Source of the DNA: Stakelama saccharophila
Lineage (GTDB): Bacteria > Pseudomonadota > Alphaproteobacteria > Sphingomonadales > Sphingomonadaceae
DNA: 64,000 nucleotides
Reading direction: 5' to 3'
NCBI RefSeq assembly: GCF_032229225.1
Contig: NZ_CP135076.1
Span: 2,771,001-2,835,000 of the forward strand
Shown here: positions 1 through 64,000 of the stretch, in pieces
How positions within the stretch are numbered: the first letter of the stretch is position 1
How the letters are laid out: each line of letters begins with the position of its first letter
Made by a program: the position numbers and the translations under genes
The notes under the pieces: model-generated
What the model saw: only the letters and a program-made list of their open reading frames with translations
Database searches by the model: none
Told to the model about the DNA's origin: nothing

Positions 1-639
1 CGAGTCGGTGTCGGCGACCTCGAAATTCCAGGTCGACATCTGGCGTTCGTTTTCGAGGAAGACGTCGCCGTAACTCACGCCGGCGTCGTTGAATTTCAGG
101 TCGTATACGCTGTCGACATTCTGGATGTACATCGCCAGCCGCTCGAGCCCGTAGGTCAGTTCGCCCGCCACCGGCTTGCAGTCGAAGCCGCCCATCTGCT
201 GGAAATAGGTGAACTGGGTGACTTCCATCCCGTCGCACCAGACTTCCCAGCCCAGCCCCCATGCGCCGAGCGTGGGGCTTTCCCAGTCATCCTCGACGAA
301 GCGGATGTCGTGCCGGGTGAAATCGATGCCGATCGCCGCCAGCGAGCCGAGATAGAGGTCCTGAAGATCGGCCGGGCTCGGCTTCAGGATCACCTGATAC
401 TGGTAATAATGCTGGAGCCGGTTGGGATTTTCGCCGTAGCGGCCGTCGGTCGGGCGGCGGCAGGGCTGGACGAAGGCGGCGTTCCAGCTTTCCGGCCCCA
501 GCGCGCGCAGCGTGGTCGCGGTGTGAAAGGTGCCCGCGCCCATTTCCATGTCATAAGGCTGCAGGATCAGGCAGCCCCGCTCGCTCCAATAATCGTGGAG
601 CGTCAGGATCATGCGCTGGAAACTGGGGGGCTCGGTCAC
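1..639 (-). CDS. glyQ: Glycyl-tRNA synthetase alpha subunit, C-terminus beyond window
   Basis: Catalytic subunit of the heterotetrameric bacterial glycyl-tRNA synthetase, which charges tRNA-Gly in the cytoplasm. Reading the minus strand from a GTG at 639 gives 213 uninterrupted codons running off the left edge. Visible family landmarks are [14 protein letters not shown] near the start, then [57 protein letters not shown] and the motif [22 protein letters not shown]. The first two follow each other in the order expected of GlyQ. The GTG is preceded by an AAAGGAC-like ribosome binding site. The partner glyS would be expected further left. Identification is very secure; only the C-terminus is missing. 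It is transcribed divergently from the XRE regulator gene. Confidence 0.97.
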
Positions 640-752
640 GAACGTCCTTTGTGGCGGTGCAATATGGCGTTCGCGGTGCCTTGCCGGATCGCCACGGGGG
701 AATCAAGCAAGCCGGGCTTTGTCAGGGTATGACGACTATTTGTCACGTTTCA

Positions 753-781
753 TTGACATAGACGCGACTCGCTGACATAAA
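753..781 (+). promoter_or_regulatory. Probable sigma70-type promoter of the XRE gene
   Basis: TTGACA (753-758), a perfect -35 hexamer, is followed after 17 bases by CATAAA (776-781), a four-of-six match to the -10. The expected start of transcription lies about 25-30 bases before the coding region. One arm of an inverted repeat lies between the two hexamers, which suits repression by a small DNA-binding protein. Confidence 0.65.
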
Positions 782-808
782 GTCATGGAAACCTGACAAC
801 GAGTCGCG
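763..808. promoter_or_regulatory. Inverted-repeat candidate operator before the XRE gene
   Basis: CGCGACTCG (763-771) is repeated perfectly inverted as CGAGTCGCG (800-808), with 28 bases between. The left arm lies inside the putative promoter and the right arm abuts the ribosome binding site of the XRE gene. TGACATA also occurs twice as a direct repeat (754-760 and 773-779). This arrangement is typical of autoregulation, but binding is an inference. Confidence 0.5.
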
Positions 809-816
809 AGGTGCTG

Positions 817-1020
817 TTGAAGAACCGGTTGAAAGTGCTGCGCGCCGAGCGTGACTGGAGCCAGGCGGAGCTTGCCGGGCGGCTCGACGTGTCGCGGCAG
901 GCGGTAAATGCGATCGAAACGGGAAAATACGATCCTTCCCTGCCGCTCGCCTTCAAGATCGGACGGCTGTTCGGACAGCGGATAGAGGAGATTTTCGATG
1001 ACGGAGCGGACCATGGCTGA
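817..1020 (+). CDS. Small XRE-family transcriptional regulator (YozG-like)
   Basis: A 67-residue protein that is essentially one Cro/C1-type helix-turn-helix. The segment SQAELAGRLDVSRQAVNAIETGKYDPSLPLAFKIGRLF is the classic HTH_3 core, and the protein ends in EEIFDDGADHG. The family usually starts MKNRLK.LRAE, which matches a TTG at 817 preceded by GAGG at 808-811. A GTG two codons upstream (811) is the alternative, with a poorer ribosome binding site. The 3' end overlaps the following membrane protein gene by 23 bases, so the two are probably translated together. It likely represses its own promoter through the inverted repeat at 763-808. Confidence 0.88.
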   Translation: MKNRLKVLRAERDWSQAELAGRLDVSRQAVNAIETGKYDPSLPLAFKIGRLFGQRIEEIFDDGADHG

Positions 1021-1453
1021 GCGCGGGCCGAACGACGGCGAACGAAGTTTTCGCGAACGCCGCAGGAGCCTTTGGAAGCTGGTCGGCATCGGCGTCGGCG
1101 GCGGATTGCTGATCGGCATGGTCGGCGGGGCGGCCGCCGCGTTCGTGGAGATACGCGGAAGCGAGCTGCCACGCTGGGCCGGCTGGCTGCTGTGGCCGGT
1201 GATCCTCGGCGGCATCTGGTGGTTCGTCGATTACAGCCGGCGCTATTTCGCCCGCGTCGACGAACTCGACGTTCAGGATAATCTGTGGGGCGGCATGATC
1301 GGCGCCTATGCCATGATCATGGGGATGCCGTGCTGGTATCTGCTCGCCAGGGCCGGCCAGGTGCCGGCGCCCACGCCCTGGGGTCTGTGGGTGCTCACCA
1401 TGGCGGCGATGTGCCTTGCCTATGGCGCTCGCAAATGGCGCGCGATGCGCTGA
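998..1453 (+). CDS. Hypothetical multi-pass membrane protein coupled to XRE regulator
   Basis: A 151-residue protein that I do not recognise as a named family. A charged, arginine-rich N-terminus (about residues 1-25) is followed by four likely membrane segments: a glycine-rich one (about 28-48), one at about 60-76 (WAGWLLWPVILGGIWWFV), one at about 97-117 (GGMIGAYAMIMGMPCWYLL) and one at about 126-145. Small XRE regulators are often paired with small membrane proteins of unknown role, and the 23-base overlap suggests a functional unit here. A second in-frame ATG at 1013 (MAERG) is a possible alternative start. Only the topology is supported; the function is not known. Confidence 0.75.
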   Translation: MTERTMAERGPNDGERSFRERRRSLWKLVGIGVGGGLLIGMVGGAAAAFVEIRGSELPRWAGWLLWPVILGGIWWFVDYSRRYFARVDELDVQDNLWGGMIGAYAMIMGMPCWYLLARAGQVPAPTPWGLWVLTMAAMCLAYGARKWRAMR

Positions 1454-1489
1454 CCCCCCTTTTCTCTATCAAGGACAGGAACGACCGAC

Positions 1490-2404
1490 ATGATGATCTG
1501 CAAATTGCTGAGCGGTGCGGCGCTCGCCGCTTTCGCACTCGCCGCGCCGGCGGCCGCGCAAACCGCCGATGCGGCCCCCGCCGCCGCCACGACCCGGGAC
1601 GCCGACCCGGCGCTGTGGGTGGTGAAGGACGACGACACGACCATCTATCTGTTCGGCACGGTGCATGTGCTGAAGCCGGGACTGTCCTGGTTCGACGACG
1701 CGGTGAAGCAGGCGTTCGACGCCTCCGACGAGCTGGTGCTGGAAATCCGCCAGCCCGACGGCAAGGCGATGCAGAAGCTGATGCTGCAATACGGCCTGGA
1801 CCCGGAACAGGCGCCGCTCAGCGAGACGCTGCCGGAGGGCCTGGGCGCCAGATATCTGAAGGCGATGGCCGGTATCGGTATTCCGCAGGCCGCCGCCGAC
1901 CGGTTCGAGCCGTGGTTCGCGGCCACGCTGCTGTCGGTCGCGCCGCTGCAGAAGCTGGGCTACGACCCCGTCAACGGTCCCGAGGCGGTGCTGACGGCCG
2001 CGGCCGAGGCGGCGAAGAAGAAGCTGGGCGCGCTGGAGACGCCGGAACAGCAGCTCGGCTATCTCGACAGCCTGTCGGACGAAGCGCAGATCGCGTTCCT
2101 GACTAGCACGCTGGAAGACATGGACGAGGCGCAGGCGATGATGGACGCCATGGTCGACCGCTGGTCGTCGGGCGATCCGCAAGCGCTGGGCAAGCTGTTG
2201 AACGACGAACTGACCGATTCGCCCGAATTGCAGAAGATCCTGCTCACCGATCGCAACGCCAACTGGGCGGACTGGATCGACACCCGGCTCGACACGCCGG
2301 GCACCGTGTTCGTCGCGGTGGGTGCGGGACATCTCGCCGGCGAGGGCAGCGTGCAGGAACAGCTCGCCGCGCACGACCTGATCGCCGCGCGCATCGATTA
2401 TTGA
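1490..2404 (+). CDS. TraB/GumN family exported protein
   Basis: A 304-residue protein with a cleavable signal peptide (about residues 1-23, ending in AAPAAAQ) and a TraB/GumN domain (PF01963). Family signatures are YLFGTVHVLKPG near residue 50 and the C-terminal VAVGAGHLAGEGSVQEQL. The GTxH and GAGH motifs are thought to form a metal-dependent, Tiki-like protease site; whether that holds for this bacterial branch is not established. A good ribosome binding site, AAGGACAGG, lies at 1471-1479. The stop codon overlaps the start of a second family member, so the pair is probably a recent or maintained tandem duplication. Expected location is the periplasm. Confidence 0.88.
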   Translation: MMICKLLSGAALAAFALAAPAAAQTADAAPAAATTRDADPALWVVKDDDTTIYLFGTVHVLKPGLSWFDDAVKQAFDASDELVLEIRQPDGKAMQKLMLQYGLDPEQAPLSETLPEGLGARYLKAMAGIGIPQAAADRFEPWFAATLLSVAPLQKLGYDPVNGPEAVLTAAAEAAKKKLGALETPEQQLGYLDSLSDEAQIAFLTSTLEDMDEAQAMMDAMVDRWSSGDPQALGKLLNDELTDSPELQKILLTDRNANWADWIDTRLDTPGTVFVAVGAGHLAGEGSVQEQLAAHDLIAARIDY

Positions 2405-3303
2405 TGGTGCACGCCGGCATCGGGCGATGGCTGCTGGGGCTGATCGCATGCGTCGGGGCGCTGGCGTTGAGCGCCTGCGACCGGCCCCAGCCACAGCGCC
2501 AGGCGACGCCGGCGCTGTGGCTGGCATCGGACGGCGATACCCGGATATGGCTGTTCGGCACCATCCACCTGTTGCCGCCGGGCGTGGCGTGGCGAACGCC
2601 GGCCGTTCGCGATGCGATCGCCGAGGCCGACACGCTGCTGACGGAAATCCCGCCCGCCGATCCGGAGGACCGCGCCGGCACCTTTCTGCGCATGGCGCGG
2701 GCGGAGGATTTACCGCCCATCGCGGAGCGGCTGCCCGGTGTCGATCCCGCGCTGCTGGACCGCGCCGTCTCTGCCGCCGGGACCGACCGCGCGGCGCTGT
2801 CGCGCATGAAGAGCTGGGCCGCCGCGCTCGTCATCGCGACCGGCGCGGGCAAGGACAGCGGCGCCACCGTTGCGGACGGGGCGGAGGCGGTGCTGACCCG
2901 CGCCTTCGCCCGTGCCGGCAAGCGGCACGAGGCGCTGGAAACGCTGGCGGGGCAGTTCGCCATCTTCGATTCGCTGCCCGAGACGGCGCAGCGCAGCCTG
3001 CTCGCCGAAAGCGTGCGGGCGGCGGCATCCGGCCGGGCGGACTATGCCCGCACGCTGGATGCCTGGGCCTCGGGCGATCCGGCGCGGATCGAAGCCGCGT
3101 TCCGGCCGCTGCTCGCCGATTCACCCGCACTCGAACAGGCGTTGCTGATCGACCGGAATGCACGCTGGACCGCCGAGATCGCGCGGCGCATGAAGCAGCC
3201 GGGCGCGGTGCTCGTCGCCGTCGGCGCGGGTCATCTGGCGGGGCCGGATTCGGTGCCGGCGATGTTGCGGCGCCGGGGAATCCGAGTCGTCCGGGTGAAC
3301 TGA
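2404..3303 (+). CDS. TraB/GumN family lipoprotein (tandem paralogue)
   Basis: A 299-residue paralogue of the preceding gene, starting in a TGATG overlap. The N-terminus has a signal sequence ending in the lipobox LSAC, so cysteine 22 is probably lipidated and the protein anchored to a membrane, unlike its soluble neighbour. The domain signatures are retained: WLFGTIHLLPPG and AVGAGHLAGPDSVPAMLRRRG. A TTG one codon upstream (2401) is also possible but less attractive. The two genes differ enough to be old duplicates. Role and substrate are unknown; a protease or a cell-envelope function is the family-level guess. Confidence 0.87.
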   Translation: MVHAGIGRWLLGLIACVGALALSACDRPQPQRQATPALWLASDGDTRIWLFGTIHLLPPGVAWRTPAVRDAIAEADTLLTEIPPADPEDRAGTFLRMARAEDLPPIAERLPGVDPALLDRAVSAAGTDRAALSRMKSWAAALVIATGAGKDSGATVADGAEAVLTRAFARAGKRHEALETLAGQFAIFDSLPETAQRSLLAESVRAAASGRADYARTLDAWASGDPARIEAAFRPLLADSPALEQALLIDRNARWTAEIARRMKQPGAVLVAVGAGHLAGPDSVPAMLRRRGIRVVRVN

Positions 3304-3345
3304 CGATCGCTGTCGCGCCCCGCACGCGCTCGAAGACCGCGACGC

Positions 3346-3996
3346 TTAACCCTCTTGCACCTCGGCAGTGGAATAGGGGCGCAACGTCGTCCAGCCCAGA
3401 GCCGAATAGAGCGCGTGGCCGGCATGACTGGCGACCAGCACGGGGACTGCCGGCGAACGCCGCATGGCGCCGAGCGCCGCCATCACCGCCCTGCCCAGCC
3501 CGCGCCGACGGTGGCCTTCTTCCGTGACGATGCGATCATAGGCGAATACGCCGCCATGCTCCGCTGCATGGCCGGACGCCGCGAGGGCGCCGTCAGGGGC
3601 GAGGATTCGGACATGGCTGACCGCGCCTCGCGCCTCCCGGTCGAGCGCATAGCCCCGCGGGATCGCGACGGGTAGCGCCGGCGCCCCGCTGCCCACCATG
3701 AAATAGCCGGTCGCCTCGACCCGCCAACGCGGCGGCAGCAGGCGCTTCAGGGCCGCCACGTCTCCGCAAAGCTTGAGGAAGATGCGCGGCCGGTCGATCG
3801 CTTCGCCCAGCGCCATCAGCCCCGCATCCGGCGCGGCGAAGAAATAGCGGCAATGCTCCCTGTCCGAACCCGTATCCACCCGCCAGCCGCCATGGTCCGC
3901 GACAGGCGCCGGCACGCCGCGCGACAGGGAGCGGGCCGCCACCCATGCGCGGAACAGCTCCGGGTCCACGCCGAGGATATCCGCACGATCGCCCAT
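3346..3996 (-). CDS. GNAT family N-acetyltransferase
   Basis: A 216-residue protein with a C-terminal GNAT acetyl-CoA binding fold. The diagnostic segment is VFAYDRIVTEEGHRRRGLGRAVMAALGAM, with the R/Q-x-x-G-x-G/A loop as RRRGLG, followed by VLVASHAGHALYSALGW, a typical beta-strand and tail of the fold. The N-terminal half (about residues 1-110) is a variable extension. The open frame extends to 4074, but the upstream residues are low-complexity and would run into the probable rplY promoter, so ATG 3996 (MGDRADILG) is preferred. The substrate cannot be predicted. It is convergent with the TraB pair and divergent from rplY. Confidence 0.85.
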   Translation of the reverse strand: MGDRADILGVDPELFRAWVAARSLSRGVPAPVADHGGWRVDTGSDREHCRYFFAAPDAGLMALGEAIDRPRIFLKLCGDVAALKRLLPPRWRVEATGYFMVGSGAPALPVAIPRGYALDREARGAVSHVRILAPDGALAASGHAAEHGGVFAYDRIVTEEGHRRRGLGRAVMAALGAMRRSPAVPVLVASHAGHALYSALGWTTLRPYSTAEVQEG

Positions 3997-4054
3997 CGCG
4001 CCCGCATAGCAGCCGGAGCGACGCGGGCAAGCGCCCCGGCCGCCGCACCCGCCC

Positions 4055-4083
4055 TTGCCATTCGGCCGCATCACGCCTATAGG
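4055..4083 (+). promoter_or_regulatory. Probable promoter of rplY operon
   Basis: TTGCCA (4055-4060) and TATAGG (4078-4083) are separated by exactly 17 bases and lie about 85 bases before rplY. This is one of the best sigma70-like pairs in the window. It also argues against the longest possible start of the divergent GNAT gene. Confidence 0.6.
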
Positions 4084-4167
4084 CGCGCGCTTGCCGATCC
4101 GTGATCATCCCTGGAGGCGCGGATGCGGCAGCAGTTACAGCAACACTAGCGCAACAGGAAAACGCCC

Positions 4168-4851
4168 ATGAGCGATCAGATCAAGCTTATGGCCGAGACG
4201 CGCGACCGGGTTGGCAAGGGAGCCTCCCGCGCACTGCGTCGCAACGGCCGTACACCTGCGGTTCTTTACGGCAACAAGAAGGAGCCGCTGCCCATCCATG
4301 TCGAGGAGCGCGAGCTTATCCGGCAGCTCAACACCGGTCATTTGATGAACTCGATCGTCATGATCGACACCGGTGACGGCAAGCCGGTCCGCACGCTGCC
4401 GAAGGACGTGGCGCTCGACCCCGTGACCGATTTTCCGGTCCATGTCGATTTCCTGCGCATCGACGAACATGCCAAGGTGCATGTCGAAATTCCGGTCGTC
4501 TTCACCAATGAAGAAGAAGCCCCCGGCATCAAGCGCGGCGGCGTGCTCAACATCGTCCGCCACGAGCTGGAACTGGTGGTCGACGCGGCGCGGATCCCCG
4601 ACGAGGTCGAAATCTCGCTGAAGGGTCTCGAGGTTGGCGATTCGGTCCATATCAGCCATGTAAAGCTGCCCGAGGGCGCGGAATCGGCGATCACCGACCG
4701 CGATTTCACCATCGCCACCGTCGTGGCTCCGTCGGCGCTCAAGTCGAGCGAGGACGAGGAAGCCGCGGCCGAGGAGGCAGGTGCGACCGAAGTCACCAAG
4801 CAGGAGGACGAGGCCGTCCTCGACAAGACCGAAGGCGACGAGGAGGCGTAA
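4168..4851 (+). CDS. rplY: 50S ribosomal protein L25 (Ctc type)
   Basis: A 227-residue, two-domain L25 that binds 5S rRNA. The N-terminal 5S-binding domain (about 1-95) has [24 protein letters not shown], and the C-terminal beta domain (about 100-190) contains [24 protein letters not shown]. The last 40 residues are an acidic tail rich in glutamate and alanine, common in alphaproteobacterial L25. ATG 4168 follows an AGGAAAA ribosome binding site. It heads a likely operon with a small secreted protein (6 bases downstream) and pth; rplY-pth adjacency is widely conserved. Confidence 0.97.
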
Positions 4852-4857
4852 GCCTTC

Positions 4858-5331
4858 ATGGCCTTTCGCCTGCTCCGCATGATCGGACAAGGGGGTGCGG
4901 CCCTGGCCGCGGTCGGTATCGCGACCGCGCCGCTGGCGGCCCGCCCCCTGCCCGACGAAGATGCGCCTGCCGTGGCCGACGCCGACGACGATGCGCTATG
5001 CTTCGTCAGCGGCGCCTATATCGGCATGCTGCTGCAGGCCAGGGCCGACGACATGAAGCGGGAGCAGCGCGAGCGCATGGAGCTGCTCCGCTTCGCTCTT
5101 CCGTTTTACGCGGCGCGCCTGAACGCGCGGTTCGACGACGACGCCGCGCTGGAGGACATGCTGACCACCGCGCGGAAAGCGTTCGAGGCGACGGACGACC
5201 GGGACAAGGTCGCGGTCGATTGCTATCACGCCTACAAGGCCGCGATGACACGGGTCGCCGGCGCGCTGTCCGACAATGTCGCAGGCGCCGATTCCCCCGC
5301 CGACGACACCGAGGCGCCCCAGGGGCGCTGA
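4858..5331 (+). CDS. Hypothetical secreted protein between rplY and pth
   Basis: A 157-residue protein with no family I recognise. Residues 1 to about 29 form a signal peptide (hydrophobic core ALAAVGIATAPLAA). The mature part is acidic, contains two cysteines (CFVSGAYIGMLLQAR and VDCYHAYKAAM) that could pair in the periplasm, and is predicted to be mostly helical. It sits only 6 bases after rplY and 24 bases before pth, so it is almost certainly co-transcribed with translation genes even though it is exported. The function is unknown. Confidence 0.8.
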   Translation: MAFRLLRMIGQGGAALAAVGIATAPLAARPLPDEDAPAVADADDDALCFVSGAYIGMLLQARADDMKREQRERMELLRFALPFYAARLNARFDDDAALEDMLTTARKAFEATDDRDKVAVDCYHAYKAAMTRVAGALSDNVAGADSPADDTEAPQGR

Positions 5332-5355
5332 TCGCCACCAGAGAGAGGCGCACAC

Positions 5356-5931
5356 ATGCAGCTTTGGGCAGGCCTCGGCAATCCCGGTCCGCGCCATGCG
5401 ATGCAGCGGCACAATGTCGGCTTCATGGCGGCGGACGCCATCGCCGAGATACACGATTTTCCCGCGCCGAAGCAGCAGTTCCAGGGCTGGGTCCAGGAAG
5501 GCCGGATCGGCGGCGAGAAAATCGTCCTGCTGAAACCCGCCACCTTCATGAACGAAAGCGGCCGCTCGATCGGCGCGGCGATGCGCTTCTACAAGCTGGA
5601 GCCGGACGACGTCACCGTCTTTCACGACGAACTCGATCTCGCGCCGTTCAAGGTGAAGGTGAAGACCGGCGGCGGCAATGCCGGTCATAACGGCCTGCGC
5701 TCCACCCAGGCGCATATCGGCGCCGATTTCCGCCGGGTACGCCTGGGCATCGGCCATCCCGGCCACAAGGAGCGGGTCCACGGCTATGTCCTGGGCAATT
5801 ACGCCAAGGCGGAGATCGAGGATCTGTCCGACATGCTGGGCGCGGTCGCGGCGGAAGCCGGCTGGCTGGCGAACGGCGACGACGCGCGCTTCATGAACGA
5901 GGTGGCGCTCAGGATGCAGCCGGCGGGGTAG
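5356..5931 (+). CDS. pth: Peptidyl-tRNA hydrolase
   Basis: A 191-residue enzyme that releases tRNA from prematurely dropped peptidyl-tRNA. It opens with the family start MQLWAGLGNPGPRHAMQRHNVGFM, carrying the N-terminal asparagine and the catalytic histidine (H20) in RHNVGF. Further conserved blocks are KPATFMNESGRSI, VFHDELDLAPFKVKVKTGGGNAGHNGLRST and RVRLGIGHP. Length is typical. An AGAGAGG ribosome binding site lies close upstream. It is the last gene of the rplY operon; a long repeat-rich gap follows. Confidence 0.98.
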   Translation: MQLWAGLGNPGPRHAMQRHNVGFMAADAIAEIHDFPAPKQQFQGWVQEGRIGGEKIVLLKPATFMNESGRSIGAAMRFYKLEPDDVTVFHDELDLAPFKVKVKTGGGNAGHNGLRSTQAHIGADFRRVRLGIGHPGHKERVHGYVLGNYAKAEIEDLSDMLGAVAAEAGWLANGDDARFMNEVALRMQPAG

Positions 5932-6070
5932 GTCGCTGGCGCGCCGGGCGGGAACGCTGGCGGCGACGTTCGGACGAAATCGACGCATGGCGCCCGGTGC
6001 CGTGGGAAGGTTCGGAGCAAACGCCCAGGGTCGTTCCGACGTTGATCGAGGCGACGGTAATCCTTCCCTG

Positions 6071-6229
6071 CAAGGATGCCTCTGCGAAACCCATTCTCGT
6101 CTCCCCGGCGGAGGCCGGGTCCACCGAGCCGCTTAGCTTAAGCGTTTGATATTGCGGCCAAGTGGATGCTGAAACAAGTTCAGCATGACGAAAGAGGCTT
6201 CCGTTTCGCGCCTCTTGCAGAAGTCCCCT
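6071..6229. repeat. Dispersed 159-bp intergenic repeat, copy 1
   Basis: This segment matches 63283-63441 in the same orientation at 152 of 159 positions without gaps. It is flanked by a perfect 11-base direct repeat, CCCTGCAAGGA, at 6066-6076 and 6226-6236. On the minus strand it yields a spurious peptide containing MLNLFQHP, a string I associate with untranslated repeats in sphingomonad genomes. The preceding 5932-6070 holds no gene I can support. Confidence 0.85.
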
Positions 6230-6230
6230 G

Positions 6231-6354
6231 CAAGGAGAGGTGGCAGTCCGAAGGACTGACGGAGGGGTGTCCCCGCCGGCCGGAATACCCCTCCACCGCG
6301 CTGCGCGCGGTCCCCCTCCCCCTCCGGGGGAGGATCTGTCGGCAGATTGCCTCG
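6231..6354. repeat. Paired hairpin (BIME-like) repeat after pth
   Basis: This is a mosaic of perfect hairpins in a GGAGGGG...CCCCTCC frame: CAGTCC/GGACTG around a GAA loop (6244-6258), ACCGCGC/GCGCGGT around TGC (6295-6311) and CCTCCCCC/GGGGGAGG around TCC (6315-6333). The same frame with other stem sequences occurs at 14954-15112. It ends just short of the transaldolase stop codon and may help terminate transcripts arriving from both sides. Confidence 0.75.
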
Positions 6355-6371
6355 GCTGCGATCGGAGCGCC

Positions 6372-7025
6372 TCAACCGATGGTCTGGCCGGTCTTCTGCC
6401 AGTCGGCGAGAAAGCCTTCGATCCCCTTGTCGGTCAGCGGGTGGTTGACGAGCTGGCGGATCACCTTGGGCGGGGCGGTCATCACGTCGGCGCCGATCCG
6501 CGCGCTTTCCAGCACATGGACGGGGTGGCGGACGCTCGCGACCAGGATTTCGGTCTGAAAGTCGTAATTGTCATAGATCAGCCGGATGTCGGATATAAGC
6601 TGCATCCCGTCGAAGCCGATATCGTCGTGCCGGCCGACGAAAGGCGAGATGAAGCTGGCCCCCGCCTTCGCCGCGAGCAGCGCCTGGTTCGCCGAAAAGC
6701 ACAGGGTGACGTTCACCATCGTGCCGTCATCGGTCAGCGCCTTGCACGTCTTCAGCCCGTCGATCGTCAGCGGCACCTTGATCGCGACATTGTCGGCGAT
6801 CTTCCGCAGCACCTCGGCTTCCTTCATCATCGTTTCGTGATCGAGCGCGACGACCTCGGCCGAAACCGGCCCCGGCGTAATCCCGCAAATCTCCTCGACG
6901 ACCTCGAGGAATTTGCGGCCCGACTTGTGGATCAGGGAAGGATTGGTGGTGACGCCGTCGACCAGCCCGGATTCCGCCAGCTCGCGGATTTCGGCGGTGT
7001 CGGCGGTATCTACGAAGAATTTCAT
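6372..7025 (-). CDS. fsa: Fructose-6-phosphate aldolase-like transaldolase
   Basis: A 217-residue short-form transaldolase of the FSA/TalC subfamily; length and sequence match these single-domain enzymes rather than the roughly 320-residue classical transaldolase. It begins [15 protein letters not shown], has the signature GVTTNPSLI near residue 24, and the Schiff-base lysine is K83 in [20 protein letters not shown]-type and [10 protein letters not shown] blocks follow. The open frame extends to 7064, but the family start is ATG 7025. The enzyme moves a dihydroxyacetone unit or cleaves fructose 6-phosphate; which reaction dominates cannot be read from sequence. It is divergent from a DUF2490 gene across a 123-base gap with a perfect palindrome. 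Confidence 0.93.
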
Positions 7026-7053
7026 TGCAGACCTCGATCGGTGATTATGACAG

Positions 7054-7066
7054 TCTTGTAACAAGA
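7054..7066. promoter_or_regulatory. Palindrome in divergent fsa/DUF2490 promoter region
   Basis: TCTTGTAACAAGA is a perfect 13-base palindrome about one central base. On the minus strand a CATAAT hexamer, a five-of-six -10 match, lies a few bases downstream toward fsa. A regulator site is plausible; the regulator is unknown. Confidence 0.35.
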
Positions 7067-7148
7067 TGCTAGGGCGCGGCGAATCGGAACCCGCCCCCTA
7101 TAGCTGGACATGCCGACAGAAACAGCGGACCGAACGAAAGAGAGTCGC

Positions 7149-7826
7149 GTGCGCATACTCCTCATCGCCCTTGTCGCCACCACATCGGCGATCGCCGACG
7201 CGGCGCACGCGCAGGTGAAGGACGAACAGGCGTGGTTCACCGTTGCTGCGTCCGGCAAGGTCGATGACCATGTCGTTCTCAGCCTGGAGGCGCTGGGTCG
7301 CTTCGGCGACGCCGCAGCCGGCCTGTACGAGGCCGAGTTCGGCGGCTTCATCGGCTATCGGCTCGACAATGGCGTGGAGTTCGGTTTCGGCTATGTCAAC
7401 GTGCCCGGCTATTCCCATGGCGATCGCACCCGGGTCGAGAACCGGCTGCGACAGCAGGTGAGTTTCCCGCTGGGATCGCTGGGCGCGGCAAAGCTGTCAG
7501 GCCGCGTGCGGCTGGAGGAGCGGTTCCGCAACACCGGCGCCGACACCGGCTTTCGCCTGCGCCCGCAGGTGAAGGCGGCACTGCCGCTGGGCGACGGCGG
7601 CGTTTCGCTGTTCGCCGGGCATGAGAGCTTTCTGGAACTGAACGACACCGACTGGGGCCAGGATGACGGCTATGCCCGCATGCGCAACACGATCGGCGTG
7701 AAGGTGCCGCTGTTCGGCGCGGTGTCGGGCTCGGTCGCTTATCTGAACCAGCTCGATTTCGGCCGCGGCGGCGAACGCGACCGGATGGCGCACATCGCCG
7801 ATATCGGCTTGTCCCTCGGTTTCTGA
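7149..7826 (+). CDS. DUF2490 family exported protein, probable outer-membrane beta-barrel
   Basis: A 225-residue protein with a signal peptide (about 1-22, ending in AAHAQ) and a DUF2490 body made of alternating amphipathic strands, for example EFGGFIGYRLDNGVEFGFGY and RLSGRVRLEERFR-like segments. It ends ADIGLSLGF; a terminal phenylalanine is typical of outer-membrane barrels. An open frame begins at 7110, but GTG 7149 sits just after an AAAGAGAG ribosome binding site (about 7137-7144) and directly starts the signal peptide, so it is chosen. The function of DUF2490 proteins is not established. Confidence 0.83.
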   Translation: MRILLIALVATTSAIADAAHAQVKDEQAWFTVAASGKVDDHVVLSLEALGRFGDAAAGLYEAEFGGFIGYRLDNGVEFGFGYVNVPGYSHGDRTRVENRLRQQVSFPLGSLGAAKLSGRVRLEERFRNTGADTGFRLRPQVKAALPLGDGGVSLFAGHESFLELNDTDWGQDDGYARMRNTIGVKVPLFGAVSGSVAYLNQLDFGRGGERDRMAHIADIGLSLGF

Positions 7827-7865
7827 AGGGTCGCGCCCGCCCGCGAAATCGCTAGATAGGGGCGC

Positions 7866-10037
7866 ATGCCCGGAAACCGCGTCCGCGTTCTCGTCCTCAA
7901 TGCCGCGCTGGGCCCGCTCGACTACCGGGTGCCGCACGGCATGGCGGTCGAGCCGGGGTCGATCGTGGTGGCGCCGCTCGGGCCGCGACAGTTGCTGGGC
8001 GTGGTGTGGGAAACCGAACGCCTGCCGGCCGAGGAGGTGGGCGACAACCGCCTGCGCAACCTGATCGCGGTGGCCGACGCGCCGCCGATCCCTGCTCCCT
8101 TGCGCCGCCTCGTCGAATGGACGTCGGATTATTATCTCGCCGCGCCGGCCTCGGTGCTGCGCATGGCGCTCGCCTCCACCGCAGCGCTGGAAGGGGCCCG
8201 GACCACGATCGAATATCGCGCGACCGGAGAGGTTCCGGCACGCATGACGCCGCAACGCGAACAGGCGCTCGACCGCATCGGCGACCGCCAGGGGGTCGTG
8301 CGCGAGCTTGCCGGCCTCGCCGGCGTGTCGGATGGCGTGATCCGCGGGCTGGTCAAGGCGGGCGCGATGGAGGCGGTCGAGGTCGACATCGACCGCCCCT
8401 TCCCGCCGCCCGACCCGGATTTCGGCGCGCCCGACCTGTCGCCCGGCCAGGCGCGCGTCGCCTCGATATTGCGGCGCGCGGTCGAGGCAAAGGCGTTCCA
8501 GCCCTTCCTGCTCGACGGGGTCACGGGTTCAGGCAAGACGGAAGTCTATTTCGAAGCCGTCGCCGCGGCGATCGCCGCCGGCAGGCAGACGCTCGTCCTG
8601 CTCCCCGAGATTGCGCTCACCGAGCCCTTCCTCACCCGCTTCGCCGCGCGCTTCGGCTGCGAGCCCGTCGCCTGGCATTCGGACCTGCGCCAGTCCGAGC
8701 GCCGGCGCGCCTGGCGGGCGATCGCCGGCGGCGAGGCGCTGGTGACGGTGGGGGCGCGCTCGGCGCTGTTCCTGCCCTATCGCGACCTCGGCCTGATCGT
8801 CGTCGACGAAGCGCACGAAACCAGTTTCAAGCAGGAAGAAGGCGTCCACTATCACGCCCGCGACGTGGCCGTGATGCGCGGCATGTTCGAAAAATGCCCC
8901 GTCGTCCTCGCCTCCGCCACGCCGGCGATCGAGACACGACACCAGGTCGCGCTCGGCCGGTACGAAGAACTGAAGCTCCCCGGCCGCTACGGTGCGGCCG
9001 AGCTGCCGCAGCTTTCCGCCATCGACATGATCCGGCATCCGCCCGAGCGCGGCCGCTGGATCGCGCCGCCGCTGGTGACAGCGATCGACGAGACGCTGGA
9101 GCGCGGCGAGCAGGTGCTCTTGTTCCTCAACCGGCGCGGCTATGCGCCGCTGACCCTGTGCCGGCATTGCGGCCACCGCTTCCAATGCCCCAATTGCACC
9201 GCCTGGATGGTCGAGCACCGGCTGATCCGCCGGCTCGCCTGCCACCATTGCGGCCACACCATCCCCGCGCCGGAAATCTGCCCCGAATGCGAGGAGCCGG
9301 ACATGCTGGTCGCCTGCGGCCCCGGTGTGGAACGCATCGCCGACGAGGCGGCAGCGCTGTGGCCCGACGCGCGGATCGCGATCGCGACATCGGACACGAT
9401 CTCCTCGCCCGCGCGCGCCGCCGAGTTCGTCCGGCGCATGGAGGCGGGCGCGATCGACATCGTCGTCGGCACCCAGCTCGTCACCAAGGGCTATCACTTT
9501 CCCGAACTCACGCTGGTCGGCGTGATCGACGCCGATCTCGGGCTGGAGGGCGGCGACCTGCGCGCGGCCGAGCGCACGTTCCAGCAGATCATGCAGGTGG
9601 CCGGGCGCGCCGGACGCGGCGAGAAACCGGGCACGGTCCTGATCCAGACCCATGCCCCCGACACCGCGGTGATGCGCGCGCTGGTGACGGGCGATGCCGA
9701 AAGTTTCTATGCCGCGGAAACGGCAATGCGCCGCGACGCCGACGCCCCGCCCTTCGGTCGCTATGCCGCGATCGTCGTGTCGGCGGAGGAACAGGAATTG
9801 GCGGAACAGGTCGCTCAGCAGATCGGCCGGACGGCGCCGGGAATCGAGAACATGATGGTCTTCGGCCCCGCCCCCGCGCCGCTCGCCATGCTGCGCGGCC
9901 GGCACCGCTACCGCCTGCTCGTCCACGCCCGCCGCGCGCTCGACGTGCAGGACGTCATCCGCGACTGGCTGGGCGCGCTCGAATGGTCGCCCAAGGTGCG
10001 CGTGGCCGTCGACATCGACCCCTATAGCTTCCTGTGA
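7866..10037 (+). CDS. priA: Primosomal protein N' (replication restart helicase)
   Basis: A 723-residue superfamily 2 DNA helicase that reloads the replisome at abandoned forks. It has the N-terminal 3'-DNA-binding region (LDYRVPHGM), Walker A GVTGSGKTEVY, a DEAH box as VVDEAHETSFKQ, and between the helicase lobes the zinc-binding insert with eight cysteines (CRHCGHRFQCPNC and CHHCGH...CPEC). The ending with RVAVDIDPYSFL is characteristic. Length is normal for alphaproteobacteria. There is no Shine-Dalgarno, and a TAGATA -10-like hexamer ends 7 bases before the ATG, so the mRNA may be leaderless. Confidence 0.98.
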   Translation: MPGNRVRVLVLNAALGPLDYRVPHGMAVEPGSIVVAPLGPRQLLGVVWETERLPAEEVGDNRLRNLIAVADAPPIPAPLRRLVEWTSDYYLAAPASVLRMALASTAALEGARTTIEYRATGEVPARMTPQREQALDRIGDRQGVVRELAGLAGVSDGVIRGLVKAGAMEAVEVDIDRPFPPPDPDFGAPDLSPGQARVASILRRAVEAKAFQPFLLDGVTGSGKTEVYFEAVAAAIAAGRQTLVLLPEIALTEPFLTRFAARFGCEPVAWHSDLRQSERRRAWRAIAGGEALVTVGARSALFLPYRDLGLIVVDEAHETSFKQEEGVHYHARDVAVMRGMFEKCPVVLASATPAIETRHQVALGRYEELKLPGRYGAAELPQLSAIDMIRHPPERGRWIAPPLVTAIDETLERGEQVLLFLNRRGYAPLTLCRHCGHRFQCPNCTAWMVEHRLIRRLACHHCGHTIPAPEICPECEEPDMLVACGPGVERIADEAAALWPDARIAIATSDTISSPARAAEFVRRMEAGAIDIVVGTQLVTKGYHFPELTLVGVIDADLGLEGGDLRAAERTFQQIMQVAGRAGRGEKPGTVLIQTHAPDTAVMRALVTGDAESFYAAETAMRRDADAPPFGRYAAIVVSAEEQELAEQVAQQIGRTAPGIENMMVFGPAPAPLAMLRGRHRYRLLVHARRALDVQDVIRDWLGALEWSPKVRVAVDIDPYSFL

Positions 10038-10158
10038 TCGCTGGAAAAGGGCGACCACTACAGTTGCGCTCTCGGTAGATCGTTGCCTAGGATGTACCCC
10101 AACTAAACGGGCGACCTTTAGGGGCGGCCTTACGACTACTAAGTTTGGGGGGTGGGAA

Positions 10159-11694
10159 ATGTTTCGCTGGTTGATTTGTGCGGTAGCGCTGTCGTTGCCG
10201 ATGGCGGCCCACGCGGATTGGATAGAAGCGTCATCCAAGCATTTCCGGGTGTATGCAAATGACGATAAAAGCGACATTCGCCATTTCACCAAGAAGCTGG
10301 AGATCTATGACAAGGCGATGCGTGAACTGTGGGGTGTGCCGGATGGCAAGATCCCGGCAACGCAACGCCTAACGATCTACGTCGTCAGTGACGTCGCCTC
10401 GGTTCAGCAGTTACTTCCAGGCAGATCTGCTGCAGGGTTCTATGAAGCGCGAGCTTCCGGGCCGGTTGCATTTGTTCCGGCCGATTCGGGCGATGTCCTT
10501 ACGGCTGCGGAGGTGTTGCGGCACGAATATGCACATCAATTCATGTATTCGAATTGGGCGAACAGCAGCTTTCCCACTTGGTTCAGCGAAGGATTCGCGG
10601 AATTCAATGCGACCGCCGATTTCCGCAGTGACGGTTCGATCACTTTCGGTGCACGTCCTGATTATCGCGACTACGGCATGCTCCGCTCCGGCACGGTGCC
10701 GCTCAGCATGCTGCTTCGGCCGAGCTTCGAGGATATGTCGGCGGAACAGCATGCTATCGGATATTCCCGTGCGTGGCTGCTCACGCACTTTCTGCTCACG
10801 CAGCCGGACCAGCGAGGACAACTGGTCGCGTACCTCAAAGCGATCAACACCGGCAAATCCGCTGAGGAAGCGGCCAAGGCACTCGACGGCATCAGCGACA
10901 TGCGTCTCAATCACTACATCCAACGTAGAGCACTACCCGCCATCACGGTGGATGCGGATAAGCTCGCCGTGGGCGCCATCGAGTTGCGCAAGCTCGAACC
11001 GGGAGAAGCGGCAATAATGCCGGCGCGTATCGCGTCTTCGGCCGGGGTTAACGAGGAAACCGCCCCGGCGGTCGAGAAGCTCGCCAGAAGCATCGCCGCA
11101 TCCTATCCCGAATCTTCGGCTGTGCAGCGTGAACTCGCCGAGGCCGCGTTCGACGCCGAGGACTTCAAGGCCTCCGAAGCAGCAGCCCAGCGCGCACTCG
11201 CAGCGAATGCCGAAAATGTCGATGCGCTGCTGTATCGCGGAATGGCAGCCATGGCGGTAGCGTGGAACAATAATGGTACCGATGCAAAACGCTGGGAAGA
11301 GATTCGCCAGTGGTTCCTGAAAGCAAACAAGCTCGACACGGAAAATCCGCGCGCATTGCAGCTCTTCTACGAAAGCTTCGAGGCGGCGAAGCAGGAGCCT
11401 ACAAAGAACGCGAAAAGTGCATTGCTTTACGCCTATGCGCTGGCACCCTACAGCATGGATCTGCGACTAATGGCAGCGAAAGTCCTGCTCGAAATGGGCG
11501 AAGGTAAAGCGGCGCAAACAGCGCTGAAGCCGGTGGCTTACAGTCCGCACGCCTCACCTGTCGTAGACATCGCACAGGCTGCCCTGAAAGAGCTCAGCAG
11601 CGCGGGTCCCGATGCCGCGGCGGATCTTCTTCAAAAGAAGGAGAATGCATTGAGGAAGCAGGCAGCGGAGCAGGATTCTGAAATGAGTTCCTGA
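10159..11694 (+). CDS. Exported HExxH metallopeptidase-like protein with C-terminal helical repeats
   Basis: A 511-residue protein with a signal peptide (about 1-19, ending in AAHAD). A gluzincin-type centre is visible: H122-E-Y-A-H126 in VLRHEYAHQFMYS, followed by FSEGFAEF, whose glutamate 144 is the likely third zinc ligand. This resembles DUF1570/peptidase MA-like proteins. After about residue 300 the protein is alanine-rich and helical, in TPR-like pairs (SSAVQRELAEAAFDAEDF, NVDALLYRGMAAMAV). Base composition and codon use are visibly less GC-biased than in the neighbours, suggesting transfer or relaxed selection. GGGGGGTGGG lies upstream as a strong purine-rich ribosome binding site. Substrate is unknown. 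Confidence 0.8.
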   Translation: MFRWLICAVALSLPMAAHADWIEASSKHFRVYANDDKSDIRHFTKKLEIYDKAMRELWGVPDGKIPATQRLTIYVVSDVASVQQLLPGRSAAGFYEARASGPVAFVPADSGDVLTAAEVLRHEYAHQFMYSNWANSSFPTWFSEGFAEFNATADFRSDGSITFGARPDYRDYGMLRSGTVPLSMLLRPSFEDMSAEQHAIGYSRAWLLTHFLLTQPDQRGQLVAYLKAINTGKSAEEAAKALDGISDMRLNHYIQRRALPAITVDADKLAVGAIELRKLEPGEAAIMPARIASSAGVNEETAPAVEKLARSIAASYPESSAVQRELAEAAFDAEDFKASEAAAQRALAANAENVDALLYRGMAAMAVAWNNNGTDAKRWEEIRQWFLKANKLDTENPRALQLFYESFEAAKQEPTKNAKSALLYAYALAPYSMDLRLMAAKVLLEMGEGKAAQTALKPVAYSPHASPVVDIAQAALKELSSAGPDAAADLLQKKENALRKQAAEQDSEMSS

Positions 11695-11792
11695 ACGACC
11701 CGAAGGCGCAAACAGGCGTGCGACAAGCGCACGCTTGATTCACCCTCCCCTTGAACCGCGCCGATATTTCCCCGAAACAGCGGGCGAGCGGG

Positions 11793-13325
11793 ATGGGGAG
11801 TTCTACGCACGTGATTCGGCGGTTGCTGCTGATGGTCTGGCTGGCGTTCGCGCTGGCGGCACCGGCGCGGGCGGACGATATCTCGGCGGCGGCGCGCGGC
11901 GTCGTGCGCGTCGTCATCACCGCCTCGATCAACGGCGACGAGATCGGCCGCGGGCATGGCAGCGGCTTCGCGGTCGCGCCCAATACGATCGTCACCAACG
12001 CCCATGTCGTCGAACTCGCCCAGCGCTTCCCCTCGCTCGTCAGTATCGATGTCGTGCCGGAAACCGGCGAAGAGCATTATCGCGGCGAACTGATCGCGTT
12101 CGACGTCGATCGCGACCTCGCGCTCATCCGCTTCGACGGACCGCCGCTGCCGCCGCTGACGCTGTACGGCAAGCCGCTGCCCGACGGCTATCCGCTGGTC
12201 TCGCTCGGCTATCCCGGCAATATCGACGAGGCGACGTACAATTCGCTGGCGCAACTGCTGATGCCGACGGAACCGGCGCGATCGACCGGCATCCTGTCGA
12301 GCCACCGCAGCCAGCGCGGGCTCGACACGCTGGAGCATACCGCACAGATCGCGCGCGGCAATTCGGGCGGGCCGCTTCTGGACAATTGCGGCCGCGTCGT
12401 CGGCGTCAACCGCGCGGTGACGACGGCGCAGGAGGGCGATGGCAGCTTCGTCATCTCGCTCGCCGAGAACGAATTGATCACGTTCCTGCGCGAGAAGAAG
12501 CAGGCCTTCCATGCCGTCGACTGGCCCTGCACCAGCATGGCCGACGCGCTGGAACGCGACCGCGAGATGGCGGCGGAAAAGGCGCGGCTGAGCGAGCAAC
12601 AAGCGCGCGACCGGCAGATCGAGGCGCAGCGCGCCTATGACGAGGCGCTGCGCCAGGCGCGCGCGGACAATGCCGCGACCCGCGACAATTTCATGGCCGG
12701 CGCGGCCGTCGCATTGGTGTTCGGCGCATTAGGCGCGGGCGGCGCGGGGCTGCTCGCCATGCGCGGACGCAAGCGGCCGGCGATCGCGGCTGGCGCGGGA
12801 GGCGGCATATTGCTGATCGGCGCGGGGCTGCTGTTCGTACTCCGTCCGGACTTCGACCCCGCTTCGGTCGAACAACCCGCGCCCGGCAATGGCGAGCGGG
12901 CGGTGCAGCCGAGCACGGGCCGCTTCCAGTGCATAGTCGCACCCGAGCGCAGCCGCATCACCGTGTCCGACGGCGCCCCCGTGCCCCTCACCTGGGGCGA
13001 GGACGGGTGCGCAGGCGGCAAGACGCAATATGTCGAAAAGGGCGACACCTGGCAGCGCGTGATCGTGCCGGAAGCGGGACAGACGGTCCGCCTCGCCACC
13101 TACGACCCACTCGAACACAGCTATGTCGAGGATCGCTACTTCCTCGACGCCGCGACGATGAAGCAGCTCCGCGAAATGCAGGGCGACGCCAAGGCGCAGT
13201 GCACGAGCGATCCGGCGGTGCGCGGGGAACTGGCCTCGCGCCAGTCGAGCCTGCGCTCGCTTCTGCCGCCGCAGCCCAATGAACGGCTGGTCTATTCCTG
13301 CCGCGCCGCCGATACGAAGCAATAG
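11793..13325 (+). CDS. S1-type (trypsin-like) serine protease with transmembrane pair and C-terminal domain
   Basis: About 510 residues: a signal peptide (to AAPARAD), then a chymotrypsin-fold protease with the triad histidine in TIVTNAHVVE, aspartate in DVDRDLALIRFD and serine in QIARGNSGGPLLD. A charged helical linker rich in glutamate and arginine (about 255-310) leads to two hydrophobic segments (about 313-336 and 340-360), and a C-terminal domain of about 150 residues with four cysteines that I do not recognise. No PDZ domain is seen, unlike DegP. ATG 11793 is used; GTG 11811, with GGGGAG 10 bases before it, is a real alternative and gives a cleaner signal peptide. It is followed 8 bases later by the esterase. 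Confidence 0.82.
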   Translation: MGSSTHVIRRLLLMVWLAFALAAPARADDISAAARGVVRVVITASINGDEIGRGHGSGFAVAPNTIVTNAHVVELAQRFPSLVSIDVVPETGEEHYRGELIAFDVDRDLALIRFDGPPLPPLTLYGKPLPDGYPLVSLGYPGNIDEATYNSLAQLLMPTEPARSTGILSSHRSQRGLDTLEHTAQIARGNSGGPLLDNCGRVVGVNRAVTTAQEGDGSFVISLAENELITFLREKKQAFHAVDWPCTSMADALERDREMAAEKARLSEQQARDRQIEAQRAYDEALRQARADNAATRDNFMAGAAVALVFGALGAGGAGLLAMRGRKRPAIAAGAGGGILLIGAGLLFVLRPDFDPASVEQPAPGNGERAVQPSTGRFQCIVAPERSRITVSDGAPVPLTWGEDGCAGGKTQYVEKGDTWQRVIVPEAGQTVRLATYDPLEHSYVEDRYFLDAATMKQLREMQGDAKAQCTSDPAVRGELASRQSSLRSLLPPQPNERLVYSCRAADTKQ

Positions 13326-13333
13326 GAGCAACG

Positions 13334-14926
13334 ATGCCGAAGCCGCGCCTGCCCGCCTTTTTCTGCGCCCTCGGGCTCGCCGTCGCCTCGGCCGCGCACG
13401 CGCAGGATGGGCCGAACGCCGTACCCGTCGCCGTGGCGCCGGAACTGGGGGATACCAATGCGGGCCGGCTGCTCGTCTTCGCGCAGCCGAAAACTGGCGA
13501 GGAAAAGCCGGACGCCGATGTCGACACCTCCGCCTTCGATCCCACCGGCACGGCGGTGGCGGCGCGCGAGGTGACCGATTTCCGCCCCGGCACGGTGGCG
13601 CTGGTGGGCAACCGGACCGATGTCTTTCCCAAGCCGTTTTCCGAACTGGCGCCCGGCACCTACCGCTTTCAGGCGGTGCTCGATCGCGATCACAGCTATG
13701 CCTATGACGGCCGCGGCCAGGGCGATCTGGAATCGCCGGTCGTCACCGCGACCCTGCCGGGGCCGATCCCCACGCTGACGCTGGATCATGTCGTGGCGGG
13801 CCACGGTTTCGAGGAGATGCTGGCGGCGATGCCGGCCGACAAGCAGGCGGCGTATCGCGCCAGCCTGGAATCGTTGAAGCCGGTGGACCTGCTGAGCGTC
13901 ACGATGAGCGACTTCTGGGGGCGGCCGACCTATTTCCACGGCTTCGTCGCGCTTCCGCCCGGCTATGATGCGGACGCAGCGACGACCTATCCCACCGTCT
14001 ATTCCGATCTCGGCTTCAGCGCGACGATCGATTCGGTGAAGGCCTATGCCACGCGCACGCGGCACATGATGGAAACGGGCGACCTGCCGCCGATGATCTG
14101 GGTGTTCCTCGACCATCACATCGCCACGGGCACGCACGAATTCGCCGATTCGAAGAATAACGGCCCGTGGGGCACCGCGCTCGTCGACGAACTAATCCCG
14201 GCGCTGGAGGAGCAGTACCGCATGGATGCGCGGCCGGCCGGACGCTTCCTCACCGGGCACAGCTCCGGCGGCTGGTCGACGCTGTGGCTGCAGGTGAAGC
14301 ATCCGACGGTGTTCGGCGGCACCTGGCCGACCTCGCCCGACCCGAGCGATTTCCACGATTTCACCAATGTCGATCTCTACGACGCCAACGCCAATTTCTA
14401 TCACGGGCCGGACGGCCGCGCGCTGCCGCTGATCCGCCGCGACGGCAAGGTGGTGGCGACGATCGAGCAGTTCGCCGAGCTGGAGCAGGTGCTGGGCCGC
14501 TATGGCGGTCAATTCGCGAGCTTCGAATGGGTCTTCTCGCCCCGCTGCCCCGACGGCCGGCCCTGCCCGATCTTCGACCGCGCGACCGGTGACGTGGATC
14601 CGCAGGTCGCGCGCTACTGGATCGAGAATTACGACATCGCCCGCATGGTGAAGCGCGACTGGCCGCTGATCGGCAAGAACCTGAAGGGCAAGATCCACCT
14701 GGTCGTCGGCACCGCCGACACCTTCTATCTCGACGGCCCGGCCCACCGGTTGCAGCGCGTGCTCCGCGATCTGGGCGACACGGCGCAGTTTCGCTTCCTG
14801 CCGGGCAAGACGCATTTCGATCTGTTCGCCAAGGACGACGATCCGCTTGCGCTGATGAAGACCATCGCCGGGGAGATGTATGCGGTTGCACGACCGGGGA
14901 AGAAGTGGAAGATCGCCGTCGAATAG
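13334..14926 (+). CDS. Exported alpha/beta-hydrolase esterase (putative esterase family)
   Basis: A 530-residue protein with a signal peptide (about 1-23, ending in AAHAQ). An N-terminal beta-rich region of about 170 residues precedes an alpha/beta hydrolase domain of the PF00756 type (enterochelin esterase/antigen 85-like). The nucleophile serine lies in FLTGHSSGGWSTLW, and LVVGTADTFYLDGP with PGKTHFDLF provides the likely acidic residue and histidine. The order of features matches exported esterases acting on oligosaccharide or siderophore esters, but the substrate is not known. It begins 8 bases after the serine protease stop and is probably co-transcribed with it. Confidence 0.85.
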   Translation: MPKPRLPAFFCALGLAVASAAHAQDGPNAVPVAVAPELGDTNAGRLLVFAQPKTGEEKPDADVDTSAFDPTGTAVAAREVTDFRPGTVALVGNRTDVFPKPFSELAPGTYRFQAVLDRDHSYAYDGRGQGDLESPVVTATLPGPIPTLTLDHVVAGHGFEEMLAAMPADKQAAYRASLESLKPVDLLSVTMSDFWGRPTYFHGFVALPPGYDADAATTYPTVYSDLGFSATIDSVKAYATRTRHMMETGDLPPMIWVFLDHHIATGTHEFADSKNNGPWGTALVDELIPALEEQYRMDARPAGRFLTGHSSGGWSTLWLQVKHPTVFGGTWPTSPDPSDFHDFTNVDLYDANANFYHGPDGRALPLIRRDGKVVATIEQFAELEQVLGRYGGQFASFEWVFSPRCPDGRPCPIFDRATGDVDPQVARYWIENYDIARMVKRDWPLIGKNLKGKIHLVVGTADTFYLDGPAHRLQRVLRDLGDTAQFRFLPGKTHFDLFAKDDDPLALMKTIAGEMYAVARPGKKWKIAVE

Positions 14927-14953
14927 GCGAATGCCCTTCACGGAGCCGAGAGT

Positions 14954-15112
14954 CCTCCCCGAGCTCAGCTCGGGGAAGGGGGACCATGCGAAGCATGGTG
15001 GAGGGGCCGCCCGAAGGGCGAACAGCATATCTTTTCTTTGCACGGCTTCACCGCTTCGCGGTGCCCCTCCACCGCCTTCGGCGGTCCCCCTCCCCAAGCA
15101 AGCTTGGGGAGG
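14954..15112. repeat. Two inverted hairpin units (BIME-like) between esterase and ada
   Basis: Two units in opposite orientation share the frame CCTCCCC-stem-GGGGA followed by GGGGGACC-stem-GGTGGAGGGGC. Stems in the left unit are CCCCGAGCT/AGCTCGGGG (14957-14975) and ACCATGC/GCATGGT (14983-14999). In the right unit they are ACCGCC/GGCGGT (15071-15085) and CCCCAAGC/GCTTGGGG (15092-15109). Stem bases differ between units but pairing is preserved. The segment separates two converging genes. Confidence 0.8.
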
Positions 15113-15152
15113 AATGGGTCATTCGCTCGTCACGATGCGCCAGCCCGGGCGC

Positions 15153-16193
15153 TCAGTCCTTCACGCCCTCGCGCTTCCTGAGCACCCGCTTGCGCTCCAC
15201 GCCATAAGCATAGCCGCCCATCGATCCGTCGCTGCGCTGGGCGCGGTGACAGGGGATGACGATGGAAACGTGGTTCGCGCCGCACGCCGTGCCGGCCGCG
15301 CGCACCGCACCGGGATTGCCGGCGGCGATGGCGAGGTCGCTATAGCTGCGCGTCTCACCGGCGGGGATTTCGCGCAGCGCCTGCCAGATCGCTTCCTGAA
15401 ACGCCGTGCCCTGCACGTCCAGCGGCAGGTCGGTGTCGCGGCCGGGGCTTTCCACCTCCGCCACCACGCGCGCGGCCAGATCGCCGAGGGCCGCGCCGCC
15501 GGGCTCGATATCGGCATTGGGAAAGCGCTCGGCGAGGGCGGCTGCATCCTCGTCAAAGGACACGCGGCACAGCCCCTTGCCGGTCGCCGCGATCAGGAGC
15601 GGGCCAAGGCTGGTGTCGGCGATCGCCCAGCGGATCGTCACCCCCGCCCCGCCGCGTTTCCAGGCGCTGGGCGTCATGCCGAGCCGCTGGTTCGCGGTCT
15701 CGTAGAACCGGCTCGGCGCGGAATAGCCCGCTTCGTAGATGGCATCGGTCACGCTGGTCTCCATTGATAGCGCCTCGCGCGCTCGCCTGGCCTTCAGGCC
15801 GCGGGCATAGGCGGCCGGGGTCACCCCCGTGGCGCGCTTGAACAGGCGGTGGAAATGATGCGGCGCATAGCCGACCCGCGCGGCGAGTTCGTCGAGCGGC
15901 ACCGCCGTCTCCGCCTGCTCGATCAGGGCAACCGCCTTCGCCACCGCCACCCGGTCGCGCGCCACCTCATCGGGCTTGCAGCGCAGGCAGGCGCGATAGC
16001 CGGCGTCGCGCGCCGCGCCGGGCGTGCCGAAAAGACGACAATTTTCCCGGCGCGGCCGGCGCGCGGGGCAACTCGGCCTGCAATAGATGCCGGTGGTATC
16101 GACGGCGACGACGAAGCGCCCGTCGAAAGCGCGGTCGCGGCGTTCGAAGGCGGCCCAGGCCGTAGCGTCATCCATGGCGGGCGAAGCGGTCAT
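15153..16193 (-). CDS. ada: Ada: DNA alkylation repair methyltransferase and transcriptional activator
   Basis: A 346-residue bifunctional Ada. The N-terminal zinc domain carries four cysteines at C38, C42, C69 and C72, the same numbering as in Escherichia coli Ada, where C38 accepts methyl groups from phosphotriesters. An AraC-type helix-turn-helix follows (LDELAARVGYAPHHFHRLFKRATGVTP). The C-terminal O6-alkylguanine methyltransferase domain has the active site IVIPCHRAQRSDG. Once methylated it would activate its own adaptive-response genes. No alkB or alkA neighbour is present. It is convergent with the esterase and divergent from atpH. Confidence 0.97.
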   Translation of the reverse strand: MTASPAMDDATAWAAFERRDRAFDGRFVVAVDTTGIYCRPSCPARRPRRENCRLFGTPGAARDAGYRACLRCKPDEVARDRVAVAKAVALIEQAETAVPLDELAARVGYAPHHFHRLFKRATGVTPAAYARGLKARRAREALSMETSVTDAIYEAGYSAPSRFYETANQRLGMTPSAWKRGGAGVTIRWAIADTSLGPLLIAATGKGLCRVSFDEDAAALAERFPNADIEPGGAALGDLAARVVAEVESPGRDTDLPLDVQGTAFQEAIWQALREIPAGETRSYSDLAIAAGNPGAVRAAGTACGANHVSIVIPCHRAQRSDGSMGGYAYGVERKRVLRKREGVKD

Positions 16194-16342
16194 GCCCTTG
16201 CATATACGGTGCCGAGCGCCGGCGCGACATCCCGCTGCTTGCGCTCAAATCCCGATCGCGACAGGATCGCCGACGGGTGCCGGCGGGTCGGCTGCCGGCT
16301 TGCATCCCCCGCCCCCCGATGCTAGCAGCCGCGCGATCCGTG

Positions 16343-16369
16343 AAAGGGCGCATTTCGACCGCCCTTTTT
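16343..16369 (+). terminator. Terminator-like hairpin in the leader region of atpH
   Basis: AAAGGGCG (16343-16350) pairs perfectly with CGCCCTTT (16360-16367) across a 9-base loop and is followed by TT. It lies 38 bases before the atpH start on the coding strand, where there is no upstream plus-strand gene to terminate (ada is on the other strand). It may be a leader attenuator or may protect the mRNA 5' end. The rest of 16194-16407 shows nothing else I can name. Confidence 0.4.
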
Positions 16370-16407
16370 GGTCGGGGCACGCATTTTCAAAAGAGGAACT
16401 GGTACGC

Positions 16408-16961
16408 GTGGAGATTTCCGCCGGTATTCAGGCAAGCCTAAGCGGACGCTATGCCAGCGCATTGTTCGAGCTCGCGCGCGAATCGAAGCAGATCGATTCG
16501 GTCGAGGCGAGCCTCGCCAAGGTGCGCGGCGCACTCGGCGAATCGCAGGAGTTCCATCGACTGACGACGAGCCCGCTGGTCGGCCGCGGCGACGCCGTGA
16601 AGGCCGTCACCGCGGCTGCCGAGGCGATGCAGCTCGACGCGATGACGACGAAGTTCCTCGGCGTGCTGGCGCAGAACCGCCGCCTGTCGCAGCTACCCGC
16701 GATCATCCGCGCCTTTCGCCTGCTGGCGGCCGCGCATCGCGGCGAGACCACGGCGGAGGTCAGCTCCGCCCATCCGCTTTCCGACGATCAGGTCGCGGCG
16801 CTGAAGGCGCAGTTGCGCCAGCGCGTGGGCCGCGACGTCGCCGTCGACCTGTCGGTCGATCCCTCGCTTCTGGGCGGCCTGGTCGTGAAGATCGGCAGCC
16901 AGATGATCGACAGCTCGATCAAGACCCGTCTCAACTCCCTCGCGCATGCTATGAAAGGCTG

Positions 16962-16962
<1 letters not shown>
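16408..16962 (+). CDS. atpH: ATP synthase F1 subunit delta
   Basis: A 184-residue OSCP/delta subunit that ties the F1 head to the peripheral stalk. It has SGRYASALFELARE near the N-terminus, the central block KFLGVLAQNRRLSQLPAIIRAF, and the C-terminal signature DPSLLGGLVVKIGSQMIDSSIKTRLNSLA. GTG 16408 is chosen because AGAGGA lies 10 bases upstream and MEISAGIQASLSGRYA is the usual start; longer in-frame starts run back into ada. It is the first gene of the alphaproteobacterial F1-only operon atpHAGDC. F0 genes are not in this window. Confidence 0.96.
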
Positions 16963-18534
<1,572 letters not shown>

Positions 18535-18544
18535 ATTCTAGGAA

Positions 18545-18628
18545 CCGTTTGCCCTGAGCTTGTCGAAGGGCTGCTCTCTCCTTCGGGAGAGAGAAGTACA
18601 GGGCTTCGACAGGCTCAGCCCGAACGGA
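18545..18628. repeat. Palindromic repeat with UUCG hairpin between atpA and atpG
   Basis: An imperfect outer inverted repeat (18545-18571 with 18602-18628), built on the motif CCCTGAGCTTGTCGAAGGG, encloses a perfect hairpin: CTCTCTCC (18574-18581), loop TTCG, GGAGAGAG (18586-18593). The right arm runs directly into the GGAGGTGAT ribosome binding site of atpG. Half-copies of the same motif occur at 26096-26120 and 46252-46276. In mRNA this would be a strong structure between an alpha3 and a gamma1 subunit gene. Confidence 0.85.
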
Positions 18629-18642
18629 GGTGATGGAAGAAA

Positions 18643-19524
18643 ATGGCCTCTCTCAAGGCTCTGAAAAACCGCATCGGCTCGGTGAAGTCGACGCAGAAGA
18701 TCACCAAGGCGATGCAGATGGTCGCCGCGGCCAAGCTGAAGCGCGCGCAGGAGCGTGCCGAGGCCGGCCGCCCCTATGCCCAGCGCCTGGAAAAGGTGGT
18801 GGCGAGCCTCGCCTCCAAGGTGACGATCAGCTCGACCACGCCGAAGCTGCTGACCGGCACGGGCAAGGACGACACGCATCTGTTCGTCGTCGCCACGTCG
18901 GACAAGGGGCTGGCGGGCGCGTTCAACGCCAATATCGCGCGGCTCGCGCGGCGCGAGGCCGACAAGCTGATCGCCGCGGGCAAGACGGTCCGCTTCTACA
19001 CCATCGGGCGCAAGGGCCGCGCGGTGCTGCGCCGGCTCTATCCGGACCAGATCGTCGAATCGATCGAGCCGGGCGATCTCGGCAAGCTTTCCTTCGAAGA
19101 CGCGCACCGCTGGGCCGAGGATCTGATCGCGCGCTTCGAGGACGGCGAGTTCGACGTGGCGCACCTGTTCTATTCGGAATTCCAGTCGGTGATCGCGCAG
19201 GTGCCGACGCGGCAGCAATTGATCCCGGTCAAGATTCCGGAAGACGCTGCCGACGAAAAGAAGGGTTCGGCCGCGGTCGAATACGAGCCCGACGAGGAGG
19301 CGATCCTGGCCGACCTGCTGCCGCGCAACGTTGCGGTGCAGCTTTTCCGCGCGGTTCGCGAGAATGCGGCGTCCGAGCAGGGCTCGAAGATGACCGCGAT
19401 GGACAATGCCACGCGCAATGCCGGCGATCTGCTGAAGCGGCTCAACATCGAATATAACCGGCAGCGCCAGGCTGCGATCACGACCGAACTGGTCGAGATC
19501 ATCTCGGGCGCCGAGGCGCTCTGA
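18643..19524 (+). CDS. atpG: ATP synthase F1 subunit gamma
   Basis: The 293-residue central rotor shaft of F1. It opens MASLKALKNRIGSVKSTQKITKAMQMVAAAKLKRAQ, the standard N-terminal coiled coil, has TSDKGLAGAFN in the middle, and ends with the second coiled-coil helix ATRNAGDLLKRLNIEYNRQRQAAITTELVEIISGAEAL. An acidic insert around residues 200-225 (PEDAADEKKGSAAVEYEPDEEA) is usual for the group. GGAGGTGAT at 18626-18634 is a near-perfect ribosome binding site, contiguous with the preceding repeat. The stop overlaps the start of the next gene. Confidence 0.98.
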   Translation: MASLKALKNRIGSVKSTQKITKAMQMVAAAKLKRAQERAEAGRPYAQRLEKVVASLASKVTISSTTPKLLTGTGKDDTHLFVVATSDKGLAGAFNANIARLARREADKLIAAGKTVRFYTIGRKGRAVLRRLYPDQIVESIEPGDLGKLSFEDAHRWAEDLIARFEDGEFDVAHLFYSEFQSVIAQVPTRQQLIPVKIPEDAADEKKGSAAVEYEPDEEAILADLLPRNVAVQLFRAVRENAASEQGSKMTAMDNATRNAGDLLKRLNIEYNRQRQAAITTELVEIISGAEAL

Positions 19525-20129
19525 TGCGCGTGCGCGCCCTCCTGCTCACCGGCTGTCTGGCGCTTGGCGCCTGCAACGCGACGTCCGACACGTCGGTGCG
19601 CGAGCGGGAAGCCGAGCGCGCGCAGCAGATCGAGGCGCTGACCGGCTGGGACCGCGTATTCGGCGCGCCGGAGGAGGCGTTGAAATGGTCGCGCCAATAC
19701 GGCTTCGCCACGCGCGACTATCAGCCCACCGGCGCGCGGCCGGCCTATCGCGCGGCCGGAAAGGCGATCACCCTGTCCAGCACCGCCGCGGAAATGCCGA
19801 ACAAGGCGACTTTCGTCGCCACCGGGCGCACGGCCGACGCGCTGGAACAGATCGTCTTCACGCTGAAGCTGACCGATCCCGATAACGCCGCGACCGCCGA
19901 AAAGCGGTTTGCCGACCTGATCCGCCAATATCTGGCGAAGTTCGATATCGAGGATGACGGCGCGCTTCTCGACGCCATCACGCAGGAAACCAGCACCGGC
20001 GGCACCATCGAGGGCGCCCCGGTGACGGTCGAACGCAGCGACGCGACCGAGGCGATGCCCGCCGCCATCACCGTGACTTTCACCCGTCCCGCGGCTACAT
20101 CCGCGGACAACAGCAAGCCCCAAGGATAG
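19524..20129 (+). CDS. Putative lipoprotein encoded inside the atp operon
   Basis: A 201-residue protein with a lipoprotein signal (LLLTGCLALGAC; lipidation most likely at C17, lipobox LGAC). The mature part shows TLSSTAAEMPNKATFVATGRTADALEQIVFTLKLTDPDNAATAEKRFADLIRQYLAKF, an alpha/beta pattern I cannot assign to a named family. The ATG overlaps the atpG stop by one base (TGATG), and atpD begins 6 bases after its stop, so it must be co-transcribed and probably translationally coupled. Whether it serves the ATP synthase or simply uses the operon is unknown. Confidence 0.85.
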   Translation: MRVRALLLTGCLALGACNATSDTSVREREAERAQQIEALTGWDRVFGAPEEALKWSRQYGFATRDYQPTGARPAYRAAGKAITLSSTAAEMPNKATFVATGRTADALEQIVFTLKLTDPDNAATAEKRFADLIRQYLAKFDIEDDGALLDAITQETSTGGTIEGAPVTVERSDATEAMPAAITVTFTRPAATSADNSKPQG

Positions 20130-21608
<1,479 letters not shown>

Positions 21609-21615
21609 TCCGGTT

Positions 21616-21712
21616 CCCCTCCCGCTTGCGGGAGGGGTCAGCGGCGGGAATGCCGGAACGGCAGGCCCTCCCCATCAGGCCCTCCCCCGACCCCTCCCGC
21701 GAGCGGGAGGGG
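21616..21712. repeat. Triple-hairpin repeat between atpD and atpC
   Basis: CCCCTCCCGC/GCGGGAGGGG pairs around TT at 21616-21637 and again around GA at 21691-21712. Between them TGCCG-GAA-CGGCA forms a third hairpin (21651-21663). The second large hairpin's right arm provides GGGAGGGGAG (21705-21714), the only good ribosome binding site of atpC. The same module is found before the SDR gene at 39713-39811. Confidence 0.85.
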
Positions 21713-21726
21713 AGTGAGAAGAAAAA

Positions 21727-21984
21727 ATGGCACTGCACTTCGAACTCGTAACCCCCGAAAAGCTCGTCCGGTCGGAAGAGGTCTATCAGGTCGTCGTTCC
21801 CGGCGAGGAAGGCGATTTCGGCGTGCTTCAGGGCCACGCCCCGCTCATGTCGACGGTCCGCGACGGCAACCTGATCGTATATGCGCAGGAAAAGGGCACC
21901 CCGGAAACCATCGCCATCCGCGGCGGCTTCGCCGAGGTCAACGAAAAGGGCCTGACGGTGCTGGCCGAACACGCCGACGCCTGA
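21727..21984 (+). CDS. atpC: ATP synthase F1 subunit epsilon, short form
   Basis: An 85-residue epsilon consisting only of the N-terminal beta-sandwich: [42 protein letters not shown] and [22 protein letters not shown]. The Escherichia coli protein is about 139 residues and has a C-terminal two-helix domain that inhibits ATP hydrolysis; that part is absent here and no frameshift remnant follows. Alphaproteobacteria often have a weak or short epsilon and use a separate zeta inhibitor. It is the last gene of the operon, with a hairpin terminator after it. Confidence 0.96.
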
Positions 21985-22004
21985 TCCGCCGGCATTCTTC
22001 GAAA

Positions 22005-22037
22005 CGGGGGCGGTGCCTGCGGGGGCCGCCCTTTTTG
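22005..22037 (+). terminator. Probable rho-independent terminator of the atp operon
   Basis: A GGGGGCGG-rich arm and GGCCGCCC pair, with an imperfect middle, to form a GC stem directly followed by TTTTT. It lies about 20 bases after the atpC stop on the coding strand. Confidence 0.65.
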
Positions 22038-22132
22038 CATGCGGCATCGGGGCGCCGTTTGGTTAGGACATTCTAAAACCTTCCCGTTTACCCACTATTC
22101 CGACTGCAGATTCGGGGATCGTGGACACCGGT

Positions 22133-23671
22133 ATGAGCGCTTTCGGACGACGTGGTGGCATGGGCGGCGGGCGGCCCTCTTTTGGAGTGGCGCGGCCGAT
22201 GCAGGGCGGCGCGCCGGAACGCGCCGAGGATCGGGGCGGTAGCCAATTTCCCCCGATCGAAGCCGACCCATTGCCGGATTCCGGTGAGGAAGCACCCCCG
22301 CCCACCGAAACACCCGCGCCGACAGGCGGCCTGGGCATGGATGCCATGGCCCGACTTACTGAGCGGCAGAACGCTTCCGGCGAACAGGGCAATTCGCGCA
22401 GCGAGGGTTTCGAAAGCTCGATCCACCGGATCAAGGAACAGGTGCTGCCGCGCCTGCTCGAACGCGTCGATCCCGAAGCCGCGGCCACCCTTTCCAAGGA
22501 CGAGCTGGCCGAGGAATTCCGGCCGATCATCCACGAGGTGCTCGCCGAGTTGAAGCTGACGCTCAACCGGCGCGAACAGTTCGCGCTGGAAAAGGTGCTG
22601 GTCGACGAACTGCTCGGCCTCGGCCCGCTGGAGGAATTGCTCGCCGACCCGGCGATCAGCGACATCATGGTCAACGGTCCCGAACAGACCTTTGTCGAAC
22701 GCAAGGGCAAGCTGGAACTCGCCAACATCCAGTTCCGCGACGAGGAGCATCTGTTCCAGATCGCGCAGCGCATCTGCAATTCGGTCGGCCGCCGCGTCGA
22801 CCAGACCACGCCGCTCGCCGACGCCCGCCTGAAGGACGGCAGCCGCGTGAACGTGATCGTCCCGCCGCTGAGCCTGAAGGGCACCGCGCTTTCGATCCGC
22901 AAATTCTCCGCCAAGCCGATCACGCTGGACATGATGGCCAAGGGCGGGTCGATGTCCGACAAGATGGCGACCGCGCTCAAGATCGCGGGCGCCAGCCGCT
23001 TCAATGTGGTGATCTCGGGCGGCACCGGCTCGGGCAAGACGACGATGCTCAATGCGCTGTCGAAGATGATCGACCCCGGAGAGCGCGTGCTGACGATCGA
23101 GGATGCCGCCGAACTCCGCCTGCAGCAGCCGCACTGGCTGCCGCTGGAAACGCGCCCGGCGAACCTCGAAGGTCAGGGCGAGATCACCATTCGCGACCTC
23201 GTGAAGAATGCGCTGCGTATGCGCCCCGACCGCATCATCCTCGGCGAAATTCGCGGGAGCGAATGTTTCGACCTGCTGGCGGCGATGAACACCGGCCATG
23301 ATGGGTCGATGGCGACGCTCCACTCCAACTCCCCGCGCGAGTGCCTGGCGCGTATGGAGAACATGGTGATGATGTCGGACATCAAGGTGCCGAAGGAGGC
23401 GATCAGCCGGCAAATCGCCGACAGCCTCGACCTCATCATCCAGGTCAAGCGCCTGCGCGACGGTTCGCGCCGCATCACCAACGTGACGGAGGTGATCGGT
23501 ATGGAAGGCCCGGTGATCGTCACCCAGGAGTTGTTCAAGTTCGAATATCTGGAGGAGTCGGCGGACGGCAAGATCATGGGCGAATACCGCTCCATGGGCC
23601 TGCGCCCCTATACGCTCGAAAAGGCCAAGCAGTTCGGCTTCGACCAGGCACTGCTCGAAGCCTGCCTGTAG
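22133..23671 (+). CDS. cpaF: CpaF/TadA-family secretion ATPase, isolated from other tad genes
   Basis: A 512-residue hexameric ATPase of the type II/IV secretion superfamily, CpaF branch. The N-terminal 110 residues are glycine/proline-rich and disordered. The core has LVDELLGLGPLEELLADPAISDIMVNGP, Walker A SGGTGSGKTT, the CpaF block LRLQQPHWLPLETRPANLEGQGEITIRDLVKNALRMRPDRIILGEIRG (Walker B), and the His box MATLHSNSP. It would power Flp pilus assembly. No other cpa/tad genes lie nearby, so it is either an orphan or serves a locus elsewhere. GTG 22121 is a possible longer start; ATG 22133 gives the common MSAFGRR beginning. Confidence 0.93.
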   Translation: MSAFGRRGGMGGGRPSFGVARPMQGGAPERAEDRGGSQFPPIEADPLPDSGEEAPPPTETPAPTGGLGMDAMARLTERQNASGEQGNSRSEGFESSIHRIKEQVLPRLLERVDPEAAATLSKDELAEEFRPIIHEVLAELKLTLNRREQFALEKVLVDELLGLGPLEELLADPAISDIMVNGPEQTFVERKGKLELANIQFRDEEHLFQIAQRICNSVGRRVDQTTPLADARLKDGSRVNVIVPPLSLKGTALSIRKFSAKPITLDMMAKGGSMSDKMATALKIAGASRFNVVISGGTGSGKTTMLNALSKMIDPGERVLTIEDAAELRLQQPHWLPLETRPANLEGQGEITIRDLVKNALRMRPDRIILGEIRGSECFDLLAAMNTGHDGSMATLHSNSPRECLARMENMVMMSDIKVPKEAISRQIADSLDLIIQVKRLRDGSRRITNVTEVIGMEGPVIVTQELFKFEYLEESADGKIMGEYRSMGLRPYTLEKAKQFGFDQALLEACL

Positions 23672-23774
23672 CAGCGGCATTGGCAATGCCCGGCCCTCTC
23701 GCCCGGTAGAGCGGGACGGAGCGTGCGCCGGACACGCCATTTCGCCCGGCCGCTATCGGTCCTAGACTGCAGCC

Positions 23775-24953
23775 ATGATCCGCGTGATTCTCGCCCTGAT
23801 GCTGTGCGTCAGCCTATCGGTTGCGGCGCATGCGCGCGAGCCGCGGATCGAGCTTGCCGCGGACAGTGCTGAACAGTGGGTCGCGTTCGACCTGACGCCC
23901 GGCAACCAGATCCGGTTCGCCATGACGCTGGACGATGAGCCGGTAACCGCGATCCTGGACAGCGGCGTCAGCGCGTCGGTGGCATCGCTCGCGCTCGCCC
24001 GGCGCGCGGACCTGGACATCGCCGCCGGCACCAGCGCCGACGCGATCGGCGGCGAGATCACGATCGGCTGGACGACCGCCGGCAGGCTTCGCCTCGGCGG
24101 GCTGACGCGGCGCGACGGGCGGATCGCCGTGGCGAAATTGTCGGGGATGGCGACGGGAAGCGCGCGCGGCGTCGACCTGCTGATCGGCAGCGACATCCTG
24201 TCCTGCTGCGCGCTCGATATCGATTATGACCGCCGCCGCTTCCGCCTGTTACCCAGCGGGCACATGCCCTTTGCCGGCACCTCGGTCCCGCTCGCGGTGA
24301 CGCGCGACACCCATTTGCCGGTCAGCGAGTTGCGCATCGGCACGGTGCGCATCCGGCCGGTGCTGGTCGATACCGGGGACGGCGCCTCGATCACGGTGGC
24401 CCGCGCGATGTGGGACCGCACCCGGCCGGCCCCTGACGCCCGCATGACGACGACCGTCGCCTTCGGCCTGGGCGGCGCGATCGAAACCCGCCTGACGGTT
24501 CTGCCGGAAATCGGGCTCGCCGGACTGAGCGCCCGCGACGTGGAAGTCCGGATCGAGCCCGAGCGCGGCTTTTCCGACGAGACGGGCACGGCGGGACGGA
24601 TCGGCTCCGCCTTCCTGCAACGCTACCGCGTGCTGCTCGACCCGCGCGCCGGGCACATGGTGCTCGCTCCGGGCAGCAGGGCGGATCAGCCGCCGGTGCG
24701 ATCGACCAGCGGCCTGCTGGTGGGGCTCGACCGGGACCGGCTGCGCGTACTGCACGTCATGCGCAACAGCCCCGCTGCACGAGCCGGCTGGCGCGACGGC
24801 GACCTGATCTGCCGGGTCGACGGCCGCCCCGTGGCGCTGGGTGCGGATAAGGGTATGGACACAAGCTGGTCCGCGGGTCCGCCCGGCGATGTCGTGATAC
24901 TGGGCATGTGCGACGGCACGCGGCGCACCCTCACCCTCGCCAGCTTCTATTGA
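23775..24953 (+). CDS. Exported retropepsin-like aspartyl protease with C-terminal PDZ-like domain
   Basis: A 392-residue protein with a signal peptide (to about residue 21, AAHARE). Two pepsin/retropepsin-type lobes are visible. The first has AILDSGVSAS (DSG instead of DTG) near residue 60, followed by LLIGSDIL. The second has the canonical VLVDTGDGASI near residue 198, followed by GRIGSAFLQRYRVLLD. The last 90 residues (HVMRNSPAARAGWRDGDLICRVDGRPV) are a PDZ-like substrate-binding fold. There is no Shine-Dalgarno; TAGACT ends 6 bases before the ATG, so a leaderless mRNA is possible. The substrate is unknown. Confidence 0.82.
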   Translation: MIRVILALMLCVSLSVAAHAREPRIELAADSAEQWVAFDLTPGNQIRFAMTLDDEPVTAILDSGVSASVASLALARRADLDIAAGTSADAIGGEITIGWTTAGRLRLGGLTRRDGRIAVAKLSGMATGSARGVDLLIGSDILSCCALDIDYDRRRFRLLPSGHMPFAGTSVPLAVTRDTHLPVSELRIGTVRIRPVLVDTGDGASITVARAMWDRTRPAPDARMTTTVAFGLGGAIETRLTVLPEIGLAGLSARDVEVRIEPERGFSDETGTAGRIGSAFLQRYRVLLDPRAGHMVLAPGSRADQPPVRSTSGLLVGLDRDRLRVLHVMRNSPAARAGWRDGDLICRVDGRPVALGADKGMDTSWSAGPPGDVVILGMCDGTRRTLTLASFY

Positions 24954-24987
24954 GGCCAGCTTCCGTTGAGGCCAGCTTCTGTTAAGA

Positions 24988-25182
24988 TCAGCCGAACAGT
25001 GCCGCCGCGGTGAGCACCAGCGCCGCCATCAGCGCCAGCAATTGCACCCCCGGCCAGGCGACGATGCCGATGCGGTCGAGATCGTCGCGACGGCTGCGGC
25101 GATGCTCGGCCACGCCCGCGACGACGGCAAGAAACACCATCGCAACAACTGCGATCCATAAGCGTTCATGGAAAAGGTTCAT
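24988..25182 (-). CDS. Small two-helix membrane protein
   Basis: A 64-residue protein with two hydrophobic helices (about 8-25, WIAVVAMVFLAVVAGVA, and about 43-62, WPGVQLLALMAALVLTAAAL) joined by a basic loop, HRRSRRDDLDR. I do not recognise a family. The pattern of a positively charged loop between two helices supports a real membrane protein. It starts only 18 bases from the divergent exported methyltransferase-like gene. Confidence 0.6.
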   Translation of the reverse strand: MNLFHERLWIAVVAMVFLAVVAGVAEHRRSRRDDLDRIGIVAWPGVQLLALMAALVLTAAALFG

Positions 25183-25200
25183 CGCCGTCGGGAGGCTTCC

Positions 25201-26010
25201 ATGCGTGTCTTGTTCAGCGCCCTTGCCCTAGCCAGCACCGTCGCGGCTGTCACCAGCGTCGCCGTCGGCGCACCGCAATCCCGTGAGGAGAACGCTTTGC
25301 AACAGGCGATCGCCGCCCCCGGCCGATCGCCTGAAAACGTGGCGCGCGATCGCTTTCGCCATCCGGCGGCGACGTTGCGCTTCTTCGGTGTCGAACCGGA
25401 CGATACGGTCGTGGAGATCTGGCCGGGCGGCGGATGGTATACCGAAATCCTCGCCCCCTATCTGCGCGCCCGCGGGACGTTGTGGGAAGCTGCGCCGATG
25501 CCCGATGGCCTGAAGGCGATCCGGCGCATGCAAGCCGAAACCCCCGAAGTCTATGGCACCATCCGGACCGCGGCTTTCCCGGCGACCAGCGGCCAGAGCG
25601 GTGTGCCCGACGGCAGTGCCGACGTGGTGCTGACGTTCCGCAATGCACATAACTGGCAGATGGCCGGCCCGGAAACGGCACAGGCCGCGTTCGACCAGAT
25701 GTATTCGATGCTGAAACCCGGTGGCACGCTGGGCGTGGTGGACCACCGACTGGGCGAGGATCAGACAGGCATTGCCGAGGGCGACAGCGGCTACATGAAG
25801 GCGGGCACGATCATCGCCTATGCCGAAAAGGCGGGGTTCAAGCTCGCCGACCGATCGGACGTGAACGCCAATCCGAAGGACACGCACGACCACCCGAAGG
25901 GCGTGTGGACGCTGCCGCCCACCTATTCGCTGGGCGATACCGACCGCGCCCAATATGCCGCGATCGGCGAAAGCGACCGGATGACGCTGCGCTTCGTCAA
26001 GCCAGAATAG
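25201..26010 (+). CDS. Exported protein with SAM-methyltransferase-like fold (COG4798 type)
   Basis: A 269-residue protein. ATG 25201 follows GGAGG and opens a signal peptide (about 1-22, TSVAVGAP). The rest resembles class I methyltransferases: motif I as VVEIWPGGGWYTEILAPYL, a DVVLTFRNAHNW segment at the motif IV position, and MLKPGGTLGVVDHRLGE after it. A catalytic methyltransferase in the periplasm is odd because S-adenosylmethionine is cytoplasmic, so it may have lost or changed its activity. The longer frame from 25168 lacks a ribosome binding site and spoils the signal peptide. Confidence 0.82.
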   Translation: MRVLFSALALASTVAAVTSVAVGAPQSREENALQQAIAAPGRSPENVARDRFRHPAATLRFFGVEPDDTVVEIWPGGGWYTEILAPYLRARGTLWEAAPMPDGLKAIRRMQAETPEVYGTIRTAAFPATSGQSGVPDGSADVVLTFRNAHNWQMAGPETAQAAFDQMYSMLKPGGTLGVVDHRLGEDQTGIAEGDSGYMKAGTIIAYAEKAGFKLADRSDVNANPKDTHDHPKGVWTLPPTYSLGDTDRAQYAAIGESDRMTLRFVKPE

Positions 26011-26095
26011 CCCGCGACCGGCCATGGCCTGGCAAGCCCCAATACACCGCCGGCGAAACCATGACGAGCGGTCGCCGATCCACCTGCCTGCCCGC

Positions 26096-26130
26096 CGTTC
26101 GCCCTGGGCTTGTCGAAGGGCCGTTCTCCT
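26096..26130. repeat. Half-copy of the GAGCTTGTCGAAGGG repeat
   Basis: CCGTTCGCCCTGGGCTTG followed by TCGAAGGGCCG matches the left arm of the atpA-atpG repeat with few differences. Nothing else recognisable is present in the gap 26011-26216. Confidence 0.7.
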
Positions 26131-26216
26131 TCGCGACACCGCAAAGGAGCGCTGCTCCGACGAACGTGATACGAACGGGCGGATTTGAAGGCGCGGCGCT
26201 CCGAGAAGCACCGCCC

Positions 26217-26768
26217 CTATTTGCTCAGCTTCTCCACCTTTTCCTGAAGCGTGGAAAGTTCGGCGCGCAGTGCGGCGATTTCCTTGTCCTTGTGCCCGTT
26301 ATCCTGGCCGGCGGGCGGTTCGGCGCCCGGCTGGAAGGCCGTCGTAGCGGCTTCGAACATGGCCATGTTGCGCTTGGCGATCTCGGCAAAGGGCGAGTTC
26401 GCGAACGCGCCTTCGACCGCGTGCTTGAATTCCTTCTGATTGCGCTGGAAGCTTTCCATCGACGCTTCCAGATAGCCCGGCACCATGGCCTGCATCGAAT
26501 CGCCGTACAGCGCGATCAACTGGCGCAGAAAGCTGACCGGCAGCATAGTCTGCCCCCGGCTTTCCTCCTCCATGATGATCTGGGTGAGCACGTTGTGGGT
26601 GATGTCGTCTTCGGATTTTGCGTCGATCACCTTGAAATCCCGGCCTTCGCGCGTCATCGCGGCAAGATGGTCGAGCGTGATGTAGGAAGAGGTTTCGGTA
26701 TTGTAGAGCCGCCGATTGGCGTATTTCTTGATAATGACGGGGCCGTCCCCCGGAGTCGTCTTCTTCAT
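26217..26768 (-). CDS. phaR: Polyhydroxyalkanoate synthesis repressor
   Basis: A 183-residue DNA-binding regulator. The N-terminal PHB accumulation domain has the signature VIIKKYANRRLYNTETSSYITLDHLAAMTREGRDFKVIDAKSEDDIT (residues about 11-57), and TQIIMEEESRGQTMLPVSFLRQLIALYGDSMQ continues it. The C-terminus is a heptad-like helix, REIAALRAELSTLQEKVEKLSK-type, likely a coiled coil. PhaR normally senses polymer granules and represses phasin and its own gene. The open frame extends to 26867, but ATG 26768 gives the family start. It is divergent from a PhaC-like gene, with phaA beyond it. Confidence 0.95.
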   Translation of the reverse strand: MKKTTPGDGPVIIKKYANRRLYNTETSSYITLDHLAAMTREGRDFKVIDAKSEDDITHNVLTQIIMEEESRGQTMLPVSFLRQLIALYGDSMQAMVPGYLEASMESFQRNQKEFKHAVEGAFANSPFAEIAKRNMAMFEAATTAFQPGAEPPAGQDNGHKDKEIAALRAELSTLQEKVEKLSK

Positions 26769-26781
26769 AAGGCCCTCGCAA

Positions 26782-27855
26782 GTGTCTGAACGGGCTTTGT
26801 CATCCTGCGATGATGCACCGCAACAAGGGCCGCGTCCACTCCCCTTGTTTCTCGAAATGCTGCGCAACGAAACCGCAGCATCGCCCGAGCGCCGGGCCGC
26901 GGCGCTGAAGGGGCTGCGCGCCTATCAGGAGGCGCCGCGCGATCCAAACGCCCGGCAAGCCCCGATAATCGCGCGGTCGGGCCGGGCGTCGCTGCGCGAC
27001 TATGGGGGTTCGGGCCGGCCGGTGGTGTTCGTGCCGTCGCTGATCAATCCACCCTTCATCCTCGACCTCGCGCCCGAAAATTCCCTGTTGCAGTGGCTGA
27101 GAAGCCACAGTGACTGCCGCCCGATGCTGGTCGACTGGGGCACGCCGGAGCCTGCCGATTCGCATCAGGACGTCACCGCCCATGTCGAATCGCTGCTCCT
27201 CCCGATGCTGAAGACGCTGCAGACGCCGCCGGTGCTTGCCGGCTATTGCCTGGGCGGAACGATCGCGACGGCCGCCGCCGCCGTCCTGCCGGTGGCGGGG
27301 CTGGCGCTGATCGCCGCGCCCTGGCGTTTTTCCGGGTTCGGCCGGGGTGCGATCGCCGATATCGACGCGCTCTGGCGCACAGCGCAGCCGACCTGCGAGG
27401 CACTCGGCCTGGTGCCGATGGAGGTGCTGCAATCGGGTTTCTGGCGGCTCGATCCGGCGCGCACCGTCGCCAAGTTCGAGCGGTTCGGCACGCTCGACCC
27501 CGACAGCGAGCGCGCGCGTGCTTTCGTCGCGCTGGAGGACTGGGCCAACGCCGGCGCGCCGCTGACCTATGCCGCCGGGCGGCAGATGTTCGACGATTTC
27601 TTCACCGCCGACCTGCCCGGCCGGGGCCGGTGGATGCTCGGCGGTCGGCCCGTTCTGCCCGGCCTGATCGGTGCGCCCATGGTCGAGTTCGTCTCCACCA
27701 CCGATCGCATCGTGCCGGCGGCAAGCGCCATCGGCCTGCCCGACCAGCGCCGGACGGCCGCCGGCCATGTCGGCATGGTCGTCGGCGGCCGGGCACGCGA
27801 AGCGCTGTGGCAGCCGCTCGCCGACTGGATAAGGGCGCTGCCAGCGCTTACGTAG
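26782..27855 (+). CDS. PhaC-like alpha/beta hydrolase (Cys nucleophile)
   Basis: A protein of about 357 residues from GTG 26782. The lipase-like box is GYCLGGT with cysteine 156 in place of serine, the hallmark of polyhydroxyalkanoate synthases. [13 protein letters not shown] and [15 protein letters not shown] (a D-x-I-V segment near the catalytic aspartate) and [10 protein letters not shown] (catalytic histidine) agree with PhaC. It is much shorter than class I PhaC (about 560-600 residues), so it is either a short PhaC relative or a depolymerase-like hydrolase. The GTG lies only 13 bases from the divergent phaR start; ATG 26857 (MLRNET) would leave room for promoters. It is followed by phaA. 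Confidence 0.82.
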
Positions 27856-27902
27856 CGAACACGCAAACCCTTTCGTCTGCATTTCCTCAGGAGGCCGACC
27901 CC

Positions 27903-29075
<1,173 letters not shown>

Positions 29076-29182
29076 TTATGTAGGGAACGGACGTGTTCCT
29101 GCGAAAGGTGATGATGCAAGCCGAACGGGGAAGTGCCTAACGCTCGGAGTATCAGGTCGCCGAGGCCCTTTCTGGCGACACG

Positions 29183-29222
29183 AAAAAGGGAGGCTGCCAA
29201 AGGGCAGCCTCCCCCTTTTTTA
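29183..29222. terminator. Bidirectional rho-independent terminator
   Basis: GGGAGGCTGCC (29188-29198) pairs perfectly with GGCAGCCTCCC (29203-29213). AAAAA precedes and TTTTTT follows, so it can stop both phaA transcripts and those of the convergent TonB-dependent receptor. Confidence 0.9.
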
Positions 29223-29237
29223 TGCCGAATGAAAGGA

Positions 29238-32200
29238 TCAGAAGGTGACCCTGGCACCTGCGTAAAAGAAGCGCCCGATATTGTCATAGGTCGAACCAGG
29301 AGCTGTACCATCGGCCCCGAACGGCGGCTGCTTATCGAACAGATTATCGACACCTACATAGAAGCGGAAGATATCCGTCGGCTCGAATCCAAGGCGAATG
29401 TCGTGGTAGGTGAGATCCGGATAATAGGCTACCGGATAGGCATCCGGGTTTTCCGGCGGACGTCCCTGGAAAGAATTCTGAGTTTCGTACTCACCAATCG
29501 TCTGCTTACCGACGTATTGAAATTTGTAATATAAGTCAAATTTGCCGACATTCAGAGTCGCGAACAAACTTCCTGCCCAAACAGGATCGCCAAGTTCACT
29601 AAGTTGCCGATCCTTAAAATCGGGATCGTTGATATCCGTATAATTGTTGCGCTTAATTACGTAAGATAGCAAACCCTTAAGATTAAGCGACACTCCCTCG
29701 CCGAACTCCTGCCGATAATTCGTCGTAAGGTCGATACCTGAAGTTTCCTGCTTGGCGAAGTTGAATGGCCCAGCTTCGAATGCCGAACCGCTGTCATCAA
29801 GCTGATAGGTTATGCCATTAATGATGCGGTCTGATTGTCCAGCGAATGTCCCGTCTTCCCTGCGATTTACCGCTGCGCAATAGGGATTATCGATACCGCC
29901 TGGCGCATCGTAGCACTGATCGATCAGCGTCTGTCCGCCAAGAGTGTAGATCACGTTATCCAAACGGATATTGTAATAATCGACCGTGACCGAGAAACCC
30001 GGCAGGAATGTCGGCTCGTACACACCGCCAACAGTAAAGCTGTATCCCGTTTCTTCGTTAAGGTCCGCATTACCGCCATTGAAGCCAGCGATACTGGACG
30101 AAGGACGGTTGGTGAATGGAATCGTATCACCCGTAGCCGGATCAACCACGGTAGTAGGAACACCGTCGGCTGCACAGTTCGCGACCCGGTTCGGATTGTC
30201 GTTGATATTTGCCTGATCGCACGGGTCGCTCACGAGCAGATACGTCTGAGACCGAGAATCGAAAAGATTGCTCAGGGACGGTGCGCGGACCGATTTCGCA
30301 TAGGACAACCGAAAACGAAGGCTATCCACCGGTGCGTAAGTCCCGCCGAGGTTCCAAGCAAACACAGTACCCGTGCTGCCGACATTGTAATGCGACACGC
30401 GGCCGGCTGCATTCACCGTAAGCTCTCGGACAAAAGGCATATCCGCGAGCAGCGGTATGCTCAATTCTCCGAACCCTTCGGTGACCTCAAGGGCCGGCGG
30501 ATCGAAGTCGTTGATGACATTCAAGAAGGTCACGCCACTCTTGGTCACATCATCATATGCGGAGAACGCCGTGCTCTTCCTGAACTCGCCACCGATCGAG
30601 AAGCTGACCGGTCCGCCCGGAAGCTCAAAAAACTGTGAGGAATCACCAGAAACGTATCCGGTCACGTCGAACAGTGTCGCCTTCTGATTACGCGTCGACG
30701 TTACACCGAAATAGTCAAGCGCCGCCTGCTGCGTCCGCGCTAGTCCTGCACCGAACAGGTTGATGGGAACACACGCCGGATCATCATTCGTTGGATCGGA
30801 ATCGGCGTTGATGGAACAGACGATGTTGCCGGAGGCGTCACGCGAAGCTGAAGCGGAGTTGAAGTATTTGTTTTCGTTGATATTCCCCTCAGTCTGATAG
30901 AATGTCGTCGTTTCACCGTAGGTTGCGGCGAGTTCATAATGCCAGTCATCGTTGAAGTCGCCCCGGATACCGCCGACGAGGTTGAACGTCTCGCGGTCAT
31001 GATTTTCACCGCGAGCGCCAAAGTCGGTATTGAACCGATAAGCACCGAAGTTGAAATCTTCATTCGGCCCCGCACCATATATGGCCCGGAGCAATGCTTC
31101 ATTCTGATCGGTAAGATAAGGATTATTGATGTTGAAGACGTTATATTCAAATGTAGGCTGGCCGGCCTGAACCGAACCAATATCCACATACGAACCCCGG
31201 AAGAACAGGTCGGCCGCCTCCGATAGTTCATAGTGTGCAAGAACATTAGCGGTCTTGCGCTCATATGCGGGATCTAGCTGACTTCCTTCCAGCAGTGTCG
31301 AGCCCAGTCCGCCGATCGAATTAGAGGATCCGACATTTCGAAGATCGTTGATTACGGGATTGGCGACCAACGTTCCCGTTGAATCGAATACATAGGTGCG
31401 GCCGATTCTACCTCCGGTTGGCGTCATCTCTCCGGTGCAATTCTGTGCCCTCACGGCCGCAATTACCCCAAATGCTGGGTCACTCTCCGGCACAGGAGCG
31501 GGGCAAGTTGATGTAATCAGCCCACCATTGGAGATATTGTTGTTCTTCACGCCGGTCAGAAATGCCGTATCGGGAATACCATCGCCGGTAGCAGGCTCTC
31601 CGATCGTGTCCTGAACTCTATTAAATTGATGCCGCCCCGAGTAACCGCCGTAGCGGGCATCCCGGTCAGTGTAATAGAGAGCGTCCGCCTTTGCGTAACC
31701 GACACTGACCGTCAGGTTCGCACGGCCATCGAAGAAGTTCTTACCAGCGGTGAGGTAAGCACGATACGACTGCCGGTCGCCGCGCGAAGACACACCGCCC
31801 TGGCCGCCCGCTTCGAGACCTTCGAAATCGTCTTTCAGAATGAAGTTTACGACTCCGGCCACGGCATCCGAACCGTACACCGCCGAATTGCCCCCCGTGA
31901 CGACGTCGACGCGCTCGACCAACTCGTCCGGGATAGTGTTCGTGTCGACGCTCTCAGTGCCGGGATCTGAGGTGACGACGCGGCGCCCATTCACCAGCGT
32001 CAGTGTACGGCTCGTACCGAGCCCCCGAAGGTCGAGCAGGTTCAGACCAGACGTGCCGATGAAGGCCGTCGAATTCGCTTGACTGTAAGTCGACCGCAGC
32101 GCCGGAAGCTGGTTAAGTGAGTCACCGAGCGATACGTTGCCGGATTGAAGATTTTCGATTTCAACCGATGTTACCGGCACCGGCGAATCCAGGTTCGGAC

Positions 32201-32405
32201 GAGCGATACGGCTACCGGTTACAACGATTGCCTGGGGCTCGTCCGCAGGCACCTCGTCGGTCGCCTGAACAGCAGCCTGGTCTGCGGAATCATCTGGATC
32301 GGCAGTTTGCGCGAGCGCAGGCGACGCCGCCAACATTCCAGCCAAAAGCGCGCCCATCGCAGCGCTGCGCAGATAGGACTGCCTGGCGTCTGAAGACCTA
32401 TTCAT
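29238..32405 (-). CDS. Large TonB-dependent outer-membrane receptor
   Basis: A 1055-residue receptor. ATG 32405 follows AAAAGGGGA and starts a signal peptide (about 1-33, ending in ASPALAQ). A plug domain follows (about 60-190; IVVTGSRIARPNLDSPVPVTSVEIENLQ, then GTSRTLTLVNGRRVV and VDVVTGGNSAVYGSDAVAGVVNFILKDDF), then a long 22-strand barrel ending DNLFDKQPPFGADGT...FFYAGARVTF with the terminal phenylalanine. Size and plug wording match sphingomonad receptors for sugars or peptides rather than classic siderophore receptors; the ligand is unknown. Base composition is visibly less GC-rich than in the neighbours. Confidence 0.93.
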   Translation of the reverse strand: MNRSSDARQSYLRSAAMGALLAGMLAASPALAQTADPDDSADQAAVQATDEVPADEPQAIVVTGSRIARPNLDSPVPVTSVEIENLQSGNVSLGDSLNQLPALRSTYSQANSTAFIGTSGLNLLDLRGLGTSRTLTLVNGRRVVTSDPGTESVDTNTIPDELVERVDVVTGGNSAVYGSDAVAGVVNFILKDDFEGLEAGGQGGVSSRGDRQSYRAYLTAGKNFFDGRANLTVSVGYAKADALYYTDRDARYGGYSGRHQFNRVQDTIGEPATGDGIPDTAFLTGVKNNNISNGGLITSTCPAPVPESDPAFGVIAAVRAQNCTGEMTPTGGRIGRTYVFDSTGTLVANPVINDLRNVGSSNSIGGLGSTLLEGSQLDPAYERKTANVLAHYELSEAADLFFRGSYVDIGSVQAGQPTFEYNVFNINNPYLTDQNEALLRAIYGAGPNEDFNFGAYRFNTDFGARGENHDRETFNLVGGIRGDFNDDWHYELAATYGETTTFYQTEGNINENKYFNSASASRDASGNIVCSINADSDPTNDDPACVPINLFGAGLARTQQAALDYFGVTSTRNQKATLFDVTGYVSGDSSQFFELPGGPVSFSIGGEFRKSTAFSAYDDVTKSGVTFLNVINDFDPPALEVTEGFGELSIPLLADMPFVRELTVNAAGRVSHYNVGSTGTVFAWNLGGTYAPVDSLRFRLSYAKSVRAPSLSNLFDSRSQTYLLVSDPCDQANINDNPNRVANCAADGVPTTVVDPATGDTIPFTNRPSSSIAGFNGGNADLNEETGYSFTVGGVYEPTFLPGFSVTVDYYNIRLDNVIYTLGGQTLIDQCYDAPGGIDNPYCAAVNRREDGTFAGQSDRIINGITYQLDDSGSAFEAGPFNFAKQETSGIDLTTNYRQEFGEGVSLNLKGLLSYVIKRNNYTDINDPDFKDRQLSELGDPVWAGSLFATLNVGKFDLYYKFQYVGKQTIGEYETQNSFQGRPPENPDAYPVAYYPDLTYHDIRLGFEPTDIFRFYVGVDNLFDKQPPFGADGTAPGSTYDNIGRFFYAGARVTF

Positions 32406-32676
32406 TCTGTAATCCCCTTTTGTCGTAACCAGCGTCAGTGACGCCCGCGACGTATTTGCCCCGTCACACACATATGATGACTAATGATTCGCCCAATTGT
32501 AAAGCGACGGCACGACAATAGAGCCGAATGCACAGCAGACTGTTGCCATTTTGCAATGCCGCAACCAATTGCTTTAAGGGGAATTTACGTCCGCAGTCGG
32601 AGATATAACAACACCATGGCCCCGGCAAACTCGTCTAGATGAAGGCTGTCCGACAGCCCAACGCGTCAGCTTGAAA
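32406..32676. other. Gap between alr and the TonB receptor gene, AT-richer
   Basis: This 271-base gap holds no gene I can support. It contains the presumed TonB receptor promoter (no confident hexamers) and a 7-bp perfect inverted repeat, GGCTGTC/GACAGCC at 32644-32658, just past the alr stop. That hairpin could be a weak terminator, but it lacks a T run. Confidence 0.4.
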
Positions 32677-33705
32677 TCACCCGAACCGAACACCCAGCCC
32701 GGTCAGCAATTCATACTGCGACATCCCCGACACGGCCGCTGCCTCCGGAAGGTGATAGCCGATCGCCAGCCAGTCGCCTTCCGCCAATGCGCTGGCCGTG
32801 CCCACGTCCACCGCGACCAGGTCCATCGAGACCCGCCCCAGCACCGGCAGGCGTTCGCCTTCGTGCACCGCCCAGCCGCGCGCCGAAAACCCCCGGAAAT
32901 AGCCGTCGGCATAGCCCAGGTTCAGGATCGCCACCTCGGTATCGGCGCGGGCCGTCCAGGTGGCGTTATAGCCGATCGTCTGTCCCGCGCGGACGGTGCG
33001 GCGCTGGAGGATCTGCGCCTCGGGAAACACCACCTGCGCGATGCGGCCTTCCAGCGCGGGCACCGGCACACCGCCGTACAATGCCAGCCCCGGCCGAGTC
33101 AGGCCGAAGGCATAGTCCGGCCCCAGCGCGATGCCGGCCGAATTGGCGAGGCTCATCCGCCGCGCCCGCGTCTTTCCCGCCAGCGATGCAAACGCCGCGC
33201 GCTGCCTCTCGTTGAGCGGATGGCCCGGCTCGTCGGCACAGGCGAGGTGGCTCATCAGCGTCTCGATCGTCAGGCCGTCGAGCAGTCCGCCGGCGATATC
33301 GCCCGCCGACAGGCCGAGGCGGTTCAACCCCGTATCGACCATGATATCGCACGCACCGCCGCCCGCCCCGCGCCAGCGGCGCACCTGATCGGGCGTGTTG
33401 AGGACCGGGCGCGCATGGGCGGCGGCGCGCGCGACCGCCATATCCTCGTCGCGGACGCCGTGCAGCACCGAAAGCGTGACGCCGGTATCGGCCAGCGCCG
33501 CCGCCTCGCCCCAGGTCGCGACGAAGAAGTCGCGGCACCCTGCGGCCGCCAGCCGCAGGGCGACCCTGCGCGCGCCCAGGCCATATCCGTTCGCCTTCAC
33601 CGCCGCGCCGCACGCGGCCGTGCCGCTCATCGCGTCGAGGGTGCGCCAGTTTGCGGCGAGCGCGTCCATGTCGAGACGCAGGCGAAGCGGTGCGGTCCAG
33701 GCCAT
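32677..33705 (-). CDS. alr: Alanine racemase
   Basis: A 342-residue PLP enzyme that makes D-alanine for peptidoglycan. The PLP lysine is K37 in AAVKANGYGLGARRV. MSHLACADEPGHPLNERQRAAFASL and ANSAGIALGPDYAFGLTRPGLALYGG are family blocks, IGYNATWTARADTEVAILNLGYADGY contains the catalytic tyrosine region, and GRVSMDLVAVDVG matches the C-terminal domain. It is slightly shorter than the usual 350-370 residues, which is normal for this group. It is divergent from an MFS gene. Confidence 0.96.
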   Translation of the reverse strand: MAWTAPLRLRLDMDALAANWRTLDAMSGTAACGAAVKANGYGLGARRVALRLAAAGCRDFFVATWGEAAALADTGVTLSVLHGVRDEDMAVARAAAHARPVLNTPDQVRRWRGAGGGACDIMVDTGLNRLGLSAGDIAGGLLDGLTIETLMSHLACADEPGHPLNERQRAAFASLAGKTRARRMSLANSAGIALGPDYAFGLTRPGLALYGGVPVPALEGRIAQVVFPEAQILQRRTVRAGQTIGYNATWTARADTEVAILNLGYADGYFRGFSARGWAVHEGERLPVLGRVSMDLVAVDVGTASALAEGDWLAIGYHLPEAAAVSGMSQYELLTGLGVRFG

Positions 33706-33867
33706 GGCCGTTCGCCTAAGCGAGGCGCCTCACTCCGGCAAGCGCCCCTGCGGTCTCGCGCAAGCCGACGACCGCGATGTTCGCCGGCGGCAGGCAGATT
33801 GGCGGGGCGCGGCCGATACGTTCCGCCGCCTCTTCCGTCCGGCCGCCGGATCGGGCAATGGCGGGGC

Positions 33868-35097
33868 ATGCGCCTCTTTCTTCGCGACAATCTGCACTTC
33901 CTGCGCGCCAATGGCCGCTGGATCGGCGGCGGATTCCTGCTGACGCTCTTTTCGTCCTTCGGCCAGACCTTCTTCATCGGCCTGTCGGGCAATGCCATCC
34001 GCGCCGCGTTCGACCTGTCGGGCGGCGAATTCGGCGGGCTCTACATGATCGCCACGCTGGCGAGCGCCGCCTCGCTGCCCTGGCTCGGCCGCACGCTCGA
34101 CCTGATGGCGGGATGGAAGGTGGTACGCTTCGTCATGCCGATGCTGGCGCTGGCCTGTCTGCTGATGGCCGGTGCGTCCAACATCGCGGTGCTGGTGCTG
34201 GCGCTCTATCTGCTGCGCCTGTTCGGCCAGGGCATGATGACCGAGATCGCCTTTACCGAGATCGGCCGCTGGTTCGCCGCCAATCGCGGCCGCGCCATGG
34301 CGCTGATCACGCCGGGGCTGCAACTCGGCAACGCGCTGCTGCCCGTCATCTTCGTGGCGGGCGCGCAGGCGCTGGGCTGGCGCGGCGCCTGGATCGCGGC
34401 GGCGCTGGCCGTTCTCCTGCTCGGCTATCCGGCGATCCTGAAGCTCATGCGCGTGGAGCGCGTGCCGCAATCGAGCGACCCGCACATTTCCGAAACACGC
34501 ACCGCGCGGGACTGGACGCGGCGGCAGGTGATCCGCGACCCCGTCTTGTACCTGCTGCTTGCCGGCACGCTCGCCCCGCCGTTCATCGGCACGGTCATCT
34601 TCTTCCACCAGGGCTATCTGATCGCGCTGCGCGGCTACGACCCGCTGGTCTTCGCCGCGGCCTTTCCGGTGATGGCGGTGACGACGATCGTCTTCGGCTT
34701 TCTGTGCGGGCACCTGGTCGACCGGTTCGGTGCGCTGCGGCTGCTGCCCTTCTTCCTGGCGCCGCTCGCGATCGCCTCGCTCGCGGTCGGGCTGGTGACG
34801 CCGGTCTGGGGTATCTACCTGTTCATGTTCCTGCTGGGCATCAGCAACGGCTTCACCCAGAACCTGATGGGCGCGCTCTGGCCGGAGGTTTACGGCCTCG
34901 CCAATCTCGGCGGCATCCGCGCGATCACCGTGTCGGCGATGGTGCTGTCGACCGCGCTCGGCCCCGGCATCACCGGCGCGTTCATCGACCTGGGCGTGCC
35001 GCTGCCGACCCAGATGCTGTGGATGGCCGGCTGGTGCGTGCTGGCCTCGCTGGCGCTGGCCGTCGCCGCGCGCATCGTCCGCCGGCGAGAAGCGTAG
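33868..35097 (+). CDS. Major facilitator superfamily transporter
   Basis: A 409-residue, probably 12-helix permease. Helices are evident at FLLTLFSSFGQTFFIGL, MLALACLLMAGASNIAVLVLAL, MALITPGLQLGNALLPVIFV, and so on to WCVLASLALAVAARIV. The MFS loop 2-3 motif appears as LGRTLDLMAGWKVVR, and its echo between helices 8 and 9 as GHLVDRFGALRLL. The substrate cannot be inferred; homologues are often placed with monocarboxylate or oxalate-type MFS proteins. ATG 33868 starts MRLFLRDNLHFLRANGR; a longer open frame would overlap alr on the other strand. Confidence 0.88.
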   Translation: MRLFLRDNLHFLRANGRWIGGGFLLTLFSSFGQTFFIGLSGNAIRAAFDLSGGEFGGLYMIATLASAASLPWLGRTLDLMAGWKVVRFVMPMLALACLLMAGASNIAVLVLALYLLRLFGQGMMTEIAFTEIGRWFAANRGRAMALITPGLQLGNALLPVIFVAGAQALGWRGAWIAAALAVLLLGYPAILKLMRVERVPQSSDPHISETRTARDWTRRQVIRDPVLYLLLAGTLAPPFIGTVIFFHQGYLIALRGYDPLVFAAAFPVMAVTTIVFGFLCGHLVDRFGALRLLPFFLAPLAIASLAVGLVTPVWGIYLFMFLLGISNGFTQNLMGALWPEVYGLANLGGIRAITVSAMVLSTALGPGITGAFIDLGVPLPTQMLWMAGWCVLASLALAVAARIVRRREA

Positions 35098-35188
35098 GCC
35101 GGGCCGCGTTATTCGCCCGGCAGCATCTCCGCCCTATTCTGCGAACCGGGCCAAAATCGCCCTTCGCGGCAGGCTGGGGAGCACCCCG

Positions 35189-36592
35189 TCAGTCCCCCGC
35201 AAAGGTGAACGCCGACATCCGCCGTTCGCGTTCGTTGATGAGCAGCGCGCGTGCTGCCGGCGCCGCCGACCGCTGCGGACAGTCGGCGCGCAGGCATTGG
35301 CGGCAGCCGAGACCGATCGGGGTCGCCTCGCCGGCCAGGTCGATCCCGCGCGCGGCGGAGAGGGGGGCGGCCAGCGTCGCCTCGACCCCGAGCCCGATCG
35401 CGAACATCGCCTCGACCCCGCCATAGCGGCGTCCCGGCGGCGTGACGGTACGCGCCATGGTGAACCAGCGCGCGACACCCGCGTCGCCCGAGCCGTCGAG
35501 GTCGACCAGTTGCGCCGTCAGGGTGCCGGGCCGGTCGAAGGCGTGGTGCAGCCGCCATAACGGACACCGCGCCTGTGCCTCGACCAGCGCTGCGGCGCTG
35601 GCGCCGGCATAGCGTTTCGACACCTGTCCCGCCCGGTCGATGCGGATCATGAAGAAAGGCAGGCCCCGCGCGCCGACGCGGCTGAGCGTCGTCAGGCGGT
35701 GCGCCACCTGCTCGAATCCCGCGCCGAAGCGGCGCTGCAGGATTTCGAGGTCGTACCCGGTCGCCTCGCACGCGCGCAGGAAACGGGCATAGGGCATCAT
35801 CACCGCGGCGGCGAAATAGCCGGTGAGGTGACGGCGATAGAGGCGTTCGGCGGCCGGCGTGGCGAACCCGGCCGCCTTGACCAGCGCCTCGATCCCGCCG
35901 CGCGCCTCGTTCTGCGCGAGTTGAAAGGCGGCGGCGAACGTGCGCGAGGCGGGATCGAGCAATTCGGATAGCTGCAACTGGCGGGCATGAAGATCGAGCC
36001 GGCGCAACAGATCGGGCATCACGTCGGCGGGCAGGATGCGGATCGAGAGTTGGTGCCTGACGCGCAAGCGTTCGGCGATCGCGCCGTAGAGGTCGCCCGC
36101 GCCCAGCCGCAATTCGTCGGCGACTTCCTCGGCCGCGGCGTCGAGATCGGCGAAATGATTGCGCCAGCGCTCGATTTCGCGGCGCACCGGCACCGCCGGA
36201 TCGCTTTCGCCCGACATCGGGGCGGGCCCGCCCTGCCCGATCCGGTCATAAGCGCGCGCGAACGCTTCCGCCCCGCCCGGCGCGCCGGCGAGCCATTCCT
36301 CCAGCTCGCCGCGGTCGATCTCCAGATCCGCGAACATCGGATCGGCAAGCCGCCGCCGCACCGCATCCGCACCGCCGCCGGGCTCGTTCGCCGCAAGCTG
36401 GCGCGGGTCGAAATCGAAACGTTCGGACAGGCGCAGCAGCAGCGTCGCCGACAACGGCCGCTGGTTGCGTTCGATCAGATTCAGATAGCTCGGACTGATG
36501 TCGAGCATCTCGGCCATCGCCGCCTGGGTGAGCCCTGACTGACGCCGCAACCGCCGCACGACATGGCCGGCGAACAATTTGCCCTCGGCCAT
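35189..36592 (-). CDS. ScfR/RamB-type XRE regulator of acyl-CoA and glyoxylate metabolism
   Basis: A 467-residue regulator. Residues about 7-65 are an XRE helix-turn-helix (LRRQSGLTQAAMAEMLDISPSYLNLIERNQRPLSATLLLRL). The middle (about 150-290) corresponds to the IrrE/ImmA-like domain; no HExxH motif is seen, so it is probably non-proteolytic. The C-terminal DUF2083-type domain has a cysteine cluster, IGLGCRQCLRADCPQR. Such regulators (short-chain fatty-acyl regulators; RamB in Corynebacterium) control isocitrate lyase and related genes. The divergent gene here is indeed aceA. Confidence 0.9.
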   Translation of the reverse strand: MAEGKLFAGHVVRRLRRQSGLTQAAMAEMLDISPSYLNLIERNQRPLSATLLLRLSERFDFDPRQLAANEPGGGADAVRRRLADPMFADLEIDRGELEEWLAGAPGGAEAFARAYDRIGQGGPAPMSGESDPAVPVRREIERWRNHFADLDAAAEEVADELRLGAGDLYGAIAERLRVRHQLSIRILPADVMPDLLRRLDLHARQLQLSELLDPASRTFAAAFQLAQNEARGGIEALVKAAGFATPAAERLYRRHLTGYFAAAVMMPYARFLRACEATGYDLEILQRRFGAGFEQVAHRLTTLSRVGARGLPFFMIRIDRAGQVSKRYAGASAAALVEAQARCPLWRLHHAFDRPGTLTAQLVDLDGSGDAGVARWFTMARTVTPPGRRYGGVEAMFAIGLGVEATLAAPLSAARGIDLAGEATPIGLGCRQCLRADCPQRSAAPAARALLINERERRMSAFTFAGD

Positions 36593-36650
36593 TTTCCTAC
36601 AGCCCTTTGTACATGATACGTTCGCGACAGCGCAATGTCCTTACCTCCAT

Positions 36651-36678
36651 CGTCATTCCCGCCTGCGCGGGAATGACG
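36651..36678. repeat. Perfect 12-bp stem palindromic repeat upstream of aceA
   Basis: CGTCATTCCCGC (36651-36662) pairs perfectly with GCGGGAATGACG (36667-36678) around CTGC. It has the form of a dispersed REP-like element rather than a protein-binding site, yet it sits inside the scfR-aceA control region. Confidence 0.8.
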
Positions 36679-36687
36679 GTAGGCTTC

Positions 36688-36703
36688 TGTAAATCTAGTT
36701 ACA
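36688..36703. promoter_or_regulatory. Candidate operator in the scfR/aceA divergent region
   Basis: TGTAA-N6-TTACA (36688-36692 and 36699-36703) is a perfect inverted repeat, followed by another ATTACA at 36707-36712. It lies about 137 bases before aceA and 95 bases before the regulator, a good position for a site of the divergent XRE regulator. No binding evidence is available. Confidence 0.45.
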
Positions 36704-36840
36704 ACATTACAGCACTTGCCGTCGCTATTGCCGACCCCACAACCGCTTTCGACGACATATTCTGTTTCCATCACCGGGAATTATGAGAAATTGAGCGTGT
36801 CCCGACCGTCACGACGAACAGCATCTGTAAAGGACACGAC

Positions 36841-38118
36841 ATGACCTTCGACGATCTCGTTCCCGCCCCCAGCGGCCGCTTCGACGGCATCGAGCGTCCC
36901 TACGCGCCGCAGGACGTGGCGAAGCTGCGCGGGTCCGTGGCAGTCGAGCACACGCTGGCGCGCGAGGGCGCGAACAAGCTGTGGAGGCTGCTCCATGCGG
37001 AGGATTATATCAACGCGCTCGGCGCGCTGTCTGGCAATCAGGCGATGCAGATGGTGCGCGCGGGGTTGAAGGCGATCTATCTGTCCGGCTGGCAGGTCGC
37101 CGCCGACGCCAATACCGCCGGCGCGATGTATCCCGACCAGTCGCTCTACCCCGCCAATGCCGGCCCGGAGCTTGCGCGCCGGATCAACAACACGCTGCAG
37201 CGCGCCGACCAGATCGAGCATTCGGAAGGTGGCGCGACCCGCGACTGGTTCGCCCCCATCGTCGCCGATGCGGAGGCCGGGTTCGGCGGACCGCTCAACT
37301 GTTTCGAGATCATGAAGGCCTATATCGCCGCCGGTGCTGCAGGCGTTCATTACGAAGACCAGTTGGCGGCGGAAAAGAAATGCGGCCATCTGGGCGGCAA
37401 GGTGCTGATCCCCACGCAAGCGCATATCCGCAACCTCGACAGCGCGCGCCTTGCCGCCGACGTGTCGGGCGTGCCGACGCTGGTCATCGCGCGCACCGAT
37501 GCCGAATCGGCGAAGCTCATCACCAGCGACGTGGACGCGCGCGACCGGGAATTCCTGACCGGAGAGCGGACGCCCGAAGGCTTTTTCCGGTTGAAGGAGG
37601 GGACGGGCGTCGACCATTGCATCAGGCGGGGCCTCGCTTTCGCGACCCATGCCGACCTGCTGTGGTGGGAAACGTCCAGACCCAATTTGAAAGATGCGCG
37701 CCGCTTTGCCGAGGCGATCCGGCGCGATCATCCCGACAAGCTGCTCGCCTATAACTGCTCGCCCAGCTTCAACTGGGAAGCCAATCTCGACAAGGACGAC
37801 ATCGCCCGCTTCCAGCGCGAGCTGGGCGCGATGGGATACAAGTTCCAGTTCGTCACGCTGGCGGGTTTCCACCAGCTCAACCACGGCATGTTCGAGCTGG
37901 CGCGCGGATATCGGACACGCGGCATGGCGGCCTATTCGGAACTGCAACAGGCCGAGTTCGCGAGCGAAGCGAACGGCTACACCGCGACGCGCCACCAGCG
38001 CGAGGTCGGCACCGGTTATTTCGACCTCGTCGCCACCACGCTCGCCGGCGGCGCCAGCTCAACCACCGCATACGCCCACTCGACCGAAGCCGACCAGTTC
38101 AAGAAACAGGCAGCCTGA
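36841..38118 (+). CDS. aceA: Isocitrate lyase
   Basis: A 425-residue enzyme that splits isocitrate into glyoxylate and succinate, the first step of the glyoxylate shunt for growth on acetate or fatty acids. The active-site motif is [11 protein letters not shown] with the catalytic cysteine C181. [26 protein letters not shown] and [13 protein letters not shown] are further signatures. ATG 36841 follows TAAAGGA. Malate synthase is not in the window. Control by the divergent ScfR-type regulator is likely from context. Confidence 0.98.
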
Positions 38119-38133
38119 AGGGGAGACGGCATC

Positions 38134-38322
38134 ATGCATAGCGAACCGCAAACCCCGCCCGCCCGTCCCGCCGGAGAGCCCGGCCGCGCCCGCGCGCTGC
38201 TGTCCACCGCCGACTTCAGGCTCATCCGCACCGCGCTTGGCGACTATGCCAAATCGCTCGACGACGAACATGAGCTGGCGTGCGTGAAGGCGCTCTACCA
38301 CCGCCTCGGCACCTACGCCTGA
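38134..38322 (+). CDS. Small conserved-looking protein downstream of aceA
   Basis: A 62-residue protein starting 15 bases after aceA with a GGGGAGACGGC ribosome binding region. The N-terminal 22 residues are proline-rich. The C-terminal part (STADFRLIRTALGDYAKSLDDEHELACVKALYHRLGTYA) is helical and charged. I do not recognise a family. The position before a terminator makes it the last gene of the aceA unit. Confidence 0.65.
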   Translation: MHSEPQTPPARPAGEPGRARALLSTADFRLIRTALGDYAKSLDDEHELACVKALYHRLGTYA

Positions 38323-38348
38323 GGCTCGACTTTCCTGGGGAGGAAAGG

Positions 38349-38379
38349 TGCCCGTCGGGAGCGATCCCGGCGGGCATTT
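38349..38379 (+). terminator. Probable terminator of the aceA unit
   Basis: TGCCCGTCGGGA (38349-38360) and TCCCGGCGGGCA (38365-38376) form a 12-bp stem with one G-T-type mismatch, followed by TTT. The rest of 38380-38559 shows no gene. Confidence 0.65.
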
Positions 38380-38559
38380 CCGCTGTGTACCGCGCGCGGC
38401 GGTGGCGGCAACTCCCGCAGTTTTTCGTTTTTTCGGTCCACCCATGGAACCCACATGATTAGCTCCACATCATCCTTTTGGAACATGCGGTATGCGTAAC
38501 TGACTTGCCGCGCACCGGCGACCGCGATAGCGGTAGGGGCCAGACAGCAGGATGCAGCC

Positions 38560-39705
38560 ATGGCCCTCGACCCCGAAACCTTCGACGCGCTGATCGACAC
38601 GGTCCGCCGCTTCGTCGCCGAACGGCTCCGCCCGCGCGAAGCGCAGGTCGAGGCGGACGATGCGATCCCGCCGGAGATCGTGGCGGAGATGAAGCAGCTC
38701 GGCCTGTTCGGGCTGTCGATAGCCGAGGACTATGGCGGGCTCGGCCTGACCATGGCGGAGGAATGCCGCGTGGCGATCGAGCTGGGGCGCACCACGCCGG
38801 CCTTTCGATCGACCTTCGGCACCAATGTCGGCATCGGCAGCCAGGGCCTGGTCATCGCCGGCAGCGACGAACAGAAGCGTGAATGGCTGCCGAAGATCGC
38901 CAGCGGCGACATCGTCACCAGCTTCGCCCTGACCGAACCCGATGTCGGCAGCGATTCGGGCGCGGTGAAGACGCGCGCGGTGCGCGACGGCGACGTCTAT
39001 CGTCTGAGCGGCACCAAGCGCTACATCACCAATGCCGACAGGGCCGACCTGTTCACGGTGATGGCGCGCACCGGCGACGAACCCGGCGGACGCGGCGTAT
39101 CGGCGTTTCTGGTGCCGCGCGACCTGCCCGGCATCGGCATCGGCGAGCCCGAAAAGAAAATGGGGCAGAAGGGTGCAAAAGTCGCCGACCTCACCCTAGA
39201 CGAGGTGCCCGTGCCGGCGGCGAACCGGCTGGGGGAGGAAGGCGAAGGCTTCAAGATCGCGATGCAGGTGCTGGATCGCGGGCGACTGCACATCGCGGCG
39301 GTCTGCGTCGGCGTGGCCGAGCGGCTGATCGCCGACAGCGTCGCTTACGCGACCCAGCGCCACCAGTTCGGCAGGCCGATTGCCGAACACCAGCTCGTCC
39401 AGGCGATGATCGCCGATTCGAAGACCGAGGCGCTCGCCGCCCGCGCGCTCGTCCTTGAAACCGCGGGCAGGAAGGATCGCGGCGTGAATGTCGTGATGGA
39501 ATCGGCGGCGGCGAAATACTATGCCAGCGAGATGGTCGGCCGCGTCGCCGATCGCGCGGTGCAGATTTTCGGCGGCGCCGGTTATATCGCAGATTACGGC
39601 ATCGAACGCCTGTACCGCGACGTGCGCCTGTTCCGCATCTATGAAGGCACGAGCCAGATTCAGCAGCTCATCATCGCCCGCGAAACGCTGAAGCGCGGGG
39701 GATAG
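38560..39705 (+). CDS. Acyl-CoA dehydrogenase
   Basis: A 381-residue FAD enzyme of fatty-acid or branched-chain acyl-CoA oxidation. FALTEPDVGSDSGAVKTRA and YRLSGTKRYITNADRADLFTVMART are the FAD-binding beta-domain signatures. DRGRLHIAAVCVGVAERLI and the C-terminal QIFGGAGYIADYGIERLYRDVRLFRIYEGTSQIQQLIIARE match the family; the glutamate in YEGTSQ is the usual catalytic base position. The next gene, an SDR, follows after a hairpin repeat. The specific substrate chain is not readable from sequence. Confidence 0.95.
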   Translation: MALDPETFDALIDTVRRFVAERLRPREAQVEADDAIPPEIVAEMKQLGLFGLSIAEDYGGLGLTMAEECRVAIELGRTTPAFRSTFGTNVGIGSQGLVIAGSDEQKREWLPKIASGDIVTSFALTEPDVGSDSGAVKTRAVRDGDVYRLSGTKRYITNADRADLFTVMARTGDEPGGRGVSAFLVPRDLPGIGIGEPEKKMGQKGAKVADLTLDEVPVPAANRLGEEGEGFKIAMQVLDRGRLHIAAVCVGVAERLIADSVAYATQRHQFGRPIAEHQLVQAMIADSKTEALAARALVLETAGRKDRGVNVVMESAAAKYYASEMVGRVADRAVQIFGGAGYIADYGIERLYRDVRLFRIYEGTSQIQQLIIARETLKRGG

Positions 39706-39712
39706 TCATCCT

Positions 39713-39811
39713 CCCCTCCCGCTTGCGGGAGGGGTCAGGGGAGGGGCTGAATCTTTTACCAGTTGCTTGCGGATGCCGCCCCTCCCCGGCCCCTCCCGCA
39801 AGCGGGAGGGG
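39713..39811. repeat. Twin-hairpin repeat between acyl-CoA dehydrogenase and SDR genes
   Basis: CCCCTCCCGC/GCGGGAGGGG occurs twice as a perfect hairpin, at 39713-39734 (TT loop) and 39790-39811 (AA loop). It is the same module as in the atpD-atpC gap. Its end, GGGAGGGGAG (39804-39813), lies 5 bases before the SDR ATG and is its ribosome binding site. Confidence 0.85.
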
Positions 39812-39818
39812 AGAAAAA

Positions 39819-40607
39819 ATGGACGTCAGCAAGCTGTTCCGCCTCGACGGACGAGTCGCACTCGTCACCGGCGGGTCGCGCGGGATCGGCCGCATGATCG
39901 CCGAAGGCTTCGTTGCCAGCGGCGCCAAGGTCTATATCTCCTCGCGCCACGCCGACGCCTGCGACGAAACCGCGAAGGCGCTGGGCGGGAACTGCACCGC
40001 GCTGCCGCAGGACATCTCGACGGTCGCCGGCTGCAAGGCGCTCGCCGAAGCGCTGGCAAAGCACGAGGACAAGCTCGACATCCTCGTCAACAATGCCGGC
40101 GCGGCCTGGGGCGAACCGTTCGAGAGCTTTCCCGAATCCGGCTGGGACAAGGTCTTGGACCTGAACGTCAAGTCGCCCTTTTTCCTGACGCAGGCGCTGC
40201 ACGGCCTGTTGCAGGCGTCGGCGCGGCACGAAAAACCGGCGAAGGTGATCAATATCAGCTCGATCGACGGCCAGCGGCTCAATCCGTGGGATACCTATAG
40301 CTATCATGCGTCGAAGGCGGCGCTGATCCATCTCACCAGGCGCATGGCGGCGCGGCTGATCCGCGATTCGATCAACGTCACCTCGGTCGCGCCGGGCGCC
40401 TTCCCATCGAAGATGAACCGTGCCGCGCGCGACCATGGCGGCGAGGTCGCACGCGGCATTCCTGCGAAGCGCATCGGCGAGCCCGAGGACATGGCAGCCG
40501 CCGCCATCTACCTCGCCAGCCGTGCCGGCGACTATGTCGTGGGCGAGACGATCACCGTCGACGGCGGACTGGTCAACGCGGCGCTGGGGGCGAGTATCGA
40601 CGCCTGA
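39819..40607 (+). CDS. Short-chain dehydrogenase/reductase
   Basis: A 262-residue classical SDR. The cofactor motif is VTGGSRGIGRMIAEGF near residue 17. DILVNNAGAAWGEPF, the catalytic serine in VINISSIDGQ, and the Y-x-x-x-K motif as YSYHASKAALIHLT are all intact. SVAPGAFPSKMN follows. It ends with the usual VVGETITVDGGLVNAALGASIDA. The frame is open back to 39723, but that stretch is the palindromic repeat; ATG 39819 is the family start. Pairing with an acyl-CoA dehydrogenase suggests a 3-hydroxyacyl or related substrate, as inference only. Confidence 0.93.
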   Translation: MDVSKLFRLDGRVALVTGGSRGIGRMIAEGFVASGAKVYISSRHADACDETAKALGGNCTALPQDISTVAGCKALAEALAKHEDKLDILVNNAGAAWGEPFESFPESGWDKVLDLNVKSPFFLTQALHGLLQASARHEKPAKVINISSIDGQRLNPWDTYSYHASKAALIHLTRRMAARLIRDSINVTSVAPGAFPSKMNRAARDHGGEVARGIPAKRIGEPEDMAAAAIYLASRAGDYVVGETITVDGGLVNAALGASIDA

Positions 40608-40782
40608 CGCCGGGGCTCGGGCGAGACGGCGCCGCGTCCGATCTCCGCCGGATGTCGAGATGGCGGGGATGGTCGCCACGAAGAGGATAGGACCCCTTCG
40701 TGACAGGCGAACGCGGGAAGGCTAGACCGGGCCGCAACGACAACCATGCCGCACCGGATGCGGCCACCGACCGAGGATGTGA

Positions 40783-42471
40783 ATGCGCAAATCCCTGATC
40801 GCCCTGTTGCTCGCGACCACCGCCTGCACGCCCAACGGCGAGGCCGGCAACAATGCCGCCGCCGGCAATGGCGCCACCGCCCAGGCCGGGCAGGAGCAAT
40901 ATTCGCTGAAAGCGCAGCGCGCGAAGATCGCGCGGATCGACATGAACCCCGACACCAGCTTCCTGAACGACGAGCAGCGCAAGGTCGTGAATCTGCTGAT
41001 CCAGGCGTCGGATTACATGAACGACATCTATCTGCGACAGCGCAGCCCGAACCTGCCGCAGGTCCGGCAGCAGATCGCCGACAGCGACGCCCCCGACAAG
41101 CAGTTGCTGCTCGACATGTTCGACCTGAATTTCGGGCCGTGGGACACGCTGGCCGAATTCCGTCCGTTCTGGGGCGACCAGCAGTTTCCCGAGGGGGCGG
41201 GCTTCTACCCGCCCGATATGACGCGCGAAGAGTTCAACCAGTATGCCGCGGCGCATCCGGAGCAGAAGGACGCGCTGACCAGCCTCTATACGGTCGTGCG
41301 GCGCGACGGCGCCAAGCTGAAGGCGGTGCCCTATTCCGTCGAGTACAAGCAGTGGCTCGAGCCCGCGGCGAAGCTGCTCGACCAGGCGGCCGACACGACC
41401 AGCAATTCCAGCCTGAAGAAGTTCCTCCATCTGCGCGCCGAGGCCTTTCGCACCGACGACTATTTCGAAAGCGAACTCGCCTGGATGGACCTGAAGGATA
41501 CGCCGATCGAGATCGCGATCGGCCCGTACGAGGTCTATACCGATCGCCTGTTCGGGCAGAAGGCGGCGTTCGAGAGCTTCGTGACGCTGAAGGACCCGGA
41601 AGAATCGGCGGCGCTCGACAAGTACAAGAAATATCTGCGCGATATGGAGGGCAACCTTCCCGAGCCGGACGAGAATAAGAATTTCCGGCGCGGCTTCGCC
41701 AGCCCGATCGCGGTCGCGGAGCAGATCCACGGCGGTGGTGACAACGTACCCGGCGTACAGACCATCGCGTTCAACCTGCCCAATGACGAGCGCGTGCGTG
41801 AGGCGAAGGGCGCGAAGAAGGTCATCCTGTCCAACGTCCTCGGCGCGAAATACGAACGCATCCTGAAACCGATGGCGCCATTGGTCCTCGTGCCCGATCA
41901 GGCGCAGCTCGTCGCGAAGAAGTACATGCAGCTCGAAACGCTGTTCCACGAACTTTCACACAGCCTCGGGCCCGGCACGATCGTCATCAACGGCCGCACC
42001 ACCACCGTCGACGACGAACTGAAGGACCAGGCGTCCGCCCTCGAAGAGGCGAAGGCCGACGTGGCGGGCGTGTGGAACATCCTGTTCATGATGAAGAAGG
42101 GCGAGATCCCGGCCGCCGAGAAGCCGCAGCTCTTCGCCTCCTACGTCGCCGGCATCTTCCGTGCGGTACGGTTCGGCACCGAGGAAGCGCACGGCCAGGG
42201 CGCGGCGTTGCAGCTTGCCTATCTGCAGGACAAGGGCGCGATCCGCTGGGACGAAAAGGCCGGACGCTACCGGGTCGACAACGCCAGGATGGAAAGCGGG
42301 GTGCGCGATCTGCTGCACGACATGCTGATGCTGCAGGCCAGGGGCGACTATGCCGGGACCAAGGCCCTGATGGACAAATGGGCGCATCTCGACGCCCATG
42401 CCCGCCAGGTGATCGGCACGATGGACGCCATTCCCGTCGACATCCAGCCGATCTATCCCGAAAAGATCTGA
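40783..42471 (+). CDS. M49-like (dipeptidyl-peptidase III family) zinc peptidase lipoprotein
   Basis: A 562-residue protein with a lipoprotein signal ending in LLATTAC (C15), followed by a low-complexity asparagine/alanine/glycine linker. The catalytic centre is H389-E-L-S-H393 in LETLFHELSHSLGPG and E421-E-A-K-A-D426 in ALEEAKADVAG, which matches the M49 pair HExxxH...EExxA except that the first motif is a pentapeptide. Bacterial M49 members with a five-residue HEISH motif are known, so activity is plausible. GFYPPDMTREEF and FRRGFASPIAVAEQ are other family-like blocks. Probably membrane-anchored and facing the periplasm. Confidence 0.87.
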   Translation: MRKSLIALLLATTACTPNGEAGNNAAAGNGATAQAGQEQYSLKAQRAKIARIDMNPDTSFLNDEQRKVVNLLIQASDYMNDIYLRQRSPNLPQVRQQIADSDAPDKQLLLDMFDLNFGPWDTLAEFRPFWGDQQFPEGAGFYPPDMTREEFNQYAAAHPEQKDALTSLYTVVRRDGAKLKAVPYSVEYKQWLEPAAKLLDQAADTTSNSSLKKFLHLRAEAFRTDDYFESELAWMDLKDTPIEIAIGPYEVYTDRLFGQKAAFESFVTLKDPEESAALDKYKKYLRDMEGNLPEPDENKNFRRGFASPIAVAEQIHGGGDNVPGVQTIAFNLPNDERVREAKGAKKVILSNVLGAKYERILKPMAPLVLVPDQAQLVAKKYMQLETLFHELSHSLGPGTIVINGRTTTVDDELKDQASALEEAKADVAGVWNILFMMKKGEIPAAEKPQLFASYVAGIFRAVRFGTEEAHGQGAALQLAYLQDKGAIRWDEKAGRYRVDNARMESGVRDLLHDMLMLQARGDYAGTKALMDKWAHLDAHARQVIGTMDAIPVDIQPIYPEKI

Positions 42472-42508
42472 TCCGGCTGATCATGTGCAAAGCCGATAGC
42501 GTTCGCCT

Positions 42509-43147
42509 CTAGAAAGCGGTGACGCCCCTTACGCGGTCCGGGTGCGCGGCGGCGAAGGCGGGCAGCGCACCCGCTTCGTGGTCGGCGCGAACGAGCCGGG
42601 CATAGGCGTCGACCGGCACGCCGAAGCGACGGGCATTGTACATCTGCGGCACCAGGCAGATGTCGGCGAGGTCGGGTGCCTCGCCGCCGAGAAACGGCCC
42701 CGGCCCCGCCATGGCTTCCAGGGCTGCGAATCCTTCCGCCGTCCAGCGCGCATACCATCTGTCGCGCGCCGCCTGATCGGCCCCCAGTTCCCGTTCGAGA
42801 TGGCGCAGCACGCGCAGATTGTTGAGCGGATGGACGTCGCAGGCGATCGTGAGCGCCCGGGCCATGGCCGCCGCGCGCTGCGTGGGATCGCGCGGGATCA
42901 GCCGCGGCTCCGGCCAGGTCGCGTCGAGCCATTCGATAATGGCGAGGCTCTGCGTCAGCATTGCTTCGCCGGTGTCGAGAACGGGCACCAGACCCTGCGG
43001 CGAGCGGGCGCGATGGGCGGATGCGCCCTGTTCGCCGTCGATCAGCGAAACTTCCTCGCGCGTATAGGCAAGCCCTTTCAGATTGAGCGCGATGCGCACG
43101 CGGTATCCCGCCGACGAGCGGAAATAGTCATAAAGGTGCAGCCTCAC
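42509..43147 (-). CDS. maiA: Maleylacetoacetate isomerase (zeta-class glutathione S-transferase)
   Basis: A 212-residue zeta-class GST of tyrosine/phenylacetate breakdown. The class signature FRSSAGYRVRIALNLKGL, with the catalytic serine pair, is at residues 8-25, and LTQSLAIIEWLDATWP provides the glutathione-binding serine. PHLNNLRVLRHL-type (DVHPLNNLRVL) and LADICLVPQMYNARRFGV are typical of the helical domain. GTG 43147 overlaps the upstream gene's stop (GTGA), so it ends a chain of overlapping genes. The rest of a tyrosine pathway is not seen here. Confidence 0.93.
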   Translation of the reverse strand: MRLHLYDYFRSSAGYRVRIALNLKGLAYTREEVSLIDGEQGASAHRARSPQGLVPVLDTGEAMLTQSLAIIEWLDATWPEPRLIPRDPTQRAAAMARALTIACDVHPLNNLRVLRHLERELGADQAARDRWYARWTAEGFAALEAMAGPGPFLGGEAPDLADICLVPQMYNARRFGVPVDAYARLVRADHEAGALPAFAAAHPDRVRGVTAF

Positions 43148-44235
43148 GGCCCGGCTTCGCTTTCGCCCCCCTGCCGCCGCACCCCCACTCGGGCCGCGAT
43201 CTCCGCCTCGCGCTCCAGCGTCACCTTGATCATCGCGACCAGCGGATCGGCGAGAGCCAGCCCCAATATGCCGAACAGCGTGCTGGCGAGGATCTGCGCC
43301 GACAGGGTGAGCGCGGGCGGCAGGTCGACCGTCCGCTTGGCAACCATGGGAATGACGACATAGCCGTCGAAGGTCTGCACCCCCAGGTAGATGGCGATCG
43401 CCCAGATGCCCGTTTCGACGCCCGAGCTGAATCCGACCGCCACCATCAACAGCCCGCTGATGAACGCGCCGATATTCGGGATGAACGCAAGCAGGCCGGT
43501 AAGGATACCGAGCAGCAACGCCATCGGCACGCCCGCCACCCACAACAGGATGCCGGTCAGAACGCCTTCGAACGCCATGCCCAGCAGGCGCCCGGCAAGC
43601 AGGCGGCGCATGGTGAAGGCCATCCGGTCGATCGTGACGGCGAAGTCGTCCCGCTTTCCGATCGGCACCATCCATTGCAGCCCGCGATCGTAGATGCGCG
43701 GTTCGATCGCGACGAACAGGCCGATGACCATGATCATGAACAAGGTGGTGACGGCGCCGACCGCGTTGCCGACGAAGCTCGTCAGCCTGCCGATGGAACC
43801 GAGCGCCTGCCGCGCCAGATCTGCGACATCCTGCCGGCCGGGCACGATGCCCAGTTCCGACGCCCAGTGCGCCAGACGCTCCCCCTGGGCCATCAGCGTG
43901 GTGCGCAATTGTTCGGCCTGGGCCGATATCTGCATCCCGGCGAGGTAGAAGACGCCTAGGACGAAGGCGACCGCCAGCGCCACGACGATCAGCAGGCGCA
44001 GGCCGCGCGGCACCGGCAGCACGCGGCCGAGCAGCCGCACCCCGCCGTCGAGCATGGCGGCGAAGACCAGACCGCCGAAAATGATCAGCAGCGGCTGGAT
44101 GAGCAGCACGATCAGCCCGATGGCCACCGCGACCGAGAACCAGATCACCGCCTTGCGGAACTCCGCGCGGGACACGGGATCGCGCATTTCGTTCGGACCG
44201 GGCTCCTGCACGGTGCTGCCGCGCCGGGCCGTCAT
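43144..44235 (-). CDS. AI-2E family transporter
   Basis: A 363-residue permease of the PF01594 type with eight predicted helices. The first is at about 27-63 (FRKAVIWFSVAVAIGLIVLLIQPLLIIFGGLVFAAML). LLGILTGLLAFIPNIGAFISGLLMVAVGF and LASTLFGILGLALADPLVAMIKVTLE are the conserved late helices. The family exports varied small molecules, sodium or quorum-type compounds, so the name does not define the substrate. It overlaps lepB (upstream) and maiA (downstream) by 4 bases each. Confidence 0.92.
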   Translation of the reverse strand: MTARRGSTVQEPGPNEMRDPVSRAEFRKAVIWFSVAVAIGLIVLLIQPLLIIFGGLVFAAMLDGGVRLLGRVLPVPRGLRLLIVVALAVAFVLGVFYLAGMQISAQAEQLRTTLMAQGERLAHWASELGIVPGRQDVADLARQALGSIGRLTSFVGNAVGAVTTLFMIMVIGLFVAIEPRIYDRGLQWMVPIGKRDDFAVTIDRMAFTMRRLLAGRLLGMAFEGVLTGILLWVAGVPMALLLGILTGLLAFIPNIGAFISGLLMVAVGFSSGVETGIWAIAIYLGVQTFDGYVVIPMVAKRTVDLPPALTLSAQILASTLFGILGLALADPLVAMIKVTLEREAEIAARVGVRRQGGESEAGP

Positions 44236-45122
44236 CGCGTCGCCTTTCCGGGATGGAGCGTGCGCCCGGCCCGGCCGGGGCGGAACGCATCCGGCCAGCT
44301 CATCGGGTTCCAGGTGCCGAAACCGTCGAGCGAAAAGGTGATGAATTCGGCGCGGCCGCCGAGATTTTCCCAGGGCACGGGTCCGCCGAGCCCGTTCTGA
44401 TCGAGCCGGAAGCGGCTGTCGGCGCTGTTGTCGCGATTGTCGCCCATCAGGAAAACATGGCCCTGCGGCACCGTGATCGGCCCGTAATCGTCGCTCTGCG
44501 GGCGATAGCCCAGATCGATCGTGTCATAGGCCCGCCCGCTCGGCAACGTCTCGCGCACGATGGGAAGGCTGCAGTAGAAACGGCCGTCGTCGCCGCGAAC
44601 CCGGCGGCCGGGATATTCGAACGGATCGCAGTCGAAATTGCCGTCGACGGGGACCAACCTATCCCCCATGTCCCGGTGCGCCAGCGCCCGGCCGTTGAGA
44701 TAGACCCGACCGCCGCGAACGGCGATGCGGTCGCCCGGCAGGCCGATCACGCGCTTGATATAGTCGGTGTGGGATTCCGGCGGCACCGCGATCACGACAT
44801 CGCCGCGCCGGGGCATGGCGCCGAACAACCGCCCCTGCAGGAACGGCAGCACGTGAAAGGTCGGCGACACATAGGAATAGCCGTACGGATATTTGGTCAC
44901 GACCAGCCGGTCCCCGACCATCAGCGTCGGCATCATCGATTCCGACGGGATGTAGAAGGGTTTCGCGATCAGGCTGTGGAACGCGAGCACGGCGAGGATC
45001 AGCCAGAAGATTCCCTTCGCCTCCGCCCACCAGTCGGTACGGTGCCGCGCCTTCCGGTATCGAGCGGGGCGGGCCGCGCCGCCGGGCTCGTCCTGTTGCA
45101 GCGCGAGTTCGCTGTGCGTCAT
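44232..45122 (-). CDS. lepB: Signal peptidase I
   Basis: A 296-residue inner-membrane serine protease that removes signal peptides. The transmembrane helix is about 37-54. The catalytic serine is S62 in [13 protein letters not shown] and the general-base lysine lies in [29 protein letters not shown] is the terminal family box. An alphaproteobacterial insert with two cysteines ([10 protein letters not shown]...FYCSLP) is present in the beta domain. ATG 45122 overlaps the acpS stop and its own stop overlaps the AI-2E gene. Many exported proteins in this window would be its substrates. Confidence 0.97.
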
Positions 45123-45535
45123 GCAGCGCCGCCCTGCGCGGGGACGGCTTCGATGATCACGAAGGCCTGCGCCCAGGGGTGGTCATCGGTCAGGGTAAGA
45201 TGGATCTGCGCGACATGCGCGGGAGGTATCATCGCATCCAGCCTTGCCCTGGCACCGCCCTCCAAAGCCAGGGTCGGTGCGCCGGACGGTGCATTAACCA
45301 CGCCGATATCCTTCATGAACACACCGCGTTTGAAGCCGGTGCCGACAGCCTTGGAAAACGCCTCCTTCGCCGCGAAGCGCTTGGCGAGCGTGCCGGCGAC
45401 GGTGTGCGGCCGCCGGGCCGCCTTGGCGCGCTCCACTTCGGTGAAGACACGATTGAGAAAACGGTCGCCGAAGCGGTCGAGCGAATTGGCGATGCGCTCG
45501 ACATTGCACAGGTCGGAGCCGAGACCGACGATCAC
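45119..45535 (-). CDS. acpS: Holo-[acyl-carrier-protein] synthase
   Basis: A 138-residue phosphopantetheinyl transferase that activates acyl carrier protein. It has the family opening [15 protein letters not shown] and the signature [15 protein letters not shown], including the metal-binding glutamate. [19 protein letters not shown] is the usual C-terminal strand. It lies between pdxJ and lepB with 4-base overlaps on both sides; pdxJ-acpS-lepB is a conserved order in alphaproteobacteria. Confidence 0.97.
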
Positions 45536-46278
45536 CGCGCCTCGTCCATCAGCGCGCGCATGCGTCGCACCACGGGGGCGAGGCCATCGAATATCGCCTC
45601 GCCGATGAGGAAATGTCCGATGTTGAGTTCGCGCACCTGCGGAATGGCGGCGATCGGCACCACATTGTCGAAGGTCAGGCCGTGGCCGGCATGCACCTCG
45701 ATCCCGTTCTTGGCCGCCAGCGCCGCGGCATCCGAAAGCCGCTTCAGCTCCTCCGCCTGCGCCGCGCCCGACAGCTCGGCGTAGCGGCCGGTATGGAGTT
45801 CGACCACGGGCGCGCCAAGCCTCAGCGCCGCGTCGATCTGGCGCGAGTCGGGTTCGATGAACAGGCTGACGCGGACATTCGCTGCCCCAAGCTCTGCTAC
45901 CATCGGCGTCAGGCGGTCGTGCTGGCCGGCGGCATCCAGGCCGCCCTCGGTCGTCAGTTCCTCGCGCTTTTCGGGCACGATGCAGGCCGCGTGCGGGCGG
46001 TGACGCAGCGCGATCTCCAGCATCTCTCCGGTCGCCGCCATTTCGAGGTTCAGGGGGATCGCGAGTTGATCCGACAGGCGCGCGATGTCGTCGTCGGTGA
46101 TGTGCCGGCGATCTTCGCGCAGATGGGCCGTGATGCCGTCCGCCCCCGCGTCCGCCGCCACCAGCGCCGCCCGGACCGGGTCGGGATAGCCCGAACCGCG
46201 CGCGTTGCGGACGGTGGCGACGTGATCGATGTTGACGCCGAGGCGGAGCGGCCCGTCCTGAGCTTGCCGAAGGGTCAT
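45532..46278 (-). CDS. pdxJ: Pyridoxine 5'-phosphate synthase with repeat-derived N-terminus
   Basis: A 248-residue enzyme for the last ring-forming step of vitamin B6 synthesis. [18 protein letters not shown] is the family start, preceded here by nine extra residues, MTLRQAQDG followed by P. Those residues are encoded by a half-copy of the CTTCGGCAAGCTCAGG palindromic repeat. [35 protein letters not shown] and [10 protein letters not shown] are conserved blocks. ATG 46278 overlaps the pyrE stop (ATGA), so the repeat has been recruited into a functional start. The upstream part of the long open frame is antisense to pyrE and is ignored. Confidence 0.95.
46252..46276. repeat. Half-copy repeat inside pdxJ start and pyrE end
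   Basis: GTCCTGAGCTTGCCGAAGGG (plus-strand reading) matches the core of the repeat seen at 18545-18628 and 26096-26120. Here it is translated as part of pdxJ. Confidence 0.75.
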
Positions 46279-46859
46279 GCCGCGGCCCGGCTGCCCGGCT
46301 TCACCGGCGGGATGGCGGCGAGCGCGGGCGGCAGATCGTCGGGCTGGTAGCTGGGGATGTCGAGACGGACGAGCGGAAAGAATGGAACATCGAATTCCGC
46401 CTTGCCGCCGGACCGGTCGACCAGGGCCGCCGCGGCCGCGACCTCTCCTTCGGCTTCGCGGATCGCGGCCATCGCCTCGCGCGAGGAAAGGCCGGTGGTG
46501 ACGACATCCTCCATCATCAGCACCTTCTGCCCGGGCGCGAGCCGGAAGCCGCGCCGCAATTCGAACGTTCCGCCGGGGCGCTCCAGAAACATCGCATCGA
46601 CGCCCAGCGCGCGGGCGACCTCCTGCCCGGCGATCACGCCGCCCATCGCCGGCGACACGACCGCCTCGATCTGGCGCTTCACCGCGTCGGGCATGGCCGC
46701 GACGAGCGCATTGGCGAGGCGTTCGCCGCGCGCCGGGTTCATGAGCACGCGCGCGCATTGCAGGTAACGCGGGCTGCGAAGGCCGGACGACAGAATGAAA
46801 TGTCCTTCCAGCAGGGCGTCCGCGGCGCGGAATTCCGCCAGAATCGCTGCCTCGTCCAT
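46275..46859 (-). CDS. pyrE: Orotate phosphoribosyltransferase
   Basis: A 194-residue enzyme that joins orotate to PRPP in pyrimidine synthesis. [41 protein letters not shown] and the PRPP-binding motif [18 protein letters not shown] are all present. The catalytic lysine of the short-form enzyme is not seen where the E. coli KxxxK loop would be, as is usual in this alphaproteobacterial branch. AAAGG precedes the ATG. It is the first gene of a six-gene minus-strand operon whose genes all overlap by 4 bases. Confidence 0.96.
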
Positions 46860-46948
46860 TACCGACCTTTCTCCCGCGACTTGCCGCCACCCCGTCTAGT
46901 CGCGGCGCGGGCCGACCGCAACTATCGGAAAAAGACCCGGTGACAAAC

Positions 46949-46977
46949 TTGAGGCACCGCGATACGCCGCGTATAGG
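46949..46977 (+). promoter_or_regulatory. Probable promoter of the cta operon
   Basis: TTGAGG (46949-46954) and TATAGG (46972-46977) are spaced by exactly 17 bases, 77 bases before the ctaC start, in the gap between divergent pyrE and ctaC. TATAGG also appears as the -10 before rplY. Confidence 0.6.
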
Positions 46978-47053
46978 CCCTTCGCGGGTCAAACTCGCCC
47001 AACGGCGCCATGCTCCAGCGCGGCGCTCCTGAACATGGGGTAACAGGATAGAG

Positions 47054-48211
47054 ATGCGAATGCCTGGCTTGAAGTCGATTCTCATGGCTGCGGGGCTGGC
47101 GCTTGCCGGAACGGCGACCGTCGCTTCCGCGCAACCGGCCGCGCCGCAGACCGCGCCCGCCGACAATGCGCAGGCCGTGGACGCGGCAGGCACCGCCCCC
47201 GCCGTTGCGCAGACGCCGGCCCTCGCCGATCCGGCCCTGTCCAACCAGGCCCTGCCGGAGTTGGCGGCCAGAGACGATGTGGGCCAGCCGATCGACGCGG
47301 CGCTGGGGCTTCAGGCTCAGGTTTCGCCGACCGGCGAGGAAGCGGCGGGATTTCACAACGCCATCCTGATGCCGATCATCACCGTGATCTCGCTGCTGGT
47401 GCTGGCGCTGCTGCTCATCGCCATGGTGCGCTTTCGCCAGGCCCGCAATCCGGTGCCGTCCAAGACGTCGCACAATACCACGATCGAGGTGATCTGGACG
47501 GTGGTCCCGGTCCTGATCCTGGTGTTCATCGCGATTCCATCGATCAAGCTGCTGGCCCATCAATATCGCCCGGCGCCCGACAACGCCGTCACGCTGAAGG
47601 CGATCGGCAACCAATGGTACTGGTCCTACGAATATCCCGACAATGGCGACATCACCTTTACCGCCAACATGCTGAAGGAACAGGACGAGGTACAGCCGGG
47701 CGAGCGGTATCGCACCGCCGCGGACGGCCCGCGCCTGCTCGCCACGGACAATCGCGTCGTGCTGCCGGTGGACACGCCCATTCGCCTGATCACCACCTCC
47801 ACCGACGTGATCCATAGCTGGGCCGTCCCCGCCTTCTGGATCAAGCTGGACGCCATTCCCGGCCGGTTGAACGAACGCACGTTCCGTATCGACGAACCCG
47901 GCGTGTATTTCGGCCAGTGCTCCGAATTGTGCGGGGCGCGCCACGGCTTCATGCCGATCGCGGTCGAGGCGGTTTCGCCGGCGCAGTTCGCCCAGTGGGT
48001 ACGCTCCAAGGGCGGGTCGATGCCCAGCGATCCGAACGCGCCGTCGACCGCTGCCCCGGCGCAGCGCGGCGCCGATACGGTCGATGATACCAGCGACCCG
48101 ACCGGCGCGACCGGGATCGTTCCCGGCTCCCCGCAGAATGCCGTCGACACGACGCAGGATGCTGTCGCCACACCGACCTCCCAGTCCGCCACCGGAAGCC
48201 TGGACAACTAA
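47054..48211 (+). CDS. ctaC: Cytochrome c oxidase subunit II
   Basis: A 385-residue subunit of the aa3-type oxidase carrying the CuA centre. A signal peptide (to about residue 26, ASAQP) and an alanine/proline linker precede two membrane helices (about 105-125 and 145-170). CuA ligands are visible in [17 protein letters not shown] and [19 protein letters not shown]. The last 60 residues are a low-complexity serine/threonine/aspartate tail. ATG 47054 follows CAGGATAGAG. It leads the oxidase operon. Confidence 0.98.
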
Positions 48212-48214
48212 GCC

Positions 48215-49864
48215 ATGACAGACACCACCCTCACCCCCAACGCCTTCCAGGCGCACGAAGATCACGGCCATGACAGCCATGCCGACCACAAGCCGGCATT
48301 CTTCGCCCGTTGGTTCATGTCCACCAACCACAAGGACATCGGGACGCTGTACCTGATCTTCGCGATCTGCGCTGGCATCATCGGCGGCGTGATCTCCGGC
48401 ATGATGCGCATGGAGCTGGCCGAACCGGGCATCCAGTTCCTCGAAAGCTGGTCGGGCCAGCAGGGCGATCAGGCGCTCCATCTGTGGAACGTGCTGATCA
48501 CGGCGCACGGCCTGATCATGGTTTTCTTCATGGTGATGCCGGCGATGATCGGCGGGTTCGGCAACTGGTTCGTGCCGCTGATGATCGGCGCGCCGGACAT
48601 GGCCTTTCCGCGGATGAACAATATTAGCTTCTGGCTGCTGGTTCCCGCCTTCACGCTGCTTTTGGGCTCCGCCTTCATCGGCGGCGGCGCTGGCACCGGC
48701 TGGACGCTCTACGCGCCGCTTTCGTCCTATGGCCAGCCCGGACCGTCGGTCGACATGGTGATCCTGGCGCTGCACCTTGCCGGTGCCAGCTCGATCCTGG
48801 GCGCGATCAACTTCATCACCACCATTTTCAACATGCGCGCGCCTGGCATGACGCTGCACAAGATGCCGCTGTTCGCCTGGTCGGTGCTGGTCACGGCGTT
48901 CCTGCTGCTGCTGGCGCTGCCGGTGCTGGCCGCGGCGATCACCATGCTGCTGACCGATCGCAATTTCGGTACGACCTTCTACGACCCCGTCGGCGGTGGC
49001 GATCCGGTGCTGTGGCAGCACCTGTTCTGGTTCTTCGGCCATCCGGAAGTGTACATCATGATCCTGCCGGGCTTCGGCATGATCAGCCATGTCGTCGCCA
49101 CCTTCAGCCGCAAGCCGGTCTTCGGCTATCTCGGCATGGCCTATGCCATGGTCGCGATCGGCGTGGTCGGCTTCGTCGTGTGGGCGCACCACATGTTCAC
49201 CACCGGCCTGCCGGTCGACGTGAAGATGTACTTCACCGCCGCGACCATGATCATCGCGGTTCCTACCGGCATCAAGATCTTCTCGTGGATCGCGACGATG
49301 TGGGGCGGCTCGATCAGCTTCAAGGTGCCGATGGTCTGGGCGATCGGCTTCATCTTCATGTTCACCGTCGGCGGCGTGACGGGCGTCGTCCTCGCCAATG
49401 GCGGCGTCGACGATTACATGCAGGACACCTATTATGTGGTGGCGCATTTCCACTACGTGCTCGCCCAGGGCGCGGTGTTCTCGCTGTTCGCCGGTTTCTA
49501 TTACTGGTTCCCGAAGATGTCGGGGAAGATGTACAACGAGCTTCTCGGCCATGTGCATTTCTGGCTGTTCTTCGTCGGCGTGAACATGGTGTTCTTCCCG
49601 ATGCACTTCCTCGGGCTGCAGGGCATGCCGCGCCGCATTCCCGACTATACGCCGATGTACGAATTCTGGAACGGCATCGCGACGCACGGCTACTGGATCA
49701 TGGCCGCCGGCATGGGCGTGTTCTTCGTCAACCTGATCTGGTCGCTCGCGGCCGGTCGGAAGGCGCCGGACAATCCGTGGGGCGAAGGCGCGACGACGCT
49801 GGAATGGACGCTGTCCAGCCCGCCGCCCTTCCACCAGTTCGAAACCCTGCCGAAGGTCGACTGA
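48215..49864 (+). CDS. ctaD: Cytochrome c oxidase subunit I
   Basis: The 549-residue catalytic subunit with 12 helices binding heme a, heme a3 and Cu[15 protein letters not shown] opens the core. [20 protein letters not shown] carries the heme a histidine, [20 protein letters not shown] contains the cross-linked His-Tyr pair, [10 protein letters not shown] provides further CuB ligands, and [13 protein letters not shown] the heme a/a3 histidines. A histidine-rich N-terminal stretch ([13 protein letters not shown]) precedes the core. It follows ctaC by 3 bases. Confidence 0.99.
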
Positions 49865-49870
49865 CGGATC

Positions 49871-49899
49871 AGCCCCTCCCCCGCCGGGAGGGGCTTTTT
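49871..49899 (+). terminator. Intrinsic terminator between ctaD and ctaB
   Basis: AGCCCCTCCC (49871-49880) pairs perfectly with GGGAGGGGCT (49886-49895) around CCGCC and is followed by a run of five Ts (49895-49899). It lies 7 bases after the ctaD stop and should reduce expression of the assembly genes relative to the structural subunits. Confidence 0.85.
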
Positions 49900-49952
49900 C
49901 CATCATGGATACCCGCTGCCCCTCGCGCTGCGTTGCCATTGAGCCTACATCG

Positions 49953-50861
49953 ATGACCGTGACCACCGCCGACCCCTCCATCATGGCGCCCGCCGAGTGG
50001 CGCGACTTCCTGGCGCTGACCAAGCCCAAGGTCATGCGCCTCGTCGTCTTCACGGCGCTGTGCGGCATGCTGGCGGCGCCCGTCGCCATCCATCCGGTAC
50101 TGGGCTTCACCGCCATCCTGTGCACCGCGCTCGGGGCAGGCGCGGCAGGCGCCCTCAACCAGTGGTACGAAGCCGATCTCGATGCGCGGATGAAGCGCAC
50201 CGCGTCCCGCCCGCTGCCCGCCGGCCGGATGGAGCGGCAGGCCGCGCTGCATTTCGGCGTAGGGCTGGGCGTGTTCTCGGTCGTCCTGATGGAACTGGCC
50301 ATCAACTGGGTGGCGGCGGCCATCCTGGCCGCGTCGATCCTGTTCTACGTCCTCATCTACACCGTGTGGCTGAAGCGTCGCACGCCGCAGAATATCGTCA
50401 TCGGCGGCGCGGCGGGCGCTTTCCCCCCGCTGATCGGCTGGGCCGCGGCGACCGGCGGTCTCGCGCCGCTGCCGATCATCCTGTTCGCGCTGGTCTTCCT
50501 CTGGACTCCGCCGCATTTCTGGGCGCTCGCGCTGTTCGTGCACAAGGACTATGCCAATGCCGAGGTGCCGATGTTGCCCGTCGTCGCCGGCGAGGCGGCG
50601 ACCCGGCGCCAGATCGGCATCTATACCGTGCCCATGGCCCTGGCCGCGATCGCGCCCTGGCCGCTGGGGCTGACCGGCGCCGTCTATGGCATTGTGGCGA
50701 CCGCCACGTCGCTCATCTTCGCGGGGCTGGCCGCACGCGTCGCCTTCCGCACCACCGGGGCCGACGATCGCATGCGCCCCGAAAAGCGCCTGTTCGCTTA
50801 TTCGATCCTCTACCTCTTCATCGTGTTCGGCGCGCTCGTCGTCGATCGCTGGGTCGGCTGA
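49953..50861 (+). CDS. ctaB: Protoheme IX farnesyltransferase (heme O synthase)
   Basis: About 302 residues, a nine-helix UbiA-family prenyltransferase that makes heme O for the oxidase. [23 protein letters not shown], the metal-binding box [21 protein letters not shown] and the second one in [22 protein letters not shown] are intact. The frame opens at 49905, directly after the terminator, where a GAGGGG could act as ribosome binding site. ATG 49953 (MTVTTADPS) matches family lengths better, and both are possible. Confidence 0.96.
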
Positions 50862-50995
50862 TGACGCCGGGGGACGAAAAGCTCATCCGTCAGCGCCAAC
50901 GCGGCAGGGCGCGGGTAACCGCCATATTGCTCGGCGCGTTCGTGGTCCTGTTGTTCGCCATCGCATTCGTGAAGATCAAGAACGGCGGCCTTTAG
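50861..50995 (+). CDS. Small single-helix protein in the cta cluster
   Basis: A 44-residue protein, [20 protein letters not shown] followed by one membrane helix (about 21-38, AILLGAFVVLLFAIAFV) and a short basic tail, KIKNGGL. Its ATG overlaps the ctaB stop (TGATG) and its TAG overlaps the GTG of ctaG, so translation of ctaB, this ORF and ctaG is coupled. Oxidase clusters of alphaproteobacteria often contain such an unnamed small helix protein between ctaB and ctaG. A role in assembly is an inference. Confidence 0.75.
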   Translation: MTPGDEKLIRQRQRGRARVTAILLGAFVVLLFAIAFVKIKNGGL

Positions 50996-51528
50996 TGACG
51001 CGGAACGGGCGCACGGCGATGCTGGGGGTGACGATCGTGATCGTCATGGGCGGGCTCGGCTTCGCCAGCGTGCCGCTGTACCGTGCATTCTGCCAGATCA
51101 CCGGCCTGAACGGCACGCCGCAGGTCGCCACCGCGGCGCCGGGCGCGGTGGGCCGCACGATGACGGTCGCGTTCGACAGCAATGTCAGCCCCAGGCTCGA
51201 CTGGCGCTTCGAACCGGAACGCCGTGCCGACACGGTCCAGATCGGCGCGCGCGACATGGCGTTTTTCCGCGCGACCAACCGATCGGACCGGCCGCTGACG
51301 GGCACCGCGACGTTCAACGTCACGCCGGCCCAGGCGGGCAGATATTTCACCAAGATCCAGTGTTTCTGCTTCACGCAGCAGACGCTGGCGCCGGGGGAAA
51401 CGGCGCGGATGCCGGTGATCTTCTTCGTCGATCCCGGCATCCTCGGCGATCCCGATACCCGCGATGTGGAGGAAATCACGCTCTCCTACACATTTTACCC
51501 GGTGGATTCGGACGAGAACGCAAGCTAG
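50995..51528 (+). CDS. ctaG: Cytochrome c oxidase assembly protein CtaG/Cox11
   Basis: A 177-residue copper chaperone for CuB. One N-terminal membrane helix (about 7-26, TAMLGVTIVIVMGGLGFASVPLY) precedes the periplasmic domain. FYRAFCQITG-like (YRAFCQITGLNGTPQ) and the copper motif IQCFCFTQQTLAPGE are diagnostic. GTG 50995 overlaps the preceding TAG by one base. The N-terminus is slightly short, but the helix is complete. Confidence 0.95.
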   Translation: MTRNGRTAMLGVTIVIVMGGLGFASVPLYRAFCQITGLNGTPQVATAAPGAVGRTMTVAFDSNVSPRLDWRFEPERRADTVQIGARDMAFFRATNRSDRPLTGTATFNVTPAQAGRYFTKIQCFCFTQQTLAPGETARMPVIFFVDPGILGDPDTRDVEEITLSYTFYPVDSDENAS

Positions 51529-51563
51529 AGCAGCACCGGGAACGCAAAGGACAGGGACACGTC

Positions 51564-52433
51564 ATGGCCGGAGCCAAGAACCACGACTATCACATTCTGC
51601 CGCCGAGCATCTGGCCGTTCATGGGATCCTTTTCGGCGCTCGCCATGGCCGCCGGCGGCATCATGTGGATGCACGATGCCGCGCATTCGCTGCCCGTCTT
51701 CTTCCTCGGTCTGCTCGGCGTCCTCGCGACGATGTATTTCTGGTGGGCCGATGTGATCCGCGAGGCGAAGGCCGGCGACCATACGCCGATCGTCTCGCTG
51801 CACCTGCGCTACGGCATGATCCTGTTCATCGCGTCCGAGGTGATGTTCTTCGTCGGCTGGTTCTGGGCGTTCTTCGATTTTGCGCTCTTCCCCTCCAACG
51901 TGGAAGTGGTCGGCGGGCAGTGGCCGCCTGCGGGCATCGAGGTGATCAACGCGTTCGAATTCCCGCTTCTCAACACCTTCATCCTGCTGACTTCGGGCAC
52001 CACCATCACCTGGGCGCACCACGCGTTGATCCACAATCAGCGCGGCGGCGAGAAGCGCGGGCTGTGGGGCCTGCTCGGCGTTGGCGACAATGACAATCTG
52101 AAAAAGGGGCTGTGGGCGACGATCGTGCTCGGCCTGCTGTTCAGCACGATCCAGGCCTATGAATATGCCCATGCGCCTTTCGCCTTCAAAGGGCTGAACT
52201 ACGGCGCCGCCTTCTTCATGGCGACCGGGTTCCACGGCTTTCACGTCATCATCGGCACGATCTTCCTGATCGTCTGCCTGATCCGCGCCTATCGCGGCGA
52301 TTTCACCCCGCGCCAGCATTTCGGGTTCGAGGCCGCGGCCTGGTACTGGCATTTCGTCGATGTCGTCTGGCTGTTCCTGTTCGTCTCCATCTATGTCTGG
52401 GGCGGCTGGGGCGCGCCGATCCACGGAGGCTGA
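51564..52433 (+). CDS. ctaE: Cytochrome c oxidase subunit III
   Basis: A 289-residue, seven-helix subunit. It opens MAGAKNHDYHILPPSIWPF, has WWADVIREAKAGDHTPIVSLHLRYGMILFIASEVMFFVGWFWAFFDFAL, and ends FEAAAWYWHFVDVVWLFLFVSIYVWGGWGAPIHGG, all highly conserved. ATG 51564 follows AAAGGACAGG. The 3' end contains GGAGG, which may serve the next gene. Confidence 0.98.
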   Translation: MAGAKNHDYHILPPSIWPFMGSFSALAMAAGGIMWMHDAAHSLPVFFLGLLGVLATMYFWWADVIREAKAGDHTPIVSLHLRYGMILFIASEVMFFVGWFWAFFDFALFPSNVEVVGGQWPPAGIEVINAFEFPLLNTFILLTSGTTITWAHHALIHNQRGGEKRGLWGLLGVGDNDNLKKGLWATIVLGLLFSTIQAYEYAHAPFAFKGLNYGAAFFMATGFHGFHVIIGTIFLIVCLIRAYRGDFTPRQHFGFEAAAWYWHFVDVVWLFLFVSIYVWGGWGAPIHGG

Positions 52434-52486
52434 CGATCGCGGGCGCCGACCTCGATCCACGAGCGCCCGCGCCCGCCGACGCCGCG

Positions 52487-52831
52487 TTGCGCGGCCTGTG
52501 CCCGCGCTGCGGCGCGCGCACCCTGTTCGACGGCCTTGTCCGGTTCGCGCCGCGATGCCGCGAATGCGGGCTGGAGTTCGAGGGCTTCAACGTCGGGGAC
52601 GGTCCGGCAGCCTTCCTGATCCTGATCATCGGCACGATCATCACGGTCCTGGCCGTCTGGCTGGAGCTTGCAGTGAGCCCGCCCGTCTGGGTGCACGTCC
52701 TGCTCTGGGTCCCGCTCACCATCATCGGCGTGATGGCGTCCCTGCGATTCGCCAAGGGCATCCTGATCTCTCTCGAATACCGCAATGCCGCACGCGAGGG
52801 GCGCATCGTTCCTCCGGAATCCGACCGGTGA
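52487..52831 (+). CDS. DUF983 membrane protein of the oxidase cluster
   Basis: At least 114 residues of DUF983: a zinc-ribbon-like pair, CPRCG and CRECG, near the start, then two helices (about 42-62, AAFLILIIGTIITVLAVWLEL, and 67-86). There is no ATG or GTG in reach. TTG 52487 lacks a ribosome binding site, while the frame is open back to the ctaE stop with GGAGG at 52425-52429 and an ATC at 52436 in good spacing. The true start is therefore uncertain and may be a rare codon. The 3' end overlaps SURF1 (GTGA). Its function is unknown but it is regularly beside cox genes. Confidence 0.85.
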   Translation: MRGLCPRCGARTLFDGLVRFAPRCRECGLEFEGFNVGDGPAAFLILIIGTIITVLAVWLELAVSPPVWVHVLLWVPLTIIGVMASLRFAKGILISLEYRNAAREGRIVPPESDR

Positions 52832-53454
52832 GACGCCTTCCCGTTCTGCCGACGGTCATTGTCGCCCTGGCGGTCGCCGCCATGGTCGCGCTGGGCATCT
52901 GGCAACTGCAGCGGCTGGATTGGAAGGAAGGCCTGCTGGCGCAATATTCCGCCAACGAGCACAAGCCGCCCATCCCCTTCCCCGCCCGGCCCGACCGGTC
53001 AGCCCTGTTCCGCCGGGCGTACGGACGCTGTGCGGGGCCTGTCGACTTCCACAAGGAGGGCGCGGGCCGGTACGGCTTTCGCGTCGTGGCCCATTGCCGG
53101 GGCACGGAGGATACGCCCCCGATGTTCGTCCAACTCGGCATCACGCGCGACCCGGAGCAGAAGGTCGGCTGGCCGGGCGGGCCGGTATCGGGATTCATCA
53201 GTCACGCGCCGGATCACCGGTCGGTTATCGGACAGATTTTCGACGACACGCCCAAGGCGCTGATGCTGGTCGCGGATACCCCGCCCGACGGCCTTGCCGC
53301 CAATCCGCCGGCCGATCTGAGCGCGGTTCCGAACAACCACTTCGCCTATGCGATCCAGTGGTTCATCTTCGCCGCGCTGGCGGTGGTGATCTACGCGCTG
53401 GCGATCATCCGCCGGAACCGTTCGGTGCTTGCCGGGTCGGGCGGCGACCGCTAA
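52828..53454 (+). CDS. SURF1 family oxidase assembly protein
   Basis: A 208-residue protein with the classic arrangement of one helix at each end. The N-terminal one is followed by the signature LGIWQLQRLDWKEGLL, and the C-terminal segment NNHFAYAIQWFIFAALAVVIYALAIIRR is the second family box. SURF1 helps insert heme a into subunit I. GTG 52828 overlaps the DUF983 stop. It closes the oxidase assembly block before thrC. Confidence 0.94.
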   Translation: MRRLPVLPTVIVALAVAAMVALGIWQLQRLDWKEGLLAQYSANEHKPPIPFPARPDRSALFRRAYGRCAGPVDFHKEGAGRYGFRVVAHCRGTEDTPPMFVQLGITRDPEQKVGWPGGPVSGFISHAPDHRSVIGQIFDDTPKALMLVADTPPDGLAANPPADLSAVPNNHFAYAIQWFIFAALAVVIYALAIIRRNRSVLAGSGGDR

Positions 53455-53465
53455 CGCATCTGTCG

Positions 53466-54869
53466 ATGCGCTATGTGAGCACGCGGGGGAGCGCGCCGGT
53501 TCTCGATTTCGAGCAGGTGACGCTGACGGGGCTGGCTGCCGATGGCGGCCTGTACGTGCCAGAGGCATGGCCACGCTTTTCGGCCGACCAGATCGCCGAT
53601 ATGGCCGGCCTGTCTTATGTCGAGACGGCGGTGCGGGTGATGCTGCCCTTCGTCGGCGACAGCCTGGATGAAGACGCGCTGCGGCGGCTGTGCGAGCAGG
53701 CCTATCAGGGGCGGTTCGCGCACGGTGCGGTGACGCCGCTCGTCCAGCTCGATCATCGGCACTGGCTGCTTGAGCTGTTCCACGGCCCCACGCTCGCCTT
53801 CAAGGACGTGGCGATGCAGTTGCTCGGCCTGTTGTTCGAACGGTTCATCACCGGAGCAAAGGACCATCTGACCGTGGTCGGTGCGACCTCGGGCGATACC
53901 GGATCGGCGGCGATCGACGCGCTGGCCGGGCGCGAGGGCGTCGACATCTTCATGCTCCATCCGCGCGGCCGGGTATCGGAGGTGCAACGGCGGCAGATGA
54001 CGACGGTGCTGGCGCCCAATGTCCACAACATCGCGATCGACGGCAATTTCGACCAGGCGCAGGCGCTGGTGAAGGCGATGTTCAACGATCCCGGCTTTTC
54101 GGGCAAGTTTGCGTTGTCGGCGGTCAATTCGATCAACTGGGCGCGGCTGATGGCGCAGATCGTCTATTATTTCTACGCCGCCGTCCGGCTGGGCGCGCCG
54201 GAGCGCGAGGTCGCCTTTTCGGTGCCGACGGGCAATTTCGGCGACGTGTTCGCGGGCTATGTCGCGGCGCGGATGGGATTGCCGGTCGTCAGGCTGATCG
54301 TCGCGACCAACATCAACGACATCCTCCACCGCGCGCTGTCGAGCGGCGACTATTCGGTGGGCGAGGTCACGCCGACTGCGGCGCCGTCGATGGACATCCA
54401 GGTCAGTTCGAACTTCGAACGGCTGCTGTTCGATCTCGGCGGGCGCGACGGCGGCGCGCTGTCGGCGCAGATGAAGGCGTTCGAAGCGGACCGCAGACTT
54501 CAGCTCTCCAACAGCCAATGCGAGGGCGCGGCAACGCTGTTCACGAGCTGCCGGGTCGACCCGGACGAAATGGCGCTGGCGCTGCGCCGGACGCACGAAT
54601 CGGCCGGACAGGTCGTCGACCCGCATACCGCCATCGCCCTGTCGGCGGCGCGGTCGGCCGAGTTGCCGGGCGACGTCCCGGTCGTGACGCTGGCGACGGC
54701 GCATCCGGCGAAGTTCGGCGATGCCGTCGAGCGCGCGACCGGCGTGCGCCCCACCCTGCCGCCGCGCGTCGGCGACCTGTTCGAGCGCGAGGAACGCTAT
54801 GACGTGATCCATGCGACATTCGACGACGTGACCGCGCATATCGCCGAGCTGGCGACGCCGCGTTCGTGA
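53466..54869 (+). CDS. thrC: Threonine synthase
   Basis: A 467-residue PLP enzyme converting O-phosphohomoserine to threonine. It opens MRYVSTRGSAPVLDFEQVTLTGLAADGGLYVP. The PLP lysine lies in HGPTLAFKDVAMQLLG, and VVGATSGDTGSAAIDAL is the phosphate-binding loop. VPTGNFGDVFAGYVA and SNFERLLFDL are further blocks of the long-form ThrC. It starts 11 bases after the SURF1 gene, an arrangement common in this lineage, so it probably rides on the oxidase transcript. Confidence 0.97.
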   Translation: MRYVSTRGSAPVLDFEQVTLTGLAADGGLYVPEAWPRFSADQIADMAGLSYVETAVRVMLPFVGDSLDEDALRRLCEQAYQGRFAHGAVTPLVQLDHRHWLLELFHGPTLAFKDVAMQLLGLLFERFITGAKDHLTVVGATSGDTGSAAIDALAGREGVDIFMLHPRGRVSEVQRRQMTTVLAPNVHNIAIDGNFDQAQALVKAMFNDPGFSGKFALSAVNSINWARLMAQIVYYFYAAVRLGAPEREVAFSVPTGNFGDVFAGYVAARMGLPVVRLIVATNINDILHRALSSGDYSVGEVTPTAAPSMDIQVSSNFERLLFDLGGRDGGALSAQMKAFEADRRLQLSNSQCEGAATLFTSCRVDPDEMALALRRTHESAGQVVDPHTAIALSAARSAELPGDVPVVTLATAHPAKFGDAVERATGVRPTLPPRVGDLFEREERYDVIHATFDDVTAHIAELATPRS

Positions 54870-55735
54870 ACCTCGTCCAGCTCATCGGGGAGCCCTGGGA
54901 CGAATACGGGCTGGTGGATAGTGGCGGCGGGCGCAAGCTCGAACGCTATGGCGATTATCGCTTCATCCGGCCCGAGCCGCAGGCGATGTGGGCGCCGGCG
55001 AGCGAAGACTGGGACGCGCATGGCGAATTCGTGCCGGGTTCCGACGAGGAAGGCGGCGGCCGCTGGCGCTTCGACAAGCCGACGCCGGAGGGCGGCTGGC
55101 CGCTGGCGTGGGACGACGTGCGCTTCACCGCGCAGACGACGCCGTTCCGGCATCTCGGTTTCTTTCCCGACATGGCCCCGGTCTGGAGCTGGATGCGCGA
55201 GCAGGTCGCGGACCTCGATGCGCCAAGCTGCATGAACCTGTTCGGCTATACCGGCGTCGGCACATGCGCGATGGCGGCGCGCGGGGCCGAAATGGTGCAT
55301 GTCGATGCCTCGAAGAAATCGGTCGAAGCGGCGCGCGCCAATGCCGCGCTGTCGGGGCTGGAGGATGCGCCCGTTCGCTGGCTGGTCGACGATGCGGTGA
55401 AGTTCACCGCGCGCGAGGTACGGCGCGGGCGGCGCTATGACGGCATCCTGCTCGACCCGCCCAAATATGGGCGCGGACCGGGCAAGGAAGTCTGGCAGTT
55501 GGAACAGGGCCTGCCGGGGCTGATCGCCGATTGCCGCAAGCTGCTCGACCAGGATTCGCGCTTCCTGTTCCTGACCGTCTATGCGGTCAGGATGTCGGCG
55601 CTGGCGATCGGCGAGCTGGTGCGGCAGGCGTTCGCCGACCTTGGCGGCACGGTGGAGGCGGGCGAGCTGGGCGTGCGCGAAGAGGCGCGCGGCCTGGCGC
55701 TGCCGACGGCGATCTTCGCGCGCTGGTCGCGGTAA
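54866..55735 (+). CDS. Class I SAM-dependent methyltransferase (COG1092-like)
   Basis: A 289-residue protein. SAM-binding motif I is CMNLFGYTGVGTCAMAARGAEMVHVDASKKSVEAARANAALSGL. The catalytic-type motif is YDGILLDPPKYGRGPGKEVWQLEQ, the DPPKxGRG form seen in 23S rRNA cytosine methyltransferases. No N-terminal PUA domain is present, unlike RlmI. RNA is the likely substrate, but the position is unknown. GTG 54866 overlaps the thrC stop (GTGA), so the two are coupled. Confidence 0.9.
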   Translation: MNLVQLIGEPWDEYGLVDSGGGRKLERYGDYRFIRPEPQAMWAPASEDWDAHGEFVPGSDEEGGGRWRFDKPTPEGGWPLAWDDVRFTAQTTPFRHLGFFPDMAPVWSWMREQVADLDAPSCMNLFGYTGVGTCAMAARGAEMVHVDASKKSVEAARANAALSGLEDAPVRWLVDDAVKFTAREVRRGRRYDGILLDPPKYGRGPGKEVWQLEQGLPGLIADCRKLLDQDSRFLFLTVYAVRMSALAIGELVRQAFADLGGTVEAGELGVREEARGLALPTAIFARWSR

Positions 55736-55838
55736 GTCCACCATCGCTCCTGCGCAGGCAGGCGCCTATCGCTCGCATTTGCGGCGTAGCAGATCGGCGA
55801 GGCTTGGCTCCGGCGCGGACTGAAGAGGCGCGACGGGA

Positions 55839-56480
55839 TCAGCTTCGCGCCAGGCGCATCGCGGCGGCGGCGACGAACGGGCTTCCGGCCAGCAATAGCA
55901 GGCTGACCGCGCCGAGCAGCTTGAACGCGCCCGCGCCGCCAGCGATCGCGCCGGCGCCGAAGATCAGCAGCGGCACCGCCAGCGGGAGCATCACCAGCCC
56001 CGCCACCGCTCCCGCCCCGCGCAGGCCAGCGGTCAGCGAAGCGGTGGCGACGCCCAGCGCGGCAAGGCCGGGAGTGCCGATCAGCAACCCGATCTCGACG
56101 CGCGCGAGGACAGGACCCGGCAGGTTGAGCAGACCGGCCGCGATCACGCTCGCCAGCATCAGCGCGGGCGCAAAGCCGAGCCAGTGACCGACGATCTTCG
56201 CCGCCGCCACCCATGCCTCCGCGAGGCCGCGCACAGCGAACTGGTCGATTACGCCGCTTTCGAGATCGGGCGCGACAAGGCGTTCCACCGGCAACAACGC
56301 CGCGAGCAACGCGGCCGCCCACACCACCCCGCCGCCGACGCGGGCGAGCAGCCCGGTATCGGGACCGATGGCGAAGGGGAACAGGATCGCGACCAGCAGG
56401 AAGAAGGCCACGGGCGTCACCAGGCCGCCGCTGATCCAGGCGCGGCGTAGTTCACGGCCGACCAGGGCGGCGAACCTCAT
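55839..56480 (-). CDS. ccmB: Heme exporter protein CcmB
   Basis: A 213-residue, six-helix permease subunit of the CcmAB complex used in c-type cytochrome maturation. It opens RELRRAWISGGLVTPVAFFLLVAILFPFAIGPD and contains LFAPDLESGVIDQFAVRG-type wording (LVAPDLESGVIDQFAVRGLAEAWVAAKIVGHW). Its start overlaps the ccmA stop by 4 bases. The other ccm genes are not in the window. Confidence 0.93.
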   Translation of the reverse strand: MRFAALVGRELRRAWISGGLVTPVAFFLLVAILFPFAIGPDTGLLARVGGGVVWAAALLAALLPVERLVAPDLESGVIDQFAVRGLAEAWVAAAKIVGHWLGFAPALMLASVIAAGLLNLPGPVLARVEIGLLIGTPGLAALGVATASLTAGLRGAGAVAGLVMLPLAVPLLIFGAGAIAGGAGAFKLLGAVSLLLLAGSPFVAAAAMRLARS

Positions 56481-57067
56481 GCCGCACCGCCCAGCGGGAT
56501 CGACACGGCATCGGGCAGCGCGATCGGCAGATGCGTGGCGAGCAATACCGCCCCGCCCTCCGCCCGATGACGCGCGATGGCGCGTTCGAGAACGGTGATC
56601 GAGGCGGCATCGAGGCCGTTGCCCGGTTCGTCGAGCAGCCAGACCGGCGCACCGCTCGCTATCACCCGCGCCAGCGCCGCGCGCCGACGCTGACCGGTGG
56701 AAAGCAGCCGTACCGGCACCTCAGCGAGATGCGCGAGACCGACGGTATCGAGCGCGTCCGCCACCCGCGCGATGACCGCACCGTCCATCCGCGCCCAGAA
56801 GGCGAGCGCCTTCGCGACCGGAAGCTCGGGATCGAGCGCCGGGGCCTCTGCCGCCATCAGGGTGCGGGAGGCTTCGCCCATGACCGTTCCCGCCGTGGGC
56901 GGCAACAGACCGGCGGCAATGCGGATCAGGCTGGACTTGCCCGCGCCATTGGGGCCGGTGGCGAGCGCCGCCCGGCCGGGGCCGAGCGCCAGGTCCAGCC
57001 CGGCGAACAGCATCCGGCCGCCGCGCACGCAGTCGACATCCGCCAGGCGAAGAAACGCCCCGCTCAC
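56477..57067 (-). CDS. ccmA: Heme exporter ATP-binding protein CcmA
   Basis: A 196-residue ABC ATPase. Walker A is TGPNGAGKSSLIR, the signature is LLSTGQRRRAALARVIASG and Walker B is VWLLDEPGNGLDAASI, followed by the H-loop LLATHLPI. GTG 57067 overlaps the stop of the upstream zincin gene (GTGA). With CcmB it drives release of heme-CcmE. The long open frame upstream is a shadow of the zincin gene. Confidence 0.94.
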   Translation of the reverse strand: MSGAFLRLADVDCVRGGRMLFAGLDLALGPGRAALATGPNGAGKSSLIRIAAGLLPPTAGTVMGEASRTLMAAEAPALDPELPVAKALAFWARMDGAVIARVADALDTVGLAHLAEVPVRLLSTGQRRRAALARVIASGAPVWLLDEPGNGLDAASITVLERAIARHRAEGGAVLLATHLPIALPDAVSIPLGGAA

Positions 57068-57483
57068 CCGGCGGCGTCTTCCAGCGCGTGCATGTCGTCG
57101 TCGGACAGGCCGAAATGGTGCCCGACCTCGTGCACCACGACATGGGTGATGAGCTTGTCGAAATCGACGCCGGTTTCCTGCCATTCGGCGATCAATGGGC
57201 GGCGGTAGAGATGGATCTCGTCCGGATAGGGGGCGATGTCGAAGCTCGATTTGTCGCCGATCGGCAGGCCGCGATACAGCCCGGTAAGCTGGTACGGATC
57301 GGTCATGCCGAAATGCGCCAGCGTCTCGGCATCGGCGAATTCCTCCACGACCATGACGATGTCGCCGAGGTGGCGGGCGAAGGGTTCGGGAATGCGGCCG
57401 AGCGCGTCCCATGCCAGCCGTTCGATCATGGCCGCGTCCGGATCGCCGGTGAAAGGTGCTTGCCCGCGCATCGTGCAATGCAT
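57064..57483 (-). CDS. Small zincin-like metallopeptidase family protein
   Basis: About 139 residues with the zinc motif HEVGHHFGLSDDDMHALE (HExxH followed by a third ligand region) near the C-terminus. PFARHLGDIVMVVEEFAD and DPYQLTGLYRGLPIGDKSS are the other family blocks. These correspond to the minimal zincin family formerly called DUF1025. ATG 57483 or ATG 57471 are both possible. It is coupled to ccmA by a GTGA overlap, which is unusual company. Proteolytic activity has not been inferred from the sequence alone. Confidence 0.88.
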   Translation of the reverse strand: MHCTMRGQAPFTGDPDAAMIERLAWDALGRIPEPFARHLGDIVMVVEEFADAETLAHFGMTDPYQLTGLYRGLPIGDKSSFDIAPYPDEIHLYRRPLIAEWQETGVDFDKLITHVVVHEVGHHFGLSDDDMHALEDAAG

Positions 57484-57518
57484 AGGCCCGTTTCCGGGCA
57501 AGCAGCAAGGAGGCGATG

Positions 57519-57809
57519 ATGGTCCAACCACTCAGCCAGGCCGATCGCGAGGATGCGCTCGATGGCCTGCCCGACTGGGATTATGACGACGGCCGGGACG
57601 CGATTTCGCGCACCTTCACGTTCGACGATTTCAACCAGGCGTTCGGCTTCATGACGCAGGTCGCCCTGATGGCGGAAAAGGCGAACCACCACCCGGAATG
57701 GTCGAACGTCTATAACCGCGTCGAGATATTGCTGACCACGCACGACGCCGGCGGCCTGTCGTCGCGCGACGTGGAGATGGCGCAGGCGATCGACGCGCTG
57801 GTGGAATGA
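57519..57809 (+). CDS. phhB: 4a-hydroxytetrahydrobiopterin dehydratase (PCD)
   Basis: A 96-residue pterin-4a-carbinolamine dehydratase that recycles the cofactor of phenylalanine hydroxylase. The motif [32 protein letters not shown] contains the conserved histidines of the active site, and the N-terminus has [14 protein letters not shown]. Two ATGs occur in tandem (57516 and 57519); AAGGAGG at 57507-57513 is better spaced for the second. It is divergent from the zincin-ccmAB operon. Confidence 0.95.
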
Positions 57810-57821
57810 AGCGCGCGGGCC

Positions 57822-58427
57822 TTACCCCGCAAAGGCGGGGGAGTGGCGGAGGTGCTGATAGGCATCGATCACGCGTCGCAGCGCCTTTTCGTGGCTGCGG
57901 TCACCGCCATTGCGGTCCGGATGGTATTCGCGCACCAGCGCGCCGTAGCGGGCGCGCAGCATCGACCGGTCGGCATCGGTATCGAGCCCCAGCACCTGCA
58001 GCGCGCGGCGATCGCGGTCGCTGAGCGGCTTGCCGTCGTTGCGCGACCGCTGCACCTTGGTGCGAAAGCGGGCGCCGATGGCGTCGAGCGGATCGGCGAA
58101 ATCGGCCCATTCGGGCGGGCGGTCCGCGCCGGTCGAGGCAAAGGCCCGGGTTTCGCGCTCCCAGCCCGACAGGGGACGCTGCGCATCGTGGATCTCGTCC
58201 GCGCTCATGCCTTCGAAGAAATTGTAGCCGGCGTTGAATTCTCGGACATGGTCGAGACAGAACCAGCGCCAGCCGCGCGGCCCCTCACCCGATGGCGGGC
58301 CCTCGAGCGGCGGGGCGCGGAATTCGCCCGGCGCGTCGCAGCCCGGCGCCATGCATTCTCGGCCACTTTCCATGCGGCCATGAAAACGGGTATTCGGTCG
58401 GTCCTTCTTACGTTCAGCGCGCGCCAC
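57822..58427 (-). CDS. J-domain protein (C-terminal DnaJ domain)
   Basis: A 201-residue co-chaperone-like protein. The J domain is at the C-terminus (about 140-201), with the essential HPD motif in LVREYHPDRNGGDRSHEKALRRVIDAYQHLR. The N-terminal part holds a cysteine pair, CMAPGCDAPGEFRAP, and a WFCLDHVREFNAGYNFFEGMS segment. This layout, with the J domain last, is found in alphaproteobacterial DnaJ-like proteins of unknown client. GTG 58427 with TTGGGGAG just upstream is preferred over TTG 58439. Confidence 0.9.
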   Translation of the reverse strand: MARAERKKDRPNTRFHGRMESGRECMAPGCDAPGEFRAPPLEGPPSGEGPRGWRWFCLDHVREFNAGYNFFEGMSADEIHDAQRPLSGWERETRAFASTGADRPPEWADFADPLDAIGARFRTKVQRSRNDGKPLSDRDRRALQVLGLDTDADRSMLRARYGALVREYHPDRNGGDRSHEKALRRVIDAYQHLRHSPAFAG

Positions 58428-58462
58428 GCGACTCCCCAAGGCAAATCCACTATATAGGCGCC

Positions 58463-58777
58463 ATGACCGATACCGCCACCGACCGTTCGCCCCAAATTCC
58501 CGTCGCCGACCAGATCGCGGCGCGGCTTACCGAAGCCCTCGATCCCACCTACCTGGAGGTCGTCAACGACAGCCACCACCATGCCGGCCATGCCGGGGAC
58601 GACGGCACCGGCGAAAGCCATTTCACCGTGACCGTCGAGAGCCGGACCTTTGCCGGCCGGTCCCGCGTTCAGCGCCAGAGACTGGTGAACAGGGCCCTGG
58701 CCGACCTGCTCGCCACGCGCATCCACGCGCTGGCGATCCGGGCCCGGGCCCCGGGAGAGGAGACGAATGGCGTATAA
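58463..58777 (+). CDS. bolA: BolA family protein
   Basis: A 104-residue BolA/IbaG-type protein that works with monothiol glutaredoxins in iron-sulfur handling. The signature VNDSHHHAGHAGDDGTGESHFTVTVESRTFAGRSRVQRQRLVNRALADLL includes the conserved histidines. A TATAGG -10-like hexamer ends 5 bases before the ATG and there is no Shine-Dalgarno, which suggests a leaderless transcript. It overlaps the GST gene by 11 bases. The divergent J-domain gene starts 36 bases away; bolA next to a J-domain gene is a recurrent alphaproteobacterial arrangement. Confidence 0.94.
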   Translation: MTDTATDRSPQIPVADQIAARLTEALDPTYLEVVNDSHHHAGHAGDDGTGESHFTVTVESRTFAGRSRVQRQRLVNRALADLLATRIHALAIRARAPGEETNGV

Positions 58778-59471
58778 CCTGTGGTACTGGCCCGGCATCC
58801 AGGGGCGCGGCGAATTCGTCCGCCTGTCGATGGAGGCCGGCGGCATCGAATATCGCGATTGCGCGCGCGAGGAGGGCGCCCACGCGCTGATCGAGAACAT
58901 GGCCACGTTCGACCGGCCGCCTTATGCCCCGCCCTATCTGGAACTGGACGGCCATGCCATCGCGCAGGTCGCCAACATCCTGCTGTTCCTGGGCGATCGC
59001 GACCATCTGGCGCCGTCGAACATGAACGACCGCTATTGGCTGCACCAGGTCGAACTGACCATCGCCGATATGGTGGCGGAGGTGCACAATGTGCACCATC
59101 CCGTAGGCAGCGGCGCCTATTACGAGGACCAGAAGGAAGAGGCCGCCCGCGCCGCCAAGCAGTTCCGGGAGGAACGGATGCCGAAATTCCTCCGTCATTT
59201 CGAGGCGGCGGCCAAGTCGAACGAAGGCGACTGGCTGATCGACCATCGCTGGTGCTATACCGATTGTTCGCTGTTCCAGCTCGTTGAGGGACTGCGCTAC
59301 ATGTTCCCGAAGCGGATGAAGACGCTGGAACCCGACCTGCCGAAGCTGATCGGCATCCACGATGCGGTCGCCGAACTGCCGGGCATCAAGGCATATCTCG
59401 ACAGCAACCGGCGGCTGGCATTCAACGAAGACGGCATTTTCCGTCACTATCCGGAGCTTGACGCGGCATGA
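58767..59471 (+). CDS. Glutathione S-transferase
   Basis: A 234-residue cytosolic GST. The N-terminal thioredoxin-like domain begins YNLWYWPGIQGRGEFVRLSMEAGGIEYRD (catalytic tyrosine/arginine region) and has PPYLELDGHAIAQVANILLFLG. The helical C-terminal domain contains WLIDHRWCYTDCSLFQLVEGLRYMFP and the usual tail IKAYLDSNRRLAFNEDGIFRHY. A sigma/mu-like class is possible; the substrate is unknown. It overlaps bolA upstream and pirin downstream (ATGA). Confidence 0.9.
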   Translation: MAYNLWYWPGIQGRGEFVRLSMEAGGIEYRDCAREEGAHALIENMATFDRPPYAPPYLELDGHAIAQVANILLFLGDRDHLAPSNMNDRYWLHQVELTIADMVAEVHNVHHPVGSGAYYEDQKEEAARAAKQFREERMPKFLRHFEAAAKSNEGDWLIDHRWCYTDCSLFQLVEGLRYMFPKRMKTLEPDLPKLIGIHDAVAELPGIKAYLDSNRRLAFNEDGIFRHYPELDAA

Positions 59472-60370
59472 CCAACGAGGATCTGATCCTGCAGACGATC
59501 ACGCCTGCAACGCACGATCTCGGCGGGTTCAAGGTCCACAGGACGCTGCCCAACAAGGAACGCACGATGGTGGGGCCGTTCCTGTTCTTCGACCAGATGG
59601 GGCCGGCGCACCTGTCGGTCGGCGAAGGCATCGACGTCCGCCCGCACCCGCACATCAACCTCGCCACCGTCACCTATCTGTTCGCCGGCGCGATCGACCA
59701 CCGCGATTCGCTGGGCACCCTCGCCACGATCGAGCCCGGTGCGGTGAATCTGATGACCGCCGGATCGGGCATCGTCCATTCCGAACGCTCGCCGTCCGCC
59801 GAACGGGCGGTGGGGCCGGAACTGTCGGGCATCCAGACCTGGATCGCGCTGCCCGACGGCGAAGAGGACATGGCGCCGGCGTTCGAGCACGTCGCGCGCG
59901 GCGACCTGCCGGTGGTCGAGGACGCTTGCGTGAAGGCGCGGGTGGTGATGGGCGCGCTCTGGGGCCGGCGTGCGCCGACCACGACCTATGCCGACACGAT
60001 CTATGCCGATATCGCGCTGGCCGGCGGCGGGACGATCCCGGTCGATGCCGAGGCGGACGAGCGCGCAGTCTATGTCGCCGAGGGCGATGCGACGCTCGAC
60101 GGGATGCGGCTCGATCCGATGACGCTCTATCTGTTGAGACCGGGTATGACGGCGACGCTGCGCTCCGACAGCGGCGCGCGGGTGATGCTGTGCGGCGGCG
60201 AAGCCTTCGCGACGCCGCGCCATGTATGGTGGAATTTCGTCTCCTCGTCGCGTGAGCGGATCAACGAGGCCAAGCGCGCATGGAAAGCGGGCGAATTCGC
60301 GAAGGTGCCGGGCGACGAAAAGGAATGGATCCCGATCCCCGAGGTGCCGAAGACGGTGAGCTACCCGTAA
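59468..60370 (+). CDS. Pirin family protein
   Basis: A 300-residue bicupin. The N-terminal cupin has the metal ligands in [16 protein letters not shown] and [11 protein letters not shown], and the family string [14 protein letters not shown]. The second cupin (about 175-285) is degenerate, as in other pirins. Some bacterial pirins are quercetin dioxygenases and others modulate enzymes, so the role is not set. It overlaps the GST gene by 4 bases, completing a bolA-GST-pirin unit that looks related to redox stress. Confidence 0.93.
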
Positions 60371-60495
60371 GCGCCCCTCCCGCTTGCAGGCGGATCGGGG
60401 AGGGAGCCGCCTCGCCGCATCACGATCTTCCCTCCCGTCGCGGCTCCAAGCCGCATTGCGCCTGCCGCCCACCCCAAGTAAAGCCCGCCGCATTC

Positions 60496-61170
60496 ATGAC
60501 CGAACCCGTCATCATCGCCGTTCCCAAGGGACGCATCCTCGAAGAGGCGCTGCCACTGCTCGCGCAGGTGGGCGTGGTGCCCGAGCCGGCCTTTTCCGAC
60601 GACAGCAGCCGCGCGCTCCGGTTCGGGACCAACCGGCCGGACATCGACATCATCCGCGTGCGCGCGTTCGATGTCGCGACCTTCGTCGCGCACGGCGCGG
60701 CGCAGCTCGGCATCGTCGGATCGGACGTGATCGGCGAATTCGGCTATTCGGAATTGTACGCGCCGGTCGACCTGGGCATCGGCCATTGCCGGCTGTCGGT
60801 CGCCGAACCCGCCGACATGGCGGCAAAGGACGATCCGCGCGGCTGGAGCCATGTGCGGATCGCGACCAAATATCCGAACCTGACCCAGGCCCATTTCGAA
60901 GCGCGCGGCGTGCAAGCCGAATGCGTCAAGCTGAACGGCGCGATGGAGCTGGCCCCGATCCTGGGGCTCGCGCCGCGCATCGTCGACCTGGTTTCCTCGG
61001 GCCGGACGCTCAAGGAGAACGGGCTCGTCGAGGTCGAGGTGATCGCCGAGGTGACGTCGCGCCTGATCGTCAACCGGGCGGCGTTCAAGACGCGGACCGA
61101 AACGGTGGTGCCGCTGGTGGATGCGTTCCGGCAGGCCTCTCCCCTTTCGCCTGCGGGAAGGGGGATATGA
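60496..61170 (+). CDS. hisG: ATP phosphoribosyltransferase, short form
   Basis: A 224-residue HisG that joins ATP and PRPP, the first step of histidine synthesis. The motif [17 protein letters not shown] and [27 protein letters not shown] are conserved. Length fits the short form, which needs the regulatory partner HisZ; hisZ is not in this window. The last ten residues, [10 protein letters not shown] plus I, come from a palindromic repeat (61141-61163). The stop overlaps the hisD start (ATGA). The start is ATG 60496, a few bases after a repeat-rich gap. Confidence 0.95.
61139..61165. repeat. Palindromic repeat at the hisG/hisD junction
   Basis: CCCCTTTCGC (61141-61150) and GCGGGAAGGGG (61153-61163) form a near-perfect hairpin within the hisG end. 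GGAAGGGGG just before ATG 61167 acts as the hisD ribosome binding site. Confidence 0.65.
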
Positions 61171-62462
61171 TCCGCCTCAACGCGTCCGATCCCGGTTTCG
61201 GCCATGCTTTCAACGAGCTGGTCAACGCGCGCCGAGAGGCCGAGCCGCAGGTCGCGCGCGACGTGCGCATGATCATCGAGGCGGTGCGCCAGGACGGCGA
61301 CAATGCGGTGCAGGCCTTTACCGACAAATTCGATGGGCACGACCTGGACGCGAGCGGCTGGCGAATCGAGCAGGCCGAATGCGAAGCGGCGCTCGACGGG
61401 CTGGAACCGGGGCTGCGCGCGGCGCTGGAACTCGCGCGCGACCGGATCGCGGCCTATCACGAAAAGCAGTGCCCGGCCGACAGCGACGACACCGACGATG
61501 CCGGCGTGCGCCTGGGCGCGCGGTGGCGGGCGGTCGATTCGGCCGGTATCTACGTCCCCGGCGGGCGGGCGGCCTATCCGTCCTCGGTGCTGATGAACGC
61601 GGTGCCGGCCAAGGTCGCCGGCGTGCGGCGGCTGGTGATGGTGACGCCAACGCCGAAGGGCGAGGCCAATCCGCTGGTGCTGGCCGCCGCGCGGATCGCC
61701 GGCGTGGACGAGATCTGGCGCATCGGCGGGGCGCAGGCGATCGCCGCGATCGCCTACGGGACGGAGCGGATCGACGCCGTCGATGTCGTCACCGGCCCCG
61801 GCAACGCCTGGGTCGCGGAGGCCAAGCGGCAGGTATACGGCGTCGTCGGCATCGACATGGTCGCGGGGCCGAGCGAGATCGTCGTCGTCGCAGATGCGAA
61901 GAACGATCCCGACTGGATCGCCGCCGACCTGTTGAGCCAGTCGGAGCACGACCCCACCAGCCAGTCGATCCTGTTCACAGACGACGCGGCATTCGCCGAT
62001 GCCGTGTCGGCCGCGATCGACCTGCAAATCGGAACGCTGGCGACGAAGGACGTGGCACGGGCGAGCTGGGATGCGAACGGCGCGATCGTGCTGGTGCCCG
62101 ACCTTGCCGCCGCCTGCCCGCTGGTGAACCGGCTGGCGCCGGAACATCTGGAACTGGCGATCGACGACCCCGACCAGATGTTCCCCCTGATCCACCATGC
62201 CGGATCGGTGTTCCTCGGCCGGCACACGCCCGAAGCCGTGGGCGATTATGTCGCCGGACCGAACCACGTGCTGCCGACCGGCCGGCGCGCCCGCTTCGCC
62301 AGCGGGCTGTCGGTGCTCGACTTCATGAAACGGACGAGTTTCCTGGCCCTGGACGGTGAGGCGCTGGCGGCGATCGGGCCGGCGGCAGTGGCGCTGGCGG
62401 AGGCCGAGGGTCTGCCGGCGCATGCAAAATCGGTGGCGCTGCGGCTGGCGCGCGCGGGCTAA
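61167..62462 (+). CDS. hisD: Histidinol dehydrogenase
   Basis: A 431-residue zinc enzyme catalysing the last two steps of histidine synthesis. [85 protein letters not shown] (zinc and catalytic residues) and the closing [29 protein letters not shown] are all family signatures. It starts inside the hisG stop and is co-translated with it. HisG-HisD-NusB order is common in sphingomonads. Confidence 0.98.
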
Positions 62463-62496
62463 GGCATTTCCCGATCAGGTTGGCGCACCTTTCTTG

Positions 62497-62520
62497 TGCT
62501 CCTGCGAACGCAGGAGCACA
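62497..62520. repeat. Perfect 11-bp stem palindrome before nusB
   Basis: GTGCTCCTGCG (62497-62507) pairs perfectly with CGCAGGAGCAC (62510-62520) around AA. It is a REP-like hairpin in the hisD-nusB gap (62463-62612), which otherwise holds nothing I can name. Confidence 0.8.
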
Positions 62521-62612
62521 GGGTTTCGGGCGCGACGCTTGCGGGAGGGGGAATGCCGCAGATCGCGCAATTGCGGTTTGCCTTCGCCGCCATCGCGGCT
62601 ATCTGCGTGCGC

Positions 62613-63074
62613 ATGCCTAGCCAGACCGCTCGCAATCGAACCCGCGCCCGTGCCGCGGCCCGCCTCGGCGCCGTGCAGGCGCTGTACCAGCGGGAAATGG
62701 AGGGAACGCCGCTTCCCACCCTGCTCCACGAATTCCACCAGCACCGGCTGGGCGCGGTGATCGAGGATGTCGAATTCATCGACGCCGACATCGATTTCTT
62801 CGACGATATCGTGCGCGGCGTCGACGCCCGGCGCGAAGAGATCGACGCGGCCGTGGAGGGCAAGCTGTCGGCCGGCTGGTCGCTGGAACGGCTCGACAAG
62901 CCGATGCGGCAGATCCTGCGCGCCGGCACCTATGAACTGATGGCGCGCGCCGACGTGCCGACCGGCGCGGTGATCACCCAGTATGTCGATGTCGCGCACG
63001 CCTTTTACGACCGGCGCGAGGCGGGCTTCGTCAACGGCCTGCTCGACGCCGTGGCAAAAGCCGTGCGCGGCTGA
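62613..63074 (+). CDS. nusB: Transcription antitermination protein NusB
   Basis: A 153-residue all-helical RNA-binding protein that acts with NusE on boxA RNA in rRNA operons. It opens MPSQTARNRTRARAAARLGAVQALYQREMEG, the usual arginine-rich start, and has LERLDKPMRQILRAGTYELMARADVPTGAVITQYVDVAHAFYDRREAGFVNGLLDAVAK. The frame is open back to 62496, but the added residues do not resemble the family. There is no clear Shine-Dalgarno before 62613. thiL follows after a 507-base repeat-rich gap. Confidence 0.96.
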   Translation: MPSQTARNRTRARAAARLGAVQALYQREMEGTPLPTLLHEFHQHRLGAVIEDVEFIDADIDFFDDIVRGVDARREEIDAAVEGKLSAGWSLERLDKPMRQILRAGTYELMARADVPTGAVITQYVDVAHAFYDRREAGFVNGLLDAVAKAVRG

Positions 63075-63129
63075 GGATGGGCGAGATAATGGCGACGCGT
63101 AACGGTAGAAATTTCCGGAATCGCTCTGT

Positions 63130-63282
63130 TTCGTCATCCTGACGAAAGTCAGGATCCAGAGTCGAGCGCGATCAGCCTTGAACGCTGCCTGTCACCTTGG
63201 GATTTCGGGGATTTCTTGGTCCCCTATCCTGTGTCCTCGCTGGGCTCCCGCCTCCGCGGGAGCACAAAGCCGCATCTCCTTT
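63130..63282. repeat. REP-like palindromes in the nusB-thiL gap, left part
   Basis: ATCCTGACGAAAGTCAGGAT (about 63139-63158) and CTCCCGCCTCCGCGGGAG (about 63246-63262) are hairpins. No coding frame in 63075-63282 resembles a protein family. Confidence 0.55.
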
Positions 63283-63441
63283 CAAGGATGCCTCTGCGAA
63301 ACCCATTCTCGTCTCCCCGGCGGAGGCCGGGTCCACCGAGCCGCTTAGCTCAAGCGTTTGCTATTGCAGCCAGATGGATGCTGAAACAAGTTCAGCATGA
63401 CGAAAGAGGCTTCCGTTTCGCGCCTTTTGCAGAAGTCTCCT
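63283..63441. repeat. Dispersed 159-bp intergenic repeat, copy 2
   Basis: This is the same element as 6071-6229, same orientation, with 7 substitutions and no gaps. Flanks differ from copy 1. The antisense spurious peptide with MLNLFQHP is again present. Confidence 0.85.
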
Positions 63442-63581
63442 TCCAGGGGATACACGTTCAGGGAGTCGAACTTACCTCTAGAAGCCGCAGCGGTGGCGGC
63501 TCTGGATGCCGGATCAAGTCCGGCATGACGATACGGATTGCGTGTAGCAATTCTATCCGAATCCGCGGACAATCCCGACCC
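63442..63581. other. Repeat-bearing leader gap before thiL
   Basis: TGCCGGATCAAGTCCGGCA (about 63508-63526) is another hairpin. No ribosome binding site of note and no confident promoter were seen for thiL. Confidence 0.45.
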
Positions 63582-64000
63582 ATGACCGAAGCCGATTTCA
63601 TCGCCGCCCTGCGCGACCTGCCGCTGCATCCGGCGGCACGCGGGCTGGTGGACGATGCCGCCGTGCTCGACGCCGGGCCGGGGCTGGTGCTGACCAAGGA
63701 CATGATCGCCGAGGGGGTGCATTTCCTGCCCGGCGATCCGCCGGGCGACGTGGCGTGGAAGCTGCTGGCGGTGAACCTGTCGGACCTCGCGGCGAAAGGC
63801 GCGGCGCCGATCGGCGTCATGCTCGGCTATCCGCTGAGCGATACCGGCTGGGACCGCGCTTTCCTGGACGGGCTGGGCAAGGCGATGCGGCGCTTCGGCT
63901 GTCCGCTGATCGGCGGCGACACCATCGCCCTGCCGCCCGGCGCGCCGCGGACGCTGTCGCTCACCGCATTGGGCCAGACGGACCGCGCACCCGCGCGCGG
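63582..64000 (+). CDS. thiL: Thiamine-monophosphate kinase, N-terminal part
   Basis: The first 139 codons of ThiL, which phosphorylates thiamine monophosphate to the active diphosphate. Family blocks are DDAAVLDAGPGLVLTKDMIAEGVHFLPGDPPGDVAWKLLAVNLSDLAAKGA (the ATP- and magnesium-binding core, with the aspartates in DDAAV and NLSDLAA) and PLIGGDTIALPPG. The reading frame runs off the right edge. It lies after nusB, as in many alphaproteobacteria (ribH-nusB-thiL). Confidence 0.96.
   Translation, partial: MTEADFIAALRDLPLHPAARGLVDDAAVLDAGPGLVLTKDMIAEGVHFLPGDPPGDVAWKLLAVNLSDLAAKGAAPIGVMLGYPLSDTGWDRAFLDGLGKAMRRFGCPLIGGDTIALPPGAPRTLSLTALGQTDRAPAR

Follow-up and report, generated by a model that had tools for sequence, protein, structure and literature searches.

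Which element do the paired hairpins between two convergent genes of Stakelama saccharophila represent, and which enzyme could have spread them? To address this question we analysed a stretch of 64,000 nucleotides (hereafter the window; GCF_032229225.1, NZ_CP135076.1, positions 2,771,001 to 2,835,000 of the forward strand) together with the complete 3,185,593-base genome and related genomes. A preliminary description, made from the sequence alone, had noted two inverted units with a fixed purine/pyrimidine frame and differing but perfectly paired inner stems, as well as a third related element, and had interpreted them as REP/BIME elements under selection for structure and moved by a RAYT transposase. 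The observation was confirmed by our data, whereas the interpretation was only partly supported: the repeats are REP/BIME-like, but RAYT as their partner is not supported. Repeats of the same kind instead flank genes for a small predicted nuclease of the DUF559 family (PF04480), which is the likeliest enzyme behind them.

Anatomy, copy number and pairing of the U1 repeats

The inverted pair was found to be one base wider on each side than previously described. Each unit (U1; 45-59 nt in the seed set) reads, from outside in, TCCTCCCC-[hairpin A]-GGGGAGGGGGACC-[hairpin B]-GGTGGAGGGG, hairpin B mostly having a G-N-A loop. The stems are as described and paired in both units (hairpin A GAGC/GCTC against AAGC/GCTT; hairpin B ATGC/GCAT against GCC/GGC). 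The other element combines a right unit of the same family with a left unit of a sister type (type B, GGTGGC-nnnnn-GAA-nnnnn-GACGGAGGGG). The window contains two further inverted pairs of another family of triplex layout (CCCCTCCC-GCNNGC-GGGAGGGG), which by eye resembles the D family that flanks a different DUF559 clade in this genus. Next to the second element lie two additional repeat-like hairpins, and about 145-150 bases somewhere in the 1 kb to its left recur next to two other pairs of the genome at 94-95% identity. A search for known structured RNAs gave no Rfam match at gathering score in the window.

Table 1. Positions of repeat units and neighbouring genes within the window.
Position	Strand	Feature	Score
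14953-15113	.	Inverted pair of U1 units, read as a non-autonomous element, between convergent genes; by eye similar interiors at genome positions 809036-809182 and (inverted) 3066599-3066734	
14953-15006	+	U1 unit: TCCTCCCC-GAGCTCAGCTC-GGGGAAGGGGGACC-ATGCGAAGCAT-GGTGGAGGGG (one extra A in the purine arm)	56.5 bits, E 1.6e-11 in the window
15007-15063	.	Interior of the pair (57 nt)	
15064-15113	-	U1 unit, inverted: stems GCC/GGC and AAGC/GCTT	49.7 bits, E 6.1e-10 in the window
6224-6334	.	Second element: type B unit, interior and U1 unit	
6224-6267	+	Sister unit (type B: GAGGTGGC-AGTCC-GAA-GGACT-GACGGAGGGG), outer hairpin decayed	26.7 bits, E 1.5e-4 in the window
6268-6287	.	Interior (20 nt); one base different from the interior of the pair at genome 842407-842516, and of like length and start in several more	
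6288-6334	-	U1 unit: stems GCGC/GCGC and C-GGA-G	72.4 bits, E 2.9e-15 in the window
6095-6191	.	Two further repeat-like hairpins (GTCTCCCCGGCGGAGGCCGGG and GGATGCTGAAACAAGTTCAGCATGACG) beside the second element	
13334-14926	+	Esterase-like gene (PF00756), left convergent neighbour	
15153-16193	-	Ada-type methyltransferase/regulator gene (PF02805, PF12833, PF01035), right convergent neighbour	
6372-7064	-	Transaldolase-like gene (PF00923); the 6224-6334 element lies just 3' of it	
39713-39811	.	Inverted pair of another family of the same layout (CCCCTCCC-GCTTGC-GGGAGGGG-TCA-GGGGAGGGG and its inverse), like the D family by eye	
21616-21712	.	Second inverted pair of that family, partly decayed	

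To evaluate whether these units are more frequent than expected by chance, the genome was searched with the exact inner frame, which occurs 25 times against 0 for the reversed control pattern. A covariance model built from 15 copies yielded 73 hits at E<=1, of which 57 reach E<=1e-4. Of 70 hits laid out (three of the weakest, 17.8-19.2 bits, were omitted), 56 form 28 close pairs and 14 are single, while about 1 close neighbour is expected by chance. All 28 pairs are head to head (+ then -), with interiors of 17-23, 30-33 and 46-67 nt and three long interiors of 302, 350 and 377 nt. In five other genomes, for which 150 of 392 hits were analysed, 39 of 44 close neighbours show the same order, 35 of them with 26-32 nt inside. 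Intergenic position was read for the window elements only.

Next we investigated whether pairing is retained despite sequence change. Parsing 43 units by the frame alone (up to 2 mismatches per block) revealed paired bases at 178 of 184 positions of stem B, against 57% when arms were swapped between copies, and at 61 of 66 positions of stem A, against 17%. On a model-fitted alignment of 59 matches, 98.0% of 794 cells are paired, with 98 both-sided changes against 26 in shuffles. Unpaired stems and a copy number near chance had been named beforehand as observations that would contradict the preliminary reading; about 2% of cells do not pair, and copy number is far above chance. Selection for structure is compatible with these data but not proved, as copying, gene conversion or fold-back replication would also keep the arms complementary. 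Inside the units, a search for a conserved subterminal motif gave at most 1 bit at one position and mostly far less.

The window insertion is absent from all 10 orthologous loci that could be read, i.e. those of 80 relatives in which an esterase homologue was found convergent with ada. In four of these the stop codons are 6, 6, 14 and 40 bp apart, and in six other sequence lies between. By eye, this intergenic region of other Sphingomonas genomes (loci L094, L096, L101 and L122) holds an extra open frame and other repeat-like hairpins (GTCATCCCCGC... or GTCACCCCGGCC...), so the spot is open to insertions.

Search for a partner enzyme

The preliminary description was right that no RAYT-type transposase lies in the window. 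Moreover, a profile search for PF01797 gave no hit in the entire genome at E<=10. Of 61 genomes examined, 37 of them of the genus (own included), PF01797 occurs at E<=0.001 in 3 genus genomes (G006, G010 and G033; G numbers denote genomes of the set, L numbers fetched loci), one of which has a single U1, while U1 is present in 36 of 37. None of 19 fetched Y1 loci carries a U1 unit at E<=0.1, and the U1 consensus has no GTAG or CGTC head.

The U1 pairs with long interiors led to another candidate partner. The pairs at genome positions 3058072-3058519 and 2303084-2303572 each enclose a DUF559 gene. For the third long pair (3005205-3005606) a degenerate DUF559 was considered but not accepted, as the best tblastn match was 4e-4 over 28 residues only and the right unit is weak (18.3 bits, E 0.77). 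Among the full list of the own genome (both units E<=1e-3) and the 150 hits analysed for the five other genomes, 6 inverted pairs enclose 250-600 bp, and all 6 enclose a DUF559. PF04480 is present in 36 of 37 genus genomes, and the one without (G006) has one U1 hit. Three genes of the genome score 106.7, 92.6 and 132.7 bits against the Pfam gathering score of 20.6.

To quantify this association we collected 125 genus DUF559 loci, leaving out PF04480 hits under about 70 bits (except one own hit of 41 bits) and any beyond the hits analysed. Scoring the best inverted repeat across the gene, 111 of 125 loci reach the control 99% level, which is reached by 1.05% of 2000 random intervals and by 0 of 246 shifted intervals; 14 loci do not reach it. 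Flank comparison placed 123 loci (2 of 125 lacked flanks) in 42 genomic sites, 41 of which have at least one flanked locus. Sites whose flanks have diverged would be counted twice and 42 is thus an upper bound, but the link still exists at many places. Sites are shared by up to 16 genomes, so the gene-bearing form rarely moves. In two cases the same intergenic site holds DUF559 elements of different families in different genomes (L265, L268, L278; and L211, L261, L279), as if some sites were preferred. In L023 (1484-1993) the DUF559 reading frame runs into the flanking unit, so that its last residues (PLHHASHGPPPRAGED) are encoded by the repeat.

The flanking repeats fall into families: U1/type B (AB), CCCTCTCCCC...GAGAGGGTTGGGAGAGGG, CCCCTCCC...GGGAGGGG..., and a two-hairpin CCCTCTCCCC...GGGAGGGTGAGGG type. 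On a tree of 123 proteins (L205 and L282 were left out, as their frame was not read) the coarse repeat labels need 12 changes against 68 when shuffled, but this counts orthologous loci many times. With one locus per site (41 rows) the labels need 6 changes against a shuffled mean of 19.3 (minimum 12 of 300), and the AB label needs exactly 1. The protein tree has few columns and many open forks.

We then compared U1 copy number between genomes, using counts with stricter filters among at most 101 candidates per genome. The 25 genomes with an AB-clade DUF559 have a median of 55 U1 hits and the 12 without a median of 5.5 (p 7.9e-6; 2.8e-5 after removing the flanking units; 2.5e-4 for the 31 more complete genomes). 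The 40 AB-type genes include L262, placed by the tree although its repeats were not recognised, and loci with only one recognised AB unit were counted as AB. Non-AB DUF559 counts correlate with U1 copies as well (rho 0.56), but add little beside the cognate ones (partial 0.31, p 0.06; AB 0.72, partial 0.60). Some genomes with AB-type DUF559 have few U1 (G035 4, G032 7, G036 11, G005 12, G014 13), and one without has 25 (G023). The relation is weaker once ancestry is allowed for: on a pntAA tree, a single-gene tree next to one of the DUF559 sites itself, there are 7 independent pairs, about 5 of which go the same way and 0 the opposite way (median p 0.0625), and the relation is thus suggestive, not settled.

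At this pntAA-pntAB junction, read in 35 genus genomes, 12 genomes have DUF559 with U1 units, G016 has a short U1 pair, G017 a single hairpin, and 21 no U1 unit at E<=0.5. Of 7 genomes in which a looser criterion had indicated a repeat at the junction, only G016 has a U1 pair. The outer hairpin in G017 (L389; TCCTCCCC-GTTCC-GGGGAGGA) is all that is left of U1 between the two genes, like a deletion scar between the two palindromic ends. In G009, one of the 12, the gene lies beside a short U1 pair, not inside it, without a unit on its far side (L281, L391). The state changes 11 times on the best tree and at least 8 times on supported branches. A named example is Sphingomonas parapaucimobilis NZ_CP155755.1, with DUF559 between the transhydrogenase genes.

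The DUF559 proteins are under purifying selection, with a median dN/dS of 0.20 and none of 136 overlapping ortholog pairs above 1. R6, E13, D41, E52, D54, G55, H58, D67 and R70 are invariant in 62 sequences. The structural model (pLDDT 86) matches 3hrl and the domain of the homing endonuclease I-Bth0305I and, more weakly, Vsr (Foldseek E 1e-4 and 3e-3 for I-Bth0305I and Vsr; matches 3r3p and 1vsr), and a profile search agrees for 3hrl and 3r3p. These data predict a nuclease of the Vsr / EDxHD fold. YcjD, the E. coli member, was placed in the PD-(D/E)XK superfamily earlier (PMC1189080).

Outside the genus inverted flanks are less regular. They exceed 95% of 207 shifted intervals at 25 of 35 loci (30 loci of the class search and five of six other out-of-genus loci, the contig-edge locus L202 being left out), and 95% of 161 intervals at 16 of 27 loci of a phylum-wide set, which includes two loci of the same family, and at 9 of 16 outside the class. 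Of 10 named plasmid loci, 6 exceed 95% of 40 intervals, among them Pseudanabaena and Deinococcus, while Synechocystis was just under and Azospirillum brasilense, Picosynechococcus and Photobacterium did not. These sets are top-scoring PF04480 hits, not random ones, and in the phylum-wide and plasmid sets one control interval each scored high (48 and 42.5, respectively). In E. coli K-12, where the BoxC triplex repeat has 23 copies (PMC4666352), copy 9 lies about 170 bp from ycjD (1351407-1351760), past its 3' end (L329, 11206-11430). By eye a second, partial hairpin overlaps the 3' end itself, and the other side has none of this type. By simple arithmetic such a neighbour is expected about 0.004 times.

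Interpretation and alternative explanations

We consider the two window elements non-autonomous, REPIN-like copies of a mobile repeat family (U1 and its sister type B), whose dedicated enzyme would be a DUF559 nuclease encoded at a few chromosomal sites inside an inverted pair of the same units. Our analysis establishes the anatomy of the units, their paired stems and head-to-head arrangement, their lineage-specific presence, the cognate link between nuclease clade and repeat family over different sites, a copy number that goes with the cognate nuclease (with the reservation on ancestry given above), and purifying selection on the nuclease. It is by inference only, no movement or cleavage having been observed, that we propose nuclease activity, triplex formation and mobilisation: the nuclease would recognise the hairpin / pyrimidine-purine-purine (possible intrastrand triplex) structure when a strand is exposed, nick it, and so let the pair be copied to other places, while the gene-bearing copy would mostly be inherited vertically and gained or lost as a block. 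It would thus do the work of a RAYT with an unrelated enzyme. We assign this reading a probability of roughly 0.55.

Homing, in which DUF559 is a free-standing homing-type nuclease gene that cuts and invades existing repeat pairs, the short pairs being its uninvaded targets and spread by something else, appears unlikely but remains possible. I-Bth0305I is among the closest solved enzyme domains, and the short pair of G016 lies where 12 other genomes have DUF559. However, of the 28 pairs of the own genome only the two that hold DUF559 fall in a site cluster with DUF559 loci of other genomes, the 21 junctions without U1 indicate that the whole block is what comes and goes, and homing does not by itself explain more U1 copies where the gene is present. 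Somewhat less likely still is a Vsr-like mismatch or structure nuclease kept by the host, around which repeats gather because it needs or tolerates them, for example as its own regulator. Such a role is in line with vertical inheritance, purifying selection, weak matches to NCBIfam and Pfam Vsr models (below their cut-offs), and the requirement of Caulobacter VsrA, a DUF559 protein, for the SOS response of cells lacking a cytosine methyltransferase (PMC12907096), but it does not explain repeat flanks at 41 of 42 sites, clade-specific repeat families, or up to 10 PF04480 matches per genome.

That DUF559 is mere cargo of repeats moved by an unidentified enzyme, as in a composite element, is improbable but remains possible. 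There is no direct evidence of DUF559 action, and Y1 is the only other enzyme for which we searched, but all 6 long-interior pairs (250-600 bp) found among the hits analysed hold DUF559, and the same link is seen for several unlike repeat families and, less regularly, in other classes. Bidirectional terminators or mRNA-stabilising hairpins, suggested by the convergent neighbours of the window pair, are the least likely explanation: the orthologous gene pair has spacers of only 6 to 40 bp in four genomes, the units as read lack a run of T after the hairpins, and their presence is lineage-specific.

More speculatively, and with less than even odds, DUF559 nucleases may be, across several bacterial phyla, the dedicated and domesticated mobilisers of BoxC/PIT-type triplex repeats (E. 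coli YcjD for BoxC included), i.e. a second REP-enzyme world that converged on the RAYT way of life with a restriction-endonuclease fold, moving structured DNA by nicking hairpins or triplexes. BoxC/PIT repeats have been catalogued for decades without a known enzyme, and DUF559 is still named 'unknown function' in Pfam. A specific link turns both into a testable system, offers an enzyme for repeats that have no RAYT, would add a restriction-fold nuclease to the enzyme types that spread DNA within genomes, and gives a second reading for DUF559 results explained so far as mismatch repair.

Comparison with known repeat systems

Repeats of this layout, DUF559 proteins, and repeat-plus-enzyme systems are each known. 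Limited literature searches, confined to open-access papers without supplements (among those consulted PMC12306157 and PMC3733652), revealed no account of the three together. The flanking families share the layout of BoxC / PIT / intrastrand triplex motif repeats (Holder et al. 2015, PMC4666352), i.e. a pyrimidine arm, a purine arm and a mirror purine tract (CCTCCCC / GGGGAGG / GGAGGGG here), inverted pairs, intergenic location and wide spread. The pyrimidine/purine hairpin was found in 223 of 246 DUF559 flanks against 5 of 245 control stretches, and the mirror tract matches at 0.93 against 0.74 when shuffled, with 143 of 223 beyond shuffles at 0.05; within U1/type B alone this mirror test is not convincing (22 of 74). 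This layout reads naturally as the previously described fixed purine/pyrimidine frame, with the free stems as loops. In U1, however, the second loop holds a whole hairpin (B), and the main text of that paper names no enzyme, with no occurrence of ycjD or of words beginning with DUF, nuclease or endonuclease.

The EDxHD homing endonuclease I-Bth0305I and Vsr share the fold of the DUF559 model, but sit in introns or next to methyltransferases and are not known to lie between repeat units. As in MITEs, the elements are short, apparently non-autonomous and have inverted ends, with interiors much shorter than in the gene-bearing form, but the ends are hairpins rather than simple terminal repeats, and no target-site duplication has been established. 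With REP/BIME/REPIN and RAYT (TnpA-REP) the system shares high-copy palindromic units in inverted pairs, a dedicated enzyme gene between two inverted units, co-diversification of enzyme and repeat, about ten times more repeats with the cognate enzyme, as Nunvar et al. 2010 reported for REPs with and without their RAYT (PMC2817692), and a few-copy, vertically inherited enzyme (PMC2817692, PMC8049555). It differs by the absence of a Y1/HUH enzyme and of a GTAG or CGTC head in the U1 consensus, by a non-homologous enzyme with a predicted PD-(D/E)XK fold, and by units that carry two hairpins and a mirror purine tract.
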